From: Micromonospora echinofusca
Lineage (GTDB): Bacteria > Actinomycetota > Actinomycetes > Mycobacteriales > Micromonosporaceae
NCBI RefSeq assembly: GCF_900091445.1
Contig: NZ_LT607733.1
Location: forward strand, 4,863,001-4,927,000
Direction: 5' to 3'
DNA length: 64,000 nucleotides
Every line of letters begins with the position of its first letter. Position 1 is the first letter of the stretch. Below the pieces are notes generated by a model that was not told the DNA's origin, did not search any database, and worked only from the letters and a program-made list of their open reading frames with translations. A program made the position numbers and the translations under genes. Shown piece by piece: positions 1 through 64,000 of the stretch.

Positions 1-88
1 GAGGCGACGACCGGACCCTCCACGACCTGTCGGTCTCCCTGGCCCGCACCGAGGGCGCGTCCGCCACCCGGTCGGCGTCCGTACACGA

Positions 89-1030
89 TCAACGCACCTC
101 GGCGGGACCGAGCACCGACGTGATCGTGACCGGTTCGACCTCGGCCTGGTTGGTCAGCAGCACGAGCCGCTGGTCCGAGTCGGGCAGCCAGGCGGCGAAC
201 GCCTTGTAACCGCCGTTGTCCCCCGAGTGGTGCAGCGCCCGCCTCCCGGCCAGCGGGCCGACGAAGAACCCGTAGCCGTACGCCTCCCCGGGCCGGCCGG
301 TGGGCGCGTGTGGGGCGGTCATCGCCGTCACCGAGGCCTGGGCGAGCAGCCGGCCCCGGCGCGGCACGTCGAGCCAGGTGAGCAGGTCCGTACCGGTGCA
401 CCAGACGTCACCCGCGCCCATGCTCACGGTCGCCAGGTCCCAGGACGGCACCGGACGGCCGCCCTCGTGTCCGACCGCCACGTCCGGCCGTCCGTCGCCC
501 GCACCGGCGAAGCTGCCCGTCATGCCCAGCGGCGCGAAGACCTCCTCGGCGAGGAACTCGGCGTACGGCCGGTCGGCCGCGCGCTCGACGGTCCGGGCCA
601 ACAGCACGTAGCCGGGGCTGCTGTAGTGCCAACCGGCTCCGGGCCGGAACAGCGGCGGCACCGCGGCGAACAAGCCGAGCAGTTCGTCCGGCTCGGCCGG
701 GTCGACGAGATCGACCGCCGGGTACTCCTCCCAGTGGCCCAGGCCCGAGGTGTGGGTGAGCAGGTGGTGCAGCGTGATGCCGGACCATTGCGGCGGTGGG
801 CTGGGCAGCCAGCGCACGACCGGATCGGACAGGCTCAGCACACCCCGCTCGGCGAGCGACAACACCGCCGCGGCGGCCATCTGCTTGCTGATCGAGGCGA
901 TCTGGAACCGGGTCTCGGGAGCGCAGTGGACACCGGTGCTCCGATCAGCCACCCCGGCGACCTGTTCCGTCAGGATCTCGTCGCCCCGGGCCAGCAGGAG
1001 CACGCCACTGTCCAATGAGGATACGGACAT
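89..1030 (-). CDS. Serine hydrolase of the beta-lactamase/DD-peptidase (class C-like) family
   Basis: A 313-residue protein of the penicillin-recognising serine hydrolase fold (esterase, D-aminopeptidase or class C beta-lactamase relatives). The catalytic SxxK motif is SISK at residues 46-49. A Tyr-containing WHYSS motif near residue 135 takes the place of YxN, and an HSGDNGG motif near residue 268 takes the place of KTG. No signal peptide is visible, so it is probably cytoplasmic and an esterase- or peptidase-like enzyme rather than a resistance enzyme. The substrate cannot be told from the sequence. It lies 15 bases downstream of recG on the same strand and could be read through from it. 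Confidence 0.85.
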   Translation of the reverse strand: MSVSSLDSGVLLLARGDEILTEQVAGVADRSTGVHCAPETRFQIASISKQMAAAAVLSLAERGVLSLSDPVVRWLPSPPPQWSGITLHHLLTHTSGLGHWEEYPAVDLVDPAEPDELLGLFAAVPPLFRPGAGWHYSSPGYVLLARTVERAADRPYAEFLAEEVFAPLGMTGSFAGAGDGRPDVAVGHEGGRPVPSWDLATVSMGAGDVWCTGTDLLTWLDVPRRGRLLAQASVTAMTAPHAPTGRPGEAYGYGFFVGPLAGRRALHHSGDNGGYKAFAAWLPDSDQRLVLLTNQAEVEPVTITSVLGPAEVR

Positions 1031-1045
1031 CCGTCGAAGCCTAGA

Positions 1046-3247
1046 TCAGCCCTTCTCCAGGTATTCGGCGCGCTCCTCGTCGACCAGGGCGGCCACCGAC
1101 GCGGCCAACGCCGGGTGCCGGGCCAGCTCCGGATCCTCCTCGACCAGGGCGATCGCCTCGGCACGGGCGTCGCGGATCAGGTCGGCGTCGCGCAGCAGCG
1201 AGAGCAGCCGCAGGTGCGAGCGGCGCCCCGACTGGGTGGCGCCCAGGACGTCGCCCTCCCGGCGCTGCTCCAGATCCAGCTCGGCGAGCTTGAACCCGTC
1301 GGTCGTGGAGGCCACCGCGTCCAGCCGCTCCCGCGCGGGCGTGCCCTCCAGCGCCTCGCTGACCAGCAGGCAGAGCCCCGGGGCGGACCCCCGACCGACC
1401 CGGCCGCGCAGCTGGTGCAGCTGGGAGACGCCGAACCGGTCGGCGTCGAGCACGATCATCACGGTCGCGTTCGGCACGTTGACGCCGACCTCGACCACGG
1501 TCGTGGCGACCAGCACGTCGAGGTCGCCGTCGGCGAAGGAGCGCATCACCGCGTCCTTCTCGTCGGGCGGCAGCCGCCCGTGCAGCACGCCGATGCGCAG
1601 GCCGTGCAGCGGCCCCTCGGCGAGCAACGGCGCCACCTCGGTGACCGCCATCGGCGGCCGGCGCCCGTTGTCGTCCTCCGCCGGCGGCTCCTCCTCGCTC
1701 GCCGGCCCCTCGCCGATGCGGGGGCAGACGACGTACGCCTGGTGGCCGGCGGACACCTCCTCGCGCACCCGGCGCCAGGCCCGGTCCAGGAAGGCCGGCT
1801 TCTCGGCGGCCGGGACCACGTGCGAGGCGATCGGCGAGCGGCCCTGCGGCAGCTGGGACAGCGTGGAGGTCTCCAGGTCGCCGTAGACGGTCATCGCCAC
1901 CGTGCGCGGGATCGGGGTGGCCGTCATCACCAGCACGTGCGGCGGCTGCTCGGCCTTGGCGCGCAGCGCGTCGCGCTGCTCCACGCCGAAGCGGTGCTGC
2001 TCGTCGACCACCACCAGGCCGAGGTCGGCGAAGTCGACGCCCTCGTAGAGCAGGGCGTGGGTGCCGAGCACGATGCCGGCGGCGCCGCTGGCGACCTCGG
2101 CCAGCGCCCGCCGACGGGCCACCGCGCCCAGCGAGCCGGTGACCAGCTCGACCCGGGTGGCGTCGTCGGCCGCGCCCAGCTCGCCGGCCCGCCCGAGCGG
2201 CCCGAGCAGGTCGAGGATGCCCCGGTGGTGCTGCGCGGCGAGCACCTCGGTCGGGGCCAGCAGCGCGGCCTGCCCGCCCGCGTCGACCACCTGGAGCATC
2301 GCGCGCAGCGCGACCACCGTCTTGCCGGAACCGACCTCACCCTGGAGCAGCCGGTGCATCGGGTGGGCCGTGGCCAGGTCCGCCGCGATCTCCACCCCGA
2401 CGTCGCGCTGGCCGGGCGTCAGCTCGTAGGGCAGCCGGGCGTCGAAGGCGTCGAGCAGGCCGCCGGGCCGCGCCGGGCGGGGCCGGGCCGGCGAGGCGGC
2501 GGCGCGGTGCTTGCGCTGCACCAGGGTGAGCTGCACGGCGAACGCCTCGTCCCACTTGAGCCGGTGCCGGGCCCGGTAGAGCGCCTCCTTGCTGGTCGGC
2601 CGGTGGATCTCGCGCAGCGCCGTGCCGATGCCGCCCAGGTTGCGGCTCGCCCGCAGGGTCGCGGGCAGCGGGTCGTCCGGCGCGGTGAACGTGTCCAGCA
2701 CCACCCGGACGCAGCGGGCGACCACCCAGGTGGGCACGGCCGCGGCGGCCGGGTAGACCGGGATCAGCGCGCCCGCGAACTCCTCGATCTCCTCGTTGGC
2801 CGCCGCCTCGCCGTCGCCGCCCTCGCCGAGCAGGACGTATTCCGGGCCGTTGAGCTGCCGCTTGCCCCGGAACTCGGTGACCTTGCCGGCGAAGAGCCCC
2901 CACCGGCCGGGGCGCAGCTCGCGCTCGCGCCAGGCCTGGTTGCCGAAGAAGGTCAGGGCGAGGGTGCCGCCGGCGCCGTCGCCGACCGTCACCTCCAGCA
3001 GGTTGCCCCGGCGCTGGCGCATCGGGCGTACGGCGGTGCGCTGCACCTGGGCCAGCACGGTGGCCTGCTCACCGACGTCGAGTGAGCGGATGTCGGTGTG
3101 CTCGCCGCGCTCGTCGTAGCGGCGCGGGAAGTGGTAGATCAGGTCGCCGGCGGTGTGCAGGTCGAGGTGCCCGGCGAGGGCCTTCGCGGTCTTCTCGCCG
3201 ACCAGCTTCTTCAGCGGCGTGTCCATCGTGGACGGCTCGGACGTCAT
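1046..3247 (-). CDS. recG: ATP-dependent DNA helicase RecG
   Basis: Branch-migrating helicase that remodels stalled replication forks and Holliday junctions. The 733-residue length is usual for the family. An N-terminal OB-fold wedge domain precedes the SF2 motor, which has Walker A GEVGSGKT, a DEQH box (VVVDEQHRFG), motif III TATPIPRT and the C-terminal helicase motif TTVVEVGVNVPNA. The ATG overlaps the stop of the upstream DAK2 gene by 4 bases (ATGA), so translation is coupled. The recG-DAK2-rpmB order is conserved in actinobacteria and supports the call. Confidence 0.97.
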   Translation of the reverse strand: MTSEPSTMDTPLKKLVGEKTAKALAGHLDLHTAGDLIYHFPRRYDERGEHTDIRSLDVGEQATVLAQVQRTAVRPMRQRRGNLLEVTVGDGAGGTLALTFFGNQAWRERELRPGRWGLFAGKVTEFRGKRQLNGPEYVLLGEGGDGEAAANEEIEEFAGALIPVYPAAAAVPTWVVARCVRVVLDTFTAPDDPLPATLRASRNLGGIGTALREIHRPTSKEALYRARHRLKWDEAFAVQLTLVQRKHRAAASPARPRPARPGGLLDAFDARLPYELTPGQRDVGVEIAADLATAHPMHRLLQGEVGSGKTVVALRAMLQVVDAGGQAALLAPTEVLAAQHHRGILDLLGPLGRAGELGAADDATRVELVTGSLGAVARRRALAEVASGAAGIVLGTHALLYEGVDFADLGLVVVDEQHRFGVEQRDALRAKAEQPPHVLVMTATPIPRTVAMTVYGDLETSTLSQLPQGRSPIASHVVPAAEKPAFLDRAWRRVREEVSAGHQAYVVCPRIGEGPASEEEPPAEDDNGRRPPMAVTEVAPLLAEGPLHGLRIGVLHGRLPPDEKDAVMRSFADGDLDVLVATTVVEVGVNVPNATVMIVLDADRFGVSQLHQLRGRVGRGSAPGLCLLVSEALEGTPARERLDAVASTTDGFKLAELDLEQRREGDVLGATQSGRRSHLRLLSLLRDADLIRDARAEAIALVEEDPELARHPALAASVAALVDEERAEYLEKG

Positions 3248-4890
3248 TCGACCCCCACCAGGAGCGGATAGTGCGGCTGCCCGCCCGGGTAGGCCTGCAC
3301 CTCGACGAACGGCCAGCGCTGCCCGACGTGCTCGCGGACCGCGTCGGCCAGCCCGGCGGGGGCGTCCGCCCCGGAGAGCAGCGTCACCAGCTCACCACCG
3401 CCGCCGAGCATCCGGTCGACCACGGCCGCGCAGGTGTCGGCCAGGTCGGAGCCGATCAGGTGCACCTCCCCCTCGACCAGCGCCAGCACGTCGCCGGGGC
3501 GGCACGGGCCGGCGACGGTCAGCGCCTCGCGGCGGGCGTAGCAGACCTCGGCGTAGCGGCAGGCCCCGGCCGCCTCGGCCATCGCGATCACGTCGTCGGA
3601 GAAGCGTCGCCCCGGGTCGCGCACCGCGAGGGCGGCCAGCGCCTGCACGGGCGAGCGGGTCGGTACCACGCTGACCTTGATGCCGAGCGCGTGCGCCTCC
3701 CGGGCGGCGGCGCTCGCCACCGCCTGCGTGTCGGGGTCGTTGGGCAGCACCACCACGCGGGCCGCCCCGGTGACGCGGATCGCGTCCACCAGCTCGCCGA
3801 TCGACGGGTTGCCGGGCACCACCGTCGCGCCCTCGCCGGCGAAGAGCCCGGCGATGCCCGCGCCGGTGGCCACCACCACGGCGGCCCGCCCGTCCGCCGC
3901 CACGGCAGGCGGCACCGGTGCGAGCTGGTCGGCGAAGCGGGTCACCGAGATCCGGTGCGGCCGGCCGGCCACCACGCCCGCCTCGATCGCCGCGCCCACG
4001 TCGTTGACGTGCACGTGCACGTTCCAGGTGCCCGTGCCGGCGCTGCCGTCGCCGACGACCACCAACGAGTCGCCCAGCGCGGCCAGCTCGGCGCGCAGCC
4101 GGGCCACCTCCTGCGGCCCGGCGTCGAGCAGGTACTGCACCTCGTACGCGTACTCCTCGGAACCGGTCTCGCGCACGGCGTCGGCCGGCGGACGGACGGG
4201 GCGCGGCGCGGGCACGGGCCGCTCGGGGCTCTCGCCGGTCACGACCTCGACCAGGGCGTCGAGCAGCAGGCACAGGCCCCGGCCGCCGGCGTCCACCACG
4301 CCGGCCCGGGCCAGCGCCGGGAGCTGCTCGGGGGTGCGCGTCAAGGCGTGCGCCGCCCCGCCCGCCGCCGCCCGGGCCACCGCGCGCAGGTCGTCGCTGT
4401 CGGCGCGCTCGGCGGCGTGCGCCGCGGCGGCGACGACGCTGAGCAGCGTGCCCTCGACGGGGCGGGCGACCGCGGCGTAGGCGGCGGCCGTGCCGTCGCG
4501 CAGGGCGGCGGCCAGCTCGCGCCCCCGCACGGCCGGCACGGCGGCCACGGCGTCGGCGAAGCCACGCAGGATCTGCGACAGGATCACCCCCGAGTTGCCC
4601 CGCGCGCCCAGCAGCGCGCCCCGGGCCATCAGCCGCAGCGCGTGCCCGTGCGCGGTGGGCCCGTCCTCCGGCAGGGTGCCGAGGTCCATCGCGAGCGCCT
4701 GCTGGGCGGAGGTGAGGGTGAGCACCATGTTGGTGCCGGTGTCGCCGTCGGGCACCGGATAGACGTTGAGGTCGTCGATCTCGCCCTGGTGGCGTTTGAG
4801 TGCCACCAGCCCGCCCGCGCACCAACGGCGGACCGCGGCGGCATCGAGGGTGTCCAGCACGGCGAGAAGCCTACTGGCGCGCACCGACAC
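3244..4890 (-). CDS. DAK2 domain protein (FakA/YloV-like, dihydroxyacetone-kinase-related)
   Basis: A 548-residue protein with an N-terminal DAK2 (DhaL-like) nucleotide-binding domain, roughly residues 15-215. It contains the family signature NVYPVPDGDTGTNM near residue 42; the aspartates of this loop bind Mg-ADP in the family. The C-terminal half is the FakA-type region. In Firmicutes the homologue is the ATP-binding subunit of fatty acid kinase, working with a DegV-type FakB. No fakB/degV gene is in this window, so the acyl-kinase role is an extrapolation. It is divergently oriented to rpmB and translationally coupled to recG. Confidence 0.85.
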   Translation of the reverse strand: MSVRASRLLAVLDTLDAAAVRRWCAGGLVALKRHQGEIDDLNVYPVPDGDTGTNMVLTLTSAQQALAMDLGTLPEDGPTAHGHALRLMARGALLGARGNSGVILSQILRGFADAVAAVPAVRGRELAAALRDGTAAAYAAVARPVEGTLLSVVAAAAHAAERADSDDLRAVARAAAGGAAHALTRTPEQLPALARAGVVDAGGRGLCLLLDALVEVVTGESPERPVPAPRPVRPPADAVRETGSEEYAYEVQYLLDAGPQEVARLRAELAALGDSLVVVGDGSAGTGTWNVHVHVNDVGAAIEAGVVAGRPHRISVTRFADQLAPVPPAVAADGRAAVVVATGAGIAGLFAGEGATVVPGNPSIGELVDAIRVTGAARVVVLPNDPDTQAVASAAAREAHALGIKVSVVPTRSPVQALAALAVRDPGRRFSDDVIAMAEAAGACRYAEVCYARREALTVAGPCRPGDVLALVEGEVHLIGSDLADTCAAVVDRMLGGGGELVTLLSGADAPAGLADAVREHVGQRWPFVEVQAYPGGQPHYPLLVGVE

Positions 4891-5187
4891 GCGCCGGTGT
4901 CGCCGGCACTCGCGCGGCGTGTCCGGCCGTCCGCGCGTACCCGCCGTCCGCGTGGCCCGTCCCAGCGCGCGGCGACGGCGCAGGGGGCGGTACGGTCCGA
5001 CCTGTGCCGCACCCGTGTCGGGGCGCGACGCGTCGGGCCGGTGGACGAGGGAGCGCGGCGAGGGCGCCGGCTCGGGCCGCCGTCCGGGGCCGGTTGGTCG
5101 GCACCCGGACCATCGGGTAACCTGGCCAGGTTGCCCGGGCTGCGCCTGGCGGCGACCTCATGAACGTTTCAATCCCAGGAGTATCCC
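4891..5187. other. Intergenic region between divergent DAK2-recG and rpmB
   Basis: A very GC-rich spacer of about 300 bases that must hold the two divergent promoters. The only clear element is the AGGAG ribosome binding site at 5177-5181, seven bases before the GTG of rpmB. No RNA gene, hairpin with a T-run or small coding region could be supported. Open frames here have no recognisable protein similarity. Confidence 0.5.
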
Positions 5188-5379
5188 GTGGCTAGCGTGT
5201 GCGACGTCTGTGGCAAGGGACCGGGCTTCGGCCACAACGTGTCCCACTCGCACCGGCGGACCAACCGCCGCTGGAACCCGAACATCCAGTCGGTGCGTAC
5301 CCCGGCCGGTGGCGGCAACACCAAGAAGTTGAAGGTCTGCACCTCCTGCATCAAGGCGGGCAAGGTCACCCGCGCCTGA
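5188..5379 (+). CDS. rpmB: 50S ribosomal protein L28 (zinc-binding C+ form)
   Basis: A 63-residue ribosomal protein L28. It starts with GTG seven bases after an AGGAG Shine-Dalgarno at 5177-5181. Two CxxC pairs (CDVC near residue 5 and CTSC near residue 48) show the zinc-ribbon 'C+' form. Many actinobacteria also have a zinc-free paralogue induced by Zur under zinc starvation. This copy is therefore expected to be the housekeeping one, and no Zur-like operator is evident. A strong terminator follows at 5412-5438. Position next to recG/DAK2 matches rpmB placement in mycobacteria. Confidence 0.97.
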
Positions 5380-5411
5380 CGCGGTAGGCCCCACCCTCGT
5401 CACTCGTCATT

Positions 5412-5438
5412 GCCGGCGGGCCGTCACGGCCCGCCGGC
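5412..5438 (+). terminator. Intrinsic terminator of rpmB
   Basis: Perfect inverted repeat with 11-base arms (GCCGGCGGGCC / GGCCCGCCGGC) around a 5-base loop, 33 bases after the rpmB stop. There is no long T-run, as is common in high-GC actinobacteria. Confidence 0.7.
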
Positions 5439-5581
5439 TCTGTCGCGTCCGCCGACCGACGCCTCTGCGGCGCACGGCGGGCGTGCAGCGCGACGGGTCG
5501 CGGCGCGCGCGTCCCGGCGATCGGGTTACGGCGACGGGTCGGAGCGGCCCGCGACGGGGCCAGCGCGTCCGGGGGACGGGG

Positions 5582-6049
5582 TCAGAGCGTCCGGGCGAAG
5601 GAGATGCAGCCCGGGGCGTCGCGGTAGAAGCCGAAGTTCGGGATCCGCTCGTAGCCGGCCGCCGTGTACATGGCGATGGCCTCGGGCTGCTTGTCGCCGC
5701 ACTCCAGGACGATCCGCTTGCGCCCGTGCTCCCGCGCGGAGCGCTCCACCGCCGCCAGCACCGCCCGGGCCACGCCCCGGCCCCGGGCCGCCGGCGCGGT
5801 GTACATCCGCTTCAGCTCGGCGGTGTCGCCCTCGTCACCGTGGCTGCGCCAGCCGCCACAGCCGACCGGCTCGCCGCCGAGGTGGGCCACGAGGAAGGCC
5901 CCGGCGGGCGGCTCGAACTCGCCCGGATCGACCGGGGTCTCGTCGCCGCTGCCGCCGTACCGGGCACCAAGGTCGGCCAGGGCGGCCCGGATCAGCCGCC
6001 GCGCCACCGGCGAGTCGAAACGCTCGGCCCGAATCTCGATCTCACTCAC
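5582..6049 (-). CDS. GNAT family N-acetyltransferase
   Basis: A 155-residue single-domain GNAT acetyltransferase. The acetyl-CoA-binding motif A is visible as AARGRGVARAVLAAVE around residues 88-103, and the C-terminal strand ends AGYERIPNFGFY. The acceptor (amine, amino acid or protein) cannot be inferred. It faces rpmB convergently and lies just downstream of thiL on the same strand, 29 bases after its stop, so it may be co-transcribed with thiL. In M. tuberculosis a different gene (ung) sits between rpmB and thiL, so this is a lineage-specific neighbour. Confidence 0.85.
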   Translation of the reverse strand: MSEIEIRAERFDSPVARRLIRAALADLGARYGGSGDETPVDPGEFEPPAGAFLVAHLGGEPVGCGGWRSHGDEGDTAELKRMYTAPAARGRGVARAVLAAVERSAREHGRKRIVLECGDKQPEAIAMYTAAGYERIPNFGFYRDAPGCISFARTL

Positions 6050-6078
6050 GCAGTAAAGGGTACGACGCTGATCGGCCC

Positions 6079-7017
6079 TTACCGGAAGTGGTCCCAGCCA
6101 GCGGGTCCGTCGTACGGGCGCCCGTCGACCGTCACGCCCGAGCCCTCCGCGACCCGCCCGATCGGCCGCCAGTCCGGCGGCAGCGCCACCGCCGACGGGA
6201 AGGTCGCGGCCAGCGCGTGGTCGTCGCCCCCGGCGAGGAGCCAGGAGTACGGGTCGACGCCGAGCGCCTGGGCGGCGTCGCGCATCTGCCGGGGCACCTC
6301 GAAGGCGTCCCGGCGCACGTCCACCGCGACCCCGCTCGCCTTCGCGACGTGCCCGACGTCGGCGAGCAGCCCGTCCGACACGTCGATCATGGAGGTGGCG
6401 CCGAGCCGGGCGGCGTGCGGCCCCGCCGCGTAGGGCACCTCGGGCCGCCGGCAGGCCTCCACCAGCAACCGGGGCGTACGGAAGCCCCGGGTGAGCACGG
6501 TCAGCCCGGCCGCCGCGTACCCGATCCGGCCGGCCAGGGCCAGCACGTCACCGGGCCGCGCGCCGGAGCGCGTCACCGGCGGCCGGCCGCCCAGGTCGCC
6601 GAGGGCCGTGACCGCGATGGTCAGCGTGGGGCTGGCCGACATGTCCCCGCCCACCACGCTCGCTCCGACCTTCGCCGCCTCGGCGGCCAGCCCGTCGGCG
6701 AGTTCCTCGGCCCAGCCGGTCTCCAACTCCGGCGGCATGCAGAGCGCCACCAGCAACGCGGTCGGCTGCGCCCCCATCGCGGCGATGTCCGCCAGGTTCG
6801 CCGCCGCCGCCCGGTGGCCGACGTCACGCGCGCCGGACCAGTCCCGCCGGAAGTGCCGGCCCTCCACCAGCACGTCGGTCGAGGCCACGACCCGGGCGTC
6901 CGGGGCGGCCACCACCGCCGCGTCGTCCCCGGGACCGAGCAGAACGGTCGATCCGTACGACAACCGGGCGGTCACCCGATCGATCAGGCCGAACTCGCCG
7001 ACTCCCGCGACACTCAT
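6079..7017 (-). CDS. thiL: Thiamine-monophosphate kinase
   Basis: Phosphorylates thiamine monophosphate with ATP to give the cofactor thiamine diphosphate. The 312 residues carry the AIR-synthase-like fold motifs: GPGDDAAVV near residue 27, VGGDMSAS near 122, DVSDGLLADVGH near 213 and LLAGGDDHALA near 258. The ATG at 7015-7017 is chosen because the protein then begins a few residues before the first family-conserved segment (GEFGLIDR). The frame stays open far upstream only as a shadow. No TPP riboswitch is seen upstream. The Lrp-like gene at 7141 is divergent. Confidence 0.95.
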   Translation of the reverse strand: MSVAGVGEFGLIDRVTARLSYGSTVLLGPGDDAAVVAAPDARVVASTDVLVEGRHFRRDWSGARDVGHRAAAANLADIAAMGAQPTALLVALCMPPELETGWAEELADGLAAEAAKVGASVVGGDMSASPTLTIAVTALGDLGGRPPVTRSGARPGDVLALAGRIGYAAAGLTVLTRGFRTPRLLVEACRRPEVPYAAGPHAARLGATSMIDVSDGLLADVGHVAKASGVAVDVRRDAFEVPRQMRDAAQALGVDPYSWLLAGGDDHALAATFPSAVALPPDWRPIGRVAEGSGVTVDGRPYDGPAGWDHFR

Positions 7018-7140
7018 ACCGGCCCTCCGCCGCGCTCGCTCACCGCTTCTCCTCGACCACCGATAGGGATCAGACCTGGTCCGTAAGGTACTTTCTCCCT
7101 TCGGGCCGCCCCGCAGGCGGCGACGGACGGAGGTCGAGTC

Positions 7141-7374
7141 GTGGTACAGGCGTACATCCTCATCCAGACGGAGGTCGGCCGCGCGCGCGACGTGGCCGGT
7201 CTCATCTCTGACCTTGCCGGCGTGGTGCGCGTCGACGCCGTCACCGGGCCGTACGACGTGGTCGTGCTCACCGAGGCGAACACCGTCGACGAACTCGGCA
7301 AACTCATCGTCAGCAAGGTGCAGATGGTGCCCGGCATCACCCGCACCCTCACGTGTTCGGTGGTGCGCCTGTAA
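7141..7374 (+). CDS. Stand-alone Lrp/AsnC ligand-binding (RAM) domain protein
   Basis: A 77-residue protein made only of the RAM/ACT-like effector domain of Lrp/AsnC regulators, without a helix-turn-helix. Family-typical segments are VQAYILIQTEVG at the N-terminus, the GVVRVDAVTGPYDVVV strand-loop-strand, and the MVPGITRTLTC end. Such small RAM proteins assemble as ring oligomers and may bind amino acids or modulate full-length Lrp proteins. Their function is not settled. It starts with GTG, and its TAA stop is followed immediately by the GTG of the DUF3515 gene, so the two form an operon. Confidence 0.9.
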   Translation: MVQAYILIQTEVGRARDVAGLISDLAGVVRVDAVTGPYDVVVLTEANTVDELGKLIVSKVQMVPGITRTLTCSVVRL

Positions 7375-8019
7375 GTGGACAAGATCACTGACTCTCCCGT
7401 GACCGATTCCGACCAGCCGGACGAGGTGGCCCCCGACCGGCCGGCCCGCGACCGGACGACCCGGGGCGCCGCGCTGATCGCGACGCTGATCGCGCTGCCG
7501 GTCACCGTGCTGGTGGGCGCGCTCGCGTTCACCCAACTCTCCCCCGACGAGCGGGCCGATCCGGCCGCCACGCCGAGCGCGACCGCCACGAGTGTCGGCC
7601 CGCGCTCCACCGCCCCGGTCGAGATGGCCGCGCCGGCGCTGGCCGAGCGCCCCGCCACGGTCTGCCGGGCCCTGCTCTCCCAGCTGCCGGCCACGGTCAA
7701 CGACCTCCCGCAGCGCCCGGTCACCGCCGGCCCGGAGCAGAACGCCGCGTACGGCGACCCGGCGGTCACTGTCGCCTGCGGCGGGGCCAAGCCGGCCGTC
7801 GACGACACCGACCACGTCTGGACGGTCAACCGGGTCTGCTGGTACGCCAGCGAGGAACGCGACGCCACCGTGCTCACCACCATGGACCGGGAGACCGCCG
7901 TCACCGTCCGCGTGCCGCACTTCTACGGACAGGGGTTGCAGTGGGTGGCCCCCGTCTCGGACACGATCGTGGCCTCGGTGCCCTCCGTCGCCGACCCCCC
8001 GAGCGGCTGCCGCGCCTGA
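7375..8019 (+). CDS. DUF3515 family membrane-anchored/secreted protein
   Basis: A 214-residue protein with a short acidic cytoplasmic N-terminus, one transmembrane segment at about residues 36-56 (ALIATLIALPVTVLVGALAF) and an extracytoplasmic domain with conserved Cys and Trp residues (TVCRALL, VACGG, VNRVCWYA). It matches the DUF3515 family, found in actinobacteria between thiL and ddl (Rv2980 in M. tuberculosis). Function is unknown. The location beside ddl suggests a cell-envelope role, which is inference. The GTG start abuts the preceding stop codon with no spacer. Confidence 0.85.
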   Translation: MDKITDSPVTDSDQPDEVAPDRPARDRTTRGAALIATLIALPVTVLVGALAFTQLSPDERADPAATPSATATSVGPRSTAPVEMAAPALAERPATVCRALLSQLPATVNDLPQRPVTAGPEQNAAYGDPAVTVACGGAKPAVDDTDHVWTVNRVCWYASEERDATVLTTMDRETAVTVRVPHFYGQGLQWVAPVSDTIVASVPSVADPPSGCRA

Positions 8020-8094
8020 CACCCTCCCGCCCCTGCCTTGCCCCGCGTGCGCGGGCAGGGGCCGGGAAGGGCGTCTTCCTGTGCATCGGTCGCC

Positions 8095-8111
8095 GGGAAG
8101 GTGCCCTTCCC
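8095..8111. terminator. Hairpin between convergent DUF3515 gene and ddl
   Basis: GGGAAGG and CCTTCCC arms around a 3-base loop, located between two genes that converge. It could stop transcription from either side. The arms are short, so confidence is moderate. Confidence 0.45.
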
Positions 8112-8123
8112 CGCGCGAGCGGC

Positions 8124-9230
8124 TCAGTGCAGGCCGACGCCGCGGTGCAGGGCGGTGCGGATGAGGCGGTTGACCAGCTTCGGGTACTCCAGGCCGGAGG
8201 CCGCCCACATCCGGGGGAACATCGACGTCGGCGTGAAGCCCGGCATCGTGTTGATCTCGTTGAGGTAGACGTCCAGGTCGGGGGTGACGAAGAAGTCGAC
8301 CCGGGCCAGCCCGGCGCAGTCGAGCGCGGTGAAGGCGCGGACGGCGTACTCGCGGACCTGGCGGGTCACCCGCTCCGGCAGGCCGGCGGGGATGTCGTAC
8401 TCGCAGGCGGACTCGGAGTCGATGTACTTCGCCTCGAAGTCGTAGAAGTCGTAGTCCCCGACCACCCGGACCTCGGCGAGCACGGACGCCTCCGGCGCCC
8501 CACCGGCCTCGCCCTCCAGCACGCCGCACTCGATCTCGCGGCCGACGATCGCCCCCTCGATGAGCACCTTCGGGTCGATCTGCCGGGCGGGGGCGACCGC
8601 CGCGTCGAGGTCGGCCCAGTCGTCGACCTTGCTGATGCCGAACGACGAGCCGGCCCGCGACGGCTTCACGAAGACCGGCAGGCCGAGCCGCTCCTTGTCC
8701 GCCTCGCTCAGCGTCATGCCGTTGCGCAGCACGGCGTACGGGCCGACAGGGATGCCCTCGGCGGCGCAGAGCTTCTTGGTGAACTCCTTGTCCATGGCGG
8801 CGGCGGAGGCGAAGACGTTCGCCCCGACGTACGGGATGCCGGCCATCTCCAGCATGCCCTGGATGGTGCCGTCCTCGCCGTACGCGCCGTGCAGCACCGG
8901 GAAGACCACGTCGACGTCGGCGAGCGCCCGGGGCCCCTCGGTGGGGTCGAGCACCATGAGCCCGTTGCCGGTCGGGTCGGCGCGCAGCACGATGTCGGTG
9001 CCGGACTCGGCGGTGATCTCCGGCAGCCGGCGCGCGTCGATCGCCAACTGGCCCGGGTCGCCGCTGGTCAGCACCCACTGGCCGGCCCGGGTGATGCCCA
9101 CCGGCACCACCTCGAACTCGTCCGGGTCGAGGGCGCCGAGGACGCTGCCGGCGCTGACGCAGGAGATGCCGTGCTCCGGGCTGCGGCCACCGAACACGAT
9201 CGCCACGCGGGTCCTGCCTGGGGTGGTCAC
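8124..9230 (-). CDS. ddl: D-alanine--D-alanine ligase
   Basis: ATP-dependent ligase that makes the D-Ala-D-Ala dipeptide for peptidoglycan stem peptides. The 368-residue length fits the family. The N-terminus has [16 protein letters not shown], the ATP-grasp fold has [14 protein letters not shown] near residue 188, and the metal-binding end is [16 protein letters not shown]. It terminates convergently with the DUF3515 gene. In mycobacteria ddl is adjacent to gpsA; here 6.5 kb of accessory genes separate them. Confidence 0.97.
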
Positions 9231-9433
9231 TGCGTCACCTCTTCGTACGCGACTGCTCCGGTCGTGGCGCTCACCCGGTTGACCTTACTGTGCGTGGCGG
9301 GCGCCGGATGCCGATACCCGGGGACAGCCGAAGCGTCGCGGCATTCGGTCAACAAAGGATATACGTAGCGTTACCACGCACCCGGCGATGCGGGACGGTG
9401 ACGGCGCCGGACGCCCACTACGCTGCACGTCCT

Positions 9434-10705
9434 ATGAGCGCAGATCCCCTCATCGAGTCCCTGTCGGCGGCCCTGGACGCCCGCCCGGACGACCTGCCGC
9501 TGCGGCTGCACCTCGCCGCGCTGCTGCTCGACGCCGGCCGGGCCGGGGAGGCGATCGCGCAGGTCGGGCAGGCGCTCGCCCGGGATCCGGGCAGCGCCGA
9601 GGCGCAGGCGTTGATGCAGCGGGCGCTGGCGGGCCCCGTACCGCCGCCGCCCCCGGCGGATCCGCGACCGCCGGCGCGGCGCGCGGCGCCGGACGGGCCC
9701 AGCGGCGCCGCGACCGCCGACCACGATCCCCTCGCGGCCTACGAGCAGGAGTTGGCCGACGTGGTGCCGCCGCGCTTCGCCCGCGCCGGCGACGAGCCGG
9801 AGCCGGTGGCCGGCGACGCCGACCGGGTGTACGACGTGGAGGCCTCCGGCATCCGGCTGGCCGACGTGGGCGGCATGTCGGCGGTCAAGGAGCGCCTGGA
9901 GCTGGCCTTCCTCGGCCCGCTACGCAACCCGGAGCTGCGCAGGATGTACGGCAAGAGCCTGCGTGGCGGCCTGATGCTCTACGGTCCGCCCGGCTGCGGC
10001 AAGACGTTCCTGGCCCGGGCGGTCGCCGGGGAGATGGGCGCGAAGTTCATCTCCCTGTCCATCGTGGACGTGCTGGACATGTGGATGGGCAACTCGGAGC
10101 GCAACCTGCACGAGCTGTTCCAGGCGGCCCGCCGCAACGCGCCGTGCGTGCTCTTCCTCGACGAGGTCGACGCGCTGGGGCACAAGCGTTCGCAGGTCGG
10201 CTCCAGCTCGATGCGGACGCTGGGCAACCAGCTGCTGGCGGAGCTGGACGGGATGGAGGGCAGCAACGAGGGGGTCTTCGTGCTGGCCGCCACCAACACC
10301 CCGTGGGACGTCGATCCGGCGCTGCGCCGGCCCGGGCGGCTCGACCGGGTGGTCCTGGTGCTGCCGCCCGACGCCGAGGCACGCCGGTCCATCCTGGAGT
10401 ACCACCTGCGGGAGCGGCCGATCGCGGGAATCGACCTGCGGAAGATCGTCGCCGCCACGGAGGACTACTCGGGCGCCGACCTGGCCCACCTCTGCGAGAC
10501 GGCCGCCGAGTTCGCGATGGCCGACTCGGTACGCACCGGCGAGGTGCGGATGATCGAGCACCGGGACCTGGAGCGGGCGGTCAAGGAGGTCCGGCCGTCG
10601 ACGAAGCCGTGGATGGCCACCGCCCGCAACGTGGCGATGTTCGCCAACGAGGGGGGCGTCTACGACGATCTGGTGGCCTACCTGAAGCGGCGCAGGATGC
10701 TGTGA
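9434..10705 (+). CDS. AAA ATPase of the CDC48/FtsH-like type with N-terminal TPR-like region
   Basis: A 423-residue protein. The ATG at 9434 is preferred over a more upstream start because the TPR-like helical region (about residues 15-65, DLPLRLHLAALLLDAGRAGE) then begins the protein and the upstream extension is low-complexity. The AAA module has Walker A GPPGCGKT, Walker B LFLDEVDAL, the second region of homology TNTPWDVDPALRRPGRLDR and a C-terminal lid. There is no protease domain. Such single-ring ATPases unfold or remodel client proteins; the TPR part may recruit them. The partner is unknown. A terminator follows at 10772. Confidence 0.85.
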   Translation: MSADPLIESLSAALDARPDDLPLRLHLAALLLDAGRAGEAIAQVGQALARDPGSAEAQALMQRALAGPVPPPPPADPRPPARRAAPDGPSGAATADHDPLAAYEQELADVVPPRFARAGDEPEPVAGDADRVYDVEASGIRLADVGGMSAVKERLELAFLGPLRNPELRRMYGKSLRGGLMLYGPPGCGKTFLARAVAGEMGAKFISLSIVDVLDMWMGNSERNLHELFQAARRNAPCVLFLDEVDALGHKRSQVGSSSMRTLGNQLLAELDGMEGSNEGVFVLAATNTPWDVDPALRRPGRLDRVVLVLPPDAEARRSILEYHLRERPIAGIDLRKIVAATEDYSGADLAHLCETAAEFAMADSVRTGEVRMIEHRDLERAVKEVRPSTKPWMATARNVAMFANEGGVYDDLVAYLKRRRML

Positions 10706-10771
10706 CGCTCCCTGCGGCCCCCGGACGGGACGGCCGCCGGACGGACCTTCACCGGAGGGCTGACGCCGGAC

Positions 10772-10792
10772 GGCCCGGCGGGGCGCCGGGCC
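10772..10792 (+). terminator. Intrinsic terminator after the AAA ATPase
   Basis: Perfect 9-base arms GGCCCGGCG / CGCCGGGCC around GGG, 67 bases after the stop codon. No T-run. Confidence 0.6.
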
Positions 10793-10874
10793 GCGCCTCC
10801 CGCCGGGCCGGGCCGCCTGCCGGACGGTGTTGCGCCCGGCGGGGCCGTCTCCGTCGACCGCACCGCGGGCGGCG

Positions 10875-11093
10875 TCAGCCGCGCGCGTGCCGCCGGCCGA
10901 TGGCGATCACCTTGACCCGCTGCCGGCCGGCCCGCACCATGCCCAGCGCCATGAACGCGCCCGCGATCCGGTCGGCCGCCTCCCGGCTGCTCGCCCCGAC
11001 GACCTGACGGCGCCGCTCGGGGCAGTTGCGTTCGTCGCGGCCGGCGGCCCCGGTCGGCCGCACGTCGGTGAGCACCACCAGGAACCGCGTCAT
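10875..11093 (-). CDS. Small basic protein of unknown function
   Basis: A 72-residue frame starting at ATG 11091-11093 (MTRFLVVLTDVRP...). Its amino-acid pattern looks protein-like: a hydrophobic first strand, then REAADRIAGAFMALG, which could form an amphipathic helix, and a basic VKVIAIGRRHARG tail. It codes with GC-rich third positions. No family was recognised. It lies head-to-head with the XRE regulator gene, with a 14-base-arm inverted repeat between them, so it may be controlled by that regulator. It could also be a chance frame; only a weak ribosome binding site is visible. Confidence 0.45.
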   Translation of the reverse strand: MTRFLVVLTDVRPTGAAGRDERNCPERRRQVVGASSREAADRIAGAFMALGMVRAGRQRVKVIAIGRRHARG

Positions 11094-11179
11094 CGGAGCC
11101 CGCCGGCGCGGTCGGCGCGGGCCTGTCGAGCAGTACGCACGTCGAATCCCTTCCGGCGAGCGGACCACGGGGCGTGGCA

Positions 11180-11218
11180 CGCGGCGATCGGGTACGGGGG
11201 AGAAACCCGATCGCCGCG
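11180..11218. repeat. Perfect 14-base-arm inverted repeat between the small ORF and the XRE gene
   Basis: CGCGGCGATCGGGT at 11180-11193 and its exact reverse complement at 11205-11218 flank an 11-base loop. It sits in the divergent promoter region, upstream of both genes, so it is not positioned as an ordinary terminator. It may be a transcript-shielding hairpin or an operator. Confidence 0.6.
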
Positions 11219-11289
11219 CGCCCCATCCCCTCCGGTCACTCACCACCACCGTCGCCACGACAACCGGCGGTGAGGACGCGATGACAGAC

Positions 11290-11306
11290 TGACATGTATA
11301 CAGTCA
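11290..11306. promoter_or_regulatory. Candidate operator with TGTATACA core upstream of the XRE gene
   Basis: TGAC-A-TGTATACA-GTCA: an 8-base perfect palindrome with near-symmetrical flanks, AT-richer than its surroundings and about 70 bases before the XRE start codon. A helix-turn-helix regulator commonly binds such a site in its own promoter; assignment to this regulator is inference. Confidence 0.35.
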
Positions 11307-11372
11307 TGAATGCAACTCTCATCGACGCTCTCTCATCTACACCTTCCCGGAAAGATGTGCGACGATCGATGC

Positions 11373-12218
11373 ATGGCTCCCAAGACCGCCCGTGCCCGGC
11401 GACTGGGCATCGCGCTGCGTACCCACCGGGAAGCCGCCGGCCTCACGCTGGAGGCGGCGGCGGACGAGATCAGCAGCACCCGCAGCACCCTGTCCCGCTA
11501 CGAGAACGCGCAGACGCTGGTCAGCCCGGCCACCGTGCGCGCCCTGCTCACCCTCTACGGCGTCGGCGCGGACGAGGTCGCCGCCGCCGTGCAGCTCGCC
11601 AAGGACGCGCGCAAGCCCGGCTGGTGGGTGTCGTACTCGTACCTGCTGGACCGGCGCACCATCGACTTCATCGCGCTCGAGGCCGAGGCGACCGGGATCG
11701 CCAACTTCGAGCCGTCGGTGGTGCCGGGGCTGTTGCAGACCGCCGACTACATCCGGGGCGTGATGCGGGGCGGCCCGCACACCCTCGGCGACGACGAGGT
11801 GGAGCAGCGGGTCCAGTTCCGGCTGGACCGGCAGCAGCGGCTGACCAGCGACCAGCCGCCGATCCTGGACGCGATCATCGACGAGGGGGCGCTGCTGCGA
11901 CCCGTCGGCGACCGGTCGGTGATGGAGGCGCAGCTGCACCACCTGGTCAAGATGGGCGAGCTGCCCAACATCACCGTCCAGGTGATCCCGCTGGCCGCCG
12001 GCTACCACCGGGGCACCCGGGGCTCGCTGCACATCCTGGAGTTCGCGGACCCGGAGGACCCGATCATCGCCTCGGTGGAGACGGTGGCCGGGCAGATGGT
12101 CCTCGACCGGCCGGGCGACCTGCGTACCTGCACCAAGATCATGGAGCATCTGCGGACCGTCGCGCTCAGCCCGGCGGCCAGCCGCGACCAACTCCTCCAA
12201 CTGTTGAAGGGACGGTAG
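11373..12218 (+). CDS. XRE-family helix-turn-helix regulator with DUF5753 C-terminal domain
   Basis: A 281-residue regulator. The XRE helix-turn-helix is at about residues 10-65 (LGIALRTHREAAGLTLEAAA...STLSRYENAQ) and the DUF5753 domain fills the rest (FEPSVVPGLLQTADYIRG, ITVQVIPLAAGYH). The ATG at 11373 is chosen because it directly precedes the conserved HTH start; longer in-frame starts add nothing conserved. It is followed after 4 bases by a DUF397 gene. These XRE/DUF397 pairs are abundant in Streptomyces and Micromonosporaceae, where some members affect development or antibiotic production. The target genes here are unknown. Confidence 0.92.
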   Translation: MAPKTARARRLGIALRTHREAAGLTLEAAADEISSTRSTLSRYENAQTLVSPATVRALLTLYGVGADEVAAAVQLAKDARKPGWWVSYSYLLDRRTIDFIALEAEATGIANFEPSVVPGLLQTADYIRGVMRGGPHTLGDDEVEQRVQFRLDRQQRLTSDQPPILDAIIDEGALLRPVGDRSVMEAQLHHLVKMGELPNITVQVIPLAAGYHRGTRGSLHILEFADPEDPIIASVETVAGQMVLDRPGDLRTCTKIMEHLRTVALSPAASRDQLLQLLKGR

Positions 12219-12222
12219 GACC

Positions 12223-12423
12223 ATGACACCGACGATCAGCGCGGCGCTGGCCGTGGCGCGGTGGCGCAAGAGCAGCCACAGCGGCGACGAGGGGGCGTGC
12301 GTGGAGATGGCGGTGCTCCCGGGAACGGTCGCCGTCCGCGACTCCAAGGACCCCGACGGCCCCGCCCTGCTCTTCCCGCCGGCCGCGTGGGCCGCCTTCG
12401 CCGGGGCGCCGCCCCGGCACTGA
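12223..12423 (+). CDS. DUF397 domain protein, partner of the XRE regulator
   Basis: A 66-residue DUF397 protein with the family signature WRKSSHSGDEGACVEMA and VAVRDSKDPDGPALLF. It starts 4 bases after the XRE gene's stop, so the two are co-translated. DUF397 proteins are thought to act with or against the adjacent XRE(DUF5753) protein, resembling antitoxin or anti-regulator arrangements. The direction of control is not established for this pair. Confidence 0.92.
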   Translation: MTPTISAALAVARWRKSSHSGDEGACVEMAVLPGTVAVRDSKDPDGPALLFPPAAWAAFAGAPPRH

Positions 12424-12612
12424 CCCCTCCTCCGGGGGCGCCGGCGCGCCCGTTGACCACGTCGCGCCGGTGCCTCGCCGGCGACGGTCCCACCGATGGG
12501 AGCCGGTGGGGCCGTCGTCCGGCGGGGTTCGGCCCCATGCGACGACCGGCCCTACCGTCCCGCCACCGGGGGGGGCGGCGGAGCGCCCTCGCCCGACGGG
12601 GAGGCGGGCGGG

Positions 12613-13665
12613 TCAGCCCGCGACGACCGGGCGGGGCGCGGGACCCGCCCGCAGCGCCTCCAGCGCCGCGATGGCCACACCCCGGGCGCCGGCCATGTCC
12701 CGCTCGGGCACCAGGGCGAAGGTCGCCGACGCGGCCTGCTCCACCCGGAGCACCGTGTGCTCCCGCACCGTCGCGAGGAACCAGTCCCGGAAGTCGGGGG
12801 CGGCCTCCACCACCCCGCCACCGACGAAGTACGCGTGCGGATCGGTGAAGTTGGCCGCCACGGTGAAGAGCCGACCCAGCGCCATCGCCTGCTGGGTGAA
12901 CACCTCCCGGGCCAGCGCGTCGCCGCGCTCGGCGTAGCCACGGACCAGCTTGGCCGCCCGCTCCGGCGCCTCGCCGGCCAGTGGGTGGTCGGGAAAGCGA
13001 CCCAGCCAGTACGGCAGCAGGTTCCGCCCGATCGCGGTCAGCGACGCCACGCTCTCCACGTCCCCCGCGAAGCCGCAGGCGCACGTGGGCACCGGCTGGT
13101 CCGGCGCGAGCAGCCCGGTCAGCGGGATGTGCACGTGCCCCAGTTCGCCGGCCATCCCCGCCGCGCCGGCGACCACCCGGCCCGCCTCGACGACGCCCCC
13201 GCCCAGCCCCGTGCCGACGATGGCCGACACCGACGAGCGGCGCATCGCCTCCGCGCCGAAGTGCGTGTGGTGGGCGTAGAGCGCGGCGGCGTTGCCGTCG
13301 TTGTGGTAGAGCACCGGCAGGCCGAGCCGCAGCTCCAACGCGGTCCGCACGTCGTAGCCGCGCCAGGCGGGCTGGGAGAAGTTGGTCGACCCCCGGGAGG
13401 AGATCACCCCGGTGGCGCTCGCCGGCCCGGGCGTGTCCAGCCCGACCGCGCGCACCGCCGCGCGGGGCACCCCGGTCAGCGCCAGCACCCCGTCGAACGC
13501 GCGGGCCAGCGCCTCGATCGCCGCCGCCGGGCCGGCGCGTACCTCGCTCGGGTTCTCCACCAGGCCGTCCACCAGGAAGCGGCCGTCCAGGGTGAGCACG
13601 GTGGCGTTGTTGCTGGTGCCCCCGTTGTCCAGCCCGACGACCACCGGCACGTCCGTACCGCCCAC
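12613..13665 (-). CDS. ROK family protein (probable sugar kinase)
   Basis: A 350-residue ROK-family protein. It has the N-terminal phosphate-binding loop VGLDNGGTSNNATV, catalytic HNDGNAAAL near residue 170, IVGTGLGGGV, and the sugar-contacting ELGHVH segment. There is no N-terminal helix-turn-helix, so it is a kinase rather than a ROK repressor. The usual zinc motif CxCGxxGCxE reads CACGFAGDVES, so the third Cys is Asp. Start choice: GTG at 13663-13665, preceded by GGGAGG, places the phosphate loop at the N-terminus. Sugar specificity (glucose, GlcNAc or other) cannot be read from the sequence. It converges with the DUF397 gene. Confidence 0.85.
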   Translation of the reverse strand: MGGTDVPVVVGLDNGGTSNNATVLTLDGRFLVDGLVENPSEVRAGPAAAIEALARAFDGVLALTGVPRAAVRAVGLDTPGPASATGVISSRGSTNFSQPAWRGYDVRTALELRLGLPVLYHNDGNAAALYAHHTHFGAEAMRRSSVSAIVGTGLGGGVVEAGRVVAGAAGMAGELGHVHIPLTGLLAPDQPVPTCACGFAGDVESVASLTAIGRNLLPYWLGRFPDHPLAGEAPERAAKLVRGYAERGDALAREVFTQQAMALGRLFTVAANFTDPHAYFVGGGVVEAAPDFRDWFLATVREHTVLRVEQAASATFALVPERDMAGARGVAIAALEALRAGPAPRPVVAG

Positions 13666-13826
13666 GACAACCCGCCTCCCGCCGCCCACGCCTGCCGTGA
13701 GGCTAGTGCCCCGCCCCCGGCCCCGCCAGGCAGCGCCCGCCGGCGGTCCCATCGACGGGGCAGCTCGACAGCGCCACGACGCCAGCACCCCGACCGGTCG
13801 GGCGCCCTCCCGAGACGGACCGCGGG

Positions 13827-14618
13827 TCAGCCCGGGCGGCGGGCCGTCACGGCCAGGGCGTCACGGTCGTCGTCCCGGACGACTGCGGGGTGCAGGCCCA
13901 CGGCGGTCAGCGCCGCGCGCAGCGCGTCCACCTGGGTCTCCCCCGCCTCCACCACCAGGTGCCCGCCCGGGGCCAGCCAGCGCGCCGCGCCCTCGGCCAC
14001 GCGGCGCAGCACCGCCAGCCCGTCCGGCCCGCCGTCGAGGGCCACCGGCGCCTCGTGCAGCCGCGCCTCCGCCGGCATCAGCGCCACCGCCGCCGTCGGC
14101 ACGTACGGGCCGTTGGCCAGCACCAGGTCCAGCCGTCCCCGCCAGCGCACCGGCAGCGGGTCGTACAGGTCGCCCTCGAAGACCGGGACGGCCAGCGGGG
14201 CGAGGTTGCGCCGGGCGCACGCCACGGCGGCGGGATCCACGTCGGCGGCGGCCAGCCAGCGCGGCGCGAGCCGGCGGGCCAGGGCCACGGTGGTGGCGCC
14301 GGAACCGCAGCACAGATCCACCACGGCCGCCGCCGGCCCGGTCACCGCGACGGCGGCGTCGACCAGCAGGGCGGTACGCGCACGCGGCACGAACACGCCG
14401 GGGTCGACGGCGATCCGTTCGCCGCAGAACTCGGCCCAGCCGAGCACGTGCTCCAGCGGCAGCCCGGCGACCCGGCGCTCGACCAGGTCGGCCAGCGCCT
14501 CGGCCGAGTCGGCGGCGGCGATCAGCAGCTCCGCCTCGTCCTCGGCGTAGACGCAGCCCGCGGCGCGCAGCCGGTGCACGAGAGCGGGCCGGTCGGGGCG
14601 GAAGGAGAAGACGGTCAT
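13827..14618 (-). CDS. PrmC-related putative protein-(glutamine-N5) methyltransferase
   Basis: A 263-residue class I SAM-dependent methyltransferase. An N-terminal helical region resembles HemK/PrmC, followed by the SAM-binding motif VVDLCCGSGATTVALA near residue 112 and ADVDPAAVACARRN. The substrate motif is NGPYVPT rather than the NPPY of true PrmC. This matches the PrmC-related subgroup whose substrate is unknown. It is unlikely to be the main release-factor methyltransferase, which normally sits near prfA. It lies 29 bases downstream of the cystathionine lyase gene on the same strand, so the two may share a transcript. Confidence 0.85.
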   Translation of the reverse strand: MTVFSFRPDRPALVHRLRAAGCVYAEDEAELLIAAADSAEALADLVERRVAGLPLEHVLGWAEFCGERIAVDPGVFVPRARTALLVDAAVAVTGPAAAVVDLCCGSGATTVALARRLAPRWLAAADVDPAAVACARRNLAPLAVPVFEGDLYDPLPVRWRGRLDLVLANGPYVPTAAVALMPAEARLHEAPVALDGGPDGLAVLRRVAEGAARWLAPGGHLVVEAGETQVDALRAALTAVGLHPAVVRDDDRDALAVTARRPG

Positions 14619-14647
14619 GGGAACCTCCGGGCCCGGCGCGCGGGGTG

Positions 14648-15760
14648 TCAGCGGCTGGCGTCCAGCGCGGCGGCCACGTCGGCGACCAGGTCCACGGGAT
14701 CCTCGACCCCGCAGGAGAGCCGGACGAAGCCGGGCGCGGTGTCGTCGCCCCACTGGGCCCGCCGGTCCGCCGTGGTGTGCAGGCCGCCGAAGGAGGTGGC
14801 GGCGGCCACGAGCCGGGCCGCGTCGAGGAACCGCGCCACCCGCCCGGCGTCGCCGAGGTCGAAGCAGAGCACCCCCGGGATCCGTCGCATCTGGACCGAC
14901 GCCACGGGGTGGGCCGGGTCGCCGGGCAGCCCCGGCCAGCGCACGCCGGTCACGTCGTCGCGCCCCGCGAGCAGTTCGGCGAGGGCCCGCGCGTTGGCGG
15001 TCTGCCGGGCCAGCCGCAGATCCAGGGTGGCCAGCGACCGGTGGGCGAGCCAGGCGTCGAACGCGCCGGGCACCGCCCCGGTGACGTTCCGCCAGGCGGT
15101 GACCGCGTCGCGCAGCTCGGCCGAGCGCGTCGCCACGTAGCCGATCAGCAGGTCGGAGTGCCCGGTCAGGGCCTTCGTCCCGGAGGCCACCACGACGTCG
15201 GCGCCCAGGTCCAGGGGACGCTGCCCGAGCGGCGTGGCCGTGGTGTTGTCGACCGCGACCAGGGCGCCGGCGGCGCGCGCCCGGGCGGCCAGCGCCGCCA
15301 CGTCCGCGACGTCCAGGCCCGGGTTGGCCGGGGTCTCCAGCAGCACCAGGCGTACGCCGTCGAACGCCGGGTGCGGGCCGGCGGTCGGGGCGAGGAGCAC
15401 CCGTACGCCGATGCCCTCCAGCGTGTCGGCGGCGAAGGCCCGGACGGAGAAGTAGCCGTCCGACGGCAGCACCACGGTGTCCCCCGGCCGCAGCACCGTC
15501 AACAGCAGCCCGGTGATCGCGGCCTGCCCGCTGGCGAAGACCCGGCAGTCGCCGCCCTCCAGCTCCCCGACCGCCGCCTCCAGCAGCCGCCGGGTGGGGT
15601 TGTCCGGCCGGCCGTAGCCGTCGGGCGCCGCCGCCGGCCCCGCCCACGGGTCCAGGTGGTACGGCGCGGCGAACACCGGCCCGGGCAGGAACGGCTGGCC
15701 GGGGGCCGGCTCGGGCAGGCCGGCGCGGACGCAGCGGGTGCCGTCCCGGTCTTCGGTCAT
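14648..15760 (-). CDS. PLP-dependent transsulfuration enzyme (cystathionine gamma-lyase/MetB type)
   Basis: A 370-residue Cys/Met-metabolism PLP enzyme. The PLP lysine lies in VVASGTKALTGHSDLL near residue 193. Other family marks are YGRPDNPTRRLLE, FASGQAAI, LETPANPGLDVAD and AVDNTTATP. Members cleave or form cystathionine or act as methionine gamma-lyase; specificity is not resolved by sequence alone. The gene is 5 bases after the stop of gpsA, so it is probably in the plsC-like/gpsA operon. It ends with LSCGVEDPVDLVADV, the usual C-terminus, so it is complete. Confidence 0.9.
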   Translation of the reverse strand: MTEDRDGTRCVRAGLPEPAPGQPFLPGPVFAAPYHLDPWAGPAAAPDGYGRPDNPTRRLLEAAVGELEGGDCRVFASGQAAITGLLLTVLRPGDTVVLPSDGYFSVRAFAADTLEGIGVRVLLAPTAGPHPAFDGVRLVLLETPANPGLDVADVAALAARARAAGALVAVDNTTATPLGQRPLDLGADVVVASGTKALTGHSDLLIGYVATRSAELRDAVTAWRNVTGAVPGAFDAWLAHRSLATLDLRLARQTANARALAELLAGRDDVTGVRWPGLPGDPAHPVASVQMRRIPGVLCFDLGDAGRVARFLDAARLVAAATSFGGLHTTADRRAQWGDDTAPGFVRLSCGVEDPVDLVADVAAALDASR

Positions 15761-15765
15761 GTCCC

Positions 15766-16764
15766 TCACTCCGGCTTGGTGGTGCGGCTCATCAGGGCCT
15801 CGACGGCGAGTCGCGGGTCCATGCCCTCGTGGCAGACCAGCTCGACCTGCTCGGTGATCGGCATCTCCACCGCGTGCGCGCGGGCCAGGTCGCGCAGGGC
15901 CAGCGCGCTCTTGACGCCCTCGGCGGTCTGCCGGGTCGCGATGCGGGCCTCCTCCAGGGTCGCGCCCCGGCCGAGGTGCTCGCCGAAGGTGCGGTTGCGG
16001 GCCAGCGGCGACGAGCAGGAGGCGACGAGGTCTCCCATCCCGGCCAGGCCGGCGAAGGTGAGCGGGTCGGCGCCCAGGGCGACGCCGAGCCGGGCCGTCT
16101 CGGCCAGTCCCCGGGTGACCAGCATGGCCCGGGTGTTGTCGCCGAAGCCCATCGCCACGGCGATGCCGTACGCCAGGGCGATCACGTTCTTCACCGCGCC
16201 GCCCAGTTCGCAGCCGATGACGTCGTCGTTGGTGTACGGGCGGAAGTAGGGCGTGGTGATCGAGCGCTGCACCAGCGTGGCCCGGTCGGCGTCGGTGCAG
16301 GCGACCACGGTGGCGGCGGGCTGCTCGGCGGCGATCTCCGGGGCCAGGTTGGGGCCGGAGACCACCACCACGCGGTCGGCGTCGACACCGGCGGTCTCCA
16401 CGATCACCTCGCTCATCCGCCTGGTGGTGCCCAGCTCGATGCCCTTCATCAGCGACACCAGGGTGGCGTCCGGGTGCAGGTGCGCGGTCCACTCGGCCAG
16501 GTTGCCGCGCAGCGTCTGCGACGGCACCGCCAGCACCACCTGCTCGGCCCCGGTGATCGCCTCGGCGGCGTCGCCCGTCGCTGTGACCCGCGACGGCAGC
16601 AGCACGTCCGGCAGGTACTCCGGGTTGCGCCGCTCGGCCCGGATCGTGTCGGCGACCGCCTGGCGGCGGGCCCAGACGGTGACGTCCCGGCCGGCGTCGG
16701 CCAGGATCTTGGCGAACGCGGTGCCCCAGGAGCCGGCCCCCAGGACCGCGACGTGCCCGCTCAC
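15766..16764 (-). CDS. gpsA: NAD(P)-dependent glycerol-3-phosphate dehydrogenase
   Basis: Reduces dihydroxyacetone phosphate to sn-glycerol 3-phosphate for phospholipid synthesis. The 332-residue protein has the Rossmann motif [15 protein letters not shown] at the N-terminus, VSLMKGIE, and the active-site segment [13 protein letters not shown] with its catalytic Lys. GTG at 16762-16764 is the start; it overlaps the stop of the acyltransferase gene by 4 bases (GTGA). The pairing with an acyltransferase that uses glycerol-3-phosphate derivatives makes a small lipid operon. Confidence 0.96.
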
Positions 16765-17495
16765 GCCGCCGCCCCCGGCCGCCGCTCGCCGGCGGGACGG
16801 GCCGGGCGTTCCCACAGTGGGGGCGGGGTGCCGCCCCGGATCTCGGTGAGCATGTCACGAAGGCGCAGCATGATGGTGTCGGTCATCTCCTCGAGGACGG
16901 CCTTCGTCGGAGTCGACCCGGCCCACCGGGCCAGGTCGACGGGGGGCCCGGCGACCACGGTCACCGGGATCCGGGGGCGCGGGTCCAGTCGGGACCGGCG
17001 CGGGTCGAACATCCGCTCCGGGCCCCACATGACGAGCGGGACCACCGGCGCCCCGGTGGCGAGCGCGAGCCGGGCGGCACCGGTCTTGCCCTTCATCGGC
17101 CACAGCTCCGGTTCGCGGGTGATGGTGCCCTCCGGGTAGATCACCACCGCGCCGCCCTGGTCGAGGGCGGCGACGAGGTGGTCCAGCGACCGCACCGCCT
17201 CCACGGTGTTGCGCTCGACCGGGATCTGCCGGCACCGGTGCAGGATCCAGCCCATCACCGGGACCCGGAACACACTGGCCTTGCCGAGGAACTGCGGCCA
17301 ACGGCCGGAGTCGTAGACGAAGTGGGCCGCGACGAGCGGGTCGGCGTGCGAGATGTGGTTCGGCACGATGATCACGCCGCCGTCGCCACGCAGGTGCTCC
17401 ATGCCGCGCCAGGTGCGCCGGGTCCAGACGGTCAGCACCGGTTTGACCAGCACCACGGCGAACCATTGCCAGAACCCCAGCCTCGGCCGTGCCAC
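16761..17495 (-). CDS. 1-acyl-sn-glycerol-3-phosphate acyltransferase (PlsC-like)
   Basis: A 244-residue membrane-associated acyltransferase. It has the [12 protein letters not shown] block (the HX4D catalytic motif), the glycerolphosphate-binding [11 protein letters not shown] block, and [16 protein letters not shown] hydrophobic N-terminal segment ([17 protein letters not shown]) anchors it. The GTG at 17493-17495 follows GAGGAGG at a short distance and was preferred over upstream starts. It leads the operon with gpsA and is divergent from fbiD. It most likely makes phosphatidic acid from lysophosphatidate. Confidence 0.92.
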
Positions 17496-17624
17496 CCGCG
17501 CCTCCTCGTGCCGCCCCGCCCCGCACCGGGTCCGGACCCGGTGACGCCCCGCAGCGGAAATCATGCCTGCTCGACCCGGGTCCGGCCAGAGAGGGTACCG
17601 CCGTACGGCTGGCAGGATGGCGGT

Positions 17625-18260
17625 GTGAGTCAGCCGAGGTGGACCGTGGTGGTCCCGGTGAAGCGCCTCGCCGCCGCGAAGAGCCGGCTGCGCGGGGCGC
17701 TGCCGGCCGTACCGCACGAGGAGCTGGCGCTGGCCCTGGCCGCTGACACGGTCGCCGCGGTGCGGGCCTGTCCGGCGGTCGCCGGGGTCCTCGTCGTCAC
17801 CGACGACGCCCGCGTGGCCGAGGCCGCCCGCCGGGCGGGCGCCCGGGCACTGCCCGACGCCCCCGGCGCCGGGCTGAACGCCGCCTTCCGGCACGGCGCG
17901 GCGGCTGCGGGCGGCGGCTGGGTGGCCGGGCTGACCGCCGACCTGCCCGCGCTACGCCCGGCCGAGTTGGCGGCGGCGCTGCGGGCGGCGCAGGCGGCGC
18001 CCCGGGGCGTACGCCGGTTCGTGGCCGACGCCCCCAGCCGGGGCACCGTGCTGCTGGCCGCGCCGCCGGGCGTGGGCCTGGATCCCCGCTTCGGGGTCGG
18101 TTCGGCCGCCGCGCACGCCGCGAGCGGGGCGCTCGCCCTCACCGGGGACTGGCCGAGCCTGCGCCGGGACGTGGACACCGCCGACGACCTGGCCGCGGCG
18201 GCCCGGCTCGGGCTGGGGCCCCGCACGGCCGCGCTGGCCGCCGCCGGCTGCGCGGCCTGA
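17625..18260 (+). CDS. fbiD: Phosphoenolpyruvate/2-phospho-lactate guanylyltransferase for coenzyme F420
   Basis: A 211-residue nucleotidyltransferase of the CofC/FbiD family (WTVVVPVKRLAAAKSRL at the N-terminus, LTADLPAL near residue 105, DVDTADDL near the end). In actinobacteria FbiD activates phosphoenolpyruvate with GTP to start F420 side-chain assembly; archaeal CofC uses 2-phospho-L-lactate. Start is GTG at 17625. The order gpsA-fbiD-ppk-mutT1 matches M. tuberculosis Rv2982c-Rv2985, which strengthens the call. Confidence 0.92.
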   Translation: MSQPRWTVVVPVKRLAAAKSRLRGALPAVPHEELALALAADTVAAVRACPAVAGVLVVTDDARVAEAARRAGARALPDAPGAGLNAAFRHGAAAAGGGWVAGLTADLPALRPAELAAALRAAQAAPRGVRRFVADAPSRGTVLLAAPPGVGLDPRFGVGSAAAHAASGALALTGDWPSLRRDVDTADDLAAAARLGLGPRTAALAAAGCAA

Positions 18261-18280
18261 GGGCGTGTAGCGTGCGGGGC

Positions 18281-18478
18281 ATGCAGGGCACGGTGGCCAC
18301 CTACGACGCGGCGACCCGCAGCGGGACGCTGCTCCTCGACGACGGCACCGAGTTGGCCTTCCCGGCCCGGGCGTTCGACGCCTCCGGGCTGCGGCTGCTC
18401 CGCCTCGGTCAGCGGTTGCGCGTCGACACCGACGCCGCCGGCGAGGTGGTCCGGGTGACATTGCCGACGATGGCCTGA
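18281..18478 (+). CDS. Small cold-shock-like (OB fold) protein
   Basis: A 65-residue protein starting at ATG 18281. Its pattern (GTVATYDAATRSGTLLLDDG, then LAFPARAFDASGL, then LRLGQRLRVDTD) resembles a diverged cold-shock domain with five strands. The aromatic RNP1/RNP2 residues typical of CspA are mostly missing. Binding to single-stranded nucleic acid is therefore only a possibility. It is 20 bases after fbiD and probably in the same transcript. Confidence 0.75.
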   Translation: MQGTVATYDAATRSGTLLLDDGTELAFPARAFDASGLRLLRLGQRLRVDTDAAGEVVRVTLPTMA

Positions 18479-18491
18479 GCGGCTGGCCGAA

Positions 18492-18513
18492 GTTCATTTT
18501 GCGTTAACCGCAT
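18492..18513 (+). promoter_or_regulatory. Candidate PHO box (PhoP site) upstream of ppk
   Basis: Two consecutive 11-base units, GTTCATTTTGC and GTTAACCGCAT, 18 bases before the ppk start. The actinobacterial PhoP operator is known as direct 11-base repeats beginning with a GTTCACC-like heptamer. Here the heptamers are GTTCATT and GTTAACC. The stretch is AT-richer than its surroundings. A PhoP gene is not in the window, so regulation is inferred. Confidence 0.5.
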
Positions 18514-18531
18514 CCGGGTGATTATGGGCGG

Positions 18532-20937
18532 GTGAGCACCCCTCGCAAGCCCTCCGCCAACCGCCCGCACACCGACCCCGCCGCACCCCGCAACGGCGCC
18601 CGGTCCCGCGGCGCCGACGGCCGGTTCCACGCCGACCCGGCCGCCGCGACCCCGGAGGAGGCGCCCGCCGCGCCTCCTGGGAAGGCGACCGCCGCGACCC
18701 CGGGCGACACGCCCGCCGCGACCCCCGGGGCAGCGCCCGCCGCGACCGGCACGGCCGACGTCGCCGGTACCGGCGGTGCGGCCGCCTCCGCCGGGCTGGA
18801 GGAGGTGCTGGACGCGGCGCCGCCCGCCGAGGCGCCGGCGCCCGACCTCGTCGACGGGCCGCCCCCGCCGGAGCCGCTGCCGGAGGACCGCTTCCTCAAC
18901 CGGGAGCTCTCCTGGCTCGACTTCAACGCCCGGGTGCTGGCGCTCGCCGAGGACCCGCGCACGCCGCTGCTGGAGCGGGCCAAGTTCCTGGCGATCTTCG
19001 CCAGCAACCTCGACGAGTTCTACATGGTGCGGGTCGCGGGGCTCAAGCGCCGGCTCCAGGCCGGCCTGCCGGTACGCGGCGGCGACCGGATGCCGCTGCG
19101 TACCCAGTTGGAGCTGGTCGCCGGCAAGGCCGCGACGCTGGTGGCCCGGCACTCGGCCTGCTTCACCGACGACGTGCTGCCGAAGCTGGCCGCCGAGGAC
19201 ATCCGGATCCTGCGCTGGGCCGAACTGGACGACCCCGAGCGGGAGCGGCTGCGCACGTACTTCCGGGAGCAGATCTTCCCGGTGCTGACCCCGCTGGCGG
19301 TGGACCCGGCGCACCCCTTCCCGTACATCTCGGGGCGGTCGCTCAACCTCGCGGTGGCGGTCCGCGACCCCGACGGCGGCTCGGAGTTCTTCGCCCGGGT
19401 CAAGGTGCCGAACAACGTGCCCCGCTTCGTCCGGGTGCACCGTGGCCTGCCGGGCCTGCGGATGCTGCCGGTGGAGGACCTGATCTCGGTGCACCTGGGG
19501 CAGCTCTTCTCCGGCATGCAGGTGGTCGAGTGCCACCTGTTCCGGGTCACCCGCAACGCCGAGGTGGAGGTCGACGAGGACCGCGACGAGGACCTGCTCC
19601 AGGCGCTGGAGCGGGAGCTGGCCCGGCGCCGGTTCGGCCCGCCCGTGCGGCTGGAGGTGGCCGCCTCGGTCTCCGAGCACGTGCTCGAGCTGCTCGTCCG
19701 CGAGCTGGACATGCACGACCAGGAGGTGCTGCGGGTGCCCGGCCTGCTCGACCTCTCCGCGCTCTGGCAGCTCTACAACGAGGCCGACCGGCCGGACCTG
19801 AAGGATCCGCCGTTCGTGCCGGCCACCCACCCCCGGCTCACCGAGGGCGAGGTGCCGCGCAGCGTCTTCGCGACCCTGCGCGACGGGGACATCCTGGTCC
19901 ACCACCCGTACCACTCGTTCGCCACCAGCGTGCAGCGCTTCATCGAGCAGGCCGCCGCGGACCCGGACGTGCTGGCCATCAAGCAGACCCTCTACCGCAC
20001 CAGCGGCGACTCCCCCATCGTGGACGCGCTCGTCGACGCGGCGGCCGCCGGCAAGCAGGTGGTGGTGCTCGTCGAGCTGAAGGCGCGCTTCGACGAGGTG
20101 GCCAACATCGGCTGGGCGCGCACGCTGGAGCGCGCCGGCTGCCACGTCGTCTACGGCCTGGTCGGGCTCAAGACGCACTGCAAGACCGCCCTGGTCGTAC
20201 GCCAGGAGGGCAACCAGATCCGCCGCTACTGCCACATCGGCACCGGCAACTACCACCCGAAGACCGCCCGGCTCTACGAGGACTTCGGCATGCTCACGGC
20301 CGACCCGGAGATCGGCGCCGACCTGACCGACCTGTTCAACGTGCTGACCGGCTACAGCCGGCAGACCGCGTACCGGCGGCTGCTGGTGGCGCCGCAGGGC
20401 ATCCGCAGCGGGCTGATCGAGCGCATCGAGCGGGAGATCGCGCACGTCCGGCTGGGCATGCCCGGGCTCGTGCAGATCAAGGTGAACTCGCTGGTCGACG
20501 AGGAGATCACCGACGCGCTCTACCGGGCCTCCCGCGCCGGCGTCCACGTCGACCTGGTGATCCGGGGCATGTGCACGCTGCGCCCGGGGGTGCCCGGCCT
20601 GTCGGAGAACATCCGGGTCCGCTCGATCCTGGGCCGGTTCCTGGAGCACTCCCGGATCTTCCGGTTCGGCAACGACGGCGACGCCGAGTTCTGGATGGGC
20701 TCGGCCGACCTGATGCACCGCAACCTGGACCGCCGGGTCGAGGCGCTGGTGCGGGTGAGCGATCCCGTCGCCCGCGCCGAGCTGGACCACGTGCTGACCG
20801 CCGCGATGAGCCCGGACGTGGACGCCTTCGAGCTGGCACCGGACGGCACCTGGAGCCGGCGTACCGGCACGGCCGACGAGCCGCGGGTCCACCTCCAGGA
20901 GTTGTTGCTGCGTCGCGTCGGTGGCACGGCGGGCTGA
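18532..20937 (+). CDS. ppk: Polyphosphate kinase 1
   Basis: Makes polyphosphate from ATP reversibly. The 801-residue length includes an unusual N-terminal extension of about 115 residues rich in Ala, Pro and Thr (repeats such as [11 protein letters not shown] and [12 protein letters not shown]). The canonical PPK1 start [16 protein letters not shown] follows. The autophosphorylated His is in [20 protein letters not shown], and a second conserved His is in [13 protein letters not shown] at 18532 is the annotated start. An internal start nearer the conserved core is possible, since the extension is low-complexity. The putative PHO box just upstream suggests phosphate-responsive expression. Confidence 0.96.
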
Positions 20938-20961
20938 CCCGTACGCGCATAGGCTGACCAG

Positions 20962-21921
20962 ATGCTGGATGAGCGGGACGCGGCCGGCCCCGGTCGGAGC
21001 TGGCCGACCGCAGGCGGCGACGCGAGGCCGCCGGTCCGGGCGGCGGGCGGTGTCGTGTGGCGTCCCGCCGGCGACCCCGGGCCGGCCGACGGGCACGCGC
21101 GCGGCGGGGTGCTGGTCTGCCTGGTGCACCGGCCCCGCTACGGCGACTGGTCGCTGCCCAAGGGCAAGCTGGAACGCGGCGAGCATCCGCTGCTCGCCGC
21201 CGTCCGGGAGGTGGCCGAGGAGGCCGACGTCCGGGCGGTGCCGCAGGTACGGCTGCCGACCGTGCGCTACCGCAGCGAGGGCCGCCCGAAGGTGGTCGAC
21301 TACTGGTCGATGCGGGCGGTGGCCACCGGCGGCTTCCAGCCGGCCACCGAGGTCGACGACGTGCGCTGGCTGGGCGTCGACGAGGCGGTCCGGCTGGTCA
21401 GCTACCCGCACGACGCCGAGGTGCTGGCCGCGTTCGCGGCCCTGCCGACGGTCACCGGGACGGTGACGCTGGTCCGGCACGCCCACGCCGGCAAGCGGGC
21501 CACCTGGTCCGGCCCCGACACCGCCCGGCCGCTCGACGCGCAGGGCTGGGCGCAGGCCCACGCGCTCGCCCCGCTGGTGGCGCTGTCCCGCCCGGGACGC
21601 CTGCTGTCGGCGTCGGCCCGCCGCTGCGTACAGACCCTCGATCCGGCGGCGGCGCTGCTCGACCTGCCGATCGAGGTCGACGGCGACCTGGACGAGCCGC
21701 GCCCCGGCCAGCACCCCGACGAGTGCACGCTGGCCGCCGCCGCCCGCCTGGCCGCGCTGGCGGCCACCGGGGAGCCCGCCGCGGTGTGCAGCCAGGGCAA
21801 GGTGATCCCGGGCGCCCTGGCCAAGCTCAGCGGGCGGCCGGACGACCTCACCACGCCGAAGGGCGGCGGCTGGCTGCTCGCCTTCGCGGGCGACCGGCTG
21901 CTCGCCCTCGACCGCCTCTGA
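20962..21921 (+). CDS. mutT1: MutT1-type Nudix hydrolase fused to a histidine-phosphatase domain
   Basis: A 319-residue two-domain protein like mycobacterial MutT1, which sanitises 8-oxo-dGTP and removes phosphates from nucleotides. The N-terminal Nudix domain (about 25-160) has the box beginning GKLERGEH and continuing REVAEEADV; the consensus Gly of the EExG end is Asp here. The C-terminal phosphatase domain has the RHA motif in LVRHAHAGK. At the second catalytic position the text is CSQGKVIPG, with Gln where SixA-type enzymes often have His. It is 24 bases after ppk, as in M. tuberculosis. Confidence 0.9.
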   Translation: MLDERDAAGPGRSWPTAGGDARPPVRAAGGVVWRPAGDPGPADGHARGGVLVCLVHRPRYGDWSLPKGKLERGEHPLLAAVREVAEEADVRAVPQVRLPTVRYRSEGRPKVVDYWSMRAVATGGFQPATEVDDVRWLGVDEAVRLVSYPHDAEVLAAFAALPTVTGTVTLVRHAHAGKRATWSGPDTARPLDAQGWAQAHALAPLVALSRPGRLLSASARRCVQTLDPAAALLDLPIEVDGDLDEPRPGQHPDECTLAAAARLAALAATGEPAAVCSQGKVIPGALAKLSGRPDDLTTPKGGGWLLAFAGDRLLALDRL

Positions 21922-22025
21922 CACGGATCAGGCCGCCCTCGACCGCCTCCGACGGGGACGACGCGGAAGCGGGTCACCGGCCGGGCCGCCCCGGGACGGC
22001 ACGGACGCGGGCGCGTGCGGGCGGG

Positions 22026-24077
22026 TCAGCCCCGGGGCAGGGTCAGGGTCACCGCGACCGGCAGGTGGTCGCTGGCCGTCCCGGGCGGGGCCGCCGCCTC
22101 GCCGGCCGTCAGGTCGGGCGTGACGAAGACGTGGTCGATCTGCTGGCGCGGGGCGTCGGCCGGGCTGGTCGGCAGGGGACGGGCGGCGGCCAGCGCGTCG
22201 ACCAGACCCGCCCGGGTGAACTCCGCGAACGCCGGGTCGCCCGGCTCGGTGTTCAGGTCGCCGGCGACCACCAGGGGCCGGCCGGCCGCGTACCGCACGG
22301 CGAAGTCGGCGACCGCGCGGGCCTGGACCACCGGATCCTCGCCGGGCGGCGGTTGCAGGTGGGTGGCGACCACCGCGAGGCGGACGTCCTCGCTGAAGTC
22401 GACCGTGATCCCGAGCGCCTGCGCCCCGGTGGGCGCGCCGACCGCCGGCAGCGGCCGGGTCCGCGCCGCGTCCAGGGGCCACCGGCTCAGCACGGCGTCG
22501 CCCCAGAGCGGATCGGCGGCCGGCGCGAAGACGTACGGCATGTCCAGCCGCTCGGCCAGCAGGTCGAGCGTGTCGTGCCCGCCGTTGAGCAGCCAGCCCC
22601 GGTCCACCTCGCTGAGTGCCACGACGTCGGCCCCCGCGGCGGCGCGCGCCAGCGCGTCCGGGTCGAAGCGGCCGTGGATCCCGAACCCCATCCGGACGTT
22701 GTACGCCACCACCCGCACCGTCTCCGGCGGTCCGTCCCGGTTGCTGGCGGACAGCAGCTCGTCGCTGGCCACCGCCGCCAGCAGCGTCAGTACGGCGGCC
22801 GAGGCGGCCGTCCACACCGGCGGCAGCGACGGGCGGAGCGGACCCGGGGCCGGACGACCGGCCGCGCCACCCGCCCGGGCGGGGCCGCGCGGAGGGGCGG
22901 GCCGGGTCGCCAGCGCGACGGCGGCGACCAGCACCGCCACCGCCACCGGCACCCCCGCGTTGGGGTGGCCGAGGTCGTACGCGGCGTAGTAGGCCACCGC
23001 CGCGACGGCGAAGACGAGCATCCCGGCGGTGGCGGCGTACCCGCGCCGCCCGGCCGCCCGTGCCGGGTCCTGCCCGCCGCCGTCCTGGGCCCGGCCCTGC
23101 CCGCCGCCATCGCCCTGGGCCGGGTCCTGTCCGCCGTGGTCGGGACCCGGGGCGCCGGTGGCGTCGGTGCCGCCCCGGGTCCCGCCGTCGGCCGCGCCGG
23201 CCGACGCCAGGCACGCGCCGAGGCCGACGGCACTGAGCAGGACGGCCGGCAGCAGCAGCTCCCCGCGTTCGAGGGCGACGAGGACGGCCCCGACGACCAG
23301 CGCCACCGGCCCGAGCCACCGCCAGGCACCCCGGCGGGGCGACGCCAGCGCGGCGAGCAGGAACCCGCCGACGGCCACGGCGAGCGGGGCGGCGCCGAAC
23401 AGCGGCACCGTGGCCACCCCCACCGCGTCGGCGGGGTCCGAGCGCAGCAGCCCGAACTGGTACGACGTCGCCGTCCGGGCGACCGCCGGGGAGAGCGCCA
23501 CCATGCCGGCCAGCAGCAGCGCGGGCCCGGCCAGCAGCCAGCTCCGTACGCCGCCCGGGCCGGCCGCCGACGCGGGCCGCGCCTGCCCGGCCAGGAAGAG
23601 GCCCGAGACCGCGACGGCGGCGAGCCACGCCGGCCAGTCCCCGAAGAACGCCGAGCGGTACGTGTCCAGCGCCGTATGCAGCAGGGCGCCGACCGCCAGC
23701 CCGAGGGCCAGCCCGGGTACGGGGCGGTCGGTGGTGGCGGCGGCGCCGGCGAGCCAGACCAGCCCGGCGAGCAGCCCGGCCGTGGCGAGCCAGAGCTGGA
23801 GGGGCCCGCCCGGCTGGCCGTTGACGGCGAGGCGGGCCACGACCAGCAGCACCGCGGCGGTGAGCGTGACGGGGCGGGCGCCGACCCGGCGGATCAGCGC
23901 GGGCGCGGCCAGGGCGAGCAGGAACCAGCCGAACGCGAAGGCCCCCAGCAGTTCGGCGGGGGTCGAGGCGGCCTGCCCGAAGATGGTGATGACCGCCGGC
24001 AGGAAGACGCGCAGGACGTCGACCAGGAGCACGACGCCGAGGGCGAGGGTGACGGTGGGGAAATGGCGGTAGCGCAC
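22026..24077 (-). CDS. Polytopic membrane protein with C-terminal endonuclease/exonuclease/phosphatase domain
   Basis: A 683-residue protein. About the first 440 residues form many hydrophobic segments (probably ten or more membrane helices, beginning TVTLALGVVLLVDVLRVFLP), interrupted by a glycine/glutamine-rich loop. From about residue 455 an EEP hydrolase domain follows with VVAYNVRMG, LSEVDRGW, VVAGDLNTEPGD, QQIDHVF and SDHLPVAV, which hold the usual Asn, Glu, Asp and His catalytic residues. Likely a membrane-anchored phosphodiesterase or sphingomyelinase-like enzyme; the substrate is unknown. It is inserted between mutT1 and hup relative to the mycobacterial order. Confidence 0.82.
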   Translation of the reverse strand: MRYRHFPTVTLALGVVLLVDVLRVFLPAVITIFGQAASTPAELLGAFAFGWFLLALAAPALIRRVGARPVTLTAAVLLVVARLAVNGQPGGPLQLWLATAGLLAGLVWLAGAAATTDRPVPGLALGLAVGALLHTALDTYRSAFFGDWPAWLAAVAVSGLFLAGQARPASAAGPGGVRSWLLAGPALLLAGMVALSPAVARTATSYQFGLLRSDPADAVGVATVPLFGAAPLAVAVGGFLLAALASPRRGAWRWLGPVALVVGAVLVALERGELLLPAVLLSAVGLGACLASAGAADGGTRGGTDATGAPGPDHGGQDPAQGDGGGQGRAQDGGGQDPARAAGRRGYAATAGMLVFAVAAVAYYAAYDLGHPNAGVPVAVAVLVAAVALATRPAPPRGPARAGGAAGRPAPGPLRPSLPPVWTAASAAVLTLLAAVASDELLSASNRDGPPETVRVVAYNVRMGFGIHGRFDPDALARAAAGADVVALSEVDRGWLLNGGHDTLDLLAERLDMPYVFAPAADPLWGDAVLSRWPLDAARTRPLPAVGAPTGAQALGITVDFSEDVRLAVVATHLQPPPGEDPVVQARAVADFAVRYAAGRPLVVAGDLNTEPGDPAFAEFTRAGLVDALAAARPLPTSPADAPRQQIDHVFVTPDLTAGEAAAPPGTASDHLPVAVTLTLPRG

Positions 24078-24160
24078 CGGGGGGCTGCCTTTCGCCGACC
24101 GGAAGGGGTGCGGCGATTCTGCGGGCGGGGCACCGTCCCGGTCAACGGTCGGGGGCGGAC

Positions 24161-24202
24161 ACGACGAAGGGCGTCCACCGGCCGGTGGACGCCCTTCGTC
24201 GT
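24161..24202 (-). terminator. Perfect 42-base palindrome, terminator of hup
   Basis: The two 21-base arms 24161-24181 and 24182-24202 are exact reverse complements with no unpaired centre; the left arm begins ACGACGAAGGGCG. It lies 10 bases after the hup stop codon. A hairpin of this strength will stop transcription in either direction and isolates hup from the membrane EEP gene. Confidence 0.8.
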
Positions 24203-24212
24203 ACCGCTGGGC

Positions 24213-24929
24213 TCAGCGCTTGGCCGCGGCCTTCTTGGCCGGGGCCTTCTTCGCGGTGGTCTTCTTGGCCGCCGCGCTCTTGCTCGCCGTCGTGGCGGTC
24301 TTCTTCGCCGCCGTGGCCTTCGTCGCCGCGGTGGTCTTCTTCGCCGGGGCGGCCTTGGTGGTCGCGGTCTTCTTCGCCGCGGTGGTCTTGGTCGCCTTCG
24401 CCGCGGGGGCCTTCTTGGCCGCCGTGGTCGCCTTGGCCCCGGTCGCCTTCGCGCCCGCCGCCTTGGCTCCGGTGGCCTTGGCTCCAGTGGCCTTCGCCCC
24501 GGTCGCCTTGGTCCCGGTGGCCTTGGCCCCGGTGGCCTTCGCCCCGGTCGCCTTGGCCCCCGTCGTCTTGGCCGCCGCCGTGGTCTTGGCGGCGGACGTG
24601 GTCTTGGCGGCGGCCGCCGTGCTCTTCTTCGCCGCCGCCGTGGCCTTCGGCACCTTGCCGCTGGCCACCATCTCCTTGAACCCGGCGCCGGGACGGAAGG
24701 TCGGGACGGATGTCTTCTTGACCTTCACCGCCTCGCCGGTCCGCGGGTTGCGCGCTGTTCGGGCGCCCCGGACGCGCTTTTCGAACGCTCCGAATCCGGT
24801 GATCGCCACCTTCTCGCCCTTGGTGACCGCCGCCTGGACCTCAGCGAGGACCGCGTCGAGCGCGGCCGTCGCCGTCTTCCGGTCCCCCAGGCGAACGGCG
24901 AGCGCCTCGATGAGCTCGGCCTTGTTCAC
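24213..24929 (-). CDS. hup: HU-family nucleoid protein with long Lys/Ala-rich tail
   Basis: A 238-residue histone-like protein (HupB/HlpA type). Residues 1-90 are the HU fold ([50 protein letters not shown]). The rest is a basic tail rich in Lys, Ala and Thr. It includes nine consecutive KATGA-like pentads around the middle and [12 protein letters not shown] modules near the end, resembling histone H1. The tail binds DNA and is a target for lysine modification in mycobacteria. GTG at 24927-24929 after GGGAGGAAG is the start. Position next to leuCD matches hupB-leuD-leuC elsewhere in actinobacteria. Confidence 0.95.
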
Positions 24930-25045
24930 GACTTCCTCCCGATTGTGCAACTGACTCGACGCGAGCCATTCTGCGCGCACCGTATGCCCTGTGCTGCCGG
25001 GACACAAACATTCGGTCGAAAAAAGCCCTTGTGTCGTAACGGATT

Positions 25046-25074
25046 CGCCCCCACCGGTGAGACCGGTGGGGGCG
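25046..25074 (-). terminator. Intrinsic terminator of leuCD
   Basis: Perfect 13-base arms CGCCCCCACCGGT / ACCGGTGGGGGCG around a 3-base loop, 27 bases after the leuD stop. On the minus strand it is followed by a GGGCTTTTTT tract about 30 bases on. Confidence 0.75.
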
Positions 25075-25101
25075 GAAACCGCTGTGCGATCGGGCGTACG
25101 G

Positions 25102-25689
25102 CTATGCGACCGAGGGCAGGAACGGCGGCCGACCGGCCTCGAAGGCACTGATCTGCGCCTCGTGGCGGAGGGTGAGTCCAATGTCGTCCAAGCCCTCCAG
25201 CAACCGCCAGCGGCTGAAGTCGTCCAACGGGAACGACCAGGTGGCCTCCCCGAGACGCACCTCGCGGGCGGTCAGGTCGACCGTGACCGGAGTGCGCGGG
25301 TCGGCCTCCACCCGGTCCCAGATCTCCTCGACCGCCTTCAATTCCAGCTCGACCGGGAGCAGACCCTCCTTGAGGGCGTTGCCGCGGAAGATGTCGCCGA
25401 AGCGGGGCGAGATCACGGCGCGGAAGCCCCAGTCGCGCAGCGCCCAGACGGCGTGCTCCCGGGAGGAGCCCGTGCCGAACTCCGGACCGGCCACAAGAAT
25501 CGACGCACCCGAATGGGCGTGATCGTTGAGGACGAATTCCGGGTCCTCGCGCCAGGCGCTGAACAAGCCGTCCGCGAAACCGGTCCGGGTCACCCGCTTG
25601 AGGTACACGGCGGGGATGATCTGATCGGTGTCCACGTTGGACCGCCGCAGCGGCACGGCGGTGCCCGTGTGGGTGGTGAACCTCTCCAT
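25102..25689 (-). CDS. leuD: 3-isopropylmalate dehydratase small subunit
   Basis: Small subunit of isopropylmalate isomerase, which with LeuC converts 2-isopropylmalate to 3-isopropylmalate and (R)-citramalate to 3-methylmalate. The 195 residues include [19 protein letters not shown] and [17 protein letters not shown], the swivelling-domain signatures. It follows leuC after 12 bases. Because cimA is in the same window, this enzyme probably serves both leucine and isoleucine synthesis. Confidence 0.97.
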
Positions 25690-25701
25690 CTGGGTGCCCT
25701 T

Positions 25702-27150
25702 CTACAGGTCGGCGGGAGCGGCCAGCCGGCCCGCCACGGCGGTGGCGGCGGCGACCGGCGGGGAGACCAGGTGGGTGCGTCCGCCCCGGCCCTGGCGGCC
25801 CTCGAAGTTGCGGTTGGAGGTGGAGGCGGAGCGCTGCCCCGGCGAGAGCGTGTCGGGGTTCATGCCGAGGCACATGGAGCAGCCGGCGAAGCGCCACTCG
25901 GCGCCGGCGTCGGTGAAGACCTTGTCCAGCCCTTCCGCCTCCGCCGCCTCGCGCACGGCGGCGGAACCGGGCACGACCAGCATGCGTACCCCGTCGGCGA
26001 CCCGGTTGCCGCGCAGCACGTCGGCGGCGGCCCGCAGGTCCTCCAGCCGGCCGTTGGTGCAGGAGCCGACGAAGACCACGTCGACCGCGAGGTCCCGCAG
26101 CGGGGTGCCGGGGCGCAGGTCCATGTACTCCAGCGCCCGCCGGGCGGCCGTCCGCTCGGCCTCGGTGCCGAACTCCTCCGGCGTGGGCACCACCGCGCCC
26201 AGCGGCGCGCCCTGACCGGGGTTGGTGCCCCAGGTGACGAACGGGGTGACGGCGCCGGCGTCCAGGGTCACCTCGGCGTCGAAGGTCGCGCCCTCGTCCG
26301 TGGGCAGGGTCCGCCACCACTCGACCGCCGCGTCCCAGTCGGCGCCCTTCGGCGCGTTGGGCCGCCCCTTCAGGTACGCGAAGGTGGTCTCGTCCGGCGC
26401 GATCATGCCGGCCTTGGCGCCCCACTCGATGGACATGTTGGCGATCGTCATCCGCCCCTCCATGGACAGCGACCGGATCGCCTCGCCGCGGTACTCGACG
26501 ATGTGCCCGCGCCCGCCGCCCGTGCCGACCTGGGCGATCAGCGCGAGGATCAGGTCCTTGGCGGTGACCCCCGGGGCGAGCCGCCCCGTCACGTTCACCG
26601 CCATCGTCCTCGGCCGGGCCTGCGGCAGCGTCTGGGTGGCCAGCACGTGCTCGACCTCACTCGTGCCGATGCCGAACGCGAGCGCGCCGAACGCGCCGTG
26701 GGTGGCCGTGTGCGAGTCGCCACAGACGATGGTCATGCCGGGCTGGGTGACGCCGAGCTGCGGGCCGATGACGTGCACGATGCCCTGGTTCTCGTCGCCC
26801 AGCGGGTGCAGTCGCACGCCGAACTCGGCGCAGTTGCGCCGCAGCGTCTCGATCTGCGTACGCGAGGTGGGGTCGGCGATGGTGAGCAGGTCGCCGCGCC
26901 GCTGCCGGAACGACGGGTCGGCGTACCCCGTCGGGGTGTTGTGGTCCTCCGTCGCGAGCGTGAGGTCGGTGCGGCGCACGCGGCGCCCGGCGAGGCGCAG
27001 CCCGTCGAAGGCCTGCGGGCTCGTCACCTCGTGCAGCAGGTGCAGGTCGATGAAGAGCAGATCGGGCTCGCCCTCGGCGGACCGTACGACGTGCGCGTCC
27101 CAGACCTTCTCGGCCAGGGTCCTCGGCTCGGCAGTAGTGACTCCCACCAT
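25702..27150 (-). CDS. leuC: 3-isopropylmalate dehydratase large subunit
   Basis: Catalytic [4Fe-4S] subunit of isopropylmalate isomerase, 482 residues. The iron-sulfur cysteines are seen in [12 protein letters not shown] near residue 350 and [13 protein letters not shown] near residue 413. [20 protein letters not shown] is the aconitase-family signature. The gene starts only 49 bases from the ndgR start on the other strand. This compact divergent arrangement is typical of IclR control of leuCD. Confidence 0.97.
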
Positions 27151-27159
27151 CTGGACATC

Positions 27160-27186
27160 CTAAATTCTGGGAGGTAAGTTTCGGCT
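27160..27186. promoter_or_regulatory. Candidate NdgR operator in the leuC-ndgR divergent promoter
   Basis: The intergenic span is only about 50 bases and unusually AT-rich for this window (CCTAAATTCTGGGAGGTAAG). It contains GGTAAGTTTC at 27173-27182, found again upstream of ilvE at 48687-48696 in reverse orientation. TTCTGGGAGG at 27166-27175 resembles TTTTGGGAGG upstream of the cimA leader near 41015. The NdgR assignment is inference. Confidence 0.45.
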
Positions 27187-27199
27187 TGTGGGACACAGT

Positions 27200-27886
27200 A
27201 TGAGCGGTGTCGGCGTTCTCGACAAGGCGGTGGTCATCCTGGCCGCCTGCGTCGACGGCGCCAGCCTGGCCGAACTCGTTGAACGCACCAAGCTGCCCCG
27301 GGCCACCGCGCACCGGCTGGCGCAGGCGCTGGAGATCCACCGGATGCTGGTCCGGGACACCCAGGGTCGCTGGCGTCCCGGCCCGCGCCTGGGTGAGCTC
27401 GCCAACGCGGCGCCCGACGTGCTCCTGACGGCGGCGGAGCCGCTGCTCGCGGCGCTGCGGGACGCGACGGGCGAAAGCGCCCAGCTCTACCTGCGCCGCG
27501 CCGACGAGCGCATCTGCGTGGCCGCCGCCGAGCGGGCCAGCGGCCTGCGCGACACCGTGCCGGTCGGCTCGGTGCTGCCGATGACGGCCGGCTCGGCGGC
27601 GCAGATCCTGCTCGCCTGGGAGCCGCCCGAGGCGGTGATGCCGCTGCTGCCCCGGTCGAAGTTCACCGGCCGCACCCTCGCCGAGGTACGCCGTCGCGGC
27701 TGGGCGCAGAGCGTCGCCGAACGCGAGGCCGGTGTGGCGAGCGTCTCGGCGCCGATCCGCGACCGCACCGGTCGGGTCATCGCCGCGATCAGCATCTCCG
27801 GCCCCATCGAGCGCCTCGGACGCCGCCCCGGCGAACGCCACGCGATGGCCGTGGTCCGGGCCGGCCAACGCCTCTCCGGCCTCTGA
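27200..27886 (+). CDS. ndgR: IclR-family regulator NdgR of leucine/branched-chain metabolism
   Basis: A 228-residue IclR-type regulator (232 if GTG at 27188 is used). ATG at 27200 is preferred because homologues begin SGVGVLDKA. The winged helix is at about 5-60 (LAELVERTKLPRATAHRLAQALE) and the effector domain follows, with GSVLPMTAGSAAQILLAW and SVSAPIRDRTGRVIAAISISGP. NdgR in Streptomyces and LtbR in Corynebacterium are known to regulate leuCD and other amino acid genes. The divergent position to leuCD is conserved. Confidence 0.93.
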   Translation: MSGVGVLDKAVVILAACVDGASLAELVERTKLPRATAHRLAQALEIHRMLVRDTQGRWRPGPRLGELANAAPDVLLTAAEPLLAALRDATGESAQLYLRRADERICVAAAERASGLRDTVPVGSVLPMTAGSAAQILLAWEPPEAVMPLLPRSKFTGRTLAEVRRRGWAQSVAEREAGVASVSAPIRDRTGRVIAAISISGPIERLGRRPGERHAMAVVRAGQRLSGL

Positions 27887-27940
27887 CCACGGCTCCCCCC
27901 ACCCCAAGCCGCCCCCGCCACCCCACCGCCCATCGGCCCC

Positions 27941-28005
27941 GCGTCGATCAAGGAGTTCGCGTCCGGATTCGACGCCGGATCGAACGGGAACTTCTTGATC
28001 GACGC
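27941..28005. repeat. Palindromic repeat element with GCGTCGATCA arms (REP/MITE-like)
   Basis: GCGTCGATCAAGGAGTTC at 27941-27958 and GAACTTCTTGATCGACGC at 27988-28005 are reverse complements with one mismatch. The 29-base centre itself holds TCCGG...CCGGA. It lies between ndgR and the tRNA-Glu terminator. A more degenerate element with the same GTCGATCA...CAGTTG arm design is at 37149-37226, so this is a dispersed family. Confidence 0.7.
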
Positions 28006-28070
28006 GACCGACAGCGGCACGGTGCGGTGCGATCGGGGGGTGCAGCCCGGGTGGGAGGGATGGAGAGCCG

Positions 28071-28104
28071 AACGGCCCGCTCCACCGGAGTGGAACGGGC
28101 CGTT
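28071..28104 (-). terminator. Terminator of the first tRNA-Glu
   Basis: AACGGCCCG and CGGGCCGTT arms with further pairing inside, immediately 3' of the tRNA. A near-identical copy lies at 28340-28373. Confidence 0.75.
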
Positions 28105-28111
28105 CGAGTTG

Positions 28112-28184
28112 TAGCCCCGACCGGATTCGAACCGGCGCTACCGCCTTGAGAGGGCGGCGTCCTGGGCCGCTAGACGACGGGGCC
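28112..28184 (-). tRNA. tRNA-Glu (anticodon CTC), copy 1
   Basis: A 73-base gene. Acceptor stem GGCCCCG pairs with CGGGGCT (G-U at the end), discriminator A. The anticodon arm is CCGCC-CTCTCAA-GGCGG, giving CTC. The T arm is GCCGGTTCGAATCCGGT. CCA is not encoded. It is identical to the gene at 28381-28453. A TAGACT -10-like hexamer lies 45 bases upstream. Confidence 0.96.
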
Positions 28185-28228
28185 AAGACTTCACTTGCTT
28201 CCACCACCCTTGCGAGCGGTGCCGCTGT

Positions 28229-28234
28229 AGTCTA
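28229..28234 (-). promoter_or_regulatory. Candidate -10 element of tRNA-Glu copy 1
   Basis: TAGACT on the minus strand, 45 bases before the tRNA 5' end, followed by a CAGCGGCACCGCTC block also present in the second cassette. Conservation between the two copies is the main support. Confidence 0.45.
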
Positions 28235-28339
28235 GCGGCGTCCCCTCCGGAGACGGAAATCGGGGCGACCGCACGGTCGACACGGCACACCACCGCCCCG
28301 TCGGGCCGGCCGTGGAGGCGCCGGAGCGGGAGAATATGA

Positions 28340-28373
28340 AACGGCCCGCCCCACCGGAGTGGAACGGGCCGTT
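28340..28373 (-). terminator. Terminator of the second tRNA-Glu
   Basis: Same hairpin as at 28071-28104 with one base difference between the arms and loop. It lies 7 bases 3' of the second tRNA-Glu. Confidence 0.75.
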
Positions 28374-28380
28374 CGAAATG

Positions 28381-28453
28381 TAGCCCCGACCGGATTCGAA
28401 CCGGCGCTACCGCCTTGAGAGGGCGGCGTCCTGGGCCGCTAGACGACGGGGCC
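28381..28453 (-). tRNA. tRNA-Glu (anticodon CTC), copy 2
   Basis: Identical 73-base sequence to 28112-28184, with the same acceptor stem, CTC anticodon and TTCGAAT T loop. Its 3' terminator and part of its 5' flank are also copied, so the whole transcription unit was duplicated in tandem. Confidence 0.96.
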
Positions 28454-28495
28454 AGAACCTGCTCGCGGCACCACTCTGTCGAGCGGTGCCGCTGG

Positions 28496-28501
28496 ACTCT
28501 A
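28496..28501 (-). promoter_or_regulatory. Candidate -10 element of tRNA-Glu copy 2
   Basis: TAGAGT on the minus strand, 43 bases before the tRNA 5' end, followed by the CCAGCGGCACCGCTC block shared with copy 1. Confidence 0.45.
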
Positions 28502-28587
28502 TCAGAGAGAACCCCGATCCCCTGACGGGAACCGGAGCCGTCTCCTACGAGATCCAGCGCCCGAGACTCTTGCGAACCTCGGCTGCG

Positions 28588-28659
28588 CTGGGGTACCAGG
28601 ACTCGAACCTAGACTAACTGAACCAGAATCAGTCGGGCTGCCAATTACCCCATACCCCA
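28588..28659 (-). tRNA. tRNA-Gln (anticodon CTG)
   Basis: A 72-base gene with acceptor TGGGGTA/TACCCCA, discriminator G, and anticodon arm ACTGA-TTCTGGT-TCAGT giving CTG. The T arm contains TTCGAGT. It sits upstream of the two tRNA-Glu genes on the same strand. No CCA is encoded. Confidence 0.95.
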
Positions 28660-28767
28660 TTGGCCCCTTGCGGTGCCGGGATCAAACTTTACCCTCCCGG
28701 CGCCAGCGGGCCAAATCGAGCCCCCCCAAACCGCCCCTGAACTGCGGAAACAGGGCCTCGACGCGGA

Positions 28768-29571
28768 TCAGGCGACGGGCACCACCGGGTTGGTCAGGTC
28801 CCCGATCCCCTCGATCCGCACGGTGACCGTATCCCCGTCCAGGAGCGGGCTAACCCCGGCGGGCGTGCCGGTGAGCACCACGTCGCCGGGGAGCAGCGTC
28901 ATCACGTGCGAGACGTACGACACGAGTGCCGGCACGTCGAAGACCATGTCGCGGGTCCGGCCGAGCTGGCGGACCTCCATCTCCTCCGGGTTGCGACCCA
29001 CCTCACAGCGGATCTCCACGTCGCGGACGTCGAGCCCGGTGGTGATCCACGGCCCGATCGGGCAGAACGAGTCGAAGCCCTTGGCCCGGGTCCACTGGCC
29101 GTCGGAGCGCTGAAGGTCCCGGGCGGTGACGTCGTTGGCGCAGGTGTAGCCGAAGATGGCCCGCTCGGCGGCGGCCCGGTCGGCCCGGCGGGCGCCCGGC
29201 GCGCCGATCACCACGGCCAGCTCGGCCTCGTGCTCGACCTGCTTGGAGAAGATCGGCAGCCGGATGGCGTCCCGGGGGCCGATCACGGAGGTGGACGGCT
29301 TGAGGAAGAGCAGCGGCTCCTTGGGCACCTCGCTGCCGTGCTCGGCGGCGTGCTCGGCGTAGTTGCGGCCGACGCAGACGACCTTGCTGGGCAGGATCGG
29401 CGAGAGCAGGCGGACGTCCGACAGCGCCCAACGGGCACCGCTGAAGGTGATCTGGCCGAACGGGTGGCCCTCGATCTCGGCGACGGTCAGGCCCTGCGGG
29501 CCCGCCTCCGGCTCGCCCTCGACGACCCCGAACGACATTCCCTTGGCATGAGCAAAACGAGCGATACGCAC
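28768..29571 (-). CDS. Fumarylacetoacetate hydrolase family protein
   Basis: A 267-residue FAH-superfamily protein. Family marks are VVCVGRNYAEHAAEHG, LFLKPSTSVIGP, the metal-binding EHEAELAVVIG, GYTCANDVTARDLQ and GDVVLTGTPAGVSPL. Members hydrolyse or decarboxylate beta-keto acids such as acylpyruvates or oxaloacetate. The exact substrate is unknown. In M. tuberculosis the homologue (Rv2993c) is next to gltX and close to ndgR-leuCD. Here tRNA-Gln and tRNA-Glu genes occupy that place and gltX is not in the window. Confidence 0.9.
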   Translation of the reverse strand: MRIARFAHAKGMSFGVVEGEPEAGPQGLTVAEIEGHPFGQITFSGARWALSDVRLLSPILPSKVVCVGRNYAEHAAEHGSEVPKEPLLFLKPSTSVIGPRDAIRLPIFSKQVEHEAELAVVIGAPGARRADRAAAERAIFGYTCANDVTARDLQRSDGQWTRAKGFDSFCPIGPWITTGLDVRDVEIRCEVGRNPEEMEVRQLGRTRDMVFDVPALVSYVSHVMTLLPGDVVLTGTPAGVSPLLDGDTVTVRIEGIGDLTNPVVPVA

Positions 29572-29762
29572 CAGGCCAATCTAGCCCCGGCGAACCGCGC
29601 CCCGGCCGAGGCCGCGACGAGGCGCGCGGACCGACCACCGGCGCACCCTGGAGGTCCGGCCGTGCACCATACGTCTCCGCCCGCCCGGCCGGGCCGAGTT
29701 CGCGACTTCGTACCCGCCCGGCGTCGCCGCGCCCCTAGCGTCGGCTCCGGAGGTTCGTTCGT

Positions 29763-31046
29763 ATGCCTGCATCGACACGACACCACAGGGCCCTCGCAGT
29801 GTTCGTACACTGCCTCGGCATTCTCGCCGCCGTGCCGGCACTGCCCGCGGCGGCCCCACCAGCGGCGGCCGCGCCGGCACCACCGGTGGTCGCACCGACG
29901 CCGGAGCCGGCGATGCCGTCGGCGCCGCCGGCGGTGCCCAGCCCGACCCGGGCCGCCCCGCCGGTGGCGAAACCGCCCGTCACGGTCGCGGTGGTGCCGG
30001 AGAGCACGCCGGCGCCGCGCTACCGCATCCAGGTCCGCAACAGCGGCGGTACGCCGGTTGACACCACGGTCCGGCAGGAGCTGCCGCCCGGCGCCTCGGC
30101 GACCGCCATCACCGACGGGGGCCGGGCCACCCGGGGCACCGGGCAGTCGGCCACCGAGGTGACCTGGCAGCTGAAGCTGCCCGCCCGCAGCACCACCACC
30201 CTGGGCACGGCGCTCACCACCACCGCCCCGGCCCGGCCGCTGACCGCGCCGGCCTGCGCGTTCGCCCGCGACGGCAGCCGACCGTACGACTGCGCGACCG
30301 CGACCTGGAGCGCGACCGCGCCGGCCGCGGCGCCCGAGCGGACCGAGGCACCGCCGTGGCGCCGGACGCCGGTGCTGCTGGCGGGGCTCGCCACGGTGGC
30401 GGTGCTCGCGGTGGGCGGGGCCTGGACGTGGCGCCGACGCCGCCGACCGGTCGCGGCGGCCCTGACCGGCGATGGGCCGGGGACGGTCTACCCGCGCCCG
30501 GCCGCACCGCGCCCGGAGCAGCTGCGCCGAAAGCCGTCCGTCTGGTTGATCGTCCCGGTGGCCGCCGTGGTGCTCGCCGGCACGCTGGGCACCGCCGCCT
30601 GGACGGCCACCCGCAAGGTCGCCTCCGTCGACCCCGACAGCCAGCCGACCAGCGGCGCGTGGGTCGGCCGTGGGGTCAACGGCGCGGTGGGCGAGCCGCT
30701 GCGCGAGTCGGCGTTCGAGTTCACCGTGTACCGGGTGGCGTGCGAGCCCGGCACGGCGGCCCGGCAGTGCCAGGCCACGGTCGGGGTGCGCAACCTCACC
30801 CCCGAGCAGCAGAGCTGGCACGGCCGGCTGCAACGGGCGTACCTGCCCGACGGCAACTTCGTCAGCACCGACGAGCAGGCGACCCGGGCGGCCAACCAGG
30901 GCCGGGACGTCTTCGCCCAGCCGATGGCCGCCGGCAGCCGGACGGTGCTGCCGCTGGTCTTCACCGTCGACGGGAAGGCGCCACCGCAGCAGTTGGAGCT
31001 GCGCAGCGGGGTGTTCTCCGCCGGGGTCCGGGTGGACGTGCCCTGA
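29763..31046 (+). CDS. Secreted/membrane protein of unknown function with proline-rich N-terminus
   Basis: A 427-residue envelope protein. It has a signal-like hydrophobic segment at about residues 10-30, an Ala/Pro-rich linker, and a DUF11-like beta domain at about 88-170 (YRIQVRNSGGTPVDTTVRQELPPG). A first membrane helix is near 205 (VLLAGLATVAVLAVGGAW), followed by WRRRRR, and a second near 260-275 (WLIVPVAAVVLAGTLG). The C-terminal domain, about 300-427, resembles the extracellular DUF4352 fold. Two helices leave both beta domains outside. No family-specific function was recognised. ATG at 29763 follows GGAGG. Confidence 0.75.
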   Translation: MPASTRHHRALAVFVHCLGILAAVPALPAAAPPAAAAPAPPVVAPTPEPAMPSAPPAVPSPTRAAPPVAKPPVTVAVVPESTPAPRYRIQVRNSGGTPVDTTVRQELPPGASATAITDGGRATRGTGQSATEVTWQLKLPARSTTTLGTALTTTAPARPLTAPACAFARDGSRPYDCATATWSATAPAAAPERTEAPPWRRTPVLLAGLATVAVLAVGGAWTWRRRRRPVAAALTGDGPGTVYPRPAAPRPEQLRRKPSVWLIVPVAAVVLAGTLGTAAWTATRKVASVDPDSQPTSGAWVGRGVNGAVGEPLRESAFEFTVYRVACEPGTAARQCQATVGVRNLTPEQQSWHGRLQRAYLPDGNFVSTDEQATRAANQGRDVFAQPMAAGSRTVLPLVFTVDGKAPPQQLELRSGVFSAGVRVDVP

Positions 31047-31080
31047 CCGGGCGCGGGGCGGCGGTCGTACCCTGGGGTCC

Positions 31081-31179
31081 GTGACCGTCGCCCTCGCCCC
31101 GACCGCCGTGCTCGACGCGGCGCGCTGGCAGGCCCGGCGCCGGGCGCACGAGCGGGACGACGAAGGTCCGGACCGTTGA
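31081..31179 (+). pseudogene. Remnant of the start of a 3-methyladenine DNA glycosylase gene
   Basis: A 32-residue frame from GTG 31081 to TGA 31177-31179. Its segment AVLDAARWQARRRAHERDD resembles the amino terminus of actinobacterial 3-methyladenine glycosylases, which typically begin with a ...W..RR.AHE... helix. It is GC-rich like the chromosome. It stops exactly where the next, compositionally different glycosylase gene begins (TTGA overlap). I read it as the leftover 5' end of the resident gene after replacement of its body. It might alternatively be a short translated leader. Confidence 0.6.
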
Positions 31180-32051
31180 CCAGCATCCCCGCCGCAAGCT
31201 GGCTTCCCCTCCTCGAAGCTCACGAGAAGCGCGCCGACTCACTTACCGCAGGCCACCGCGCCCGCAAGGCCACGAGGGAGCGCCACGCGATCGATGACTT
31301 CTTGTACGACTACTACGGCACCCGGCCCTCCGTGCTCCGACGGTGGCACCCCGGCGTGGGCATCTCCTTGGAACCGGGACCGCACGGATCTGCCCCACAC
31401 CGGCAGTGGCGTTGGTATGCCACGGACGCGGACGGGATCGTGAGCTTCGACGTCGCAGCGTTCCTCGCCGACCGGGCCGAGTCGGTGCGCTTCATCCATC
31501 GACTGTTGTCCGCCATCTCGTCACGACCAGCCTTCACTGGCTGCTTCGGCCTGCACGAGTGGGCGATGGTGTACCGCCAACGTGAGCATCGGCATCCACT
31601 CCCCTTGCGACTTGGGCAGGAGGGAACCGACGCGGTGGTCGAGTCCCACCAGATCCGCTGCACGCACTTCGACGCGTTCCGGTTCTTCACCCCTGAGGCG
31701 ATTGGCCTCAACCGGCTCCAACCAACGAGGGAGAGCCAGGTAGAGCTTGACCAGCCGGGCTGCCTGCATGCCTCGATGGACTGCCACAAGTGGGCAACCA
31801 AGCTGGGCCCTGCGGTTCCGGGAGATCTGGCGCTCGACTGCTTCGAGTTGGCGAGGGACATCCGGCTGCTCGACATGCAGGCGTCCCCGTACGACTTCTC
31901 CTCCTACGGGGAACCGGCGGTAGCCATCGAGACTCCTGAGGGCAAGGCCGAGTACGTCGCACGGCAGCGCGAGTTCGCGCAGCGTGCCGCGCCGCTGCGG
32001 GCGCGACTGGTCGCCGAGTGCGACCGGCTGCTGTCGACGACCGACGGGTGA
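31176..32051 (+). CDS. 3-methyladenine DNA glycosylase (actinobacterial family)
   Basis: A 291-residue protein matching the actinobacterial protein annotated as 3-methyladenine DNA glycosylase. Family segments are FLYDYYGTRPSVLRRWHPG, CFGLHEWAMVYRQ, THFDAFRFFTPEA, QPGCLHASMDCHKWATKL and ASPYDF. The repair activity rests on family annotation. The TTG at 31176 gives a full-length N-terminus with AASWLPLLEAHEKRAD. Third codon positions hold many more A/T bases than neighbouring genes (for example CTTACC, GCTCAC, TTGTAC), and the following 200 bases are also AT-richer, which points to acquisition by transfer. Confidence 0.85.
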   Translation: MTSIPAASWLPLLEAHEKRADSLTAGHRARKATRERHAIDDFLYDYYGTRPSVLRRWHPGVGISLEPGPHGSAPHRQWRWYATDADGIVSFDVAAFLADRAESVRFIHRLLSAISSRPAFTGCFGLHEWAMVYRQREHRHPLPLRLGQEGTDAVVESHQIRCTHFDAFRFFTPEAIGLNRLQPTRESQVELDQPGCLHASMDCHKWATKLGPAVPGDLALDCFELARDIRLLDMQASPYDFSSYGEPAVAIETPEGKAEYVARQREFAQRAAPLRARLVAECDRLLSTTDG

Positions 32052-32247
32052 GCGGGCCCGCCCGGCTACCGGCTGCTTCATGAGCCGTGACTGGCTGCGC
32101 CGAATCTCGACGACGGCGGCACAGTGCGCTCGCCTGATACCACACAGGTATTTTTATGCCCCGCAGGTATCAACGTTCCGGCGGCAGTGGTCCATCGGCC
32201 TGCGTGCCTTCCAGGCCCGCCGCCTGCCTACCACTTCTGAAACACGC

Positions 32248-32673
32248 CTAGTCGCCGTCGACGCGGCGGTCGCGCTTGCGCTGTGACCGGCGCTTCTTCT
32301 CGGCCAGGCGGCGCTCCTTCGCGCCGCGCGAGGGGCGGGTGGGCCGGCGGGGCGGGGGCGGCGGGGCCGCGGCCTCGCGCAGCAGCGCGGCGAGTCGTTC
32401 CCGGGCGGCCTCCCGGTTGGCCAGCTGCGCCCGGTGCTCGCTGGCGGTGACGGTCAGCACACCGTCGACCAGCCGGCCGGCGAGGCGTTGCAGGGCGCGC
32501 GCCCGCAGCGGCTCGGGCACGCCGGGCGAGGCGGCCAGGTCGTAGCTCAGCTCCACCCGCGAGTCGGTGGTGTTGACGCCCTGCCCGCCGGGCCCGGACG
32601 ACCGGGAGAAGCGTTCCCGCAGCTCGGCGGCGGGCACGGTCCATCGGTCGGTCACCCGCAGTCCGTCGTCCAC
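32248..32673 (-). CDS. arfB: Alternative ribosome-rescue factor ArfB (peptidyl-tRNA hydrolase, ICT1-like)
   Basis: A 141-residue class I release-factor-like protein. The catalytic GGQ is in SSGPGGQGVNTTDSRVEL near residue 27. A basic C-terminal tail (AKERRLAEKKRRSQRKRDRR) enters the mRNA channel of stalled ribosomes. Length and architecture are those of ArfB/YaeJ: it lacks the codon-recognition domains of RF1/RF2. It rescues ribosomes stalled without a stop codon, as a backup to tmRNA. Confidence 0.93.
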   Translation of the reverse strand: MDDGLRVTDRWTVPAAELRERFSRSSGPGGQGVNTTDSRVELSYDLAASPGVPEPLRARALQRLAGRLVDGVLTVTASEHRAQLANREAARERLAALLREAAAPPPPPRRPTRPSRGAKERRLAEKKRRSQRKRDRRVDGD

Positions 32674-32682
32674 TCCCCGAGG

Positions 32683-32985
32683 CTAACGCCCCTGCCGCTC
32701 GCTCGGAGTGGCGGACGGGCCGGGGGTCCGCCCCGGTGCGGCGGGGTCGTCGCCGGGGCCGGCGGCGGCGTACGCGACCGCGCCCACCAGCAGCAGGGCG
32801 ATGATCCCGATCTTCGTGGTGGCCACCTTGATCAGCAGCCACGCGGCGCGCCGGGCGCCGGGCACGGTCTTCCTCACCGTCTGGTAGTCGGCCCACCCGC
32901 GTCGTGCCCGGGCGTACGCCGACCCCACACCGGTTCCGATCAGCAGGCCCACCAGCAGGAGGGCCACGATTTCAGGACGCTCCAC
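32683..32985 (-). CDS. Small two-helix membrane protein, unknown function
   Basis: A 100-residue protein with hydrophobic segments at about 7-26 (VALLLVGLLIGTGVGSAYAR) and 57-74 (KIGIIALLLVGAVAYAAAG), a basic stretch between them and a Pro/Ser-rich tail. It is 9 bases upstream of arfB on the same strand and probably co-transcribed. I did not recognise a family. Confidence 0.7.
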   Translation of the reverse strand: MERPEIVALLLVGLLIGTGVGSAYARARRGWADYQTVRKTVPGARRAAWLLIKVATTKIGIIALLLVGAVAYAAAGPGDDPAAPGRTPGPSATPSERQGR

Positions 32986-33094
32986 CCACGCCAGTATCCA
33001 TACTCAGCGTAATATTTCCATTGGCCGATCCTTACGGGCCGGGTATCCGACAGTTTTCACATTCCCGGGCCGCCCCGCGCGGCCCGTACGCAGC

Positions 33095-33958
33095 TCAGCC
33101 GCCCTTGCCGATGATCGTGTCGGCGGTCTGCTGCACCTGCTCGATGGGAATGGCGAAGCCGATGCCGATCGAGCCGTTGCCGTCGATCGTGGCGATGGCC
33201 GTGTTCACCCCGACCACCTCGCCGCGGGCGTTCACGAGCGGGCCGCCCGAGTTGCCCGGGTTGATCGAGGCGTCGGTCTGCACGGCGGTGTGCCGGTTGT
33301 CGCCGAGGCGCACCTGGCGGTCCAGGGCGCTGACGATGCCGGCGGTGACGGTGCCGGGCAGCCCCAGAGGCGAGCCGACCGCCAGCACCGGCTCCCCCAC
33401 CCGCGTGGCGCCCGGCTTGGCCAGCGGCAGCGCCGCCAGGCCGGCCGACGGCGGCACCCGGAGCACGGCGAGGTCGCTGCGCGGCTCCCGCCCGACCACC
33501 TCGGCGGCGAACCGCCGCCCGTCGGGCAGTTCCACGGTCACCGATCCGCCGCGCCCCTTGGCCAGGATGTGGTCGTTGGTGATGATGTGCTGCTGGTCGT
33601 CGACGGCGAAGCCGGAGCCGGTGGCCGAGGCGCCGCCCGCCCCGCCCACCAGCACCGACACCACGCCCGGCACGGTCTTGCCGGCCGCGGTCACCAGCTC
33701 CGCCGGGACGGGGGCCGCCGAGGCCGCCGCCGGGCCGGGTGCGGCGTCGCGTCCGGCCACGACGCCGCCGGCCACCGCGCCGGAGACGGTCGAGAGGGCC
33801 ACCACCGCCAGCGCCGCCAGCACCAGCCCGCCCGGACGCCGTCGGGCCGGGCCACCGTCCGGTCCGGCCCCGTCCCACCGGGGCCGCCCGTGGAGATCCA
33901 GCTCCGGCGAGATGAACCAGGGGCCGCGCGGTTCGCCCAGCCCGGTCTGCACTGCCAT
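33095..33958 (-). CDS. HtrA/DegP-like S1C serine protease, membrane-anchored
   Basis: A 287-residue trypsin-like protease of the HtrA group. A cytoplasmic N-terminus is followed by a membrane helix at about residues 43-68 (LVLAALAVVALSTVSGAVAG) and an extracytoplasmic protease domain. The triad lies in TNDHIL (His), SDLAVL (Asp) and GNSGGPL (Ser). No PDZ domain follows, unlike DegP, so it is a short form. It is 44 bases after the VWA gene, making it the last gene of the moxR-DUF58-VWA operon. It may process or quality-control envelope proteins. Confidence 0.88.
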   Translation of the reverse strand: MAVQTGLGEPRGPWFISPELDLHGRPRWDGAGPDGGPARRRPGGLVLAALAVVALSTVSGAVAGGVVAGRDAAPGPAAASAAPVPAELVTAAGKTVPGVVSVLVGGAGGASATGSGFAVDDQQHIITNDHILAKGRGGSVTVELPDGRRFAAEVVGREPRSDLAVLRVPPSAGLAALPLAKPGATRVGEPVLAVGSPLGLPGTVTAGIVSALDRQVRLGDNRHTAVQTDASINPGNSGGPLVNARGEVVGVNTAIATIDGNGSIGIGFAIPIEQVQQTADTIIGKGG

Positions 33959-34002
33959 GCGTACGCTCCTCACGTGTCCTTCTCGACGGTGGTCGTACGG
34001 GA

Positions 34003-34962
34003 TCAGGGCAGCCGGGCGAACCAGCGCATCGAGCCGGCCGCGGCGCCCATGGCGAACACCAGCCCGAGGCCGATGAACCGGGCCGAGACGTCCTGCCGTT
34101 CGGTGCGGTAGCCGACCGAGGTGCCGATGTCGTCGTAGACGGCGCGCAGCTCGTCGCTGGTGCTGGCCTCGTGGAACCCGCCCCCGGTCTCCTCGGCGAC
34201 CGCGCGCAGGGTCTGCCCGTCGACGGGCACCTGGATCGGCCGGCCGCCCCGGTCCACGGTGCCGCTCGGGGTGCCGAACGAGATGGTGTGCACCGGCACC
34301 TTCATGTCGATCGCCTCGGACGCGGCCTCCATCGGGTCCATCCCGGAGGTGTTCGCCCCGTCGGAGAGCAGGATGATCCGGGCCGGCGGCGGGTCCTTCG
34401 CCGCCTGGCTGTCGAAGCCCTTCACCGCGCCGAGCGAGGTGCTGATGGCCTCCCCGATGGCGGTGCCCTGCACCCCGGTGGCCCCCTCGACCAGCCGCTC
34501 GATGCCCTCGTGCAGCGCCTCCCGGTCCGTGCCCGGCGGCACCAGCACCGCCGCGCTGCCGGCGAACGCGACCAGCCCGACGTTGAACTCGTCCGGCAGG
34601 CCCTCGACGAAGCGCCGGGCGGACTCCTTGGCGGCGCTGAGCCGGTCCGGTTCCACGTCGCCGGCGAGCATCGAGGTGGAGACGTCCACGGCGACCATCA
34701 CCGTGGCCCGTTCGCGGGGCACCCGTACCTCCGCCGTGGGCCGGGCGAAACCCACCACCAGCAGCGCCAGCATGGCCAGGAAGAGCCCGGCCGGCACGTG
34801 CCGCCGCCAGGCGGGGCGGTGCGGCGCGACCCGGTCGAGCAGCCGCAGGTTGGTGAAGCGGACGGCGTACCGGCTGCGTCGGCGCTGCATCAGCAGGTAG
34901 CCCACGGCCAGGGCGAGCACCCCGAGCAGCAGCCAGAGCCGGACGGGCGACTGCCAGATCAC
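34003..34962 (-). CDS. VWA domain membrane protein (BatA-like)
   Basis: A 319-residue protein. It has two N-terminal membrane helices (LWLLLGVLALAVGYLLM and GLFLAMLALLVVGFA), a von Willebrand A domain from about 85 to 285 with the MIDAS motif DVSTS and later TSGMDP, and one C-terminal helix. It resembles BatA and the mycobacterial Rv1481. The GTG start overlaps the DUF58 stop by 4 bases. In such operons the MoxR ATPase, DUF58 and VWA proteins act together, probably as a metal-dependent chaperone or maturation module in the membrane. Confidence 0.9.
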   Translation of the reverse strand: MIWQSPVRLWLLLGVLALAVGYLLMQRRRSRYAVRFTNLRLLDRVAPHRPAWRRHVPAGLFLAMLALLVVGFARPTAEVRVPRERATVMVAVDVSTSMLAGDVEPDRLSAAKESARRFVEGLPDEFNVGLVAFAGSAAVLVPPGTDREALHEGIERLVEGATGVQGTAIGEAISTSLGAVKGFDSQAAKDPPPARIILLSDGANTSGMDPMEAASEAIDMKVPVHTISFGTPSGTVDRGGRPIQVPVDGQTLRAVAEETGGGFHEASTSDELRAVYDDIGTSVGYRTERQDVSARFIGLGLVFAMGAAAGSMRWFARLP

Positions 34963-35975
34963 GCCGCACCTCCCCGGGCCGCCCGGGCCGGGGCCGCCGC
35001 GAGCCGCCGCTGGGCGTGCACGTGCCGCACGATGTCGGCGCCCCAGTCCCGGTCGGTACGCAGCGGCAGGTGCGTGGCCCCGCTGCGGCGCAGCGCCTGG
35101 CGTACCTGCTCGCGCTGGGCGCTCGCCGCGGCGGCGTAGCGCTCGCGCAGCGCGCGGTCGCCGGTCCAGACCTCGCGCCGCCGCCCGGTCTCCGGGTCGA
35201 CCAGGGTGACCAGGCCGACGTCGGGCAGCTCCAGCTCCCGGGGATCGGTCACCTCGACGGCGAGCACCTGGTGCCGCACGGCGAGGCGACGCAGGGGCGC
35301 CTCCCAGGACGGTGCCCGCCCGGGGTCGTCGGGCAGCGCGTCGAGGAAGTCCGAGACCACCACGACGAGGCCACGGCACAGCGCCACCCGGTGCACGGCG
35401 GCCAGCCCGTCGGCCAGGTCGCCACCCGCCGGCGGCGGGTCGTCGCCGTCGTGGCCGCCGACGCGTGGGGCGGTCAGCAGGGCCCGGAGCAGCCCGAGCA
35501 GGTGGGTGCGCCCGCTGCGGGGCGGGAACCGGCGCAGCCCGTCCGGGCCGAGCACCTGCGCGCCGAGGCGGTTGCCCACGCCGGCGGTCAGGAAGCCGAT
35601 CGCCGCCACGGCCACCACGGCCAGCTCGCGCTTGTCCAGTTCGGCGGTGCCGTACTCCATGCTGGCGCTCGCGTCGACCAGCAGCCAGGTGGTCAGCTCC
35701 CGGTCGGCGTCGACCTCACGTACGTGCGGGACCGTGGTGCGGGCGGTCACCGCCCAGTCCATCCGGCGCACCTCGTCCTCACCGGGCCGGTACTCCCGGC
35801 TGCCGGCGGTCTCGCTGCCCGGCCCGGGCAGCAGGCCACGGTAGCGGCCGTGCAGCAGCCCGTCGAGCCGGCGGGTGACGGTCAGTTCCAGCCGGCGCAG
35901 GCGCCGGTCGGAGGTGAGGTCGGCCAGTCCCGGTGCGGTCGCCGCGCCGGCCGGCGCGTTCCCGCGCCACCTCAT
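34959..35975 (-). CDS. DUF58 domain protein of the MoxR operon
   Basis: A 338-residue cytoplasmic protein. The DUF58 signature is in GSREYRPGEDEVRRMDWAVT, and a VWA-like fold follows with DASASMEYG. It overlaps both neighbours by 4 bases (ATGA with MoxR, GTGA with the VWA gene), so the three products are made in a fixed ratio. DUF58 proteins probably link the MoxR ATPase to its VWA partner; the mechanism is unresolved. Confidence 0.92.
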   Translation of the reverse strand: MRWRGNAPAGAATAPGLADLTSDRRLRRLELTVTRRLDGLLHGRYRGLLPGPGSETAGSREYRPGEDEVRRMDWAVTARTTVPHVREVDADRELTTWLLVDASASMEYGTAELDKRELAVVAVAAIGFLTAGVGNRLGAQVLGPDGLRRFPPRSGRTHLLGLLRALLTAPRVGGHDGDDPPPAGGDLADGLAAVHRVALCRGLVVVVSDFLDALPDDPGRAPSWEAPLRRLAVRHQVLAVEVTDPRELELPDVGLVTLVDPETGRRREVWTGDRALRERYAAAASAQREQVRQALRRSGATHLPLRTDRDWGADIVRHVHAQRRLAAAPARAARGGAA

Positions 35976-37021
35976 GCCGCCGCCAGGTCTGCCGCGTGTT
36001 CCGGGTGGCCGGCCGCGACGCGGGGCGGCGGTACGGCCTCCACGAGCCGCCGGACCACCGCCTCGGCGGCCACCCCGTCGGCGACCGCGTCGAAGGAGAG
36101 CACCAGCCGGTGGGCGAGCACGTCCACGGCCAGTTCCCGCACGTCCTCGGGGAGCACGTACTCGCGGCCACGCAGCAGCGCCTGGGCCCGCGCGGCGCGG
36201 ACGAGGCCGAGGGTGGCCCGGGGGCTGGCCCCGTACGCGAGCAGCGGGGCGAGTTCGGGCAGGCCGAACCGGCCGGGGTCACGGGTGGCGAAGATCAGCC
36301 GGACGACGTACTCGGCGATCGCGTGGTGCACGAAGACGTGGGCGGCGCGAGCCTGGAGTTCGCGCAGCCGCTGTGGGTCGAGCACCCGCCGGGCGACGGG
36401 CCGGTCGGCGCTCATCCGGTAGAGGATGGCGAGTTCGTCGGCGTCGCTCGGGTAGTCGACGACGATCTTCATCAGGAAGCGGTCGCGTTGCGCCTCCGGC
36501 AGCTGGTAGACCCCCTCCGACTCGATCGGGTTCTGGGTGGCCAGCACTAGGAACGGGTCCGGTACGGCGTAGCTGTGCCCACCGATCGAGACCTGACGCT
36601 CGGCCATCGCCTCCAGCAGGGCGGACTGCACCTTTGCCGGGGCCCGGTTGATCTCGTCGGCGAGCACCAGGTTCGCCATGACCGGGCCCAGTTCGATGTC
36701 GAAGTCCTCGCGCGACGCCCGGTAGATCCTGGTGCCGACGATGTCGGAGGGGACCAGGTCCGGAGTGAACTGGATCCGGGAGAAGGTGCCGCCCACCACG
36801 GTGGCCAGGGTCTGCGCGGCCAGCGTCTTGGCCACCCCGGGCACGCCCTCCAGCAGGCAGTGCCCGTTCGCGACGAGGGCGGTGAGCAGGCGCTCGACGA
36901 GCCGATCCTGCCCGACGATCACGCGTTTGACCTCGAAGAGCGTCTGTTCCAGGTCGGCCGGGGTCGCATCGGGATCGGCCGGGCTGGGCACGCTGGCCAG
37001 GGTGTCCGAGATGTCCGTCAC
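35972..37021 (-). CDS. MoxR-family AAA+ ATPase
   Basis: A 349-residue AAA+ chaperone. Walker A is EGVPGVAKT, Walker B region VLADEINRAP, sensor LATQNPIESEGVYQLPEAQRDRF, and the C-terminal lid ends AVPPPRVAAGHPEH. The GTG at 37019-37021 (VTDISDTL) is chosen as start; the frame stays open 23 codons further but without conserved sequence. First gene of the four-gene moxR-DUF58-VWA-htrA operon. MoxR proteins help insert cofactors or mature envelope proteins. Confidence 0.93.
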   Translation of the reverse strand: MTDISDTLASVPSPADPDATPADLEQTLFEVKRVIVGQDRLVERLLTALVANGHCLLEGVPGVAKTLAAQTLATVVGGTFSRIQFTPDLVPSDIVGTRIYRASREDFDIELGPVMANLVLADEINRAPAKVQSALLEAMAERQVSIGGHSYAVPDPFLVLATQNPIESEGVYQLPEAQRDRFLMKIVVDYPSDADELAILYRMSADRPVARRVLDPQRLRELQARAAHVFVHHAIAEYVVRLIFATRDPGRFGLPELAPLLAYGASPRATLGLVRAARAQALLRGREYVLPEDVRELAVDVLAHRLVLSFDAVADGVAAEAVVRRLVEAVPPPRVAAGHPEHAADLAAA

Positions 37022-37148
37022 GGTGCTTGCTTCCCGTGCCGACGGCCGGACAAACGTCGGATTATCAGCGCCGGGCCGGCCCTTACACACCCGAACCGGG
37101 ACGACCCTCCCGACCGTACGCCGACGCGCCGGGCACTGCCCGCCGCGG

Positions 37149-37226
37149 GCGTCGATCAGGCAGTTGGGGCGCCCCGCACAAGGCGCGATTCAGGGCACGA
37201 CTCCCACCACAACTGCATGCTCGACC
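37149..37226. repeat. Degenerate palindromic repeat, second copy of the GTCGATCA family
   Basis: Left arm GTCGATCAGGCAGTTGGGG from 37151 and right arm CCACCACAACTGCATGCTCGAC ending at 37225 pair imperfectly: GTCGA.CA.GCAGTTG.GG matches on both sides. The arms share the GTCGATCA start with the element at 27941-28005. It lies in the 306-base spacer between the MoxR gene and the secreted-protein gene. Apart from this repeat and a G-rich tract (37240-37272) the spacer shows nothing. Confidence 0.55.
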
Positions 37227-37284
37227 GATCTGAAGGGCAGGGCGGAGGGTGGGGTGGGGCGGGGCGGGGGGTGAGTGTGGCGGC

Positions 37285-37312
37285 GCCGGCCCCCACAGGT
37301 GAGGGGGCCGGC
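37285..37312 (-). terminator. Terminator of the secreted-protein gene
   Basis: Perfect 10-base arms GCCGGCCCCC / GGGGGCCGGC around an 8-base loop, 16 bases 3' of the stop codon of the minus-strand gene. Confidence 0.7.
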
Positions 37313-37327
37313 GTCGTCAGCGGGTGC

Positions 37328-37855
37328 TCAGTTGGCGATGACCAGGTGGAACGGCCGGTCGGCGTAGCTTCCCGACGAGTTGCGGGTCTGGACGAAGACC
37401 GCGTTCGGCGTCTGGAGCCGAGGCGCGACGGAGATCTCGCCGCCCGGGGGCACGTTGTACGGGTCGGTGGTGCCGATGGTCGCCACGAACGTCTCCAGCG
37501 AGACGTTGTAGTTGAACAGCACCTGGTACTGACCAGGGCCGTACCGCGTGGCGGAGACCGCCTCGGGCGAGCCGCGGAGCAGGGTGCCGCCGCTGGAGAC
37601 GACGGCGGAGGCGACGGTGCCCGGCGCGGTCGCCTGGGCGGACGGGCCCTGCGCCAGGGCGGCCTTGGCCTTGCGTGCCTCGGCGGGGGTCACGGCGGGC
37701 TGGCTGCCGGAGCCGGGCTGCCGGACTGCCGGCTGGGCGACCTCGGCGGGCGCCTTGGCCGCCGGCTGGGCGACGGCGATCCCGCCCCCGGCCAGGGTGA
37801 GCGCCAGCGCGGCGAACGCCACCGCCACCGCCTTGCGTCGGAAGAGTGTGGTCAT
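37328..37855 (-). CDS. Secreted protein of unknown function
   Basis: A 175-residue protein. Start ATG 37853-37855 follows GGGAGACC and directly precedes a signal peptide (TTLFRRKAVAVAFAALALTL, cleavage probably after AVAQP). An Ala/Pro-rich linker follows, then a beta-rich domain of about 100 residues (TRYGPGQYQVLFNYNVSLETF...YADRPFHLVIAN). No family was recognised. It is transcribed from an unusually AT-rich region (37981-38160), suggesting special regulation. Confidence 0.75.
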   Translation of the reverse strand: MTTLFRRKAVAVAFAALALTLAGGGIAVAQPAAKAPAEVAQPAVRQPGSGSQPAVTPAEARKAKAALAQGPSAQATAPGTVASAVVSSGGTLLRGSPEAVSATRYGPGQYQVLFNYNVSLETFVATIGTTDPYNVPPGGEISVAPRLQTPNAVFVQTRNSSGSYADRPFHLVIAN

Positions 37856-38240
37856 GACAGGTCTCCCTTTTGTTGACCGTGCGGATTCGGCCTGCCCCAC
37901 TGATCGAGGGACGGCTGATTTCCATTTCTTGGGCCCGGGGAAAATGAGCGACAACCGCCTGGAGCCCGCACCTCAGGCCGCACCCTAGATGTTGTCATCT
38001 CAACAATTTTCACCGGCTCTGAGCTGGCATTACTACTCAGAGTTTCGACGTCTCAACCCACTGGAAGGTAGCACCACAAAAAGCGGGGCGTCAATAGTTG
38101 ATCACGTTCTGATAATGGCCGGAAAATTGTGAGAAGCGAACGCTCAGCCATTCACGAATGTGTCGGGACGGCGCGTCCGTACGCCTGGTGTCGCCCCGTC
38201 CGGGGCCGCCACGGGGGGTGCGCGGCGCTACCCTCCAGCG
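37856..38240. other. AT-rich divergent intergenic region
   Basis: A 385-base spacer between divergent genes. By count, 37981-38160 is about 49% GC, while most of the window appears to be above 70%. It contains two inverted repeats: GTTG-TCATCT-CAAC at 37991-38004, and CTCTGAG / CTCAGAG at 38017-38023 and 38036-38042. No open frame of note. It may be a promoter for the secreted gene that is bound by an AT-preferring nucleoid protein such as Lsr2 (inference). Confidence 0.55.
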
Positions 38241-39236
38241 GTGATCATCGAGGCTCCACGGCGGGCGCCGGGCGGCCGGGCGGCACGGTTGCGCACCGCG
38301 CTCTGCTGGGCCGCCGTCGCGCCCGGGGCCGCCTGGGCGGCCGTACGACTCGGCGGGCTCGACCGGGGACCGCTGGTGCAGTTGCTCGCCTTCACCCCGT
38401 ACGCCGCCGCCGCGAGCGTGCTGCCGCTGCTGCTCGCGCTCGCCCTGCGGCGCCGCTGGCCCGCGGCGGTCGCGGCGCTGGCCACGGCGGCCCTGGTGGC
38501 CGTGGTGGCGCCCCGGGCCCTGCCGTCCGGGCAGCCCCCGGTGACCGGCCCGACGGTGCGGCTGTTGACCGCCAACCTGCTGGCCGGGGCCGGCGACGCG
38601 CGGGCGCTGGTCGACCTGGTCCGGCGGCACCGCGTCGACGTGCTCGCCGTGCAGGAGTTCACCCCGCAGGCCGGGGCGGAGCTGGACCGGCTCGGCCTGG
38701 ACCGGCTGCTCCCCCACCGGCAGCTCGACCCGCAGGTCGGCACCGTCGGCTCCGGGCTCTACGCGCGGTTCCCGATCGGCGAGGGCGGCGTCCGGCACAA
38801 CCGGGGCGGCTGGGGCTTCGACCAGTCCCACGGCACGGTGGCGGTCCCCGGGGCGCCGGCGGTACGGGTCGAGTCGGCGCACCCGTCGGCCCCGTACGCG
38901 CTGGACCAGGTCGCCCACTGGCGCGCCGACCTGGCGGCGCAGCCGCCCGCCACCCCGGACGGGCCGCTGCGGATCCTCGCCGGCGACTTCAACGCCACCC
39001 TCGACCACGCCCCGCTGCGCGCCCTGCTGGACACCGGCTACGTCGACGCCGCCGACCAGGCCGGCGCGGGCCTGGTCGGCACGTGGGGCCCGTACGACGG
39101 GGACCCGATCCCGCCGGTGACCATCGACCACGTGCTGGTCGACCGGCGCATCGCCGTACGGGCCGTCACGGTGCACCGGGTCCCGGGCAGCGACCACCGC
39201 GCCGTCCTGGCCGAGCTGCGCCTCCCGGCGCGGTGA
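38241..39236 (+). CDS. Membrane-anchored endonuclease/exonuclease/phosphatase family protein
   Basis: A 331-residue protein starting at GTG 38241 after CCAGCG. Three hydrophobic segments fill roughly the first 100 residues. The EEP domain follows with [45 protein letters not shown] and SDHRAVLAEL, holding the expected Asn, Glu, Asp and His residues. It is probably an extracytoplasmic phosphodiesterase, and is a shorter relative of the EEP protein at 22026-24077. Substrate unknown. Confidence 0.85.
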   Translation: MIIEAPRRAPGGRAARLRTALCWAAVAPGAAWAAVRLGGLDRGPLVQLLAFTPYAAAASVLPLLLALALRRRWPAAVAALATAALVAVVAPRALPSGQPPVTGPTVRLLTANLLAGAGDARALVDLVRRHRVDVLAVQEFTPQAGAELDRLGLDRLLPHRQLDPQVGTVGSGLYARFPIGEGGVRHNRGGWGFDQSHGTVAVPGAPAVRVESAHPSAPYALDQVAHWRADLAAQPPATPDGPLRILAGDFNATLDHAPLRALLDTGYVDAADQAGAGLVGTWGPYDGDPIPPVTIDHVLVDRRIAVRAVTVHRVPGSDHRAVLAELRLPAR

Positions 39237-39285
39237 CGCCCGGGGTCGCCCCGCGGCTTCCGGCGGCGCGGGCGGCCGGGGCGGC

Positions 39286-40866
39286 TCAGACCCGGGCCCG
39301 GTCGAGGCCGTAGGTGAGCGCGTCGACGAGGGCGTGCCAGGACGCCTCGACCACGTTGGGGTGCACGCCGACGGTGGTCCAGTCGCGGCCGGCCCCGTCG
39401 ACCGTCTCCAGCAGCACCCGGGTCACGGCACCGGTGCCGTGGGTGCCCTCCAGGATCCGCACCTTGTAGTCGGCCAGCACGAAGTCGCGCAGCTCCGGGT
39501 AGTGCCGGGCCAACCCCACCCGCAGCGCCTCGTCCAGGGCGTTGACCGGACCGTTGCCCTCGGCGGTGGCGATGACCCGCTCCCCGCGTACGCGGATCTT
39601 GACGGTCGCCTCGGAGACCACCGACCCGTCCTCCCGGTGCTCGACCAGCACCCGGTACGACTCCAGCGCGAACGGTCGGGCGGGCGCGGTGTCCAGCTCC
39701 GAGCGGACCAGCAGCTCGAACGACGCGTCGGCGGCCTCGAACGACCAGCCGCCGGCCTCCAGCTCCTTGACCCGCCGGGTGACCCGCGACAGCGCCTCCG
39801 GATGGCCGGCCAGGTCCAGGCCGAGCTCGCGGCTCTTGAGCTCGACGCTGGCCCGGCCGGCCATCTCGGTGACGAGGATCCGCATGTCGTTGCCCACCAC
39901 CTGTGGGTCCACGTGGTTGTAGAGCAGCGGATCCACCTTGATCGCGCTCGCGTGCAGCCCCGCCTTGTGGGCGAAGGCCGCGGCCCCGACGTACGCCTGG
40001 TGGGTGTCGGGGGCGATGTTGGCGATCTCGGCGATGGCGTGGGAGACCCGCACCATCTGCCCCAGGCAGCCGTCCGGTAGGACGGGCAGCCCGAGCTTGA
40101 GCTGGAGGTTGGCGACCACGGCGAAGATGTCCGCGTTGCCGGGGCGCTCGCCGTAGCCGTTGGCGGTGCCCTGGAAGTGGCGTACGCCTGCCTCGACGGC
40201 GGCGACGGTGTTGGCGACCGCGCAGGACGTGTCGTTCTGGCAGTGGATGCCGAGCAACTCCGGGCCGACGCCGAGCCGCGCGGTCACCTCGGCGATGGCG
40301 GCGGTCACCTGGGACGGAAGCATCCCGCCGTTGGTGTCGCAGAGCACCACCCGTTCGGCACCGGCGGCGAGCGCCGTCTCCACCACGGCGGCGGTGTAGG
40401 CCGGGTCGGACCGGTAGCCGTCGAAGAAGTGCTCCCCGTCGACGAAGACGCGCCGCCCCTCGGCGACCAGGTGCGCGACCGTGTCGCGGATCATCGCCAG
40501 GTTCTCCGCCGCGGTGGTGCGCAGCGCCCGCTCGACGTGCCGCAGGTCCGCCTTGGCGACCAGGGCGACCGCCGGCGTCTGCGCGTCGAGCAGCCCCCGT
40601 ACCTGCGGGTCGTCGGCGACCGGCACCCCGGCCCGCCGGGTGGCCCCGAACGCGACCAGCAGCGCGTGCTTCAGGTCGAGTTCGGTGCGCGCCCGCCGGA
40701 AGAACTCGGTGTCCTTCGGCACGGCGCCGGGCCAGCCTCCCTCGATGAAGCCGACCCCGAACTCGTCGAGCAGCCGGGCCACCGCGAGCTTGTCGACCAC
40801 CGAGTAGCTCAACCCCTCGCGCTGGGCGCCGTCGCGCAGCGTCGTGTCGTAGACCTGGAACGTCAT
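39286..40866 (-). CDS. cimA: Citramalate synthase
   Basis: Condenses pyruvate and acetyl-CoA to (R)-citramalate, the threonine-independent entry to isoleucine. The 526-residue protein has the HMGL-like TIM barrel at 1-275 (YDTTLRDGAQREGL, FIEGGWPGAVPKD, LLGIHCQNDTSCAVANT, GTANGYGERPGNAD) and a C-terminal LeuA-type regulatory domain (ETVDGAGRDWTTVGVHPNVV). FIEGGWPG distinguishes it from 2-isopropylmalate synthase. It is preceded by a leader peptide with two Ile ATT codons and a terminator, so it appears controlled by attenuation. Ribosome binding site GAAAGGA is 8 bases before the ATG. Confidence 0.95.
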   Translation of the reverse strand: MTFQVYDTTLRDGAQREGLSYSVVDKLAVARLLDEFGVGFIEGGWPGAVPKDTEFFRRARTELDLKHALLVAFGATRRAGVPVADDPQVRGLLDAQTPAVALVAKADLRHVERALRTTAAENLAMIRDTVAHLVAEGRRVFVDGEHFFDGYRSDPAYTAAVVETALAAGAERVVLCDTNGGMLPSQVTAAIAEVTARLGVGPELLGIHCQNDTSCAVANTVAAVEAGVRHFQGTANGYGERPGNADIFAVVANLQLKLGLPVLPDGCLGQMVRVSHAIAEIANIAPDTHQAYVGAAAFAHKAGLHASAIKVDPLLYNHVDPQVVGNDMRILVTEMAGRASVELKSRELGLDLAGHPEALSRVTRRVKELEAGGWSFEAADASFELLVRSELDTAPARPFALESYRVLVEHREDGSVVSEATVKIRVRGERVIATAEGNGPVNALDEALRVGLARHYPELRDFVLADYKVRILEGTHGTGAVTRVLLETVDGAGRDWTTVGVHPNVVEASWHALVDALTYGLDRARV

Positions 40867-40890
40867 CAGGGAGTCCTTTCTCAGAGCAAC

Positions 40891-40920
40891 AAAAAGACCC
40901 CCCGCGGATGCGGGAGGTCT
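40891..40920 (-). terminator. Attenuator terminator in the cimA leader
   Basis: Minus-strand hairpin with 11-base arms (GCGGGAGGTCT and AGACCCCCCGC, one G-U pair, 4-base loop) followed directly by TTTTT. It lies between the leader peptide and cimA, 24 bases before the start codon. A T-run of this kind is rare in this GC-rich window. Confidence 0.8.
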
Positions 40921-40949
40921 GCGCGCTCGGCGGAGGGGAGGCCGGCGCG

Positions 40950-40991
40950 CTAGGTGCGAATAATCAGGTGGGTGCTGGTCACGGTCGCCAC
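40950..40991 (-). CDS. Leader peptide of cimA (attenuation peptide)
   Basis: A 13-codon frame, MATVTSTHLIIRT, GTG start at 40989-40991 (a second GTG at 40980-40982 would give 10 residues) and TAG stop. It holds CTG ATT ATT: Leu followed by two Ile codons of the form ATT, which is rare where ATC is the norm. The ribosome would stall there when charged tRNA-Ile is low, allowing an antiterminator to form before the terminator at 40891-40920. Too short for family comparison; support comes from position, codons and terminator. Confidence 0.75.
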   Translation of the reverse strand: MATVTSTHLIIRT

Positions 40992-41105
40992 TCTGCCACC
41001 CGCCCCCTGGTTTTGGGAGGCACAATCCACATGGCGGGACGGTGACGGAGGGTCGCGATACCGCATCGACGGGCCGTGCGCCGGCACAACCCGCCGCCGG
41101 TGATC

Positions 41106-41173
41106 GACTTCACAAGTCACCTGGCCGCCATCCGGCGGAAACGGGGCTACGGCAGTATCTGGAATTGATCCAG
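41106..41173 (+). promoter_or_regulatory. Two inverted repeats in the ahpC upstream region
   Basis: GACTT-CAC-AAGTC at 41106-41118 and CTGGAATTGATCCAG at 41159-41173, the latter 35 bases before the ahpC start. One may be the operator of a peroxide-responsive regulator such as OxyR, but neither matches a consensus I can state with confidence. Confidence 0.35.
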
Positions 41174-41207
41174 TTACCGGCCTTCGTGCCGCTGTCAAGG
41201 AGGACCT

Positions 41208-41768
41208 GTGCTCACTGTCGGTGACCGCTTCCCCGAGTACGAACTCACCGCCTGCGTGTCGCTGGACGCCGACAAGGCGTTCGAGTCGATCGACCACAAG
41301 TCCCACCAGGGGAAGTGGCGCGTCGTCTTCTTCTGGCCGAAGGACTTCACCTTCGTCTGCCCGACCGAGATCGCGGAGTTCGGCCGGCTGAACGAGGAGT
41401 TCGCCGACCGCGACGCCCAGGTCCTCGGCGTGTCGGTGGACAACGAGTTCGTCCACTACGCGTGGCGCAAGGACCACCCGGACCTGCGCGAGCTGCCGTT
41501 CCCGATGCTCAGCGACGTCAAGCGCGAGCTGACCGCCGCCTGCGGGGTGCTCGGCGAGGACGGCGTGGCCCAGCGGGCCACCTTCATCGTCGACCCGGAC
41601 AACGAGATCCAGTTCGTCATGGTGACCGCCGGCTCCGTCGGCCGCAACGTCTCCGAGGTGCTGCGGGTGCTCGACGCCCTCCAGACCGACGAGCTGTGCC
41701 CGTGCAACTGGAACAAGGGCGGCGAGACCCTGGACGCCACCAAGCTCCTCGCCGGCGCCGGGGCCTGA
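41208..41768 (+). CDS. ahpC: Alkyl hydroperoxide reductase AhpC (2-Cys peroxiredoxin)
   Basis: A 186-residue peroxiredoxin that reduces organic peroxides and peroxynitrite. The peroxidatic Cys is in DFTFVCPTEIAEFG near residue 49 and the resolving Cys region is DELCPCNWNKGGETL near residue 165, as in the AhpE-independent mycobacterial AhpC. GTG start at 41208 follows AAGGAGG. AhpD follows after 2 bases and serves as its reductase partner. Confidence 0.96.
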   Translation: MLTVGDRFPEYELTACVSLDADKAFESIDHKSHQGKWRVVFFWPKDFTFVCPTEIAEFGRLNEEFADRDAQVLGVSVDNEFVHYAWRKDHPDLRELPFPMLSDVKRELTAACGVLGEDGVAQRATFIVDPDNEIQFVMVTAGSVGRNVSEVLRVLDALQTDELCPCNWNKGGETLDATKLLAGAGA

Positions 41769-41770
41769 CC

Positions 41771-42301
41771 ATGGGTCTGGACGCGATCAAGGCGGCTCTG
41801 CCGGAGTACGCCAAGGACATCAAGCTCAACCTCGGCTCCACCATCGCCACCAGCACGCTGACCCCGACCCAGGCCTGGGGCACCGCCCTGGCCTGTGCGG
41901 TGGCTGGGCGCAACCCGGAGGTGCTGCGGGAGATCGCCGCCGAGGCGGCCGACCACCTGAAGCCGGAGGCCGTCGAGGCGGCCAAGGGCGCCGCCACGAT
42001 CATGGCGATGAACAACGTCTACTACCGGGCCAAGCACCTGATCGGCGACGAGCAGTACCAGTCGATCCCGGCCCGGCTGCGGATGCAGATCATCGCCAAG
42101 CCGGGCGTGGACAAGGCCGACTTCGAGCTGTGGTGCCTGGCGGTCTCGGCGATCACCGGCTGCGGGGTGTGCCTGGAGTCGCACGAGAAGACCCTGCGCA
42201 ACGCGGGCTTCAGCCGCGAGCAGGTGCACGAGGGGCTGCGCATCGCCGCCGTCGTGCACGCCGCCGCGGTCACCCTGGACGCCAAGGCCGCGCTCGCCTG
42301 A
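41771..42301 (+). CDS. ahpD: Alkylhydroperoxidase AhpD
   Basis: A 176-residue CMD-family protein. The redox CxxC motif with its proton-relay residues is in ITGCGVCLESHEKTL near residue 129, and the N-terminal half has the helical AhpD fold. It reduces AhpC using lipoyl-dihydrolipoamide electrons in mycobacteria. Two bases separate it from ahpC, forming one operon that ends at the terminator 42313-42348. Confidence 0.96.
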   Translation: MGLDAIKAALPEYAKDIKLNLGSTIATSTLTPTQAWGTALACAVAGRNPEVLREIAAEAADHLKPEAVEAAKGAATIMAMNNVYYRAKHLIGDEQYQSIPARLRMQIIAKPGVDKADFELWCLAVSAITGCGVCLESHEKTLRNAGFSREQVHEGLRIAAVVHAAAVTLDAKAALA

Positions 42302-42312
42302 CGCGTACGCCC

Positions 42313-42348
42313 GGTGGGCCGGTGCCGCAATCGCGGCGCCGGCCCACC
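42313..42348 (+). terminator. Terminator of ahpCD
   Basis: 16-base arms beginning GGTGGGCCGG with a single G-T mismatch around a 4-base loop, starting 12 bases after the ahpD stop. Confidence 0.75.
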
Positions 42349-42467
42349 GTCGTCTCCGGCCCCGGCGAGCGCCGTTTCCGGTGCCGACCGCCCGGGTAGC
42401 TCCCGGAGGAGGCAGAGGACACCGGACCGGCGAGACGACTGGCGACAGTCGGGGCAGGAGTTGTCAG

Positions 42468-42926
42468 ATGGACAGGCTCGACCCGCACAGCACCCACGGC
42501 AGCCCGGACCCGCTGCGCGGCGGCGGCCAGGGCGAGTTCGCCGGTGGCGCCCCCGCCGGCACGTTCGACCCGTGGCGGTACCGGGACACCGCGAGGGTGG
42601 CCGACGCCGACCTGGTCGGCTACAAGGTCGAGGCCACCGACGGTGGCATCGGCAAGATCGACAGCGCCAGCCACGAGGTCAACGACAGCTACCTGGTGGT
42701 GGACACCGGCCCGTGGGTCTTCGGCCGGAAGGTCATGATCCCGGCCGGCACCGTCAACCACGTCGACCACGACGAGCGCAAGGTGCACGTCGACCGCAGC
42801 AAGGACCAGATCAAGGCCGCCCCGGAGTACGACGAGACCGCTGACACCGACCCGACCTACCGGGACCGGCTCGGCGGCTACTACGACGAGACGTACTCGG
42901 CCATCCCGCCCGGCACCGCCCGCTAG
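42468..42926 (+). CDS. PRC-barrel domain protein
   Basis: A 152-residue soluble protein. ATG 42468 follows GGCAGGAG. The PRC-barrel, about residues 38-105, has DADLVGYKVEATDGGIGKID, VVDTGPWVFGRKVMIPAGTV and the ERKVHVDRSKDQIKAAPEY end. PRC barrels bind RNA or act as small adaptor domains; in actinobacteria such proteins are often stress-related. Function here is unknown. Its terminator is at 42948. Confidence 0.85.
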   Translation: MDRLDPHSTHGSPDPLRGGGQGEFAGGAPAGTFDPWRYRDTARVADADLVGYKVEATDGGIGKIDSASHEVNDSYLVVDTGPWVFGRKVMIPAGTVNHVDHDERKVHVDRSKDQIKAAPEYDETADTDPTYRDRLGGYYDETYSAIPPGTAR

Positions 42927-42947
42927 CCCGGCAGCACCGGCGCACCA

Positions 42948-42974
42948 CGGCCCCCCGCGGATCGCGGGGGGCCG
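42948..42974 (+). terminator. Terminator of the PRC-barrel gene
   Basis: Perfect 12-base arms CGGCCCCCCGCG / CGCGGGGGGCCG around a 3-base loop. It ends only 13 bases before the GTG of the next gene, so that gene must use a promoter inside or close to this hairpin. Confidence 0.75.
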
Positions 42975-42987
42975 TTACCGTGTCGGG

Positions 42988-43725
42988 GTGGACGCTGTCG
43001 AGGTCGGTCGCCGGATTCCCTTCACGACGATGTTCAACTTCCGTGACGTGGGCGGCCATGCCGGCCACGACGGCCGCCGGGTACGCACCGGGCGGCTCTA
43101 CCGCTCCGACTCGCTGCACCGCATCGACGACACCGACCGGGAGGCGTTCGCCGCCCTCGGCGTCCGCACGGTCATCGACCTGCGCCGCCCCTACGAGGTG
43201 GAGCGCGACGGCCGCGTCCCCCACTTCGACGGTCTGACCTGGCACAACATCCACCCCGAGCACGCCGAGTGGGGCGAGCGGCCCTACCGCCCCGGCACCG
43301 ACCTGGCCCGCTACCTGGCCGACCGGTACGCCGACCTGGCCGGGACGGGCACCGCCGGGCTCGCCGAGGCGATCGGGCTGATCGCCGAGGACGCCAGCGC
43401 CCCCGTGGTGGTGCACTGCGTCGCCGGCAAGGACCGCACGGGCATCGTCTGCGGGCTCACCCTCGCGGTGCTCGGCGTCGCCGACGACGAGATCGCCGCC
43501 GACTACGCCCTGAGCACCGAGGCCGGCGAGCGCTACCGCGCCTGGTTCGAGGCCACCGGGCGGCAGAGCGGGCACACCCTGCCGGTGCTGACCTGCCCCG
43601 CCGACGCCATGACGTTATTCCTCGCCGAGCTGCGCGAGGCCCACGGCTCGATCGAGGGCTACCTGCGCCACGCCGGCGTCACCGACGCCCAGCTCGCCGC
43701 CCTCCGCGAGCACCTGCTGGGTTGA
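42988..43725 (+). CDS. Tyrosine/serine protein phosphatase (PtpB-like)
   Basis: A 245-residue phosphatase with the P-loop HCVAGKDRTGIVCG near residue 142, matching the HCxxGKDRT signature of the PtpB/Y_phosphatase3 group. The N-terminal NFRDVGGHAGHDGRRVRTG and LYRSDSLHRI are conserved in the same family. It may act on phosphotyrosine, phosphoserine or phosphoinositides. The start is GTG 42988. Confidence 0.9.
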   Translation: MDAVEVGRRIPFTTMFNFRDVGGHAGHDGRRVRTGRLYRSDSLHRIDDTDREAFAALGVRTVIDLRRPYEVERDGRVPHFDGLTWHNIHPEHAEWGERPYRPGTDLARYLADRYADLAGTGTAGLAEAIGLIAEDASAPVVVHCVAGKDRTGIVCGLTLAVLGVADDEIAADYALSTEAGERYRAWFEATGRQSGHTLPVLTCPADAMTLFLAELREAHGSIEGYLRHAGVTDAQLAALREHLLG

Positions 43726-43776
43726 CCCCGCCGCGCCCTGGCCGTCACCCGGGACGGGCGACGGCTTCGGGCACGG

Positions 43777-44553
43777 TCAGGACGTGACGTCGCGGCGGGT
43801 CAGGGCGATCCCGGCCGCGCAGGCGGCGGCCAGGCAGTAGCCGGCCAGGGTGACCAGGGCGCGGGCGGTGCCCGGGCCGCCCGGCTCCGGGTCGAGCAGG
43901 CTCTCCAGCAGCAGGCCCGGAAACCACTCGGCGGCCGGCCCCCACGCCTCGCCGAGCACCTGCTCCACCGGCCCCGCCCAACCCACGCCGATGCCGACGG
44001 CGACCGGCACCGAGGGCACCAGCACCCCCAGGGCCGTGCCGAGCAGCGCCCAGCCGGTGACGGCGAGCAGCGCACTGCCGTAGTCGCCGGCCATCGCCCG
44101 CCACCCCGCGGCGGTGAACCACTCGGCCGTGGAGATGTCCTTCGCGGCGGCGAAGAGCACGGCGGCGACCACGCTGACCGCCTGGGTGACGGCGACCGTG
44201 ACGGCGGCGAACAGCAACAACGCGGCGAGCTTGCCGGCGACCAGGCGCAGGCGGCCCGGCTGCTGCATGAGCAGCGTCCGCAGGGTGCCACGGGAGAACT
44301 CCACGCCCACGGCGCCGGCGAAGACGGCCAACAGGAAGGCGCCGGCGAACGACGCCGCGACGGTGAACGACAGGGTGCCGCCGCCCGCCCGGGCGAGGTC
44401 CTCCGGTGCCGGGCCGCCGACGGCGGCCGGCTCGGCGTTGAGGATCCCCGCCGCAGCCGAACCTACCGCGAACGCCACCGCCACGACCGCGGTGATCCAC
44501 AGCATCCGGAAACGGGCGATTTTGATCAATTCGGCGCGGAACGCACGCGTCAC
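43777..44553 (-). CDS. ABC-2 type transporter permease
   Basis: A 258-residue protein with about six hydrophobic segments (MLWITAVVAVAFAVGSAAAG, SFAGAFLLAVFAGAVGVEFS, AVTVAVTQAVSVVAAVLF and others). EFSRGTLRTLL is typical of ABC-2 exporters. It overlaps the ATPase gene by 4 bases. The pair would export a drug, lantibiotic-type peptide or lipid; substrate unknown. Confidence 0.9.
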   Translation of the reverse strand: MTRAFRAELIKIARFRMLWITAVVAVAFAVGSAAAGILNAEPAAVGGPAPEDLARAGGGTLSFTVAASFAGAFLLAVFAGAVGVEFSRGTLRTLLMQQPGRLRLVAGKLAALLLFAAVTVAVTQAVSVVAAVLFAAAKDISTAEWFTAAGWRAMAGDYGSALLAVTGWALLGTALGVLVPSVPVAVGIGVGWAGPVEQVLGEAWGPAAEWFPGLLLESLLDPEPGGPGTARALVTLAGYCLAAACAAGIALTRRDVTS

Positions 44554-45488
44554 CGCTTACCTCCCGTGCGCGCCAGGACCTGGTCCTCCAGGCTCGGACG
44601 GTGCCGGTGCAGGACGCTCAGGACGACGCCGCCGGCGTGGGCGATCCGGTTGACGTGCGCCGCCGCCGTCCGCCCGTCACGGTCACCGAGCTGCACGACC
44701 AGCTCGTCGCCGCGCCGCCGCACGGGGTACCCCGCGGCGACCAGCAGTTCGGCCAGACGCCCGGTGTCCGCGCTGCCCTCGGCCGCCACGCTGAGCTCGA
44801 CGCCGACGGCGAACGCCTCGGTCGCACCCTGGTAGACCAGCTCGCCGTGGTCGAGGATCAGCAACCAGTCGCAGACCTGTTCCAGCTCCCCGAGCAGGTG
44901 GGAGGAGACCAGGACCGTACGCCCCTGCCCGGCGAGGCCGGCGATGAGCTCGCGCATCTCGGACATCCCCAACGGGTCGAGGCCGTTCGTCGGCTCGTCG
45001 AGGATCACCAGCTCGGGGTCGCCCAGCAGCGCGCCGGCGATGCCGAGGCGCTGCTTCATGCCCAACGAGTACTGGCCGAACCGGCTGCGTCCGCGGCCGG
45101 CGAGGCCTACCTGTTCGAGCACGCGCGGGATCCGGGCGACATCGTGGCCGCCCATGGCCGCGAGCACCCGCAGGTTTTCCAGCCCGGTCAGCGCCGGGTA
45201 GAACCCGGGGGTCTCGATCAGCGCGCCGACCCGACCGAGATAGCGCGCGGGGTGTGAGATCGGGTGGCCGAGCACCGTAGCGGTGCCGGCGGACGGACGG
45301 ACCAGGCCGAGCAGCATGGCCATGGCGGTGGTCTTGCCGGCGCCGTTGGGACCCACGAACCCGGCGACGGATCCTCGCGGGATGTGCATGGTGAGCTGGT
45401 CGACCGCCGTGCGGGCACCGTAGCGCTTGGTCAAGCCGTCGAGGGTGACCGCCGCGTCCGGCGGCACCGGCGGGGATGTGATCGTCAT
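44550..45488 (-). CDS. ABC transporter ATP-binding protein
   Basis: A 312-residue DrrA/BcrA-like ATPase: Walker A VGPNGAGKTTAMAM, signature YSLGMKQRLGIAGAL, Walker B LVILDEPTNGLDPLG, H-loop VSSHLLGEL. It lies 80 bases downstream of the response regulator gene on the same strand and overlaps the permease start by 4 bases, so kinase, regulator, ATPase and permease probably form one unit. Confidence 0.95.
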   Translation of the reverse strand: MTITSPPVPPDAAVTLDGLTKRYGARTAVDQLTMHIPRGSVAGFVGPNGAGKTTAMAMLLGLVRPSAGTATVLGHPISHPARYLGRVGALIETPGFYPALTGLENLRVLAAMGGHDVARIPRVLEQVGLAGRGRSRFGQYSLGMKQRLGIAGALLGDPELVILDEPTNGLDPLGMSEMRELIAGLAGQGRTVLVSSHLLGELEQVCDWLLILDHGELVYQGATEAFAVGVELSVAAEGSADTGRLAELLVAAGYPVRRRGDELVVQLGDRDGRTAAAHVNRIAHAGGVVLSVLHRHRPSLEDQVLARTGGKR

Positions 45489-45568
45489 GGCGTACAGCCT
45501 CGGCGACCGGCCGCCGCACGTCGTCCGCGTGCCGTGGGGATCGCCCTACGTCAGATGTGCAGACGCAC

Positions 45569-46231
45569 TCAGCGTCGTGGCACCCGGACCAGGCCACTGT
45601 GGTACGCGAACACCACCAGCTGGGCCCGGTCCCGGGCGTGCAGCTTCATCATCGCCCGGCTCACGTGGGTCCGCACGGTCGCGGGCGTGACGAAGAGCCG
45701 CGCGGCGATCTCGTCGTTGGACAGGCCCTCAGCGACCCGCGTCACGACCTCTCGCTCCCGGTCGGTCAGCACCGCCATCGACGACGGGACGGCGGCGGGC
45801 GCCGGCCGCGCGGCGTACTCGGCGATCAACCGTCGGGTCACCCCCGGCGACAGCAGGGCGTCACCGTCCGCCACCACCCGCACCGCACGCACCAGCTCCG
45901 CCGGGTGGGTGTGCTTGACGAGGAAGCCGCTCGCCCCGGCGCGTAGTGCCTCGAACACGTACTCGTCGAGGTCGAACGTGGTCAGGATCAACACACGGAC
46001 GCCGGACAGGCGGTCGTCGGCCACGATCCGCCGGGTCGCGGCGATGCCGTCCGTCCCGGGCATCCGCACGTCCATCAGGACCACGTCCGGGACCGTGGCG
46101 ACGACCGTGGCGAGGGCGGACGCACCGTCGTCGGCCTCACCGACCACGGTGATGTCAGGCTCCACCGCCAGCAGCGCCCGGAAGCCGGCCCGGACCAGCA
46201 GCTGATCGTCGGCGAGCACCACCCGGATCAC
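45569..46231 (-). CDS. NarL/LuxR-family response regulator
   Basis: A 220-residue regulator. The receiver domain has the acidic pair in VVLADDQLLVRAG, the phospho-acceptor Asp in VVLMDVRMPGTDG near residue 54, and the conserved Lys in GFLVKHTHP. The LuxR-type DNA-binding domain has LTDREREVVTRVAEGLSNDE and VRTHVSRAMMKL. Its ATG overlaps the histidine kinase stop by 4 bases, making it the cognate partner. Confidence 0.96.
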   Translation of the reverse strand: MIRVVLADDQLLVRAGFRALLAVEPDITVVGEADDGASALATVVATVPDVVLMDVRMPGTDGIAATRRIVADDRLSGVRVLILTTFDLDEYVFEALRAGASGFLVKHTHPAELVRAVRVVADGDALLSPGVTRRLIAEYAARPAPAAVPSSMAVLTDREREVVTRVAEGLSNDEIAARLFVTPATVRTHVSRAMMKLHARDRAQLVVFAYHSGLVRVPRR

Positions 46232-47400
46232 CGGTCCGCTCCCTCTACGGCACGTGCCGCGGCGGCGGGCCAGTGGGCCGTGACGGCGAACCCGCCATCC
46301 GGCCGGGGGCCGACCACCAGGCAGCCGCCGGTCGAGGCAGCCCGCTCACGCATCCCGATCAGGCCGACCCGCCCGCCGGGTCGCCCGGCGCCGCCCCCGT
46401 CGTCCATGACCGCGACCCGCAGCCCGTCCGCGTCGTCGTAGGTCACGGTCACCCGGGCCCGCGCCCCTACGGCGTGGCGGGTCACGTTCGTCATCGACTC
46501 CTGCACGATGCGGTACGCGGCAAGCGCCACCGGTCGTGCCACCCGACCGGGTGGCACGGTGACCCGCAGCTCGACCGGCGTGCCGGCCAGCTCGGTGGAG
46601 CGTGCCAGCGCGGCCAGGTCCGTCAGCCCCGGCACCGGGCACAACGGCGACCGCTCGTCACCGGCGCGCAGCACCCGCACCATGGCGTTCAACTCGTCGA
46701 GGACCGCGCCGCTGACGCCACGGACCACCTCGAGCGCCTCCCTGGCGAGGTCCGGCCGGCTGTCGATCACCTGCCCGGCCATGCCGGCCTGCACGTTGAT
46801 CGTCGCCATCGCGTGGGCCACGGTGTCGTGCAGGTCCCGGGCGATCCGCAGCCGCTCCTCCGCCAGGAGGCGCTCCTCGTCCCGCTGCCGGGCCTGCGTC
46901 CGCAGCCGGGTCCGCTCCTCCTGCGCGAGCCGTCGCTCCCGAACTCCGCGCACGGCGTCGGCGGCGAACACGGCCGCCGCCGCCCACCCGACGAACGCCA
47001 GGTCCACCACGCCCGGCCCGCCGTCGACCAGGGCGCCGGCCGCCACCACCACGACGGCGGTGCCGGCCGCGAACCCGTAGGCCAGCCGCCTGGACCGCAC
47101 CGAGCCGAGCCCGTACAGCACCACCAGGCCCGCCAACAGCACCGGCCCGTCCGGATAGTGCCGCCCGTTGTACAGCAGCAGGGTCACCGTCACCGCGCCC
47201 GCCGCCTGGACCGGCCAGCGCCACGACACGGCGACAGCCGCACAGGCGCCGGCCACCGCGAGGTGGGCCGGGGCGTCGACCGCCCGCTCTCCGTCGTCCG
47301 GACGGACCTTCGTCGTGCCGACGACGACCAAGACGGTTCCGCACAGCCACAGTCCGACCCGCCAGAGCCGGACCAGGGCACACCGTTGCGGCGACAGCAT
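46228..47400 (-). CDS. NarX/DesK-type sensor histidine kinase
   Basis: A 390-residue kinase. About five N-terminal membrane helices have no large external sensor loop, so it probably senses a membrane-embedded signal. A HisKA_3 domain follows (ERLRIARDLHDTVAHAMATI, phospho-His near residue 200) and then the ATPase domain (AYRIVQESMTNVTRHA, DDGGGAGRPGGRVGLIGMRER). ATG at 47398-47400 was chosen as the start just before the first membrane helix. Coupling to an ABC exporter is typical of bacteriocin- or antibiotic-responsive systems. Confidence 0.93.
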   Translation of the reverse strand: MLSPQRCALVRLWRVGLWLCGTVLVVVGTTKVRPDDGERAVDAPAHLAVAGACAAVAVSWRWPVQAAGAVTVTLLLYNGRHYPDGPVLLAGLVVLYGLGSVRSRRLAYGFAAGTAVVVVAAGALVDGGPGVVDLAFVGWAAAAVFAADAVRGVRERRLAQEERTRLRTQARQRDEERLLAEERLRIARDLHDTVAHAMATINVQAGMAGQVIDSRPDLAREALEVVRGVSGAVLDELNAMVRVLRAGDERSPLCPVPGLTDLAALARSTELAGTPVELRVTVPPGRVARPVALAAYRIVQESMTNVTRHAVGARARVTVTYDDADGLRVAVMDDGGGAGRPGGRVGLIGMRERAASTGGCLVVGPRPDGGFAVTAHWPAAAARAVEGADR

Positions 47401-47527
47401 CACCGGCACATTGTGTCCGCCAGACACCGTGCGGTCGTCAGCGCCGTGTGGAGATCGCGGTCGTGCTGCCAGCCGTTGTCGTGACGACACCCGAGGCCGG
47501 TCGGCGGGCGGCCTGCCGGCCCCACCG

Positions 47528-48625
47528 TCAGAGGATGCGGCGCACCCAGCCGTGCGGGTCGTCGGCCTTGCCGCGCTGGAGGTCGACGAGCTGCTGGCGC
47601 AGGGCCATCGTGACCCGGCCGGGCTCACCGCCGCCGATGAGGAACTCGCCGTCGGGGAAGCGCACCTCGCCGATCGGGGTGACGACCGCGGCGGTGCCGC
47701 AGGCGAACACCTCGCGCAGCCGGCCGCTCGCGGCGTCGGCCTGCCAGTCGGCGAAGCTCACCGGCCGCTCCTCGATGCGGTGCCCGGCGTTGGCCGCCAG
47801 GGTGAGCACCGACTCCCGGGTGATGCCGGGCAGGATCGTGCCCGTCAGCGGCGGGGTGACCACCGTGCCGTCGTCGTAGACGAAGAACACGTTCATGCCG
47901 CCCAGCTCGTCGACGAAGCGGCGCTCCACCGCGTCCAGGAAGACCACCTGGTCGCAGCCGTGCTCGATCGCCTCGGCCTGCGCCACCAGCGAGGCGGCGT
48001 AGTTGCCGCCGCACTTCGCCGCGCCGGTGCCGCCCGGGGCGGCCCGGGTGTAGTCCGGGGAGACCCAGACCGTCACCGGCTTCACCCCGCCCGAGAAGTA
48101 CGCGCCGACCGGCGAGGCGATCACCACGTAGAGGTATTCGTTGGCCGGCCGGACGCCGAGGAACACCTCGCTGGCGAACATGAACGGCCGCAGGTAGAGG
48201 CTGCCGTCCTCGCCCTCGGGGATCCAATCCCGGTCGATCTGGACGAGCTGGCGCAGCGAGTCGACGAACGCCTCCTCGGGCAGCGGCGGCATCGCCATGC
48301 GTCGGGCGGACGCGGCGAAGCGGGCGGCGTTGGCCTCCGGGCGGAACATGGTGACCCCGCCGTCGGCCGTCCGGTAGGCCTTCAGCCCTTCGAAGATCTC
48401 CTGCGCGTAGTGCAGCACCGCGGCGGCCGGGTCCATCGGGATCGGCGCCCGCGCCTCGACCCGGGCGTCGTACCAGCCCTTGCCGTCGGCGTAGCGGATG
48501 GTGACCATGTGGTCGGTGAAGACCCGGCCGAAGCCCGGGTTGGCCAGCAGGGCGGCCCGGTCGGCGACGGATACCGGCGCGGGATTCGGACGGATCTCGA
48601 AGTCGAGCTTGTCACCACCGCTCAT
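47528..48625 (-). CDS. ilvE: Branched-chain amino acid aminotransferase
   Basis: A 365-residue class IV aminotransferase performing the last step of valine, leucine and isoleucine synthesis with glutamate. The PLP lysine is in [18 protein letters not shown] near residue 200. Other marks are [24 protein letters not shown] and [13 protein letters not shown] 48623-48625 after GGGAGG is the start. It lies 194 bases downstream of leuB on the same strand with its own upstream element at 48687. Confidence 0.97.
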
Positions 48626-48686
48626 CGCGCTGACCTCCCTGCGGGACAACGGCACGCGGGTCCGCATGCCGAGAAACCTGGTGCGA

Positions 48687-48696
48687 GAAACTTACC
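48687..48696 (-). promoter_or_regulatory. GGTAAGTTTC element upstream of ilvE shared with leuC/ndgR
   Basis: On the minus strand the 10-mer GGTAAGTTTC lies 61 bases before the ilvE start. The identical 10-mer lies at 27173-27182 between leuC and ndgR. Next to it is GAACGACCGTTC, a palindromic segment at 48699-48710. A common regulator, possibly NdgR, is inferred. Confidence 0.4.
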
Positions 48697-48819
48697 CCGA
48701 ACGGTCGTTCAGGGGGTAGCGCCGCCCGGGCGTACCGGCAGCGCCGGACGGGTGGACGCCGCCGGGCCACGGTGCGGCCGGGCGGCGTCGCGGGAACTGC
48801 GGGTGGGTGGCCGGCGGCC

Positions 48820-49851
48820 TCAGGCGGTGGCGTACCCGGCCAGCCGGTCGCCGACCTCCTCGGTGCGCAGTGCCGCACCCGGGGTCCGGCCGGCCAGCTC
48901 CACGCCCACGGCGGCGGTGACCCGGGCGGCGGCGTCGGCGTGCCCGAGCTGGTCGAGCAGCAGCGCCGCCGAGAGTACGGCCGCCACCGGGTCGGCCACG
49001 CCGCGCCCGGCGATGTCCGGCGCCGAGCCGTGTACCGGCTCGAACATCGACGGGTACGCCCCCTCGGGGTTGATGCTGCCGCTGGCGGCGAGCCCGATCC
49101 CGCCGGTGACGGCGGCGGCGATGTCGGTGAGGATGTCGCCGAACAGGTTGTCGGTGACCACCACGTCGTAACGCTGCGGCTGGGTGACCAGGAACATCGC
49201 GGCGGCGTCGACGTGCTGGTACTCCGTGGCCACGTCGGGGTGCTCGGCGGCGACGGCCTCGAACGCCCGCGCCCACAGCGAACCGGCGTGGGTCAGCACG
49301 TTGGTCTTGTGCACGAGGGTGACCTTGCGCCGCTCCCGGCGCGTGGCGCGGGCGAAGGCGTCGCGGATCACCCGCTCCACGCCGTGCCGCGTGTTCAGGC
49401 TCTCCTCGGTGGCGACCTCCGCCGGGGTGCCCCGGTGCAGCGCGCCGCCGGCGCCCGCGTACAGGCCCTCGGTGCCCTCGCGGACCACCACCAGGTCGAC
49501 CTCGCCGGGCTTGACGCTCGCCAGCGGCCCGGGCACGCCGGGCCAGAGCCGCGACGGGCGCAGGTTGACGTACTGGTCGAAGGCGAAGCGCAGCTTGAGC
49601 AGCAGCCCCCGCTCCAGCACGCCCGGCGGGACGGTCGGGTCGCCGACGGCGCCGAGCAGGATCGCGTCGTGCCCGGCCAGCTCGGTCAGCACCGAGTCGG
49701 GCAGCACCTCGCCGGTGCGGTGCCAACGGGCGGCGCCCAGGTCGTACTCGGTGGCGTCCACCCCCGGGAGCACGGCGTCGATGACCTTGCGGGCCTGCGC
49801 GACCACCTCGGGTCCGATCCCGTCCCCGGCCACCACCGCGATCCGTGCCAC
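48820..49851 (-). CDS. leuB: 3-isopropylmalate dehydrogenase
   Basis: A 343-residue NAD-dependent beta-decarboxylating dehydrogenase; with citramalate-derived substrate it also yields 2-oxobutyrate. [17 protein letters not shown] begins the protein, RPSRLWPG and [11 protein letters not shown] bind substrate, and the signature [20 protein letters not shown] is intact. It is divergent to the ApbE-like gene, and leuB near serA matches the mycobacterial order. Confidence 0.96.
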
Positions 49852-50073
49852 GTCCCTGTGCTCCCTCGCCTAGCCGTTTCGTCGACCGTACGCCGCCGTC
49901 CCGTCCCCCGGTACGAACCTTCCAGAATGCGGGAAAGGCGGATGCACAGGATCCTCCCAGGTGGCATTCATGGGGAGGTCATCTCCGCTGCCTAGCGTGA
50001 TGGCGTGCGGGTCGACGGGGGCCCGTGACGGAGGCCACGACGACGCGGCCGGCGTCAGCGAGGGAGCAGCGTC

Positions 50074-50919
50074 ATGCGGATCGACCAGCAGCCACGGACC
50101 CGCTGGGTGGACCAGTCCGCCTTCCAGCCGCGCCGGCCCGACCTGCGGCTGGGCGCCCGCAGCCACCGCGTCGACCGGCCCGGCACCGTCGGCGGGGACC
50201 GGATCGCCGTCCGGCACACCGTACGCACCTCGACGGCCGAATACACGCTGCTGCTCAACGCCCCCGAGTGGCTGGGCCGGCGCGGCATCGGGGAGGCGCT
50301 GCGCGACGCGGTCGCGGAGCTGCGCGCCATCGACCTCACCTACGGCCCGACCCGGCCGGAGAGCCTGGTCTCCCGGCTACGCCGGGGCGAGATCAGCCCC
50401 GACTCGTACCCGCCGCTGGCCGACCTGGTGGACCGCTGCGCGGCGATGCGGGCCGCCACCGACGGCTGGTTCGACGCCTGGGCGGTGCCCGGCGGCTTCG
50501 ACCCCGGAGGGCTGCTCGGCGGGTGGGCGGTGGAGCGGGCCGCCGCCCGGCTGCGCGCCGCCGGGGTGCACGACTACGCCGTGCTCACCGGCGCCGACCT
50601 GGTCGTACGCGGGCACGCGGCGCACGGCGGCCCGTGGCGGGTGGCGGTGCACCACCCGACGGACCGGCAACGGGCGCCGCTCGTGCTGGAGATGACGGCG
50701 GGCGCGGTCGGCACCTCGGGGGTGAGCGGCCGGCAGGGGCACGTGGTCGACCCGCACACGGGGGAGCCTGCCGACCAACTCGTCGCCGCGACGGTCGTCG
50801 GGCCGGACCTCGCCGTCGCCGACGCCTACGCCACCGCGCTCTACGCCGCCGGGCCGGCCGGGCTGGCCTGGTTCCGCAACGGGTCGGACTACCGCGCGCT
50901 CTTCGCCCACCGCCGCTGA
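50074..50919 (+). CDS. ApbE-like FAD:protein FMN transferase
   Basis: A 281-residue flavin transferase-like protein. TYGPTRPESLVSRLRRGE, GWFDAWAVPGGFDPGGLLGGWAVERA, VGTSGVSGRQGHVVDPHTGE and AVADAYATALYAAG correspond to ApbE blocks, including the metal-binding Asp in the last. It would attach FMN to threonine of target flavoproteins. No obvious substrate flavoprotein gene is nearby. ATG start after GAGGGAGC. Confidence 0.85.
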   Translation: MRIDQQPRTRWVDQSAFQPRRPDLRLGARSHRVDRPGTVGGDRIAVRHTVRTSTAEYTLLLNAPEWLGRRGIGEALRDAVAELRAIDLTYGPTRPESLVSRLRRGEISPDSYPPLADLVDRCAAMRAATDGWFDAWAVPGGFDPGGLLGGWAVERAAARLRAAGVHDYAVLTGADLVVRGHAAHGGPWRVAVHHPTDRQRAPLVLEMTAGAVGTSGVSGRQGHVVDPHTGEPADQLVAATVVGPDLAVADAYATALYAAGPAGLAWFRNGSDYRALFAHRR

Positions 50920-51290
50920 ACCCCCACCCGCCCTGCCGCGCCACCAGCGAGGTGTTGCGCGGGGGTGGGTGCGGCGTTTGGCGGGTGCGGTGCCGGCGGG
51001 AGGAATGCGCGATCGGCCCCCACGGTCTCGGCAACGACCGTGAGGGCCGGTCAGCGACGAGTGCGCGTGGCTCGCGCAATCGAGGGGTGCGGGCCGGTCG
51101 GCCGGACGTCGACCTCGCCACCCGAAGACGGGCCCACGTCGCGAGCTCGGCCAGTGACCGCACCGGTACGCTAGCGAATCGACGCAACTCAACGCAAGGG
51201 TCTCCACTGCGGACCGTCGCCACAGGAGCGTGCCGAGCCGGCGGCGGGGCGATTTCGACGCGGTGAACGGGGAATGGCACGCTGTCCGCC
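50920..51290. other. Intergenic region after the ApbE-like gene
   Basis: A 371-base spacer between same-strand genes. It contains a strong hairpin at 51015-51048 and a slightly AT-richer stretch near 51170-51200 that may include the promoter of the next gene. Translated frames here show no recognisable protein. Confidence 0.5.
51015..51048 (+). terminator. Terminator-like hairpin after the ApbE-like gene
   Basis: GGCCCCCACGGTC and GACCGTGAGGGCC arms (13 bases, one mismatch) around an 8-base loop, 95 bases after the stop. Confidence 0.6.
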
Positions 51291-51647
51291 GTGAGTTTCG
51301 ATCTGAGCGTGTGGGCCCTGGCGGACGGGGCGACACCCGAGGACGTGCGGGCGGCGGTGCTGCGGTGCCGGCAGGGGCAGCATGTCGACCGGCACCCGGA
51401 CCCGCGGGTGGTGGCCTTCTACCGGGCCATCACCGGCAGCTACCCCGACCGCCCGGCCGGCCCCGGCAGCCCGTGGGCCGTGACGCCGCTGCACGCGGCC
51501 GCCGACCACGTCGAGCTGAACCTGCACCCGACCTGCGAGGACCAGGTGCTGCTCGACATCGAGCGGCTGGCCGGCGCGTACGACCTGATGCTCTTCGACG
51601 CCCAGGACGGCTCGGTCTACCCGCCGCCGGCCCGGCTGCCCGGCTGA
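51291..51647 (+). CDS. Conserved-looking small protein of unknown function
   Basis: A 118-residue protein with GTG start. Features are SFDLSVWALADGATPEDVRA, VVAFYRAITGSYPDRPAGPG, SPWAVTPL and DLMLFDAQDGSVYPPP. This pattern (SxDLxVW at the start, a SPW motif, a final cytosolic strand) is seen in small actinobacterial proteins sometimes next to toxin or immunity genes. I cannot name a function. It is a single-gene unit with a terminator at 51669. Confidence 0.75.
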   Translation: MSFDLSVWALADGATPEDVRAAVLRCRQGQHVDRHPDPRVVAFYRAITGSYPDRPAGPGSPWAVTPLHAAADHVELNLHPTCEDQVLLDIERLAGAYDLMLFDAQDGSVYPPPARLPG

Positions 51648-51668
51648 CCACTCCCCGGGTACGACGAA

Positions 51669-51693
51669 GGGCCCGGCGACATCCGCCGGGCCC
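51669..51693. terminator. Bidirectional terminator between the small protein and serA
   Basis: Perfect 10-base arms GGGCCCGGCG / CGCCGGGCCC around ACATC, placed 22 bases after the plus-strand stop and 20 bases from the serA stop. Confidence 0.75.
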
Positions 51694-51712
51694 CCGCTGT
51701 CGTGCGCTCAGG

Positions 51713-53311
51713 TCACTCGTCGCGCAGGTCCGCCGCGCTGGCCGCGACCGCGCCGATCGAGTCCGCCGCCGAGGTGAGCAGGTCCGCGCCGAGCGCCTGG
51801 TCGACGGTGAGGGTCATCAGGGTCTCGCCGCCGGCCTCGCGGCGGGCCACCTGCATCGCCGCGATGTTGACGCCGGCCTCGCCGAGCAGCGTCCCGACCG
51901 TGCCGACCACGCCGGGGCGGTCGGCGTAGCGCAGGAACACCAGGATCCCCTCCGCGCCGATCTCCACGTCGAAGCCGTCGACCTCGGTGAGCTTGAGCAC
52001 GTCACGGGCGCCGGCGGTGGCCACCGTGCCGGAGACGCTGACCGTACGGCCGTCGGGCAGCGCGCCGCGGACGGTGACCAGGTTGGGGTGCTCGACGGTG
52101 TCGGTCTGGGCGACCAGGGTGACCTCGACGCCACGCTCGGCGGCCAGGTGCGGGGCGTTGACGTAGGTGACCTGCTCCTCGACCACCGAGCTGAACAGCC
52201 CCTTGGTGGCGGCGAGCTTCAGCACCGACACGTCGTGGTTGGCGATCTCGCCGCGCACCTCGACGGTGACGCTGGCGGCGACCCCGCCCGCGACGGCGGT
52301 GAAGGCGCGGCCGAGCTTCTCGGCCAGCGGCAGCAGCGGGCGCACGTCCTCGGCGACGACGCCGCCGGCCTGCACGTTCACGGCGTCCGGCACGAACTCG
52401 CCCTGCAACGCCAGCTTCACGCTCTTGGCCACGGCCAGGCCGGCCTTGTCCTGCGCCTCGCCGGTGGAGGCGCCCAGGTGCGGGGTGGCGACCACGTTGT
52501 CGAAGGCGAACAGCGGCGAGGAGGTGCAGGGCTCCTTGGCGTAGACGTCCACGCCCGCGCCGGCGACCCGGCCCTCGGCGATCGCGTCGGCCAGGGCCTG
52601 CTCGTCGACCAGCCCGCCCCGGGCGGCGTTGATGATCCGGACGCCCGGCTTGACGACGGCCAGCTCCTTCTCACCGATCAGGCCGACGGTCTCCGGGGTC
52701 TTCGGCAGGTGGATCGAGATGAAGTCGCTCTCCCGCAGCAGCTCCTCCAGGCCCACCAGGCGGACGCCGAGCTGGGCCGCGCGAGCCGGCTGGATGTAGG
52801 GGTCGTACGCGATCAGCCGGGTGCCGAAGGCGGCGATGCGCTGGGCGAAGAGCACGCCGATGCGGCCGAGGCCGACCACGCCGACGGTCTTGCCCTGGAT
52901 CTCGACGCCGGTGTACTTCGACCGCTTCCACTCCCCCGCCTTCAGCGCGGCGCTGGCGCTGGCGGTGTTGCGGGCCACAGCGAGCAGCAGCGCGAGGGCC
53001 TGCTCGGCGGCGGAGACGATGTTCGAGGTGGGGGCGTTGACGACCATGACGCCCCGCGCGGTGGCGGCCGGCACCTCGACGTTGTCCAGACCCACGCCCG
53101 CCCGGGCGACGACCTTCAGCCGGGGCGCGGCGGCGATCGCCTCGGCGTCGATCTGGGTGGCGCTGCGCACGATGACGGCGTCGGCCTCGGAGAGCGCCGA
53201 GAGCAGGGCCGGACGGTCGGTGCCGTCGACGTGGCGGACGTCGAAGTCGTGGGCGAGCACCTCGATGGCGGCGGGGGCGAGTTCTTCGGCGATCAGTACG
53301 ACAGGAGTCAT
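51713..53311 (-). CDS. serA: D-3-phosphoglycerate dehydrogenase
   Basis: First enzyme of serine synthesis, oxidising 3-phosphoglycerate with NAD. The 532 residues give the long form with an intervening (ASB) domain and a C-terminal ACT domain, as in M. tuberculosis SerA1. Seen are the NAD loop VGVVGLGRIGVLFAQRI, catalytic SDFISIHLPKTPET, HLGASTGEAQDKAG, and the ACT segment RPGVVGTVGTLLGEAGVNIA. The ACT domain normally binds serine for feedback inhibition. Confidence 0.97.
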   Translation of the reverse strand: MTPVVLIAEELAPAAIEVLAHDFDVRHVDGTDRPALLSALSEADAVIVRSATQIDAEAIAAAPRLKVVARAGVGLDNVEVPAATARGVMVVNAPTSNIVSAAEQALALLLAVARNTASASAALKAGEWKRSKYTGVEIQGKTVGVVGLGRIGVLFAQRIAAFGTRLIAYDPYIQPARAAQLGVRLVGLEELLRESDFISIHLPKTPETVGLIGEKELAVVKPGVRIINAARGGLVDEQALADAIAEGRVAGAGVDVYAKEPCTSSPLFAFDNVVATPHLGASTGEAQDKAGLAVAKSVKLALQGEFVPDAVNVQAGGVVAEDVRPLLPLAEKLGRAFTAVAGGVAASVTVEVRGEIANHDVSVLKLAATKGLFSSVVEEQVTYVNAPHLAAERGVEVTLVAQTDTVEHPNLVTVRGALPDGRTVSVSGTVATAGARDVLKLTEVDGFDVEIGAEGILVFLRYADRPGVVGTVGTLLGEAGVNIAAMQVARREAGGETLMTLTVDQALGADLLTSAADSIGAVAASAADLRDE

Positions 53312-53630
53312 TGGTCCTCGTAGTTGTCGTCAGAGCGGTGGGCCGGGCTGCGGGACGCCGCGCTGCGCCCTGCGCTGATCCGGGCCATGGCCGTCAGGTG
53401 CCGGCTACGCACCTACCCGCGATCGTAGGTGGCCGGCCGGCCGGCAGGTCCCGGACCGTGGGGTGAGTGCCCTCACAACGGGTGACGACGCGCCGGTGAA
53501 CGGCGCGCGACGGGTCGCCCGGATCACCTCAGGCGGCGGGCCGGCGCGGCGGGCGGTGGTGCGGCGGACAGAGGGCGGCCCGGTCCGGGCGCCGGGGAGA
53601 GCGCCCGGGCCGGGCCACGGGGGTGACGCG
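53312..53630. other. Intergenic region between ilvC and serA
   Basis: A 319-base spacer. It contains an inverted repeat CACCTAC / GTAGGTG (arms 53410-53416 and 53425-53431) about 100 bases upstream of serA, and the ilvC terminator. The CACCTAC repeat is in the likely 5' region of serA and could be an operator. Confidence 0.45.
53577..53616 (-). terminator. Terminator of the ilvBNC operon
   Basis: 16-base arms from GGCCCGGTCCGGGCGC with one mismatch around an 8-base loop, 14 bases after the ilvC stop. Confidence 0.75.
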
Positions 53631-55284
<1,654 letters not shown>

Positions 55285-55285
55285 G

Positions 55286-57172
55286 TCAGATGTCATCCTC
55301 GTCGAAGGCCGGGCGGACGCCCCGGGCGAACATGATCTCGTCGTTGCTGGTGCCGGCGGCGACCATCGGCCACACCATGGCGTCCTTGCCGACGACGAAG
55401 TCGATGACCACCGGCGCGTCGTCGATCGCCATCGCGGCGGCGATGGTCCTGTCGACGTCCTCGGCGTTCTCACAGCGCAGCCCCACGCAGCCCAGGGCCT
55501 CGGCCAGCTTCACGAAGTCGGGGATGCGGTGCTTGTGGGTGCCGAGGTCGGTGTTGGAGTAGCGCTCCCCGTAGAACAGGGTCTGCCACTGCCGCACCAT
55601 GCCGAGGTTGCCGTTGTTGATCACGGCGATCTTGACCGGGATGCCCTCCAGTGCGCAGGTGGCCAGCTCCTGGTTGGTCATCTGGAAGCAGCCGTCGCCG
55701 TCGACCGCCCACACCACCGTGTCGGGCTTGCCGACCTTGGCGCCCATCGCCGCCGGCACCGCGTAGCCCATGGTGCCGAGGCCGCCGGAGTTCAGCCAGG
55801 TGTACGGCTTCTCGTAGGAGATGAACTGCGAGGCCCACATCTGGTGCTGGCCGACCCCCGCCACGTAGATCGCGTCCGGGCCGACCAGCTCGCCGAGCCG
55901 CTTGATGACGTGCTGCGGGGAGAGGGTGCCGTCGGCCGGCTCCTCGTAGCCCAGCGGGTACCGGTTGCGCAGGTCGTCGAGCTGGGTCCACCAGTCGGCG
56001 AGGTCGGCCCGCCGGCCGGCCGCCTGCTCGCTGTCCACCGCCGCGATCAGCTCGTCGATCACGTGCCGGGCGTCGCCGACGATCGGCACGTCGGCGTGCC
56101 GGTTCTTGCCGATCTCGGCCGGGTCGATGTCGGCGTGCACCACCGCCGCGTCCGGGGCGAACGAGTCCAGCTTGCCGGTGACCCGGTCGTCGAAGCGGGC
56201 GCCCAGGGCCACGATCAGGTCGGCCTTCTGCAGGCCGTAGACCGCGGCGACCGTGCCGTGCATGCCGGGCATGCCCAGGTGCTGCGGGTGCGAGTCGGGG
56301 AACGCGCCGAGCGCCATCAGCGTCGTGACGACCGGGATGCCGGTCAGCTCGGCCAGCCGCCGCAGCCCCTCCGTGGCACCGGCCTTCAGCACGCCGCCGC
56401 CGACGTAGAGCACCGGGCGGCGGGCGCTGGCCATCAGCCGGGCCGCCTCGCGGATCTGCTTGCCGTGCGGGTGCAGGGTGGGCCGGTAGCCGGGCAGGTC
56501 CAGCGTCGGCGGCCAGGTGAAGGTGGTGGGCGCCTGGAGGACGTCCTTGGGGATGTCGACCAGGACCGGCCCGGGACGGCCGGTGGCCGCCAGGTGGAAC
56601 GCCTCGGCCAGCACCCGGGGGATCTCCTCGGCCTCCTGCACCAGGAAGTTGTGCTTGGTGATCGGCAGGGTGATGCCCTGGATGTCGGCCTCCTGGAAGG
56701 CGTCCGTGCCGATCGAGGGCCGCGCGACCTGGCCGGTGATCGCCACGATCGGCACCGAGTCCATGTACGCGTCGGCGATCGGGGTGACCAGGTTCGTCGC
56801 CCCGGGGCCGGAGGTGGCCATGCAGACCCCCACCCGGCCGGTCGCCTGGGCGTAGCCCGTCGCCGCGTGCCCGGCGCCCTGCTCGTGGCGGACCAGGATG
56901 TGCCGCACGGTGGAGTCGTAGAGCGGGTCGTACGCCGGCAGGATGGCGCCGCCCGGGATGCCGAAGACGACGTCGACGCCGAGCGCCTCCAGCGACCGCA
57001 CGAGCGAGCCGGCACCGCTGACCTGGGCCGGGGCGGGTGTGCGTACCCCCGGGACGGCCGGGGTGGCCGCGGCGCGGACGGCGCCGGCGTGCTCGGCGTC
57101 GCTCGCGGGCTCGGCGGCCGTGCGGGCCCGCCGGGCGGAGTGGGCGAGTGTCTCTGGCGTGGGTCTCGTCAT
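55286..57172 (-). CDS. ilvB: Acetolactate synthase large subunit
   Basis: Catalytic TPP/FAD enzyme forming acetolactate or acetohydroxybutyrate, 628 residues. The TPP-activating Glu is in [20 protein letters not shown], and the TPP/Mg motif is [16 protein letters not shown]...[10 protein letters not shown]. There is an N-terminal Ala/Thr-rich extension of about 50 residues before [19 protein letters not shown]. It leads ilvBNC and is preceded by an attenuator leader. Confidence 0.97.
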
Positions 57173-57259
57173 GGCGGTTCAGGCCTTCGGCTGGAGTGGG
57201 TGCGGCTGTTCGAGCGGGTGACGCGGGCGACGCCCGGCGTCGATGGGTCCGACGGCAAC

Positions 57260-57289
57260 AAAAAAGCCCTCGTGCAGGATGCACGGGGC
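57260..57289 (-). terminator. Attenuator terminator in the ilvB leader
   Basis: On the minus strand GCCCCGTGCA-TCC-TGCACGAGGGC forms a hairpin with one bulged base and is followed by TTTTTT. It lies 87 bases before the ilvB start and 28 bases after the leader peptide stop. An 11-base perfect hairpin (AGCGCACTCTC / GAGAGTGCGCT, 57291-57318) precedes it and overlaps the leader stop codon. Confidence 0.82.
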
Positions 57290-57317
57290 CAGCGCACTCT
57301 CGACGGGGAGAGTGCGC

Positions 57318-57353
57318 TCAGGTAAGTACTCGCAGCGACCGGTACGACGACAT
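57318..57353 (-). CDS. Leader peptide of ilvBNC (attenuation peptide)
   Basis: An 11-residue frame, MSSYRSLRVLT, ATG 57351-57353 to TGA. Its end contains CTG CGA GTA CTT: Leu, Arg, Val and Leu with the rare codons GTA and CTT. Ribosome stalling when Val or Leu tRNAs are uncharged would affect the hairpin at 57291-57318 and so the terminator. Actinobacterial ilvBNC operons (Corynebacterium, Streptomyces) are known to use leader attenuation. Confidence 0.75.
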   Translation of the reverse strand: MSSYRSLRVLT

Positions 57354-57441
57354 GCGGTCAAGCCTGACGCATCTCACGCGATGAGTCAACTGATCCCACA
57401 TGTTGGTTCACGGGTCGCCGGCTTTCACCCGTCCGGGGCGC

Positions 57442-59790
57442 CTAGGGACCCCACTCCACCTGCGCGGACCCCTGCTCCGAGGGGCGCTGGGCGGGCAGCC
57501 TCGGCAGCCGCCGGGGCGACGCCGCGGGCGGGCCGGCCGGGGCGGGCGCGGCGGGGGCCGGGGCGGGGCGGGCGCCCGGGGACGTGGCCGCCTCCAGCAT
57601 CGCCTCCAGGTGCTCGGCCGGTACGCCCCAGCCGAAGAGCGCTCCCTGACCGAACCGGCAGCCGGCGGCGACCACGGCGGCCAGCTCGGTCGGCGTGGTC
57701 ACCCCCTCGGCGATGACCTCCAGACCGAGCTGGTGGCCGAGGCGCATGACGATGTCGACCATCGGCGCGAACGCGGGGCCGTCCCTGCCCACCGGCCGTA
57801 CCGGCTCGTGCTCCGCGACCAGCCCGTGGTCGATCTTGAGGATGTCGATCGGCAGCCGGCGCAACTGCCCGAGCGAGGAGTAGCCGGCGCCGAAGTCGTC
57901 CAGGGCGATCCGGACACCGGTGGCCCGCAGCGCCGTCAGCCGCCTGATCAGCTCGTCCAGGTCCGTCGCGACGGCGTGCTCGGTGACCTCCAGCACCAGC
58001 CGCTGCGGCGGCACGTGGTGGGCCCGCAGCGCCTCGGCGACCTGGACCACGTACTCCGGGGCGTGCAGCTCCCGGGGCGAGACGTTGACCGAGACCCACA
58101 CGTCGTGCCCGTCGGCCAGCCAGCGGGAGAGCTGGTGGCACGCCTGGTGCAGCACCCAGGCGCCCAGCTTGGCGATCATCCCGCACTCCTCCGCCAGCGG
58201 GATGAACTCGTCCGGGCCGACGTTGCCGAGCACGGGGTGGCGCCAGCGCAGCAGCGCCTCCGCGCCGACCGGGCGTACCGAGGGCAGCGAGGCCACCGGC
58301 TGGAACGCCAGTCGCAGCTCGTCGCGCTCGATGGCGCCGCGCAGCTCGTGCTCCACCGTGGTGCGCCGGCGCAGCAGCTGGTCGTACGCGGCGTCGTAGC
58401 GCTCGATCCGGTTCTTGCCGCGCTGCTTGGCGTAGCGCAGCGCCAGGTCGGCGTGGCGCTGCAGCAGCTCCACGTCGGGCTCCCCGGCCCAGCCGGCCAC
58501 CCCGATGCTCACCGACAGGAAGACGGGCCCCTCCGGCTGCTCGTAGGCGCACCCGAGCACCCCGAGCAGTCGCTCGGCGACCCGGTCCGCTTCGGCGGGC
58601 TGGCCGTGCATCAGCACCGCGAACTCGTCGCCGCCGAGCCGGGCCGCCACGTCACCGGGGCGCAGGTTGGCGCGCAGCCGCTCGCCCACCTCGGCCAGCA
58701 CCGCGTCGCCCACGTCGTGGCCCCGCATGTCGTTGACGTGCTTGAAGCCGTCGAGGTCGAGCCCGAGCAGCACGCAGGGGGTGCCGGCACCGGCGCAGCG
58801 GTGCAGCGCCTGCAACAGCCCCCGCCGGTTGGCCAGCCCGGTCAGCTGGTCGGTGTGCGCCAGCTCGCGGAAGTGCGCCTCGCGCTCGGCCAGCCGCCGG
58901 GCGTAGCCGCGCACGTCGTGCAGCGTCAGGTACTGCCGGGTGACCAGGGCGAAGCCCTCCACGCTGCCGGCGACGATGCCGAGGGCGTCGAACCGGCCGT
59001 CCTGGAGCAGGTGGTACATCGCCGAGGCGGCCATGGCGAACATCGGGACGAACGCGTACGCGCCGTCGCGACGGATCAGGTCGTGGGCCGGCTGGACCGC
59101 CGCGTCCAGCCGACGGGCGGCCCACGCGACGGCGACCAGGCCGGCGGCGAGCACCCCCGCCCCGGCCAGCGCCACGGTCGGCCCGGCCTGGCAGAGCCCG
59201 GTGGCGACGCCGAGCCCGCCGCAGGTCACGGCGGTGGCCCCGGCGCCCAGCCAGGCGGCGCGACCGCGCGGCGGCGGGGCGCGGAAGGCCACGATCAGGG
59301 CGAGCCCGGCGGTCAGGGCCGCGCTGATCGTGGCGAGCAGGATCGGCACGCAGGCCGCCGGGGTGGCGTCGCCGAGCAGCCGGGTGGGCTCGGAGAAGAG
59401 CACCCAGCCGACGAACCAGAGCGCCGCGGCCATCACCAGGCCGTCGAGCGCCAGCCGGGCGGTGGCCGCCGCCGGGGCGGCCACGCCGGGCAGCCGGAGC
59501 AGCCCGGCGGAGAGGAGCAGCCCGCCCACCGCCGTGCCGATCGACACGACGCCGGCCCAGCCGGTGCTACGGCCCGGGGCGTGCCCGTCGTGCCCGGCCG
59601 TGGTGAGCGCCACGCCCACCCCGAGCAGCAGGGTCACCAGCGCCACCCCGGACGCGCCGGCGAGCAAGGCGTACGGCTGCCGGTGCGGCCCCGAGTGGCG
59701 GCGGGCCTCGACGGCCGACAGCGCGGCGGCCGCCGTGGCCACCAGCCCGCACAGCACCGCGACCGCGACCATGCCCGGGGGGAACTGCAC
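57442..59790 (-). CDS. Membrane-bound bifunctional diguanylate cyclase/phosphodiesterase (GGDEF-EAL)
   Basis: A 782-residue protein. About eight or nine membrane helices fill residues 5-300. A GGDEF domain follows at about 325-480 with [14 protein letters not shown] and the intact [10 protein letters not shown] active site, then an EAL domain at about 495-740 with [31 protein letters not shown] and EGVTT, all residues for c-di-GMP hydrolysis being present. An Ala/Pro-rich tail ends it. It makes and/or degrades cyclic di-GMP; the net activity cannot be told. It is oriented divergently to ilvD. Confidence 0.95.
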
Positions 59791-59900
59791 GTGCCAACTG
59801 TGCCGGATGCGCGCCCGGCGCGGGAGCCCGGGTGTGCAACCTTTGGGACACGGCGCGCACGCCCGCCGGCCGCCGGGGCGGCGATGTCACACTGGTGGGC

Positions 59901-61748
59901 ATGCCTGAGCTGCGGTCGAAGACCTCCACGCACGGTCGGACGATGGCCGGCGCCCGGGCCCTGTGGCGGGCCACCGGGATGACCGACGACGACTTCGGCA
60001 AGCCGATCGTCGCCATCGCGAACAGCTTCACCCAGTTCGTACCCGGTCACGTGCATCTCAAGGACATGGGCGCCCTGGTCGCCGAGGCGGTGGCCGAGGC
60101 CGGCGGGGTGGGCCGCGAGTTCAACACGATCGCGGTCGACGACGGCATCGCCATGGGCCACGGCGGCATGCTCTACTCCCTGCCGAGCCGGGAGCTGATC
60201 GCCGACGCGGTGGAGTACATGGTCAACGCGCACTGCGCCGACGCCCTGGTCTGCATCTCGAACTGCGACAAGATCACCCCGGGCATGCTGCTGGCCGCGC
60301 TGCGGCTGAACATCCCCACCGTCTTCGTCTCGGGCGGGCCGATGGAGGCCGGCAAGACCGTGGCGATCGAGGGCGTCGTGCACTCCAAGATCGACCTGAT
60401 CGACGCGATGATCGCCTCCTCGAACGAGTCCGTCACCGACGACCAGCTCGGCGAGATCGAGCGGTCGGCCTGCCCGACCTGCGGCTCCTGCTCCGGCATG
60501 TTCACCGCCAACTCGATGAACTGCCTCACCGAGGCGATCGGCCTGGCGCTGCCCGGCAACGGCTCGACGCTGGCGACCCACGCCGCGCGCCGGTCGCTCT
60601 TCGTCGAGGCCGGCCGCACCGCCGTGGAGATCGCCAAGCGGTGGTACGACGGCGACGACGCCGCCGTGCTGCCCCGCGCGATCGCCGGCCGGGCCGCGTT
60701 CGAGAACGCGGTGGCCCTGGACGTGGCGATGGGCGGCTCGACCAACACGATCCTGCACCTGCTCGCCGCCGCCCGCGAGGCCGAGCTGGACTTCGGCGTC
60801 GCCGACATCGACGCCGTCTCCCGCCGGGTGCCCTGCCTGGCCAAGGTCGCCCCGAACTCCCCGCAGTACCACATGGAGGACGTGCACCGCGCCGGCGGCA
60901 TCCCGGCCATCCTCGGCGAACTGGACCGGGCCGGCCTGCTGCACCGCGACGTCCGCGCGGTGCACTCCCCCAGCCTTGAGCGCTGGCTCGCCGACTGGGA
61001 CGTCCGGGGCGGGTCGGCGACGGCGCAGGCGGTCGAGCTGTTCCACGCCGCCCCGGGCGGGGTGCGTACCGTCGAGCCGTTCTCCACCACCAACCGCTGG
61101 TCGTCGCTGGACACCGACGCGGCCACCGGCTGCGTACGCGACCTCGCGCACGCCTACAGCGCGGACGGCGGGCTGGCCATCCTGCACGGCAACCTGGCGC
61201 CGGAGGGCTGCGTCGTGAAGACCGCCGGGGTGCCCGAGGAGTGCCTCACCTTCCGCGGCCCGGCGAAGGTCTACGAGTCCCAGGACGACGCCGTCGAGGC
61301 GATCCTCAACAAGCGGATCGTCGCCGGCGACGTGGTGGTGATCCGCTACGAGGGGCCGAAGGGCGGCCCCGGCATGCAGGAGATGCTCTACCCCACGTCG
61401 TTCCTCAAGGGCCGGGGGCTGGGCCGCTCGTGCGCGCTGCTCACCGACGGGCGCTTCTCCGGCGGCACCTCCGGGCTCTCCATCGGGCACGTCTCACCGG
61501 AGGCGGCCTCCGGCGGGCTGATCGCCCTCGTCGAGCCCGGTGACGAGATCGTCATCGACATCCCGGCCCGGTCGATCGAGCTGAACGTGGCCCCCGACGT
61601 GCTGGAGGCCCGGCGGATCGCGCAGGAGAAGCGCGACAGGCCGTACACGCCGGTCGACCGGCAGCGGCCGGTGTCGGCGGCGCTGCGCGCGTACGCCTCG
61701 ATGGCCACCTCGGCCAGCGACGGCGCCTACCGCCGCGTCCCGGAGTAG
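59901..61748 (+). CDS. ilvD: Dihydroxy-acid dehydratase
   Basis: Dehydrates dihydroxyisovalerate and dihydroxymethylvalerate to keto acids in valine and isoleucine synthesis. The 615-residue E. coli-like form has the iron-sulfur cysteines in [13 protein letters not shown] and [19 protein letters not shown], and an intact C-terminus ending with [20 protein letters not shown] at 59901 was chosen; the upstream in-frame extension lacks conservation. Confidence 0.96.
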
Positions 61749-61880
61749 CCGCCGCGGCGCGTTCGCCAGTGCCTCGTCCCGCAGCCTTGACCGGGTGATC
61801 CGTGCTCCCTGGGGTGGTGGTCGCCGCGTCCGGGCCGCGCTGTGCCACCAAGCCGTGGGAAGCCCATTGGATACGTAGTA

Positions 61881-61918
61881 CGCGGGTGCGGCGGCACCTG
61901 GGGGTCGCCGCACCCGCG
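61881..61918. terminator. Bidirectional terminator between ilvD and the secreted-protein gene
   Basis: Perfect 13-base arms CGCGGGTGCGGCG / CGCCGCACCCGCG around a 12-base loop between convergent genes. Confidence 0.7.
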
Positions 61919-61930
61919 AGGCCAGAAGGA

Positions 61931-62554
61931 TTACCCGGCGAACAGCGTCCCGAGATCCTTGTACGCCTGGTCGAAGCGGGCCATCGCCGACGCGATGTTG
62001 GGCTCCGGCTGCGGATCACCGAGCGCCTTCTGCATCAGCCCGAGCCCGCCGGCCAGGTTCTCCCCGCTCGCCACCAGCGACGGCTGCGGGTCCGGGTCGC
62101 CGTGGAACTTCTCGTTCTTCAGGTCCGCCCAGCCGACCTGGCCGAGCTTCACCTCCGAACCGTCCATCAGCTTCGCCGACGACCGGAAGCTCTCCGTCGC
62201 CAACTCCCGCAGATGCTTCGCCTTGACCGGGTCCACGGCCTGCGCCGCCTCCCCCAGCAGCGACAGGCCCCGACCCAGCCGGTTCAGATACTCGAATCGC
62301 TTCTCCGGGTCGATCCGGTCCCACAGATCGAAGACGGGCGGACAACTCAGACACTCGATCGGCCCGATCGGCTTCGGCTCGAAGTCCGGCAAGACAATCG
62401 TGTGACAGTCGAAGATCGGCCGGCCGCCGAACTCGCCGACCTTGAAACAGACCGTCACCGGCCGACCCGCGGCACTGGCCGGATTGGCTGGCACCAGCAG
62501 CGTCGCGGTGACGACGAGCGCCACCGCGAGCAGTATTCGACCAACTCTGACCAT
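61931..62554 (-). CDS. Secreted protein of unknown function
   Basis: A 207-residue protein. ATG 62552-62554 follows the strong ribosome binding site AGGAGG. A signal peptide (MVRVGRILLAVALVVTATLL...PASAA) ends near residue 29. The mature part has four cysteines early (VCFK, FDCH, IECLSC) and then a mostly helical domain with EKRFEYLNRLGRGLSLLGEA and NIASAMARFDQAYKDLG. No family recognised. Confidence 0.75.
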   Translation of the reverse strand: MVRVGRILLAVALVVTATLLVPANPASAAGRPVTVCFKVGEFGGRPIFDCHTIVLPDFEPKPIGPIECLSCPPVFDLWDRIDPEKRFEYLNRLGRGLSLLGEAAQAVDPVKAKHLRELATESFRSSAKLMDGSEVKLGQVGWADLKNEKFHGDPDPQPSLVASGENLAGGLGLMQKALGDPQPEPNIASAMARFDQAYKDLGTLFAG

Positions 62555-62767
62555 GCGATGCCTCCTGCGAAGAACGTCAATGCCTTCATTCTGGCCCGCT
62601 GGCGCGTCGAGGCATAGGCCGAACATAAGTCTGAATCCGCAGGCTCGGGCCGCCGAGATATTTCCGTTCATTGACTCCGCAATCAGGCAATTCCAACGCC
62701 ATGGCGCGCCTGTCCCACATCCCGAAACTCGATCATGGCTGTCGTCGTCCCCTGCTGAGGACCCCGC

Positions 62768-64000
62768 TCAGCGCGACGCCACGGGGTCGGGCAGCACGAC
62801 GGTGCGGGCGTACCGGATGGCGGCCGGGGTGTCGGGGAAGACCAGGCCCTCGCGGCGCAGCCGGTCGGCGACGCCGAGGGTGGCCAGCACCTGGTCGTGG
62901 CCGGGGTCGATGCCGGAGAGCAGCACGGTGATGCCGCGTTCGGAAAGCCGGAGGATGGCGTCGCCGAGCACCTGCGCGCCGGTGGCGTCGAGGGTGGTCA
63001 CCCGGGACATCCGCAGGATCACCACGCGCACGTCGGCCACGTCGGAGAGTTGGAGCAGGAAGTTGTGCGCGGCGGCGAAGAAGAGCGGGCCGTCCAGCCG
63101 GTAGGCCACGATGTGGTCGGCGAGCAGGGCACGCTCCTCGGCGCTGTGCTCGCCGGGGTCGAGGGCGACCTGTTCCACGCGGGCCGTACGGGCCACCGCG
63201 CGGAGGGCGATCACGATCGCCACGCCCACCCCGACCGCCACGGCGGTCACCAGGTCCAGCGCCACCGTGACCGCGAAGGTGAGCACCAGCACGAGGGCGT
63301 CGCCCCGGGTGGCGCGGGCCAGCGCCCAGAGCGACCCGGCCTCGACCATCCGGACGGTGGTGGCCAGCAGGACGCCGGCCAGGGCGGCGAGGGGGATCCG
63401 GCCGACCAGCGGGGCGGCGGCCAGCACGATCCCGGCGAGGGCGACGGCGTGGGTGAGCGCGGCCAGCTTCGAGCCGGCGCCGGCACGCACGTTCACCGCC
63501 GTACGGGCGATGGCGGCGGTGGCCGGGATCCCGCCGAACGCCGGGGCGGCGAGGTTGGCCAGCCCCTGGCCGAACAGCTCGCGGTCGGGGTCGTGGCGCT
63601 GGCCGACCGTCATCCCGTCCGCCACGGTGGCGGAGAGCAGGCTCTCCAGGGCGGCCAGCGCGGCGACCGCGAGGGCGGAGGGCAGCAGGACCCCGACGGC
63701 GTCGAGGTCGAGGAAGGACAGCGAGGGCGCGGGCAGGCCGGCGGGCAGGGCACCGATGCGGGCCAGCTCGACCGGGGCGGTCTCGGCCACGACCGTCGCG
63801 GCGGCCACCCCGAGCAGGGAGAACGGCCAGCCGGGACGCCAGCGGGCGCCGAGCAGCATCACCGCCGCGACGCCGAGGGCCATCGCGATCGGGACCGGCC
63901 GCGGGTCCGCGACGAACCGGGCGACCGCGTCGGCGGCCACGGCCCAGACGCGGTCGCCGTGCGCGTCGGTCACCCCGAGCGCCGCCGGCACCTGTTGCAG
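62768..64000 (-). CDS. SulP-family anion transporter with STAS domain (5' end beyond the window)
   Basis: The reading frame runs off the right edge, so the N-terminal helices are missing; 411 codons are visible. Present are SulP helices (QQVPAALGV at the edge, FGGIPATAAIARTAVNVRAG, LAALAGVLLATTVRMV, LVLVLTFAVTVALDLVTAVA) and a C-terminal STAS domain (VAYRLDGPLFFAAAHNFLLQ, TTLDATGAQVLGDAI). It probably exchanges sulfate, bicarbonate or another anion. No carbonic anhydrase domain is attached in the visible part. Confidence 0.9.
   Translation of the reverse strand: MQQVPAALGVTDAHGDRVWAVAADAVARFVADPRPVPIAMALGVAAVMLLGARWRPGWPFSLLGVAAATVVAETAPVELARIGALPAGLPAPSLSFLDLDAVGVLLPSALAVAALAALESLLSATVADGMTVGQRHDPDRELFGQGLANLAAPAFGGIPATAAIARTAVNVRAGAGSKLAALTHAVALAGIVLAAAPLVGRIPLAALAGVLLATTVRMVEAGSLWALARATRGDALVLVLTFAVTVALDLVTAVAVGVGVAIVIALRAVARTARVEQVALDPGEHSAEERALLADHIVAYRLDGPLFFAAAHNFLLQLSDVADVRVVILRMSRVTTLDATGAQVLGDAILRLSERGITVLLSGIDPGHDQVLATLGVADRLRREGLVFPDTPAAIRYARTVVLPDPVASR

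Follow-up and report, generated by a model that had tools for sequence, protein, structure and literature searches.

A Conserved Leader Upstream of cimA in Micromonospora echinofusca Resembles an Isoleucine-Responsive Transcription Attenuator

The citramalate synthase gene cimA of Micromonospora echinofusca is preceded by a short leader open reading frame (ORF) with two adjacent isoleucine codons, followed by two abutting hairpins, the second of which is predicted to be an intrinsic terminator. From a comparison of sequences, we consider it very probable that this leader controls cimA by ribosome-mediated transcription attenuation in response to charged isoleucyl-tRNA, with low isoleucine leading to read-through. 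We infer the sign of this response and the step by which termination would be prevented. All coordinates given are those of the window, which is the whole stretch of 64,000 nucleotides that was analyzed.

Parts of the cimA leader

The cimA gene lies on the minus strand (39286..40866) and encodes a protein of 526 amino acids, which was identified by TIGR00977 (599.8 bits against a cut-off of 450). Upstream of the gene, the minus strand reads CAGAGTGGCGACC, then GTG ACC AGC ACC CAC CTG ATT ATT CGC ACC TAG, and then a GC hairpin. The leader ORF (40950..40982, minus strand) has a GTG start, encodes VTSTHLIIRT and stops at TAG; its length of 10 codons was assigned from the sequence and from comparison with the other leaders of the family. 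The tandem Ile codons ATT ATT at 40959..40964 (minus strand) are the proposed regulatory codons, and an adjacent Ile pair is kept in the family set as well as in the class-wide set. Hairpin A, the proposed antiterminator, occupies 40921..40950 (minus strand), and its first pair takes the last base of the TAG stop codon, the G. With a spacer of 0, it adjoins the stem-loop of the intrinsic terminator (40895..40920, minus strand), which has the sequence AGACCTCCCGC-ATCC-GCGGGGGGTCT. Both hairpins were assigned by folding and covariation. The U-tract of the terminator, TTTTGTT (40888..40894, minus strand; majority sequence TCTTTTTGTTG in alignment A1), is followed by GAAAGGA (40874..40880, minus strand), judged from its sequence to be the cimA ribosome binding site, and by the cimA ATG at 40866. 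An earlier note on this DNA had pointed out an ATT ATT leader frame, a stop, a GC hairpin and a T-run before cimA on the minus strand, and these are seen in the sequence. Its reading of the hairpin and T-run was right in that there is a terminator with a U-tract; there are, rather than one hairpin, two that abut, the first of them starting within the stop codon, at its third base.

A -10-like box, CAGAGT (40990..40995, minus strand), lies 7 nt 5' of the leader start and was recognized by its positional conservation. When the 88 family representatives are anchored on the start codon, 76 have an A at -12 and 77 have a T at -8. Class-wide, an xAnnnT box lies 6-8 nt from the start in 106 of 122 elements, whose leader starts were picked partly for the presence of a -10-like box. 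The cimA leader ORF is probably leaderless, a leaderless transcript being what the sequence suggests. Alignment of the 88 family upstream regions also revealed a conserved CTCCCA (41014..41019, minus strand) at about the -35 position, which is not like the TTGACA of a -35 element. The earlier note had given the leader 13 codons by starting it at GTG 40991. This start was rejected, as it overlaps the CAGAGT box and, of the 127 leaders parsed in the family, just 16 have an in-frame start codon three codons upstream; the conserved start is GTG 40982, which gives 10 codons. The 5' neighbor of cimA (41208-41768, plus strand) is transcribed divergently from it. Since this neighbor is transcribed away from cimA, the terminator before cimA does not mark where that gene ends.

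The same 88 aligned regions contain a further conserved box, GTCCCGCCATGTGGA (41026..41040, minus strand; consensus GTCCCGnnATGTGGA), which is a possible regulator site. A palindrome-like box, TCCCRnnATGTGGRA, is found upstream of both cimA (41026-41040, minus strand) and ilvB (57394-57408, minus strand). Weaker matches were seen at 49920-49934 (both strands), near a gene that is presumably leuB-like, and at 27142-27172 (both strands), between genes that we take from their translations to be leuC-like and of the IclR type (27188-27886, plus strand). The pattern matched the window 7 times compared to 3.5 expected, and 7 of 100 shuffles reached 7. The box is possibly the operator of one branched-chain regulon.

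Conservation within and beyond the family

ATT makes up 9 of the 465 Ile codons in 45 ORFs of the 64-kb window, a set obtained with a GC3 filter that lets in some doubtful ORFs. The remark in the earlier note that ATT is uncommon here was therefore correct. In the family Micromonosporaceae, cimA was present in 198 of 200 genomes, and its upstream region was read at 129 loci (29 of the 30 loci of a first set and 100 more). The leaders had adjacent Ile codons at 126 of these 129 loci and a single Ile codon at the other 3. The exact pair ATT ATT was kept in 114 of 129, which agrees with the earlier view that two in a row are unlikely by chance, and the last six codons of the family leaders held 243 ATT versus 14 ATC. 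The N-terminal part of the leader peptide varies across the family, while 94 of 127 parsed leaders are 10 codons long. At four of the 129 loci (L080, L091, L117 and L120) the frame runs past the usual stop position; two of these (L091 and L117) have CAG at that position and go on to a later stop. One more locus (L014), with a cimA start that does not fit the pattern, stands outside the reading, and its genome (G195) has a model match. The leader is also present in a divergent member of the family (L415).

A covariance model of the leader matched all 80 named cimA loci, which are the best 80 of 219 and overlap in part with the 129 unnamed family loci. They come from Micromonospora, Verrucosispora, Salinispora, Plantactinospora, Phytohabitans, Asanoa and one unclassified Micromonosporaceae isolate. 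Conservation in close relatives, which the earlier note had set as a test, was thus found both for the Ile frame and for the structure. Its proposal of isoleucine-sensing attenuation of cimA is supported by this comparison and by the reach of the element far past the family.

The fold of the cimA leader had a z-score of -4.66, and none of 200 shuffles was equally stable. One terminator-like site was seen, with 0.3 expected. In 78 aligned sequences, changes on both sides were found in 7 of 16 pairs (21 cells), a result that 0 of 500 shuffles matched, though the alignments follow models that carry the structure and pair counts lean towards it. Sliding the partners by 1-3 columns as a control left both-side changes in at most one pair. 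The lower stem of hairpin A was paired in 100% of cells, with both-side changes in 2 of 5 pairs, and the terminator stem had them in 5 of 11.

Two features within 40887-40920 (minus strand) are conserved without clear reason: a G-U pair of the terminator, which is UG in 65 of 78 sequences, and the GTTG after the U-run. Elsewhere in the window, a GC-rich hairpin between two ORFs (42949-42973) was picked up on both strands by the terminator portion of the model and is perhaps a terminator.

Of 397 genomes of the order, 274 were matched by a first covariance model, built from 38 sequences, and 300 had cimA itself. Among the 318 order genomes outside the family, 188 had both the match and cimA, 33 had cimA only, 7 had a match only and 90 had neither; these figures are co-occurrences per genome, with only part of the matches traced to a gene. 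In the class, a second model matched 261 of 394 genomes and found a match in 108 of 137 genera. In a sample of the phylum, 64 of 296 genomes gave a match, including 12 from the class. The gene downstream of the match was then checked at 94 loci from among the best-scoring matches and was cimA at 93 and ilvB at one. By set, cimA followed at 40 of 40 loci from the order, 28 of 28 from the class, 19 of 20 from a further class set (the other being ilvB, at L348) and 6 of 6 from the phylum search, where some genomes are in more than one set, two phylum-search loci lie at places already covered, and the 40 order loci and 20 class loci were picked for diversity among the best listed matches rather than at random. 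Weaker model matches may include ilvB leaders.

The 33 genomes with cimA only (33 of 221 cimA-bearing order genomes outside the family) were followed up with the second model, and 27 gave some match at E up to 1. Thirty of these lax-match loci were read: 19 were at ilvB, 5 at cimA and 6 at neither. Gene order accounts for 5 of the 33 genomes, all of family f3, and the other 23 lie outside the set read at cimA. In all five f3 genomes whose cimA upstream region was read (L410-L414), cimA follows immediately after another ORF and lacks the leader, as would be expected if it is co-transcribed with that ORF. We take the preceding ORF to be leuB-like from a motif in its translation. Seven genomes had a match and no cimA. 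Of three loci read in these genomes, one is an ilvB leader and the other two resemble ordinary terminators.

Proposed mechanism and alternatives

The geometry of the leader was compared across the class. All 122 aligned cimA elements have an Ile codon 8-17 nt 5' of hairpin A. The first of these near codons is 11-17 nt before the hairpin (-14 in 74 elements and -11 in 34), and two or more adjacent Ile codons are present in 110 of 122; these figures rest on a leader-picking rule that rewards Ile codons. The leader stop is at -2 to -4 in 88 of 122 elements; the other 34 have it inside hairpin A, at +10 to +16. Since the Ile offsets keep the same range despite the two stop positions, the distance that is kept is the one from the Ile codons to hairpin A, not the one from the Ile codons to the stop. 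Hairpin A spans anywhere from 22 to 76 nt. The gap between it and the terminator measured 0 nt in 107 of 123 elements and 1 nt in the other 16, a count that likewise leans towards the structure carried by the models.

Folding was repeated with a ribosome in place, which was assumed to cover 12 nt past the first base of the A-site codon. Without a ribosome, the median energy of the hairpin A region was -19.3 kcal/mol. It was -18.3 when the ribosome sat on the first Ile codon, -9.9 on the last one and -1.8 on the stop. The median fraction of hairpin A energy kept was 1.00, 0.49 and 0.10, respectively. Hairpin A therefore tolerates a ribosome on the first Ile codon and hardly tolerates one on the stop, so its formation would report stalling at isoleucine. 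In the free-RNA fold, hairpin A and the terminator form together, so any exclusion between them is not thermodynamic.

Two other pairings were tried and rejected. The duplex energies of both terminator arms, compared to mononucleotide shuffles, gave no general competitor that could serve as an overlapping antiterminator. The C-rich loop of hairpin A could pair with the G-run of the terminator in the window sequence; by eye, this loop is not C-rich in other genera.

We propose that transcription begins at or beside the GTG and that a ribosome would then load on the leaderless leader ORF. When isoleucine is scarce, this ribosome would stall with its A site on an Ile codon. If that codon is the first one, the computed geometry puts the front edge of the ribosome just short of hairpin A, which could form. 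When isoleucine is plentiful, the ribosome would reach the stop at the base of or inside hairpin A and, by the same calculation, cover its 5' arm. Hairpin A would be the antiterminator and would act by steric exclusion, which is the least certain step. While the abutting hairpin A is folded, the base of the terminator would be unable to close within the RNA polymerase exit channel. Low isoleucine would then give read-through into cimA and high isoleucine would give termination. Steric exclusion is proposed because hairpin A abuts the terminator (0-1 nt) and yet mostly does not overlap it, and it is proposed only inside RNA polymerase because the two hairpins coexist in the free fold. Support for the predicted sign comes from its biological sense and from analogy to the ilvB1 leader of Mycobacterium tuberculosis.

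A classical trp-type attenuator would work in another way, as the stalled ribosome would allow an antiterminator helix between the 5' arm of the terminator and upstream RNA that is mutually exclusive with the terminator. There is general precedent for this, the fold of one ilvB leader (L376, family f8) extends the first hairpin into the base of the terminator, and an extension of hairpin A into the terminator by 1-3 bp is possible in 9 of 122 cimA elements, only those. However, the 5' arm of the terminator pairs upstream more weakly than shuffled sequence does (median -5.2 versus mean -8.4 kcal/mol), and the elements that beat their own shuffles by 3 kcal/mol numbered 0 of 122 for the 5' arm and 5 of 122 for the 3' arm. 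This makes a trp-type switch unlikely for cimA. The response could also have the reverse sign, with hairpin A stacking on the terminator and aiding termination until a ribosome at the stop, under isoleucine-replete conditions, relieves it. Although the two stems directly adjoin and coaxial stacking is possible, an isoleucine-biosynthetic gene would go off under starvation, and the M. tuberculosis ilvB1 leader acts the opposite way according to the accessible part of its report (PMC13236596). We regard this reversal as quite improbable.

A nascent leader peptide might instead bind free isoleucine and stall the ribosome at the stop. TnaC stalls in this manner with tryptophan, and most family members do have conserved residues directly before the stop. 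Conservation is mainly of the Ile codons, though, while the other residues and the length vary; 34 of 122 elements have the stop 10-16 nt into hairpin A, and the sister ilvB leaders have other residues at about the same place. An arrest peptide is very improbable in light of these observations. Slighter still is the chance that a constitutive terminator or an unrelated small RNA lies 5' of cimA and that the ORF is there by accident. Terminators are common, but the Ile codons, their distance to hairpin A and the place before cimA are all kept class-wide, and the upstream neighbor is divergent.

If the isoleucine-sensing attenuator operates as proposed, the threonine-independent isoleucine route, whose first gene is the one found in 300 of 397 order genomes, would gain a specific end-product sensor. 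The gene cimA encodes the first dedicated step of isoleucine synthesis, and the switch would halt the supply of the enzyme when isoleucine is plentiful. The more than 100 natural variants could be used to study how termination might be disabled by a hairpin that does no more than touch the terminator, and the leader is a candidate part for isoleucine sensing in producer strains.

Sister ilvB leaders and known attenuators

The cimA model also found a leader upstream of ilvB in the window, 16 kb from the cimA leader (27.2 bits, E 4.3e-05). Its ORF (57318..57353, minus strand) encodes MSSYRSLRVLT before the stop. By folding, its hairpin A (57291..57318, minus strand) starts at the last base of this ORF's stop codon and is abutted by its terminator (57265..57290, minus strand). 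Used as a DNA query, this leader gave matches in 43 of 61 family genomes. The codons CGA GTA CTT, with CGAGTACTT, were present at 30 of 30 family loci read, own genome included. The GTA CTT pair (Val, Leu) is a parallel to the ATT ATT before cimA. Other ilvB leaders have Leu-Val-Ile/Leu/Val at about the same distance, and a stop codon at or inside a hairpin that abuts the terminator is common to the cimA leader, the ilvB leader of the same genome and the other ilvB leaders. Since the ilvB leader has Val/Leu codons and the cimA leader Ile codons, ilvB appears to sense valine and leucine in this genome and cimA isoleucine. The one ilvB leader among the checked matches (L348:201-282) encodes MTSRRDRVVP before its stop, with RVVP on a cimA-like scaffold, which suggests codon swaps on one scaffold. 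The cimA and ilvB leaders were cross-detected by the same models and likely share common descent. A broader reading, which we hold tentatively and at slightly less than even chance, is that actinomycetes have one modular branched-chain scaffold with codons exchanged according to the target (Ile in front of cimA, Val/Leu in front of ilvB), on which antitermination would be steric, without competing pairs. On this reading, a hairpin 0-1 nt from the terminator would obstruct it within RNA polymerase until a ribosome at the stop opens that hairpin.

No gathering-level match to the T-box riboswitch or any other family was found at the cimA leader in Rfam release 15, and at E up to 1 there was one sub-threshold match, on the other strand. 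The literature searched was mostly open-access; among the matches listed, no report of a cimA attenuator was found, in agreement with the earlier note, which knew of none described in actinobacteria. Leaders of ilvB and the LEU element of actinobacteria were predicted in 2005 as short ORFs with Ile/Val/Leu codons and terminators (PMC1262725). In the accessible part of that paper, "citramalate synthase" occurs 0 times and cimA is unmentioned; the LEU element is described there as a pseudoknot. It goes with a Leu-codon leader before leuA, in contrast to the cimA target and Ile codons found here. Citramalate and cimA occur 0 times in the available portion of a paper on leader peptides in Streptomyces lividans (PMC8079986), cimA does not appear in the part seen of PMC12857756, and a paper on a methanogen cites the Corynebacterium glutamicum ilvBNC attenuator (PMC13158618). 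For Streptomyces clavuligerus, 96 novel premature transcription units are given in the part of the report at hand (PMC8269248), and the cimA leader may be listed in supplementary tables of such units, e.g., those of S. clavuligerus.

The Corynebacterium ilvB-II motif is similar in having an upstream ORF that spans a P1 hairpin and a P2 terminator, according to the main text available (PMC10272879). Unlike the element described here, it was reported before ilvB in one genus, and "citramalate" occurs 0 times in that main text. The M. tuberculosis ilvB1NC attenuator, as presented in the accessible part of its report (PMC13236596), also has a leader ORF with branched-chain codons, an intrinsic terminator and a biosynthetic target, and its antiterminator is proposed to be masked by a ribosome at the stop codon. 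Changing LVVI to AAAA in the ilvB1 leader gave low, inhibitor-independent reporter expression (PMC13236596, same part). The two differ in the target gene, in the codons (LVVI there versus II in the cimA leader) and in the antiterminator, which is described there as mutually exclusive with the terminator. In the three-hairpin "fast" attenuator of C. glutamicum ilvBNC, the bases of the antiterminator and terminator are adjacent, the regulatory codons are for branched-chain amino acids and the start codon is one nt from +1, as stated in the sections available (PMC11857589). In contrast to the cimA leader, where 113 of 122 elements allow no extension into the terminator, a GCC trinucleotide is common to both hairpins there, and a further anti-antiterminator has been proposed. 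Attenuation of ilvB has thus been described before in both C. glutamicum and M. tuberculosis; what would be new here is cimA as the target and, possibly, the antitermination step.
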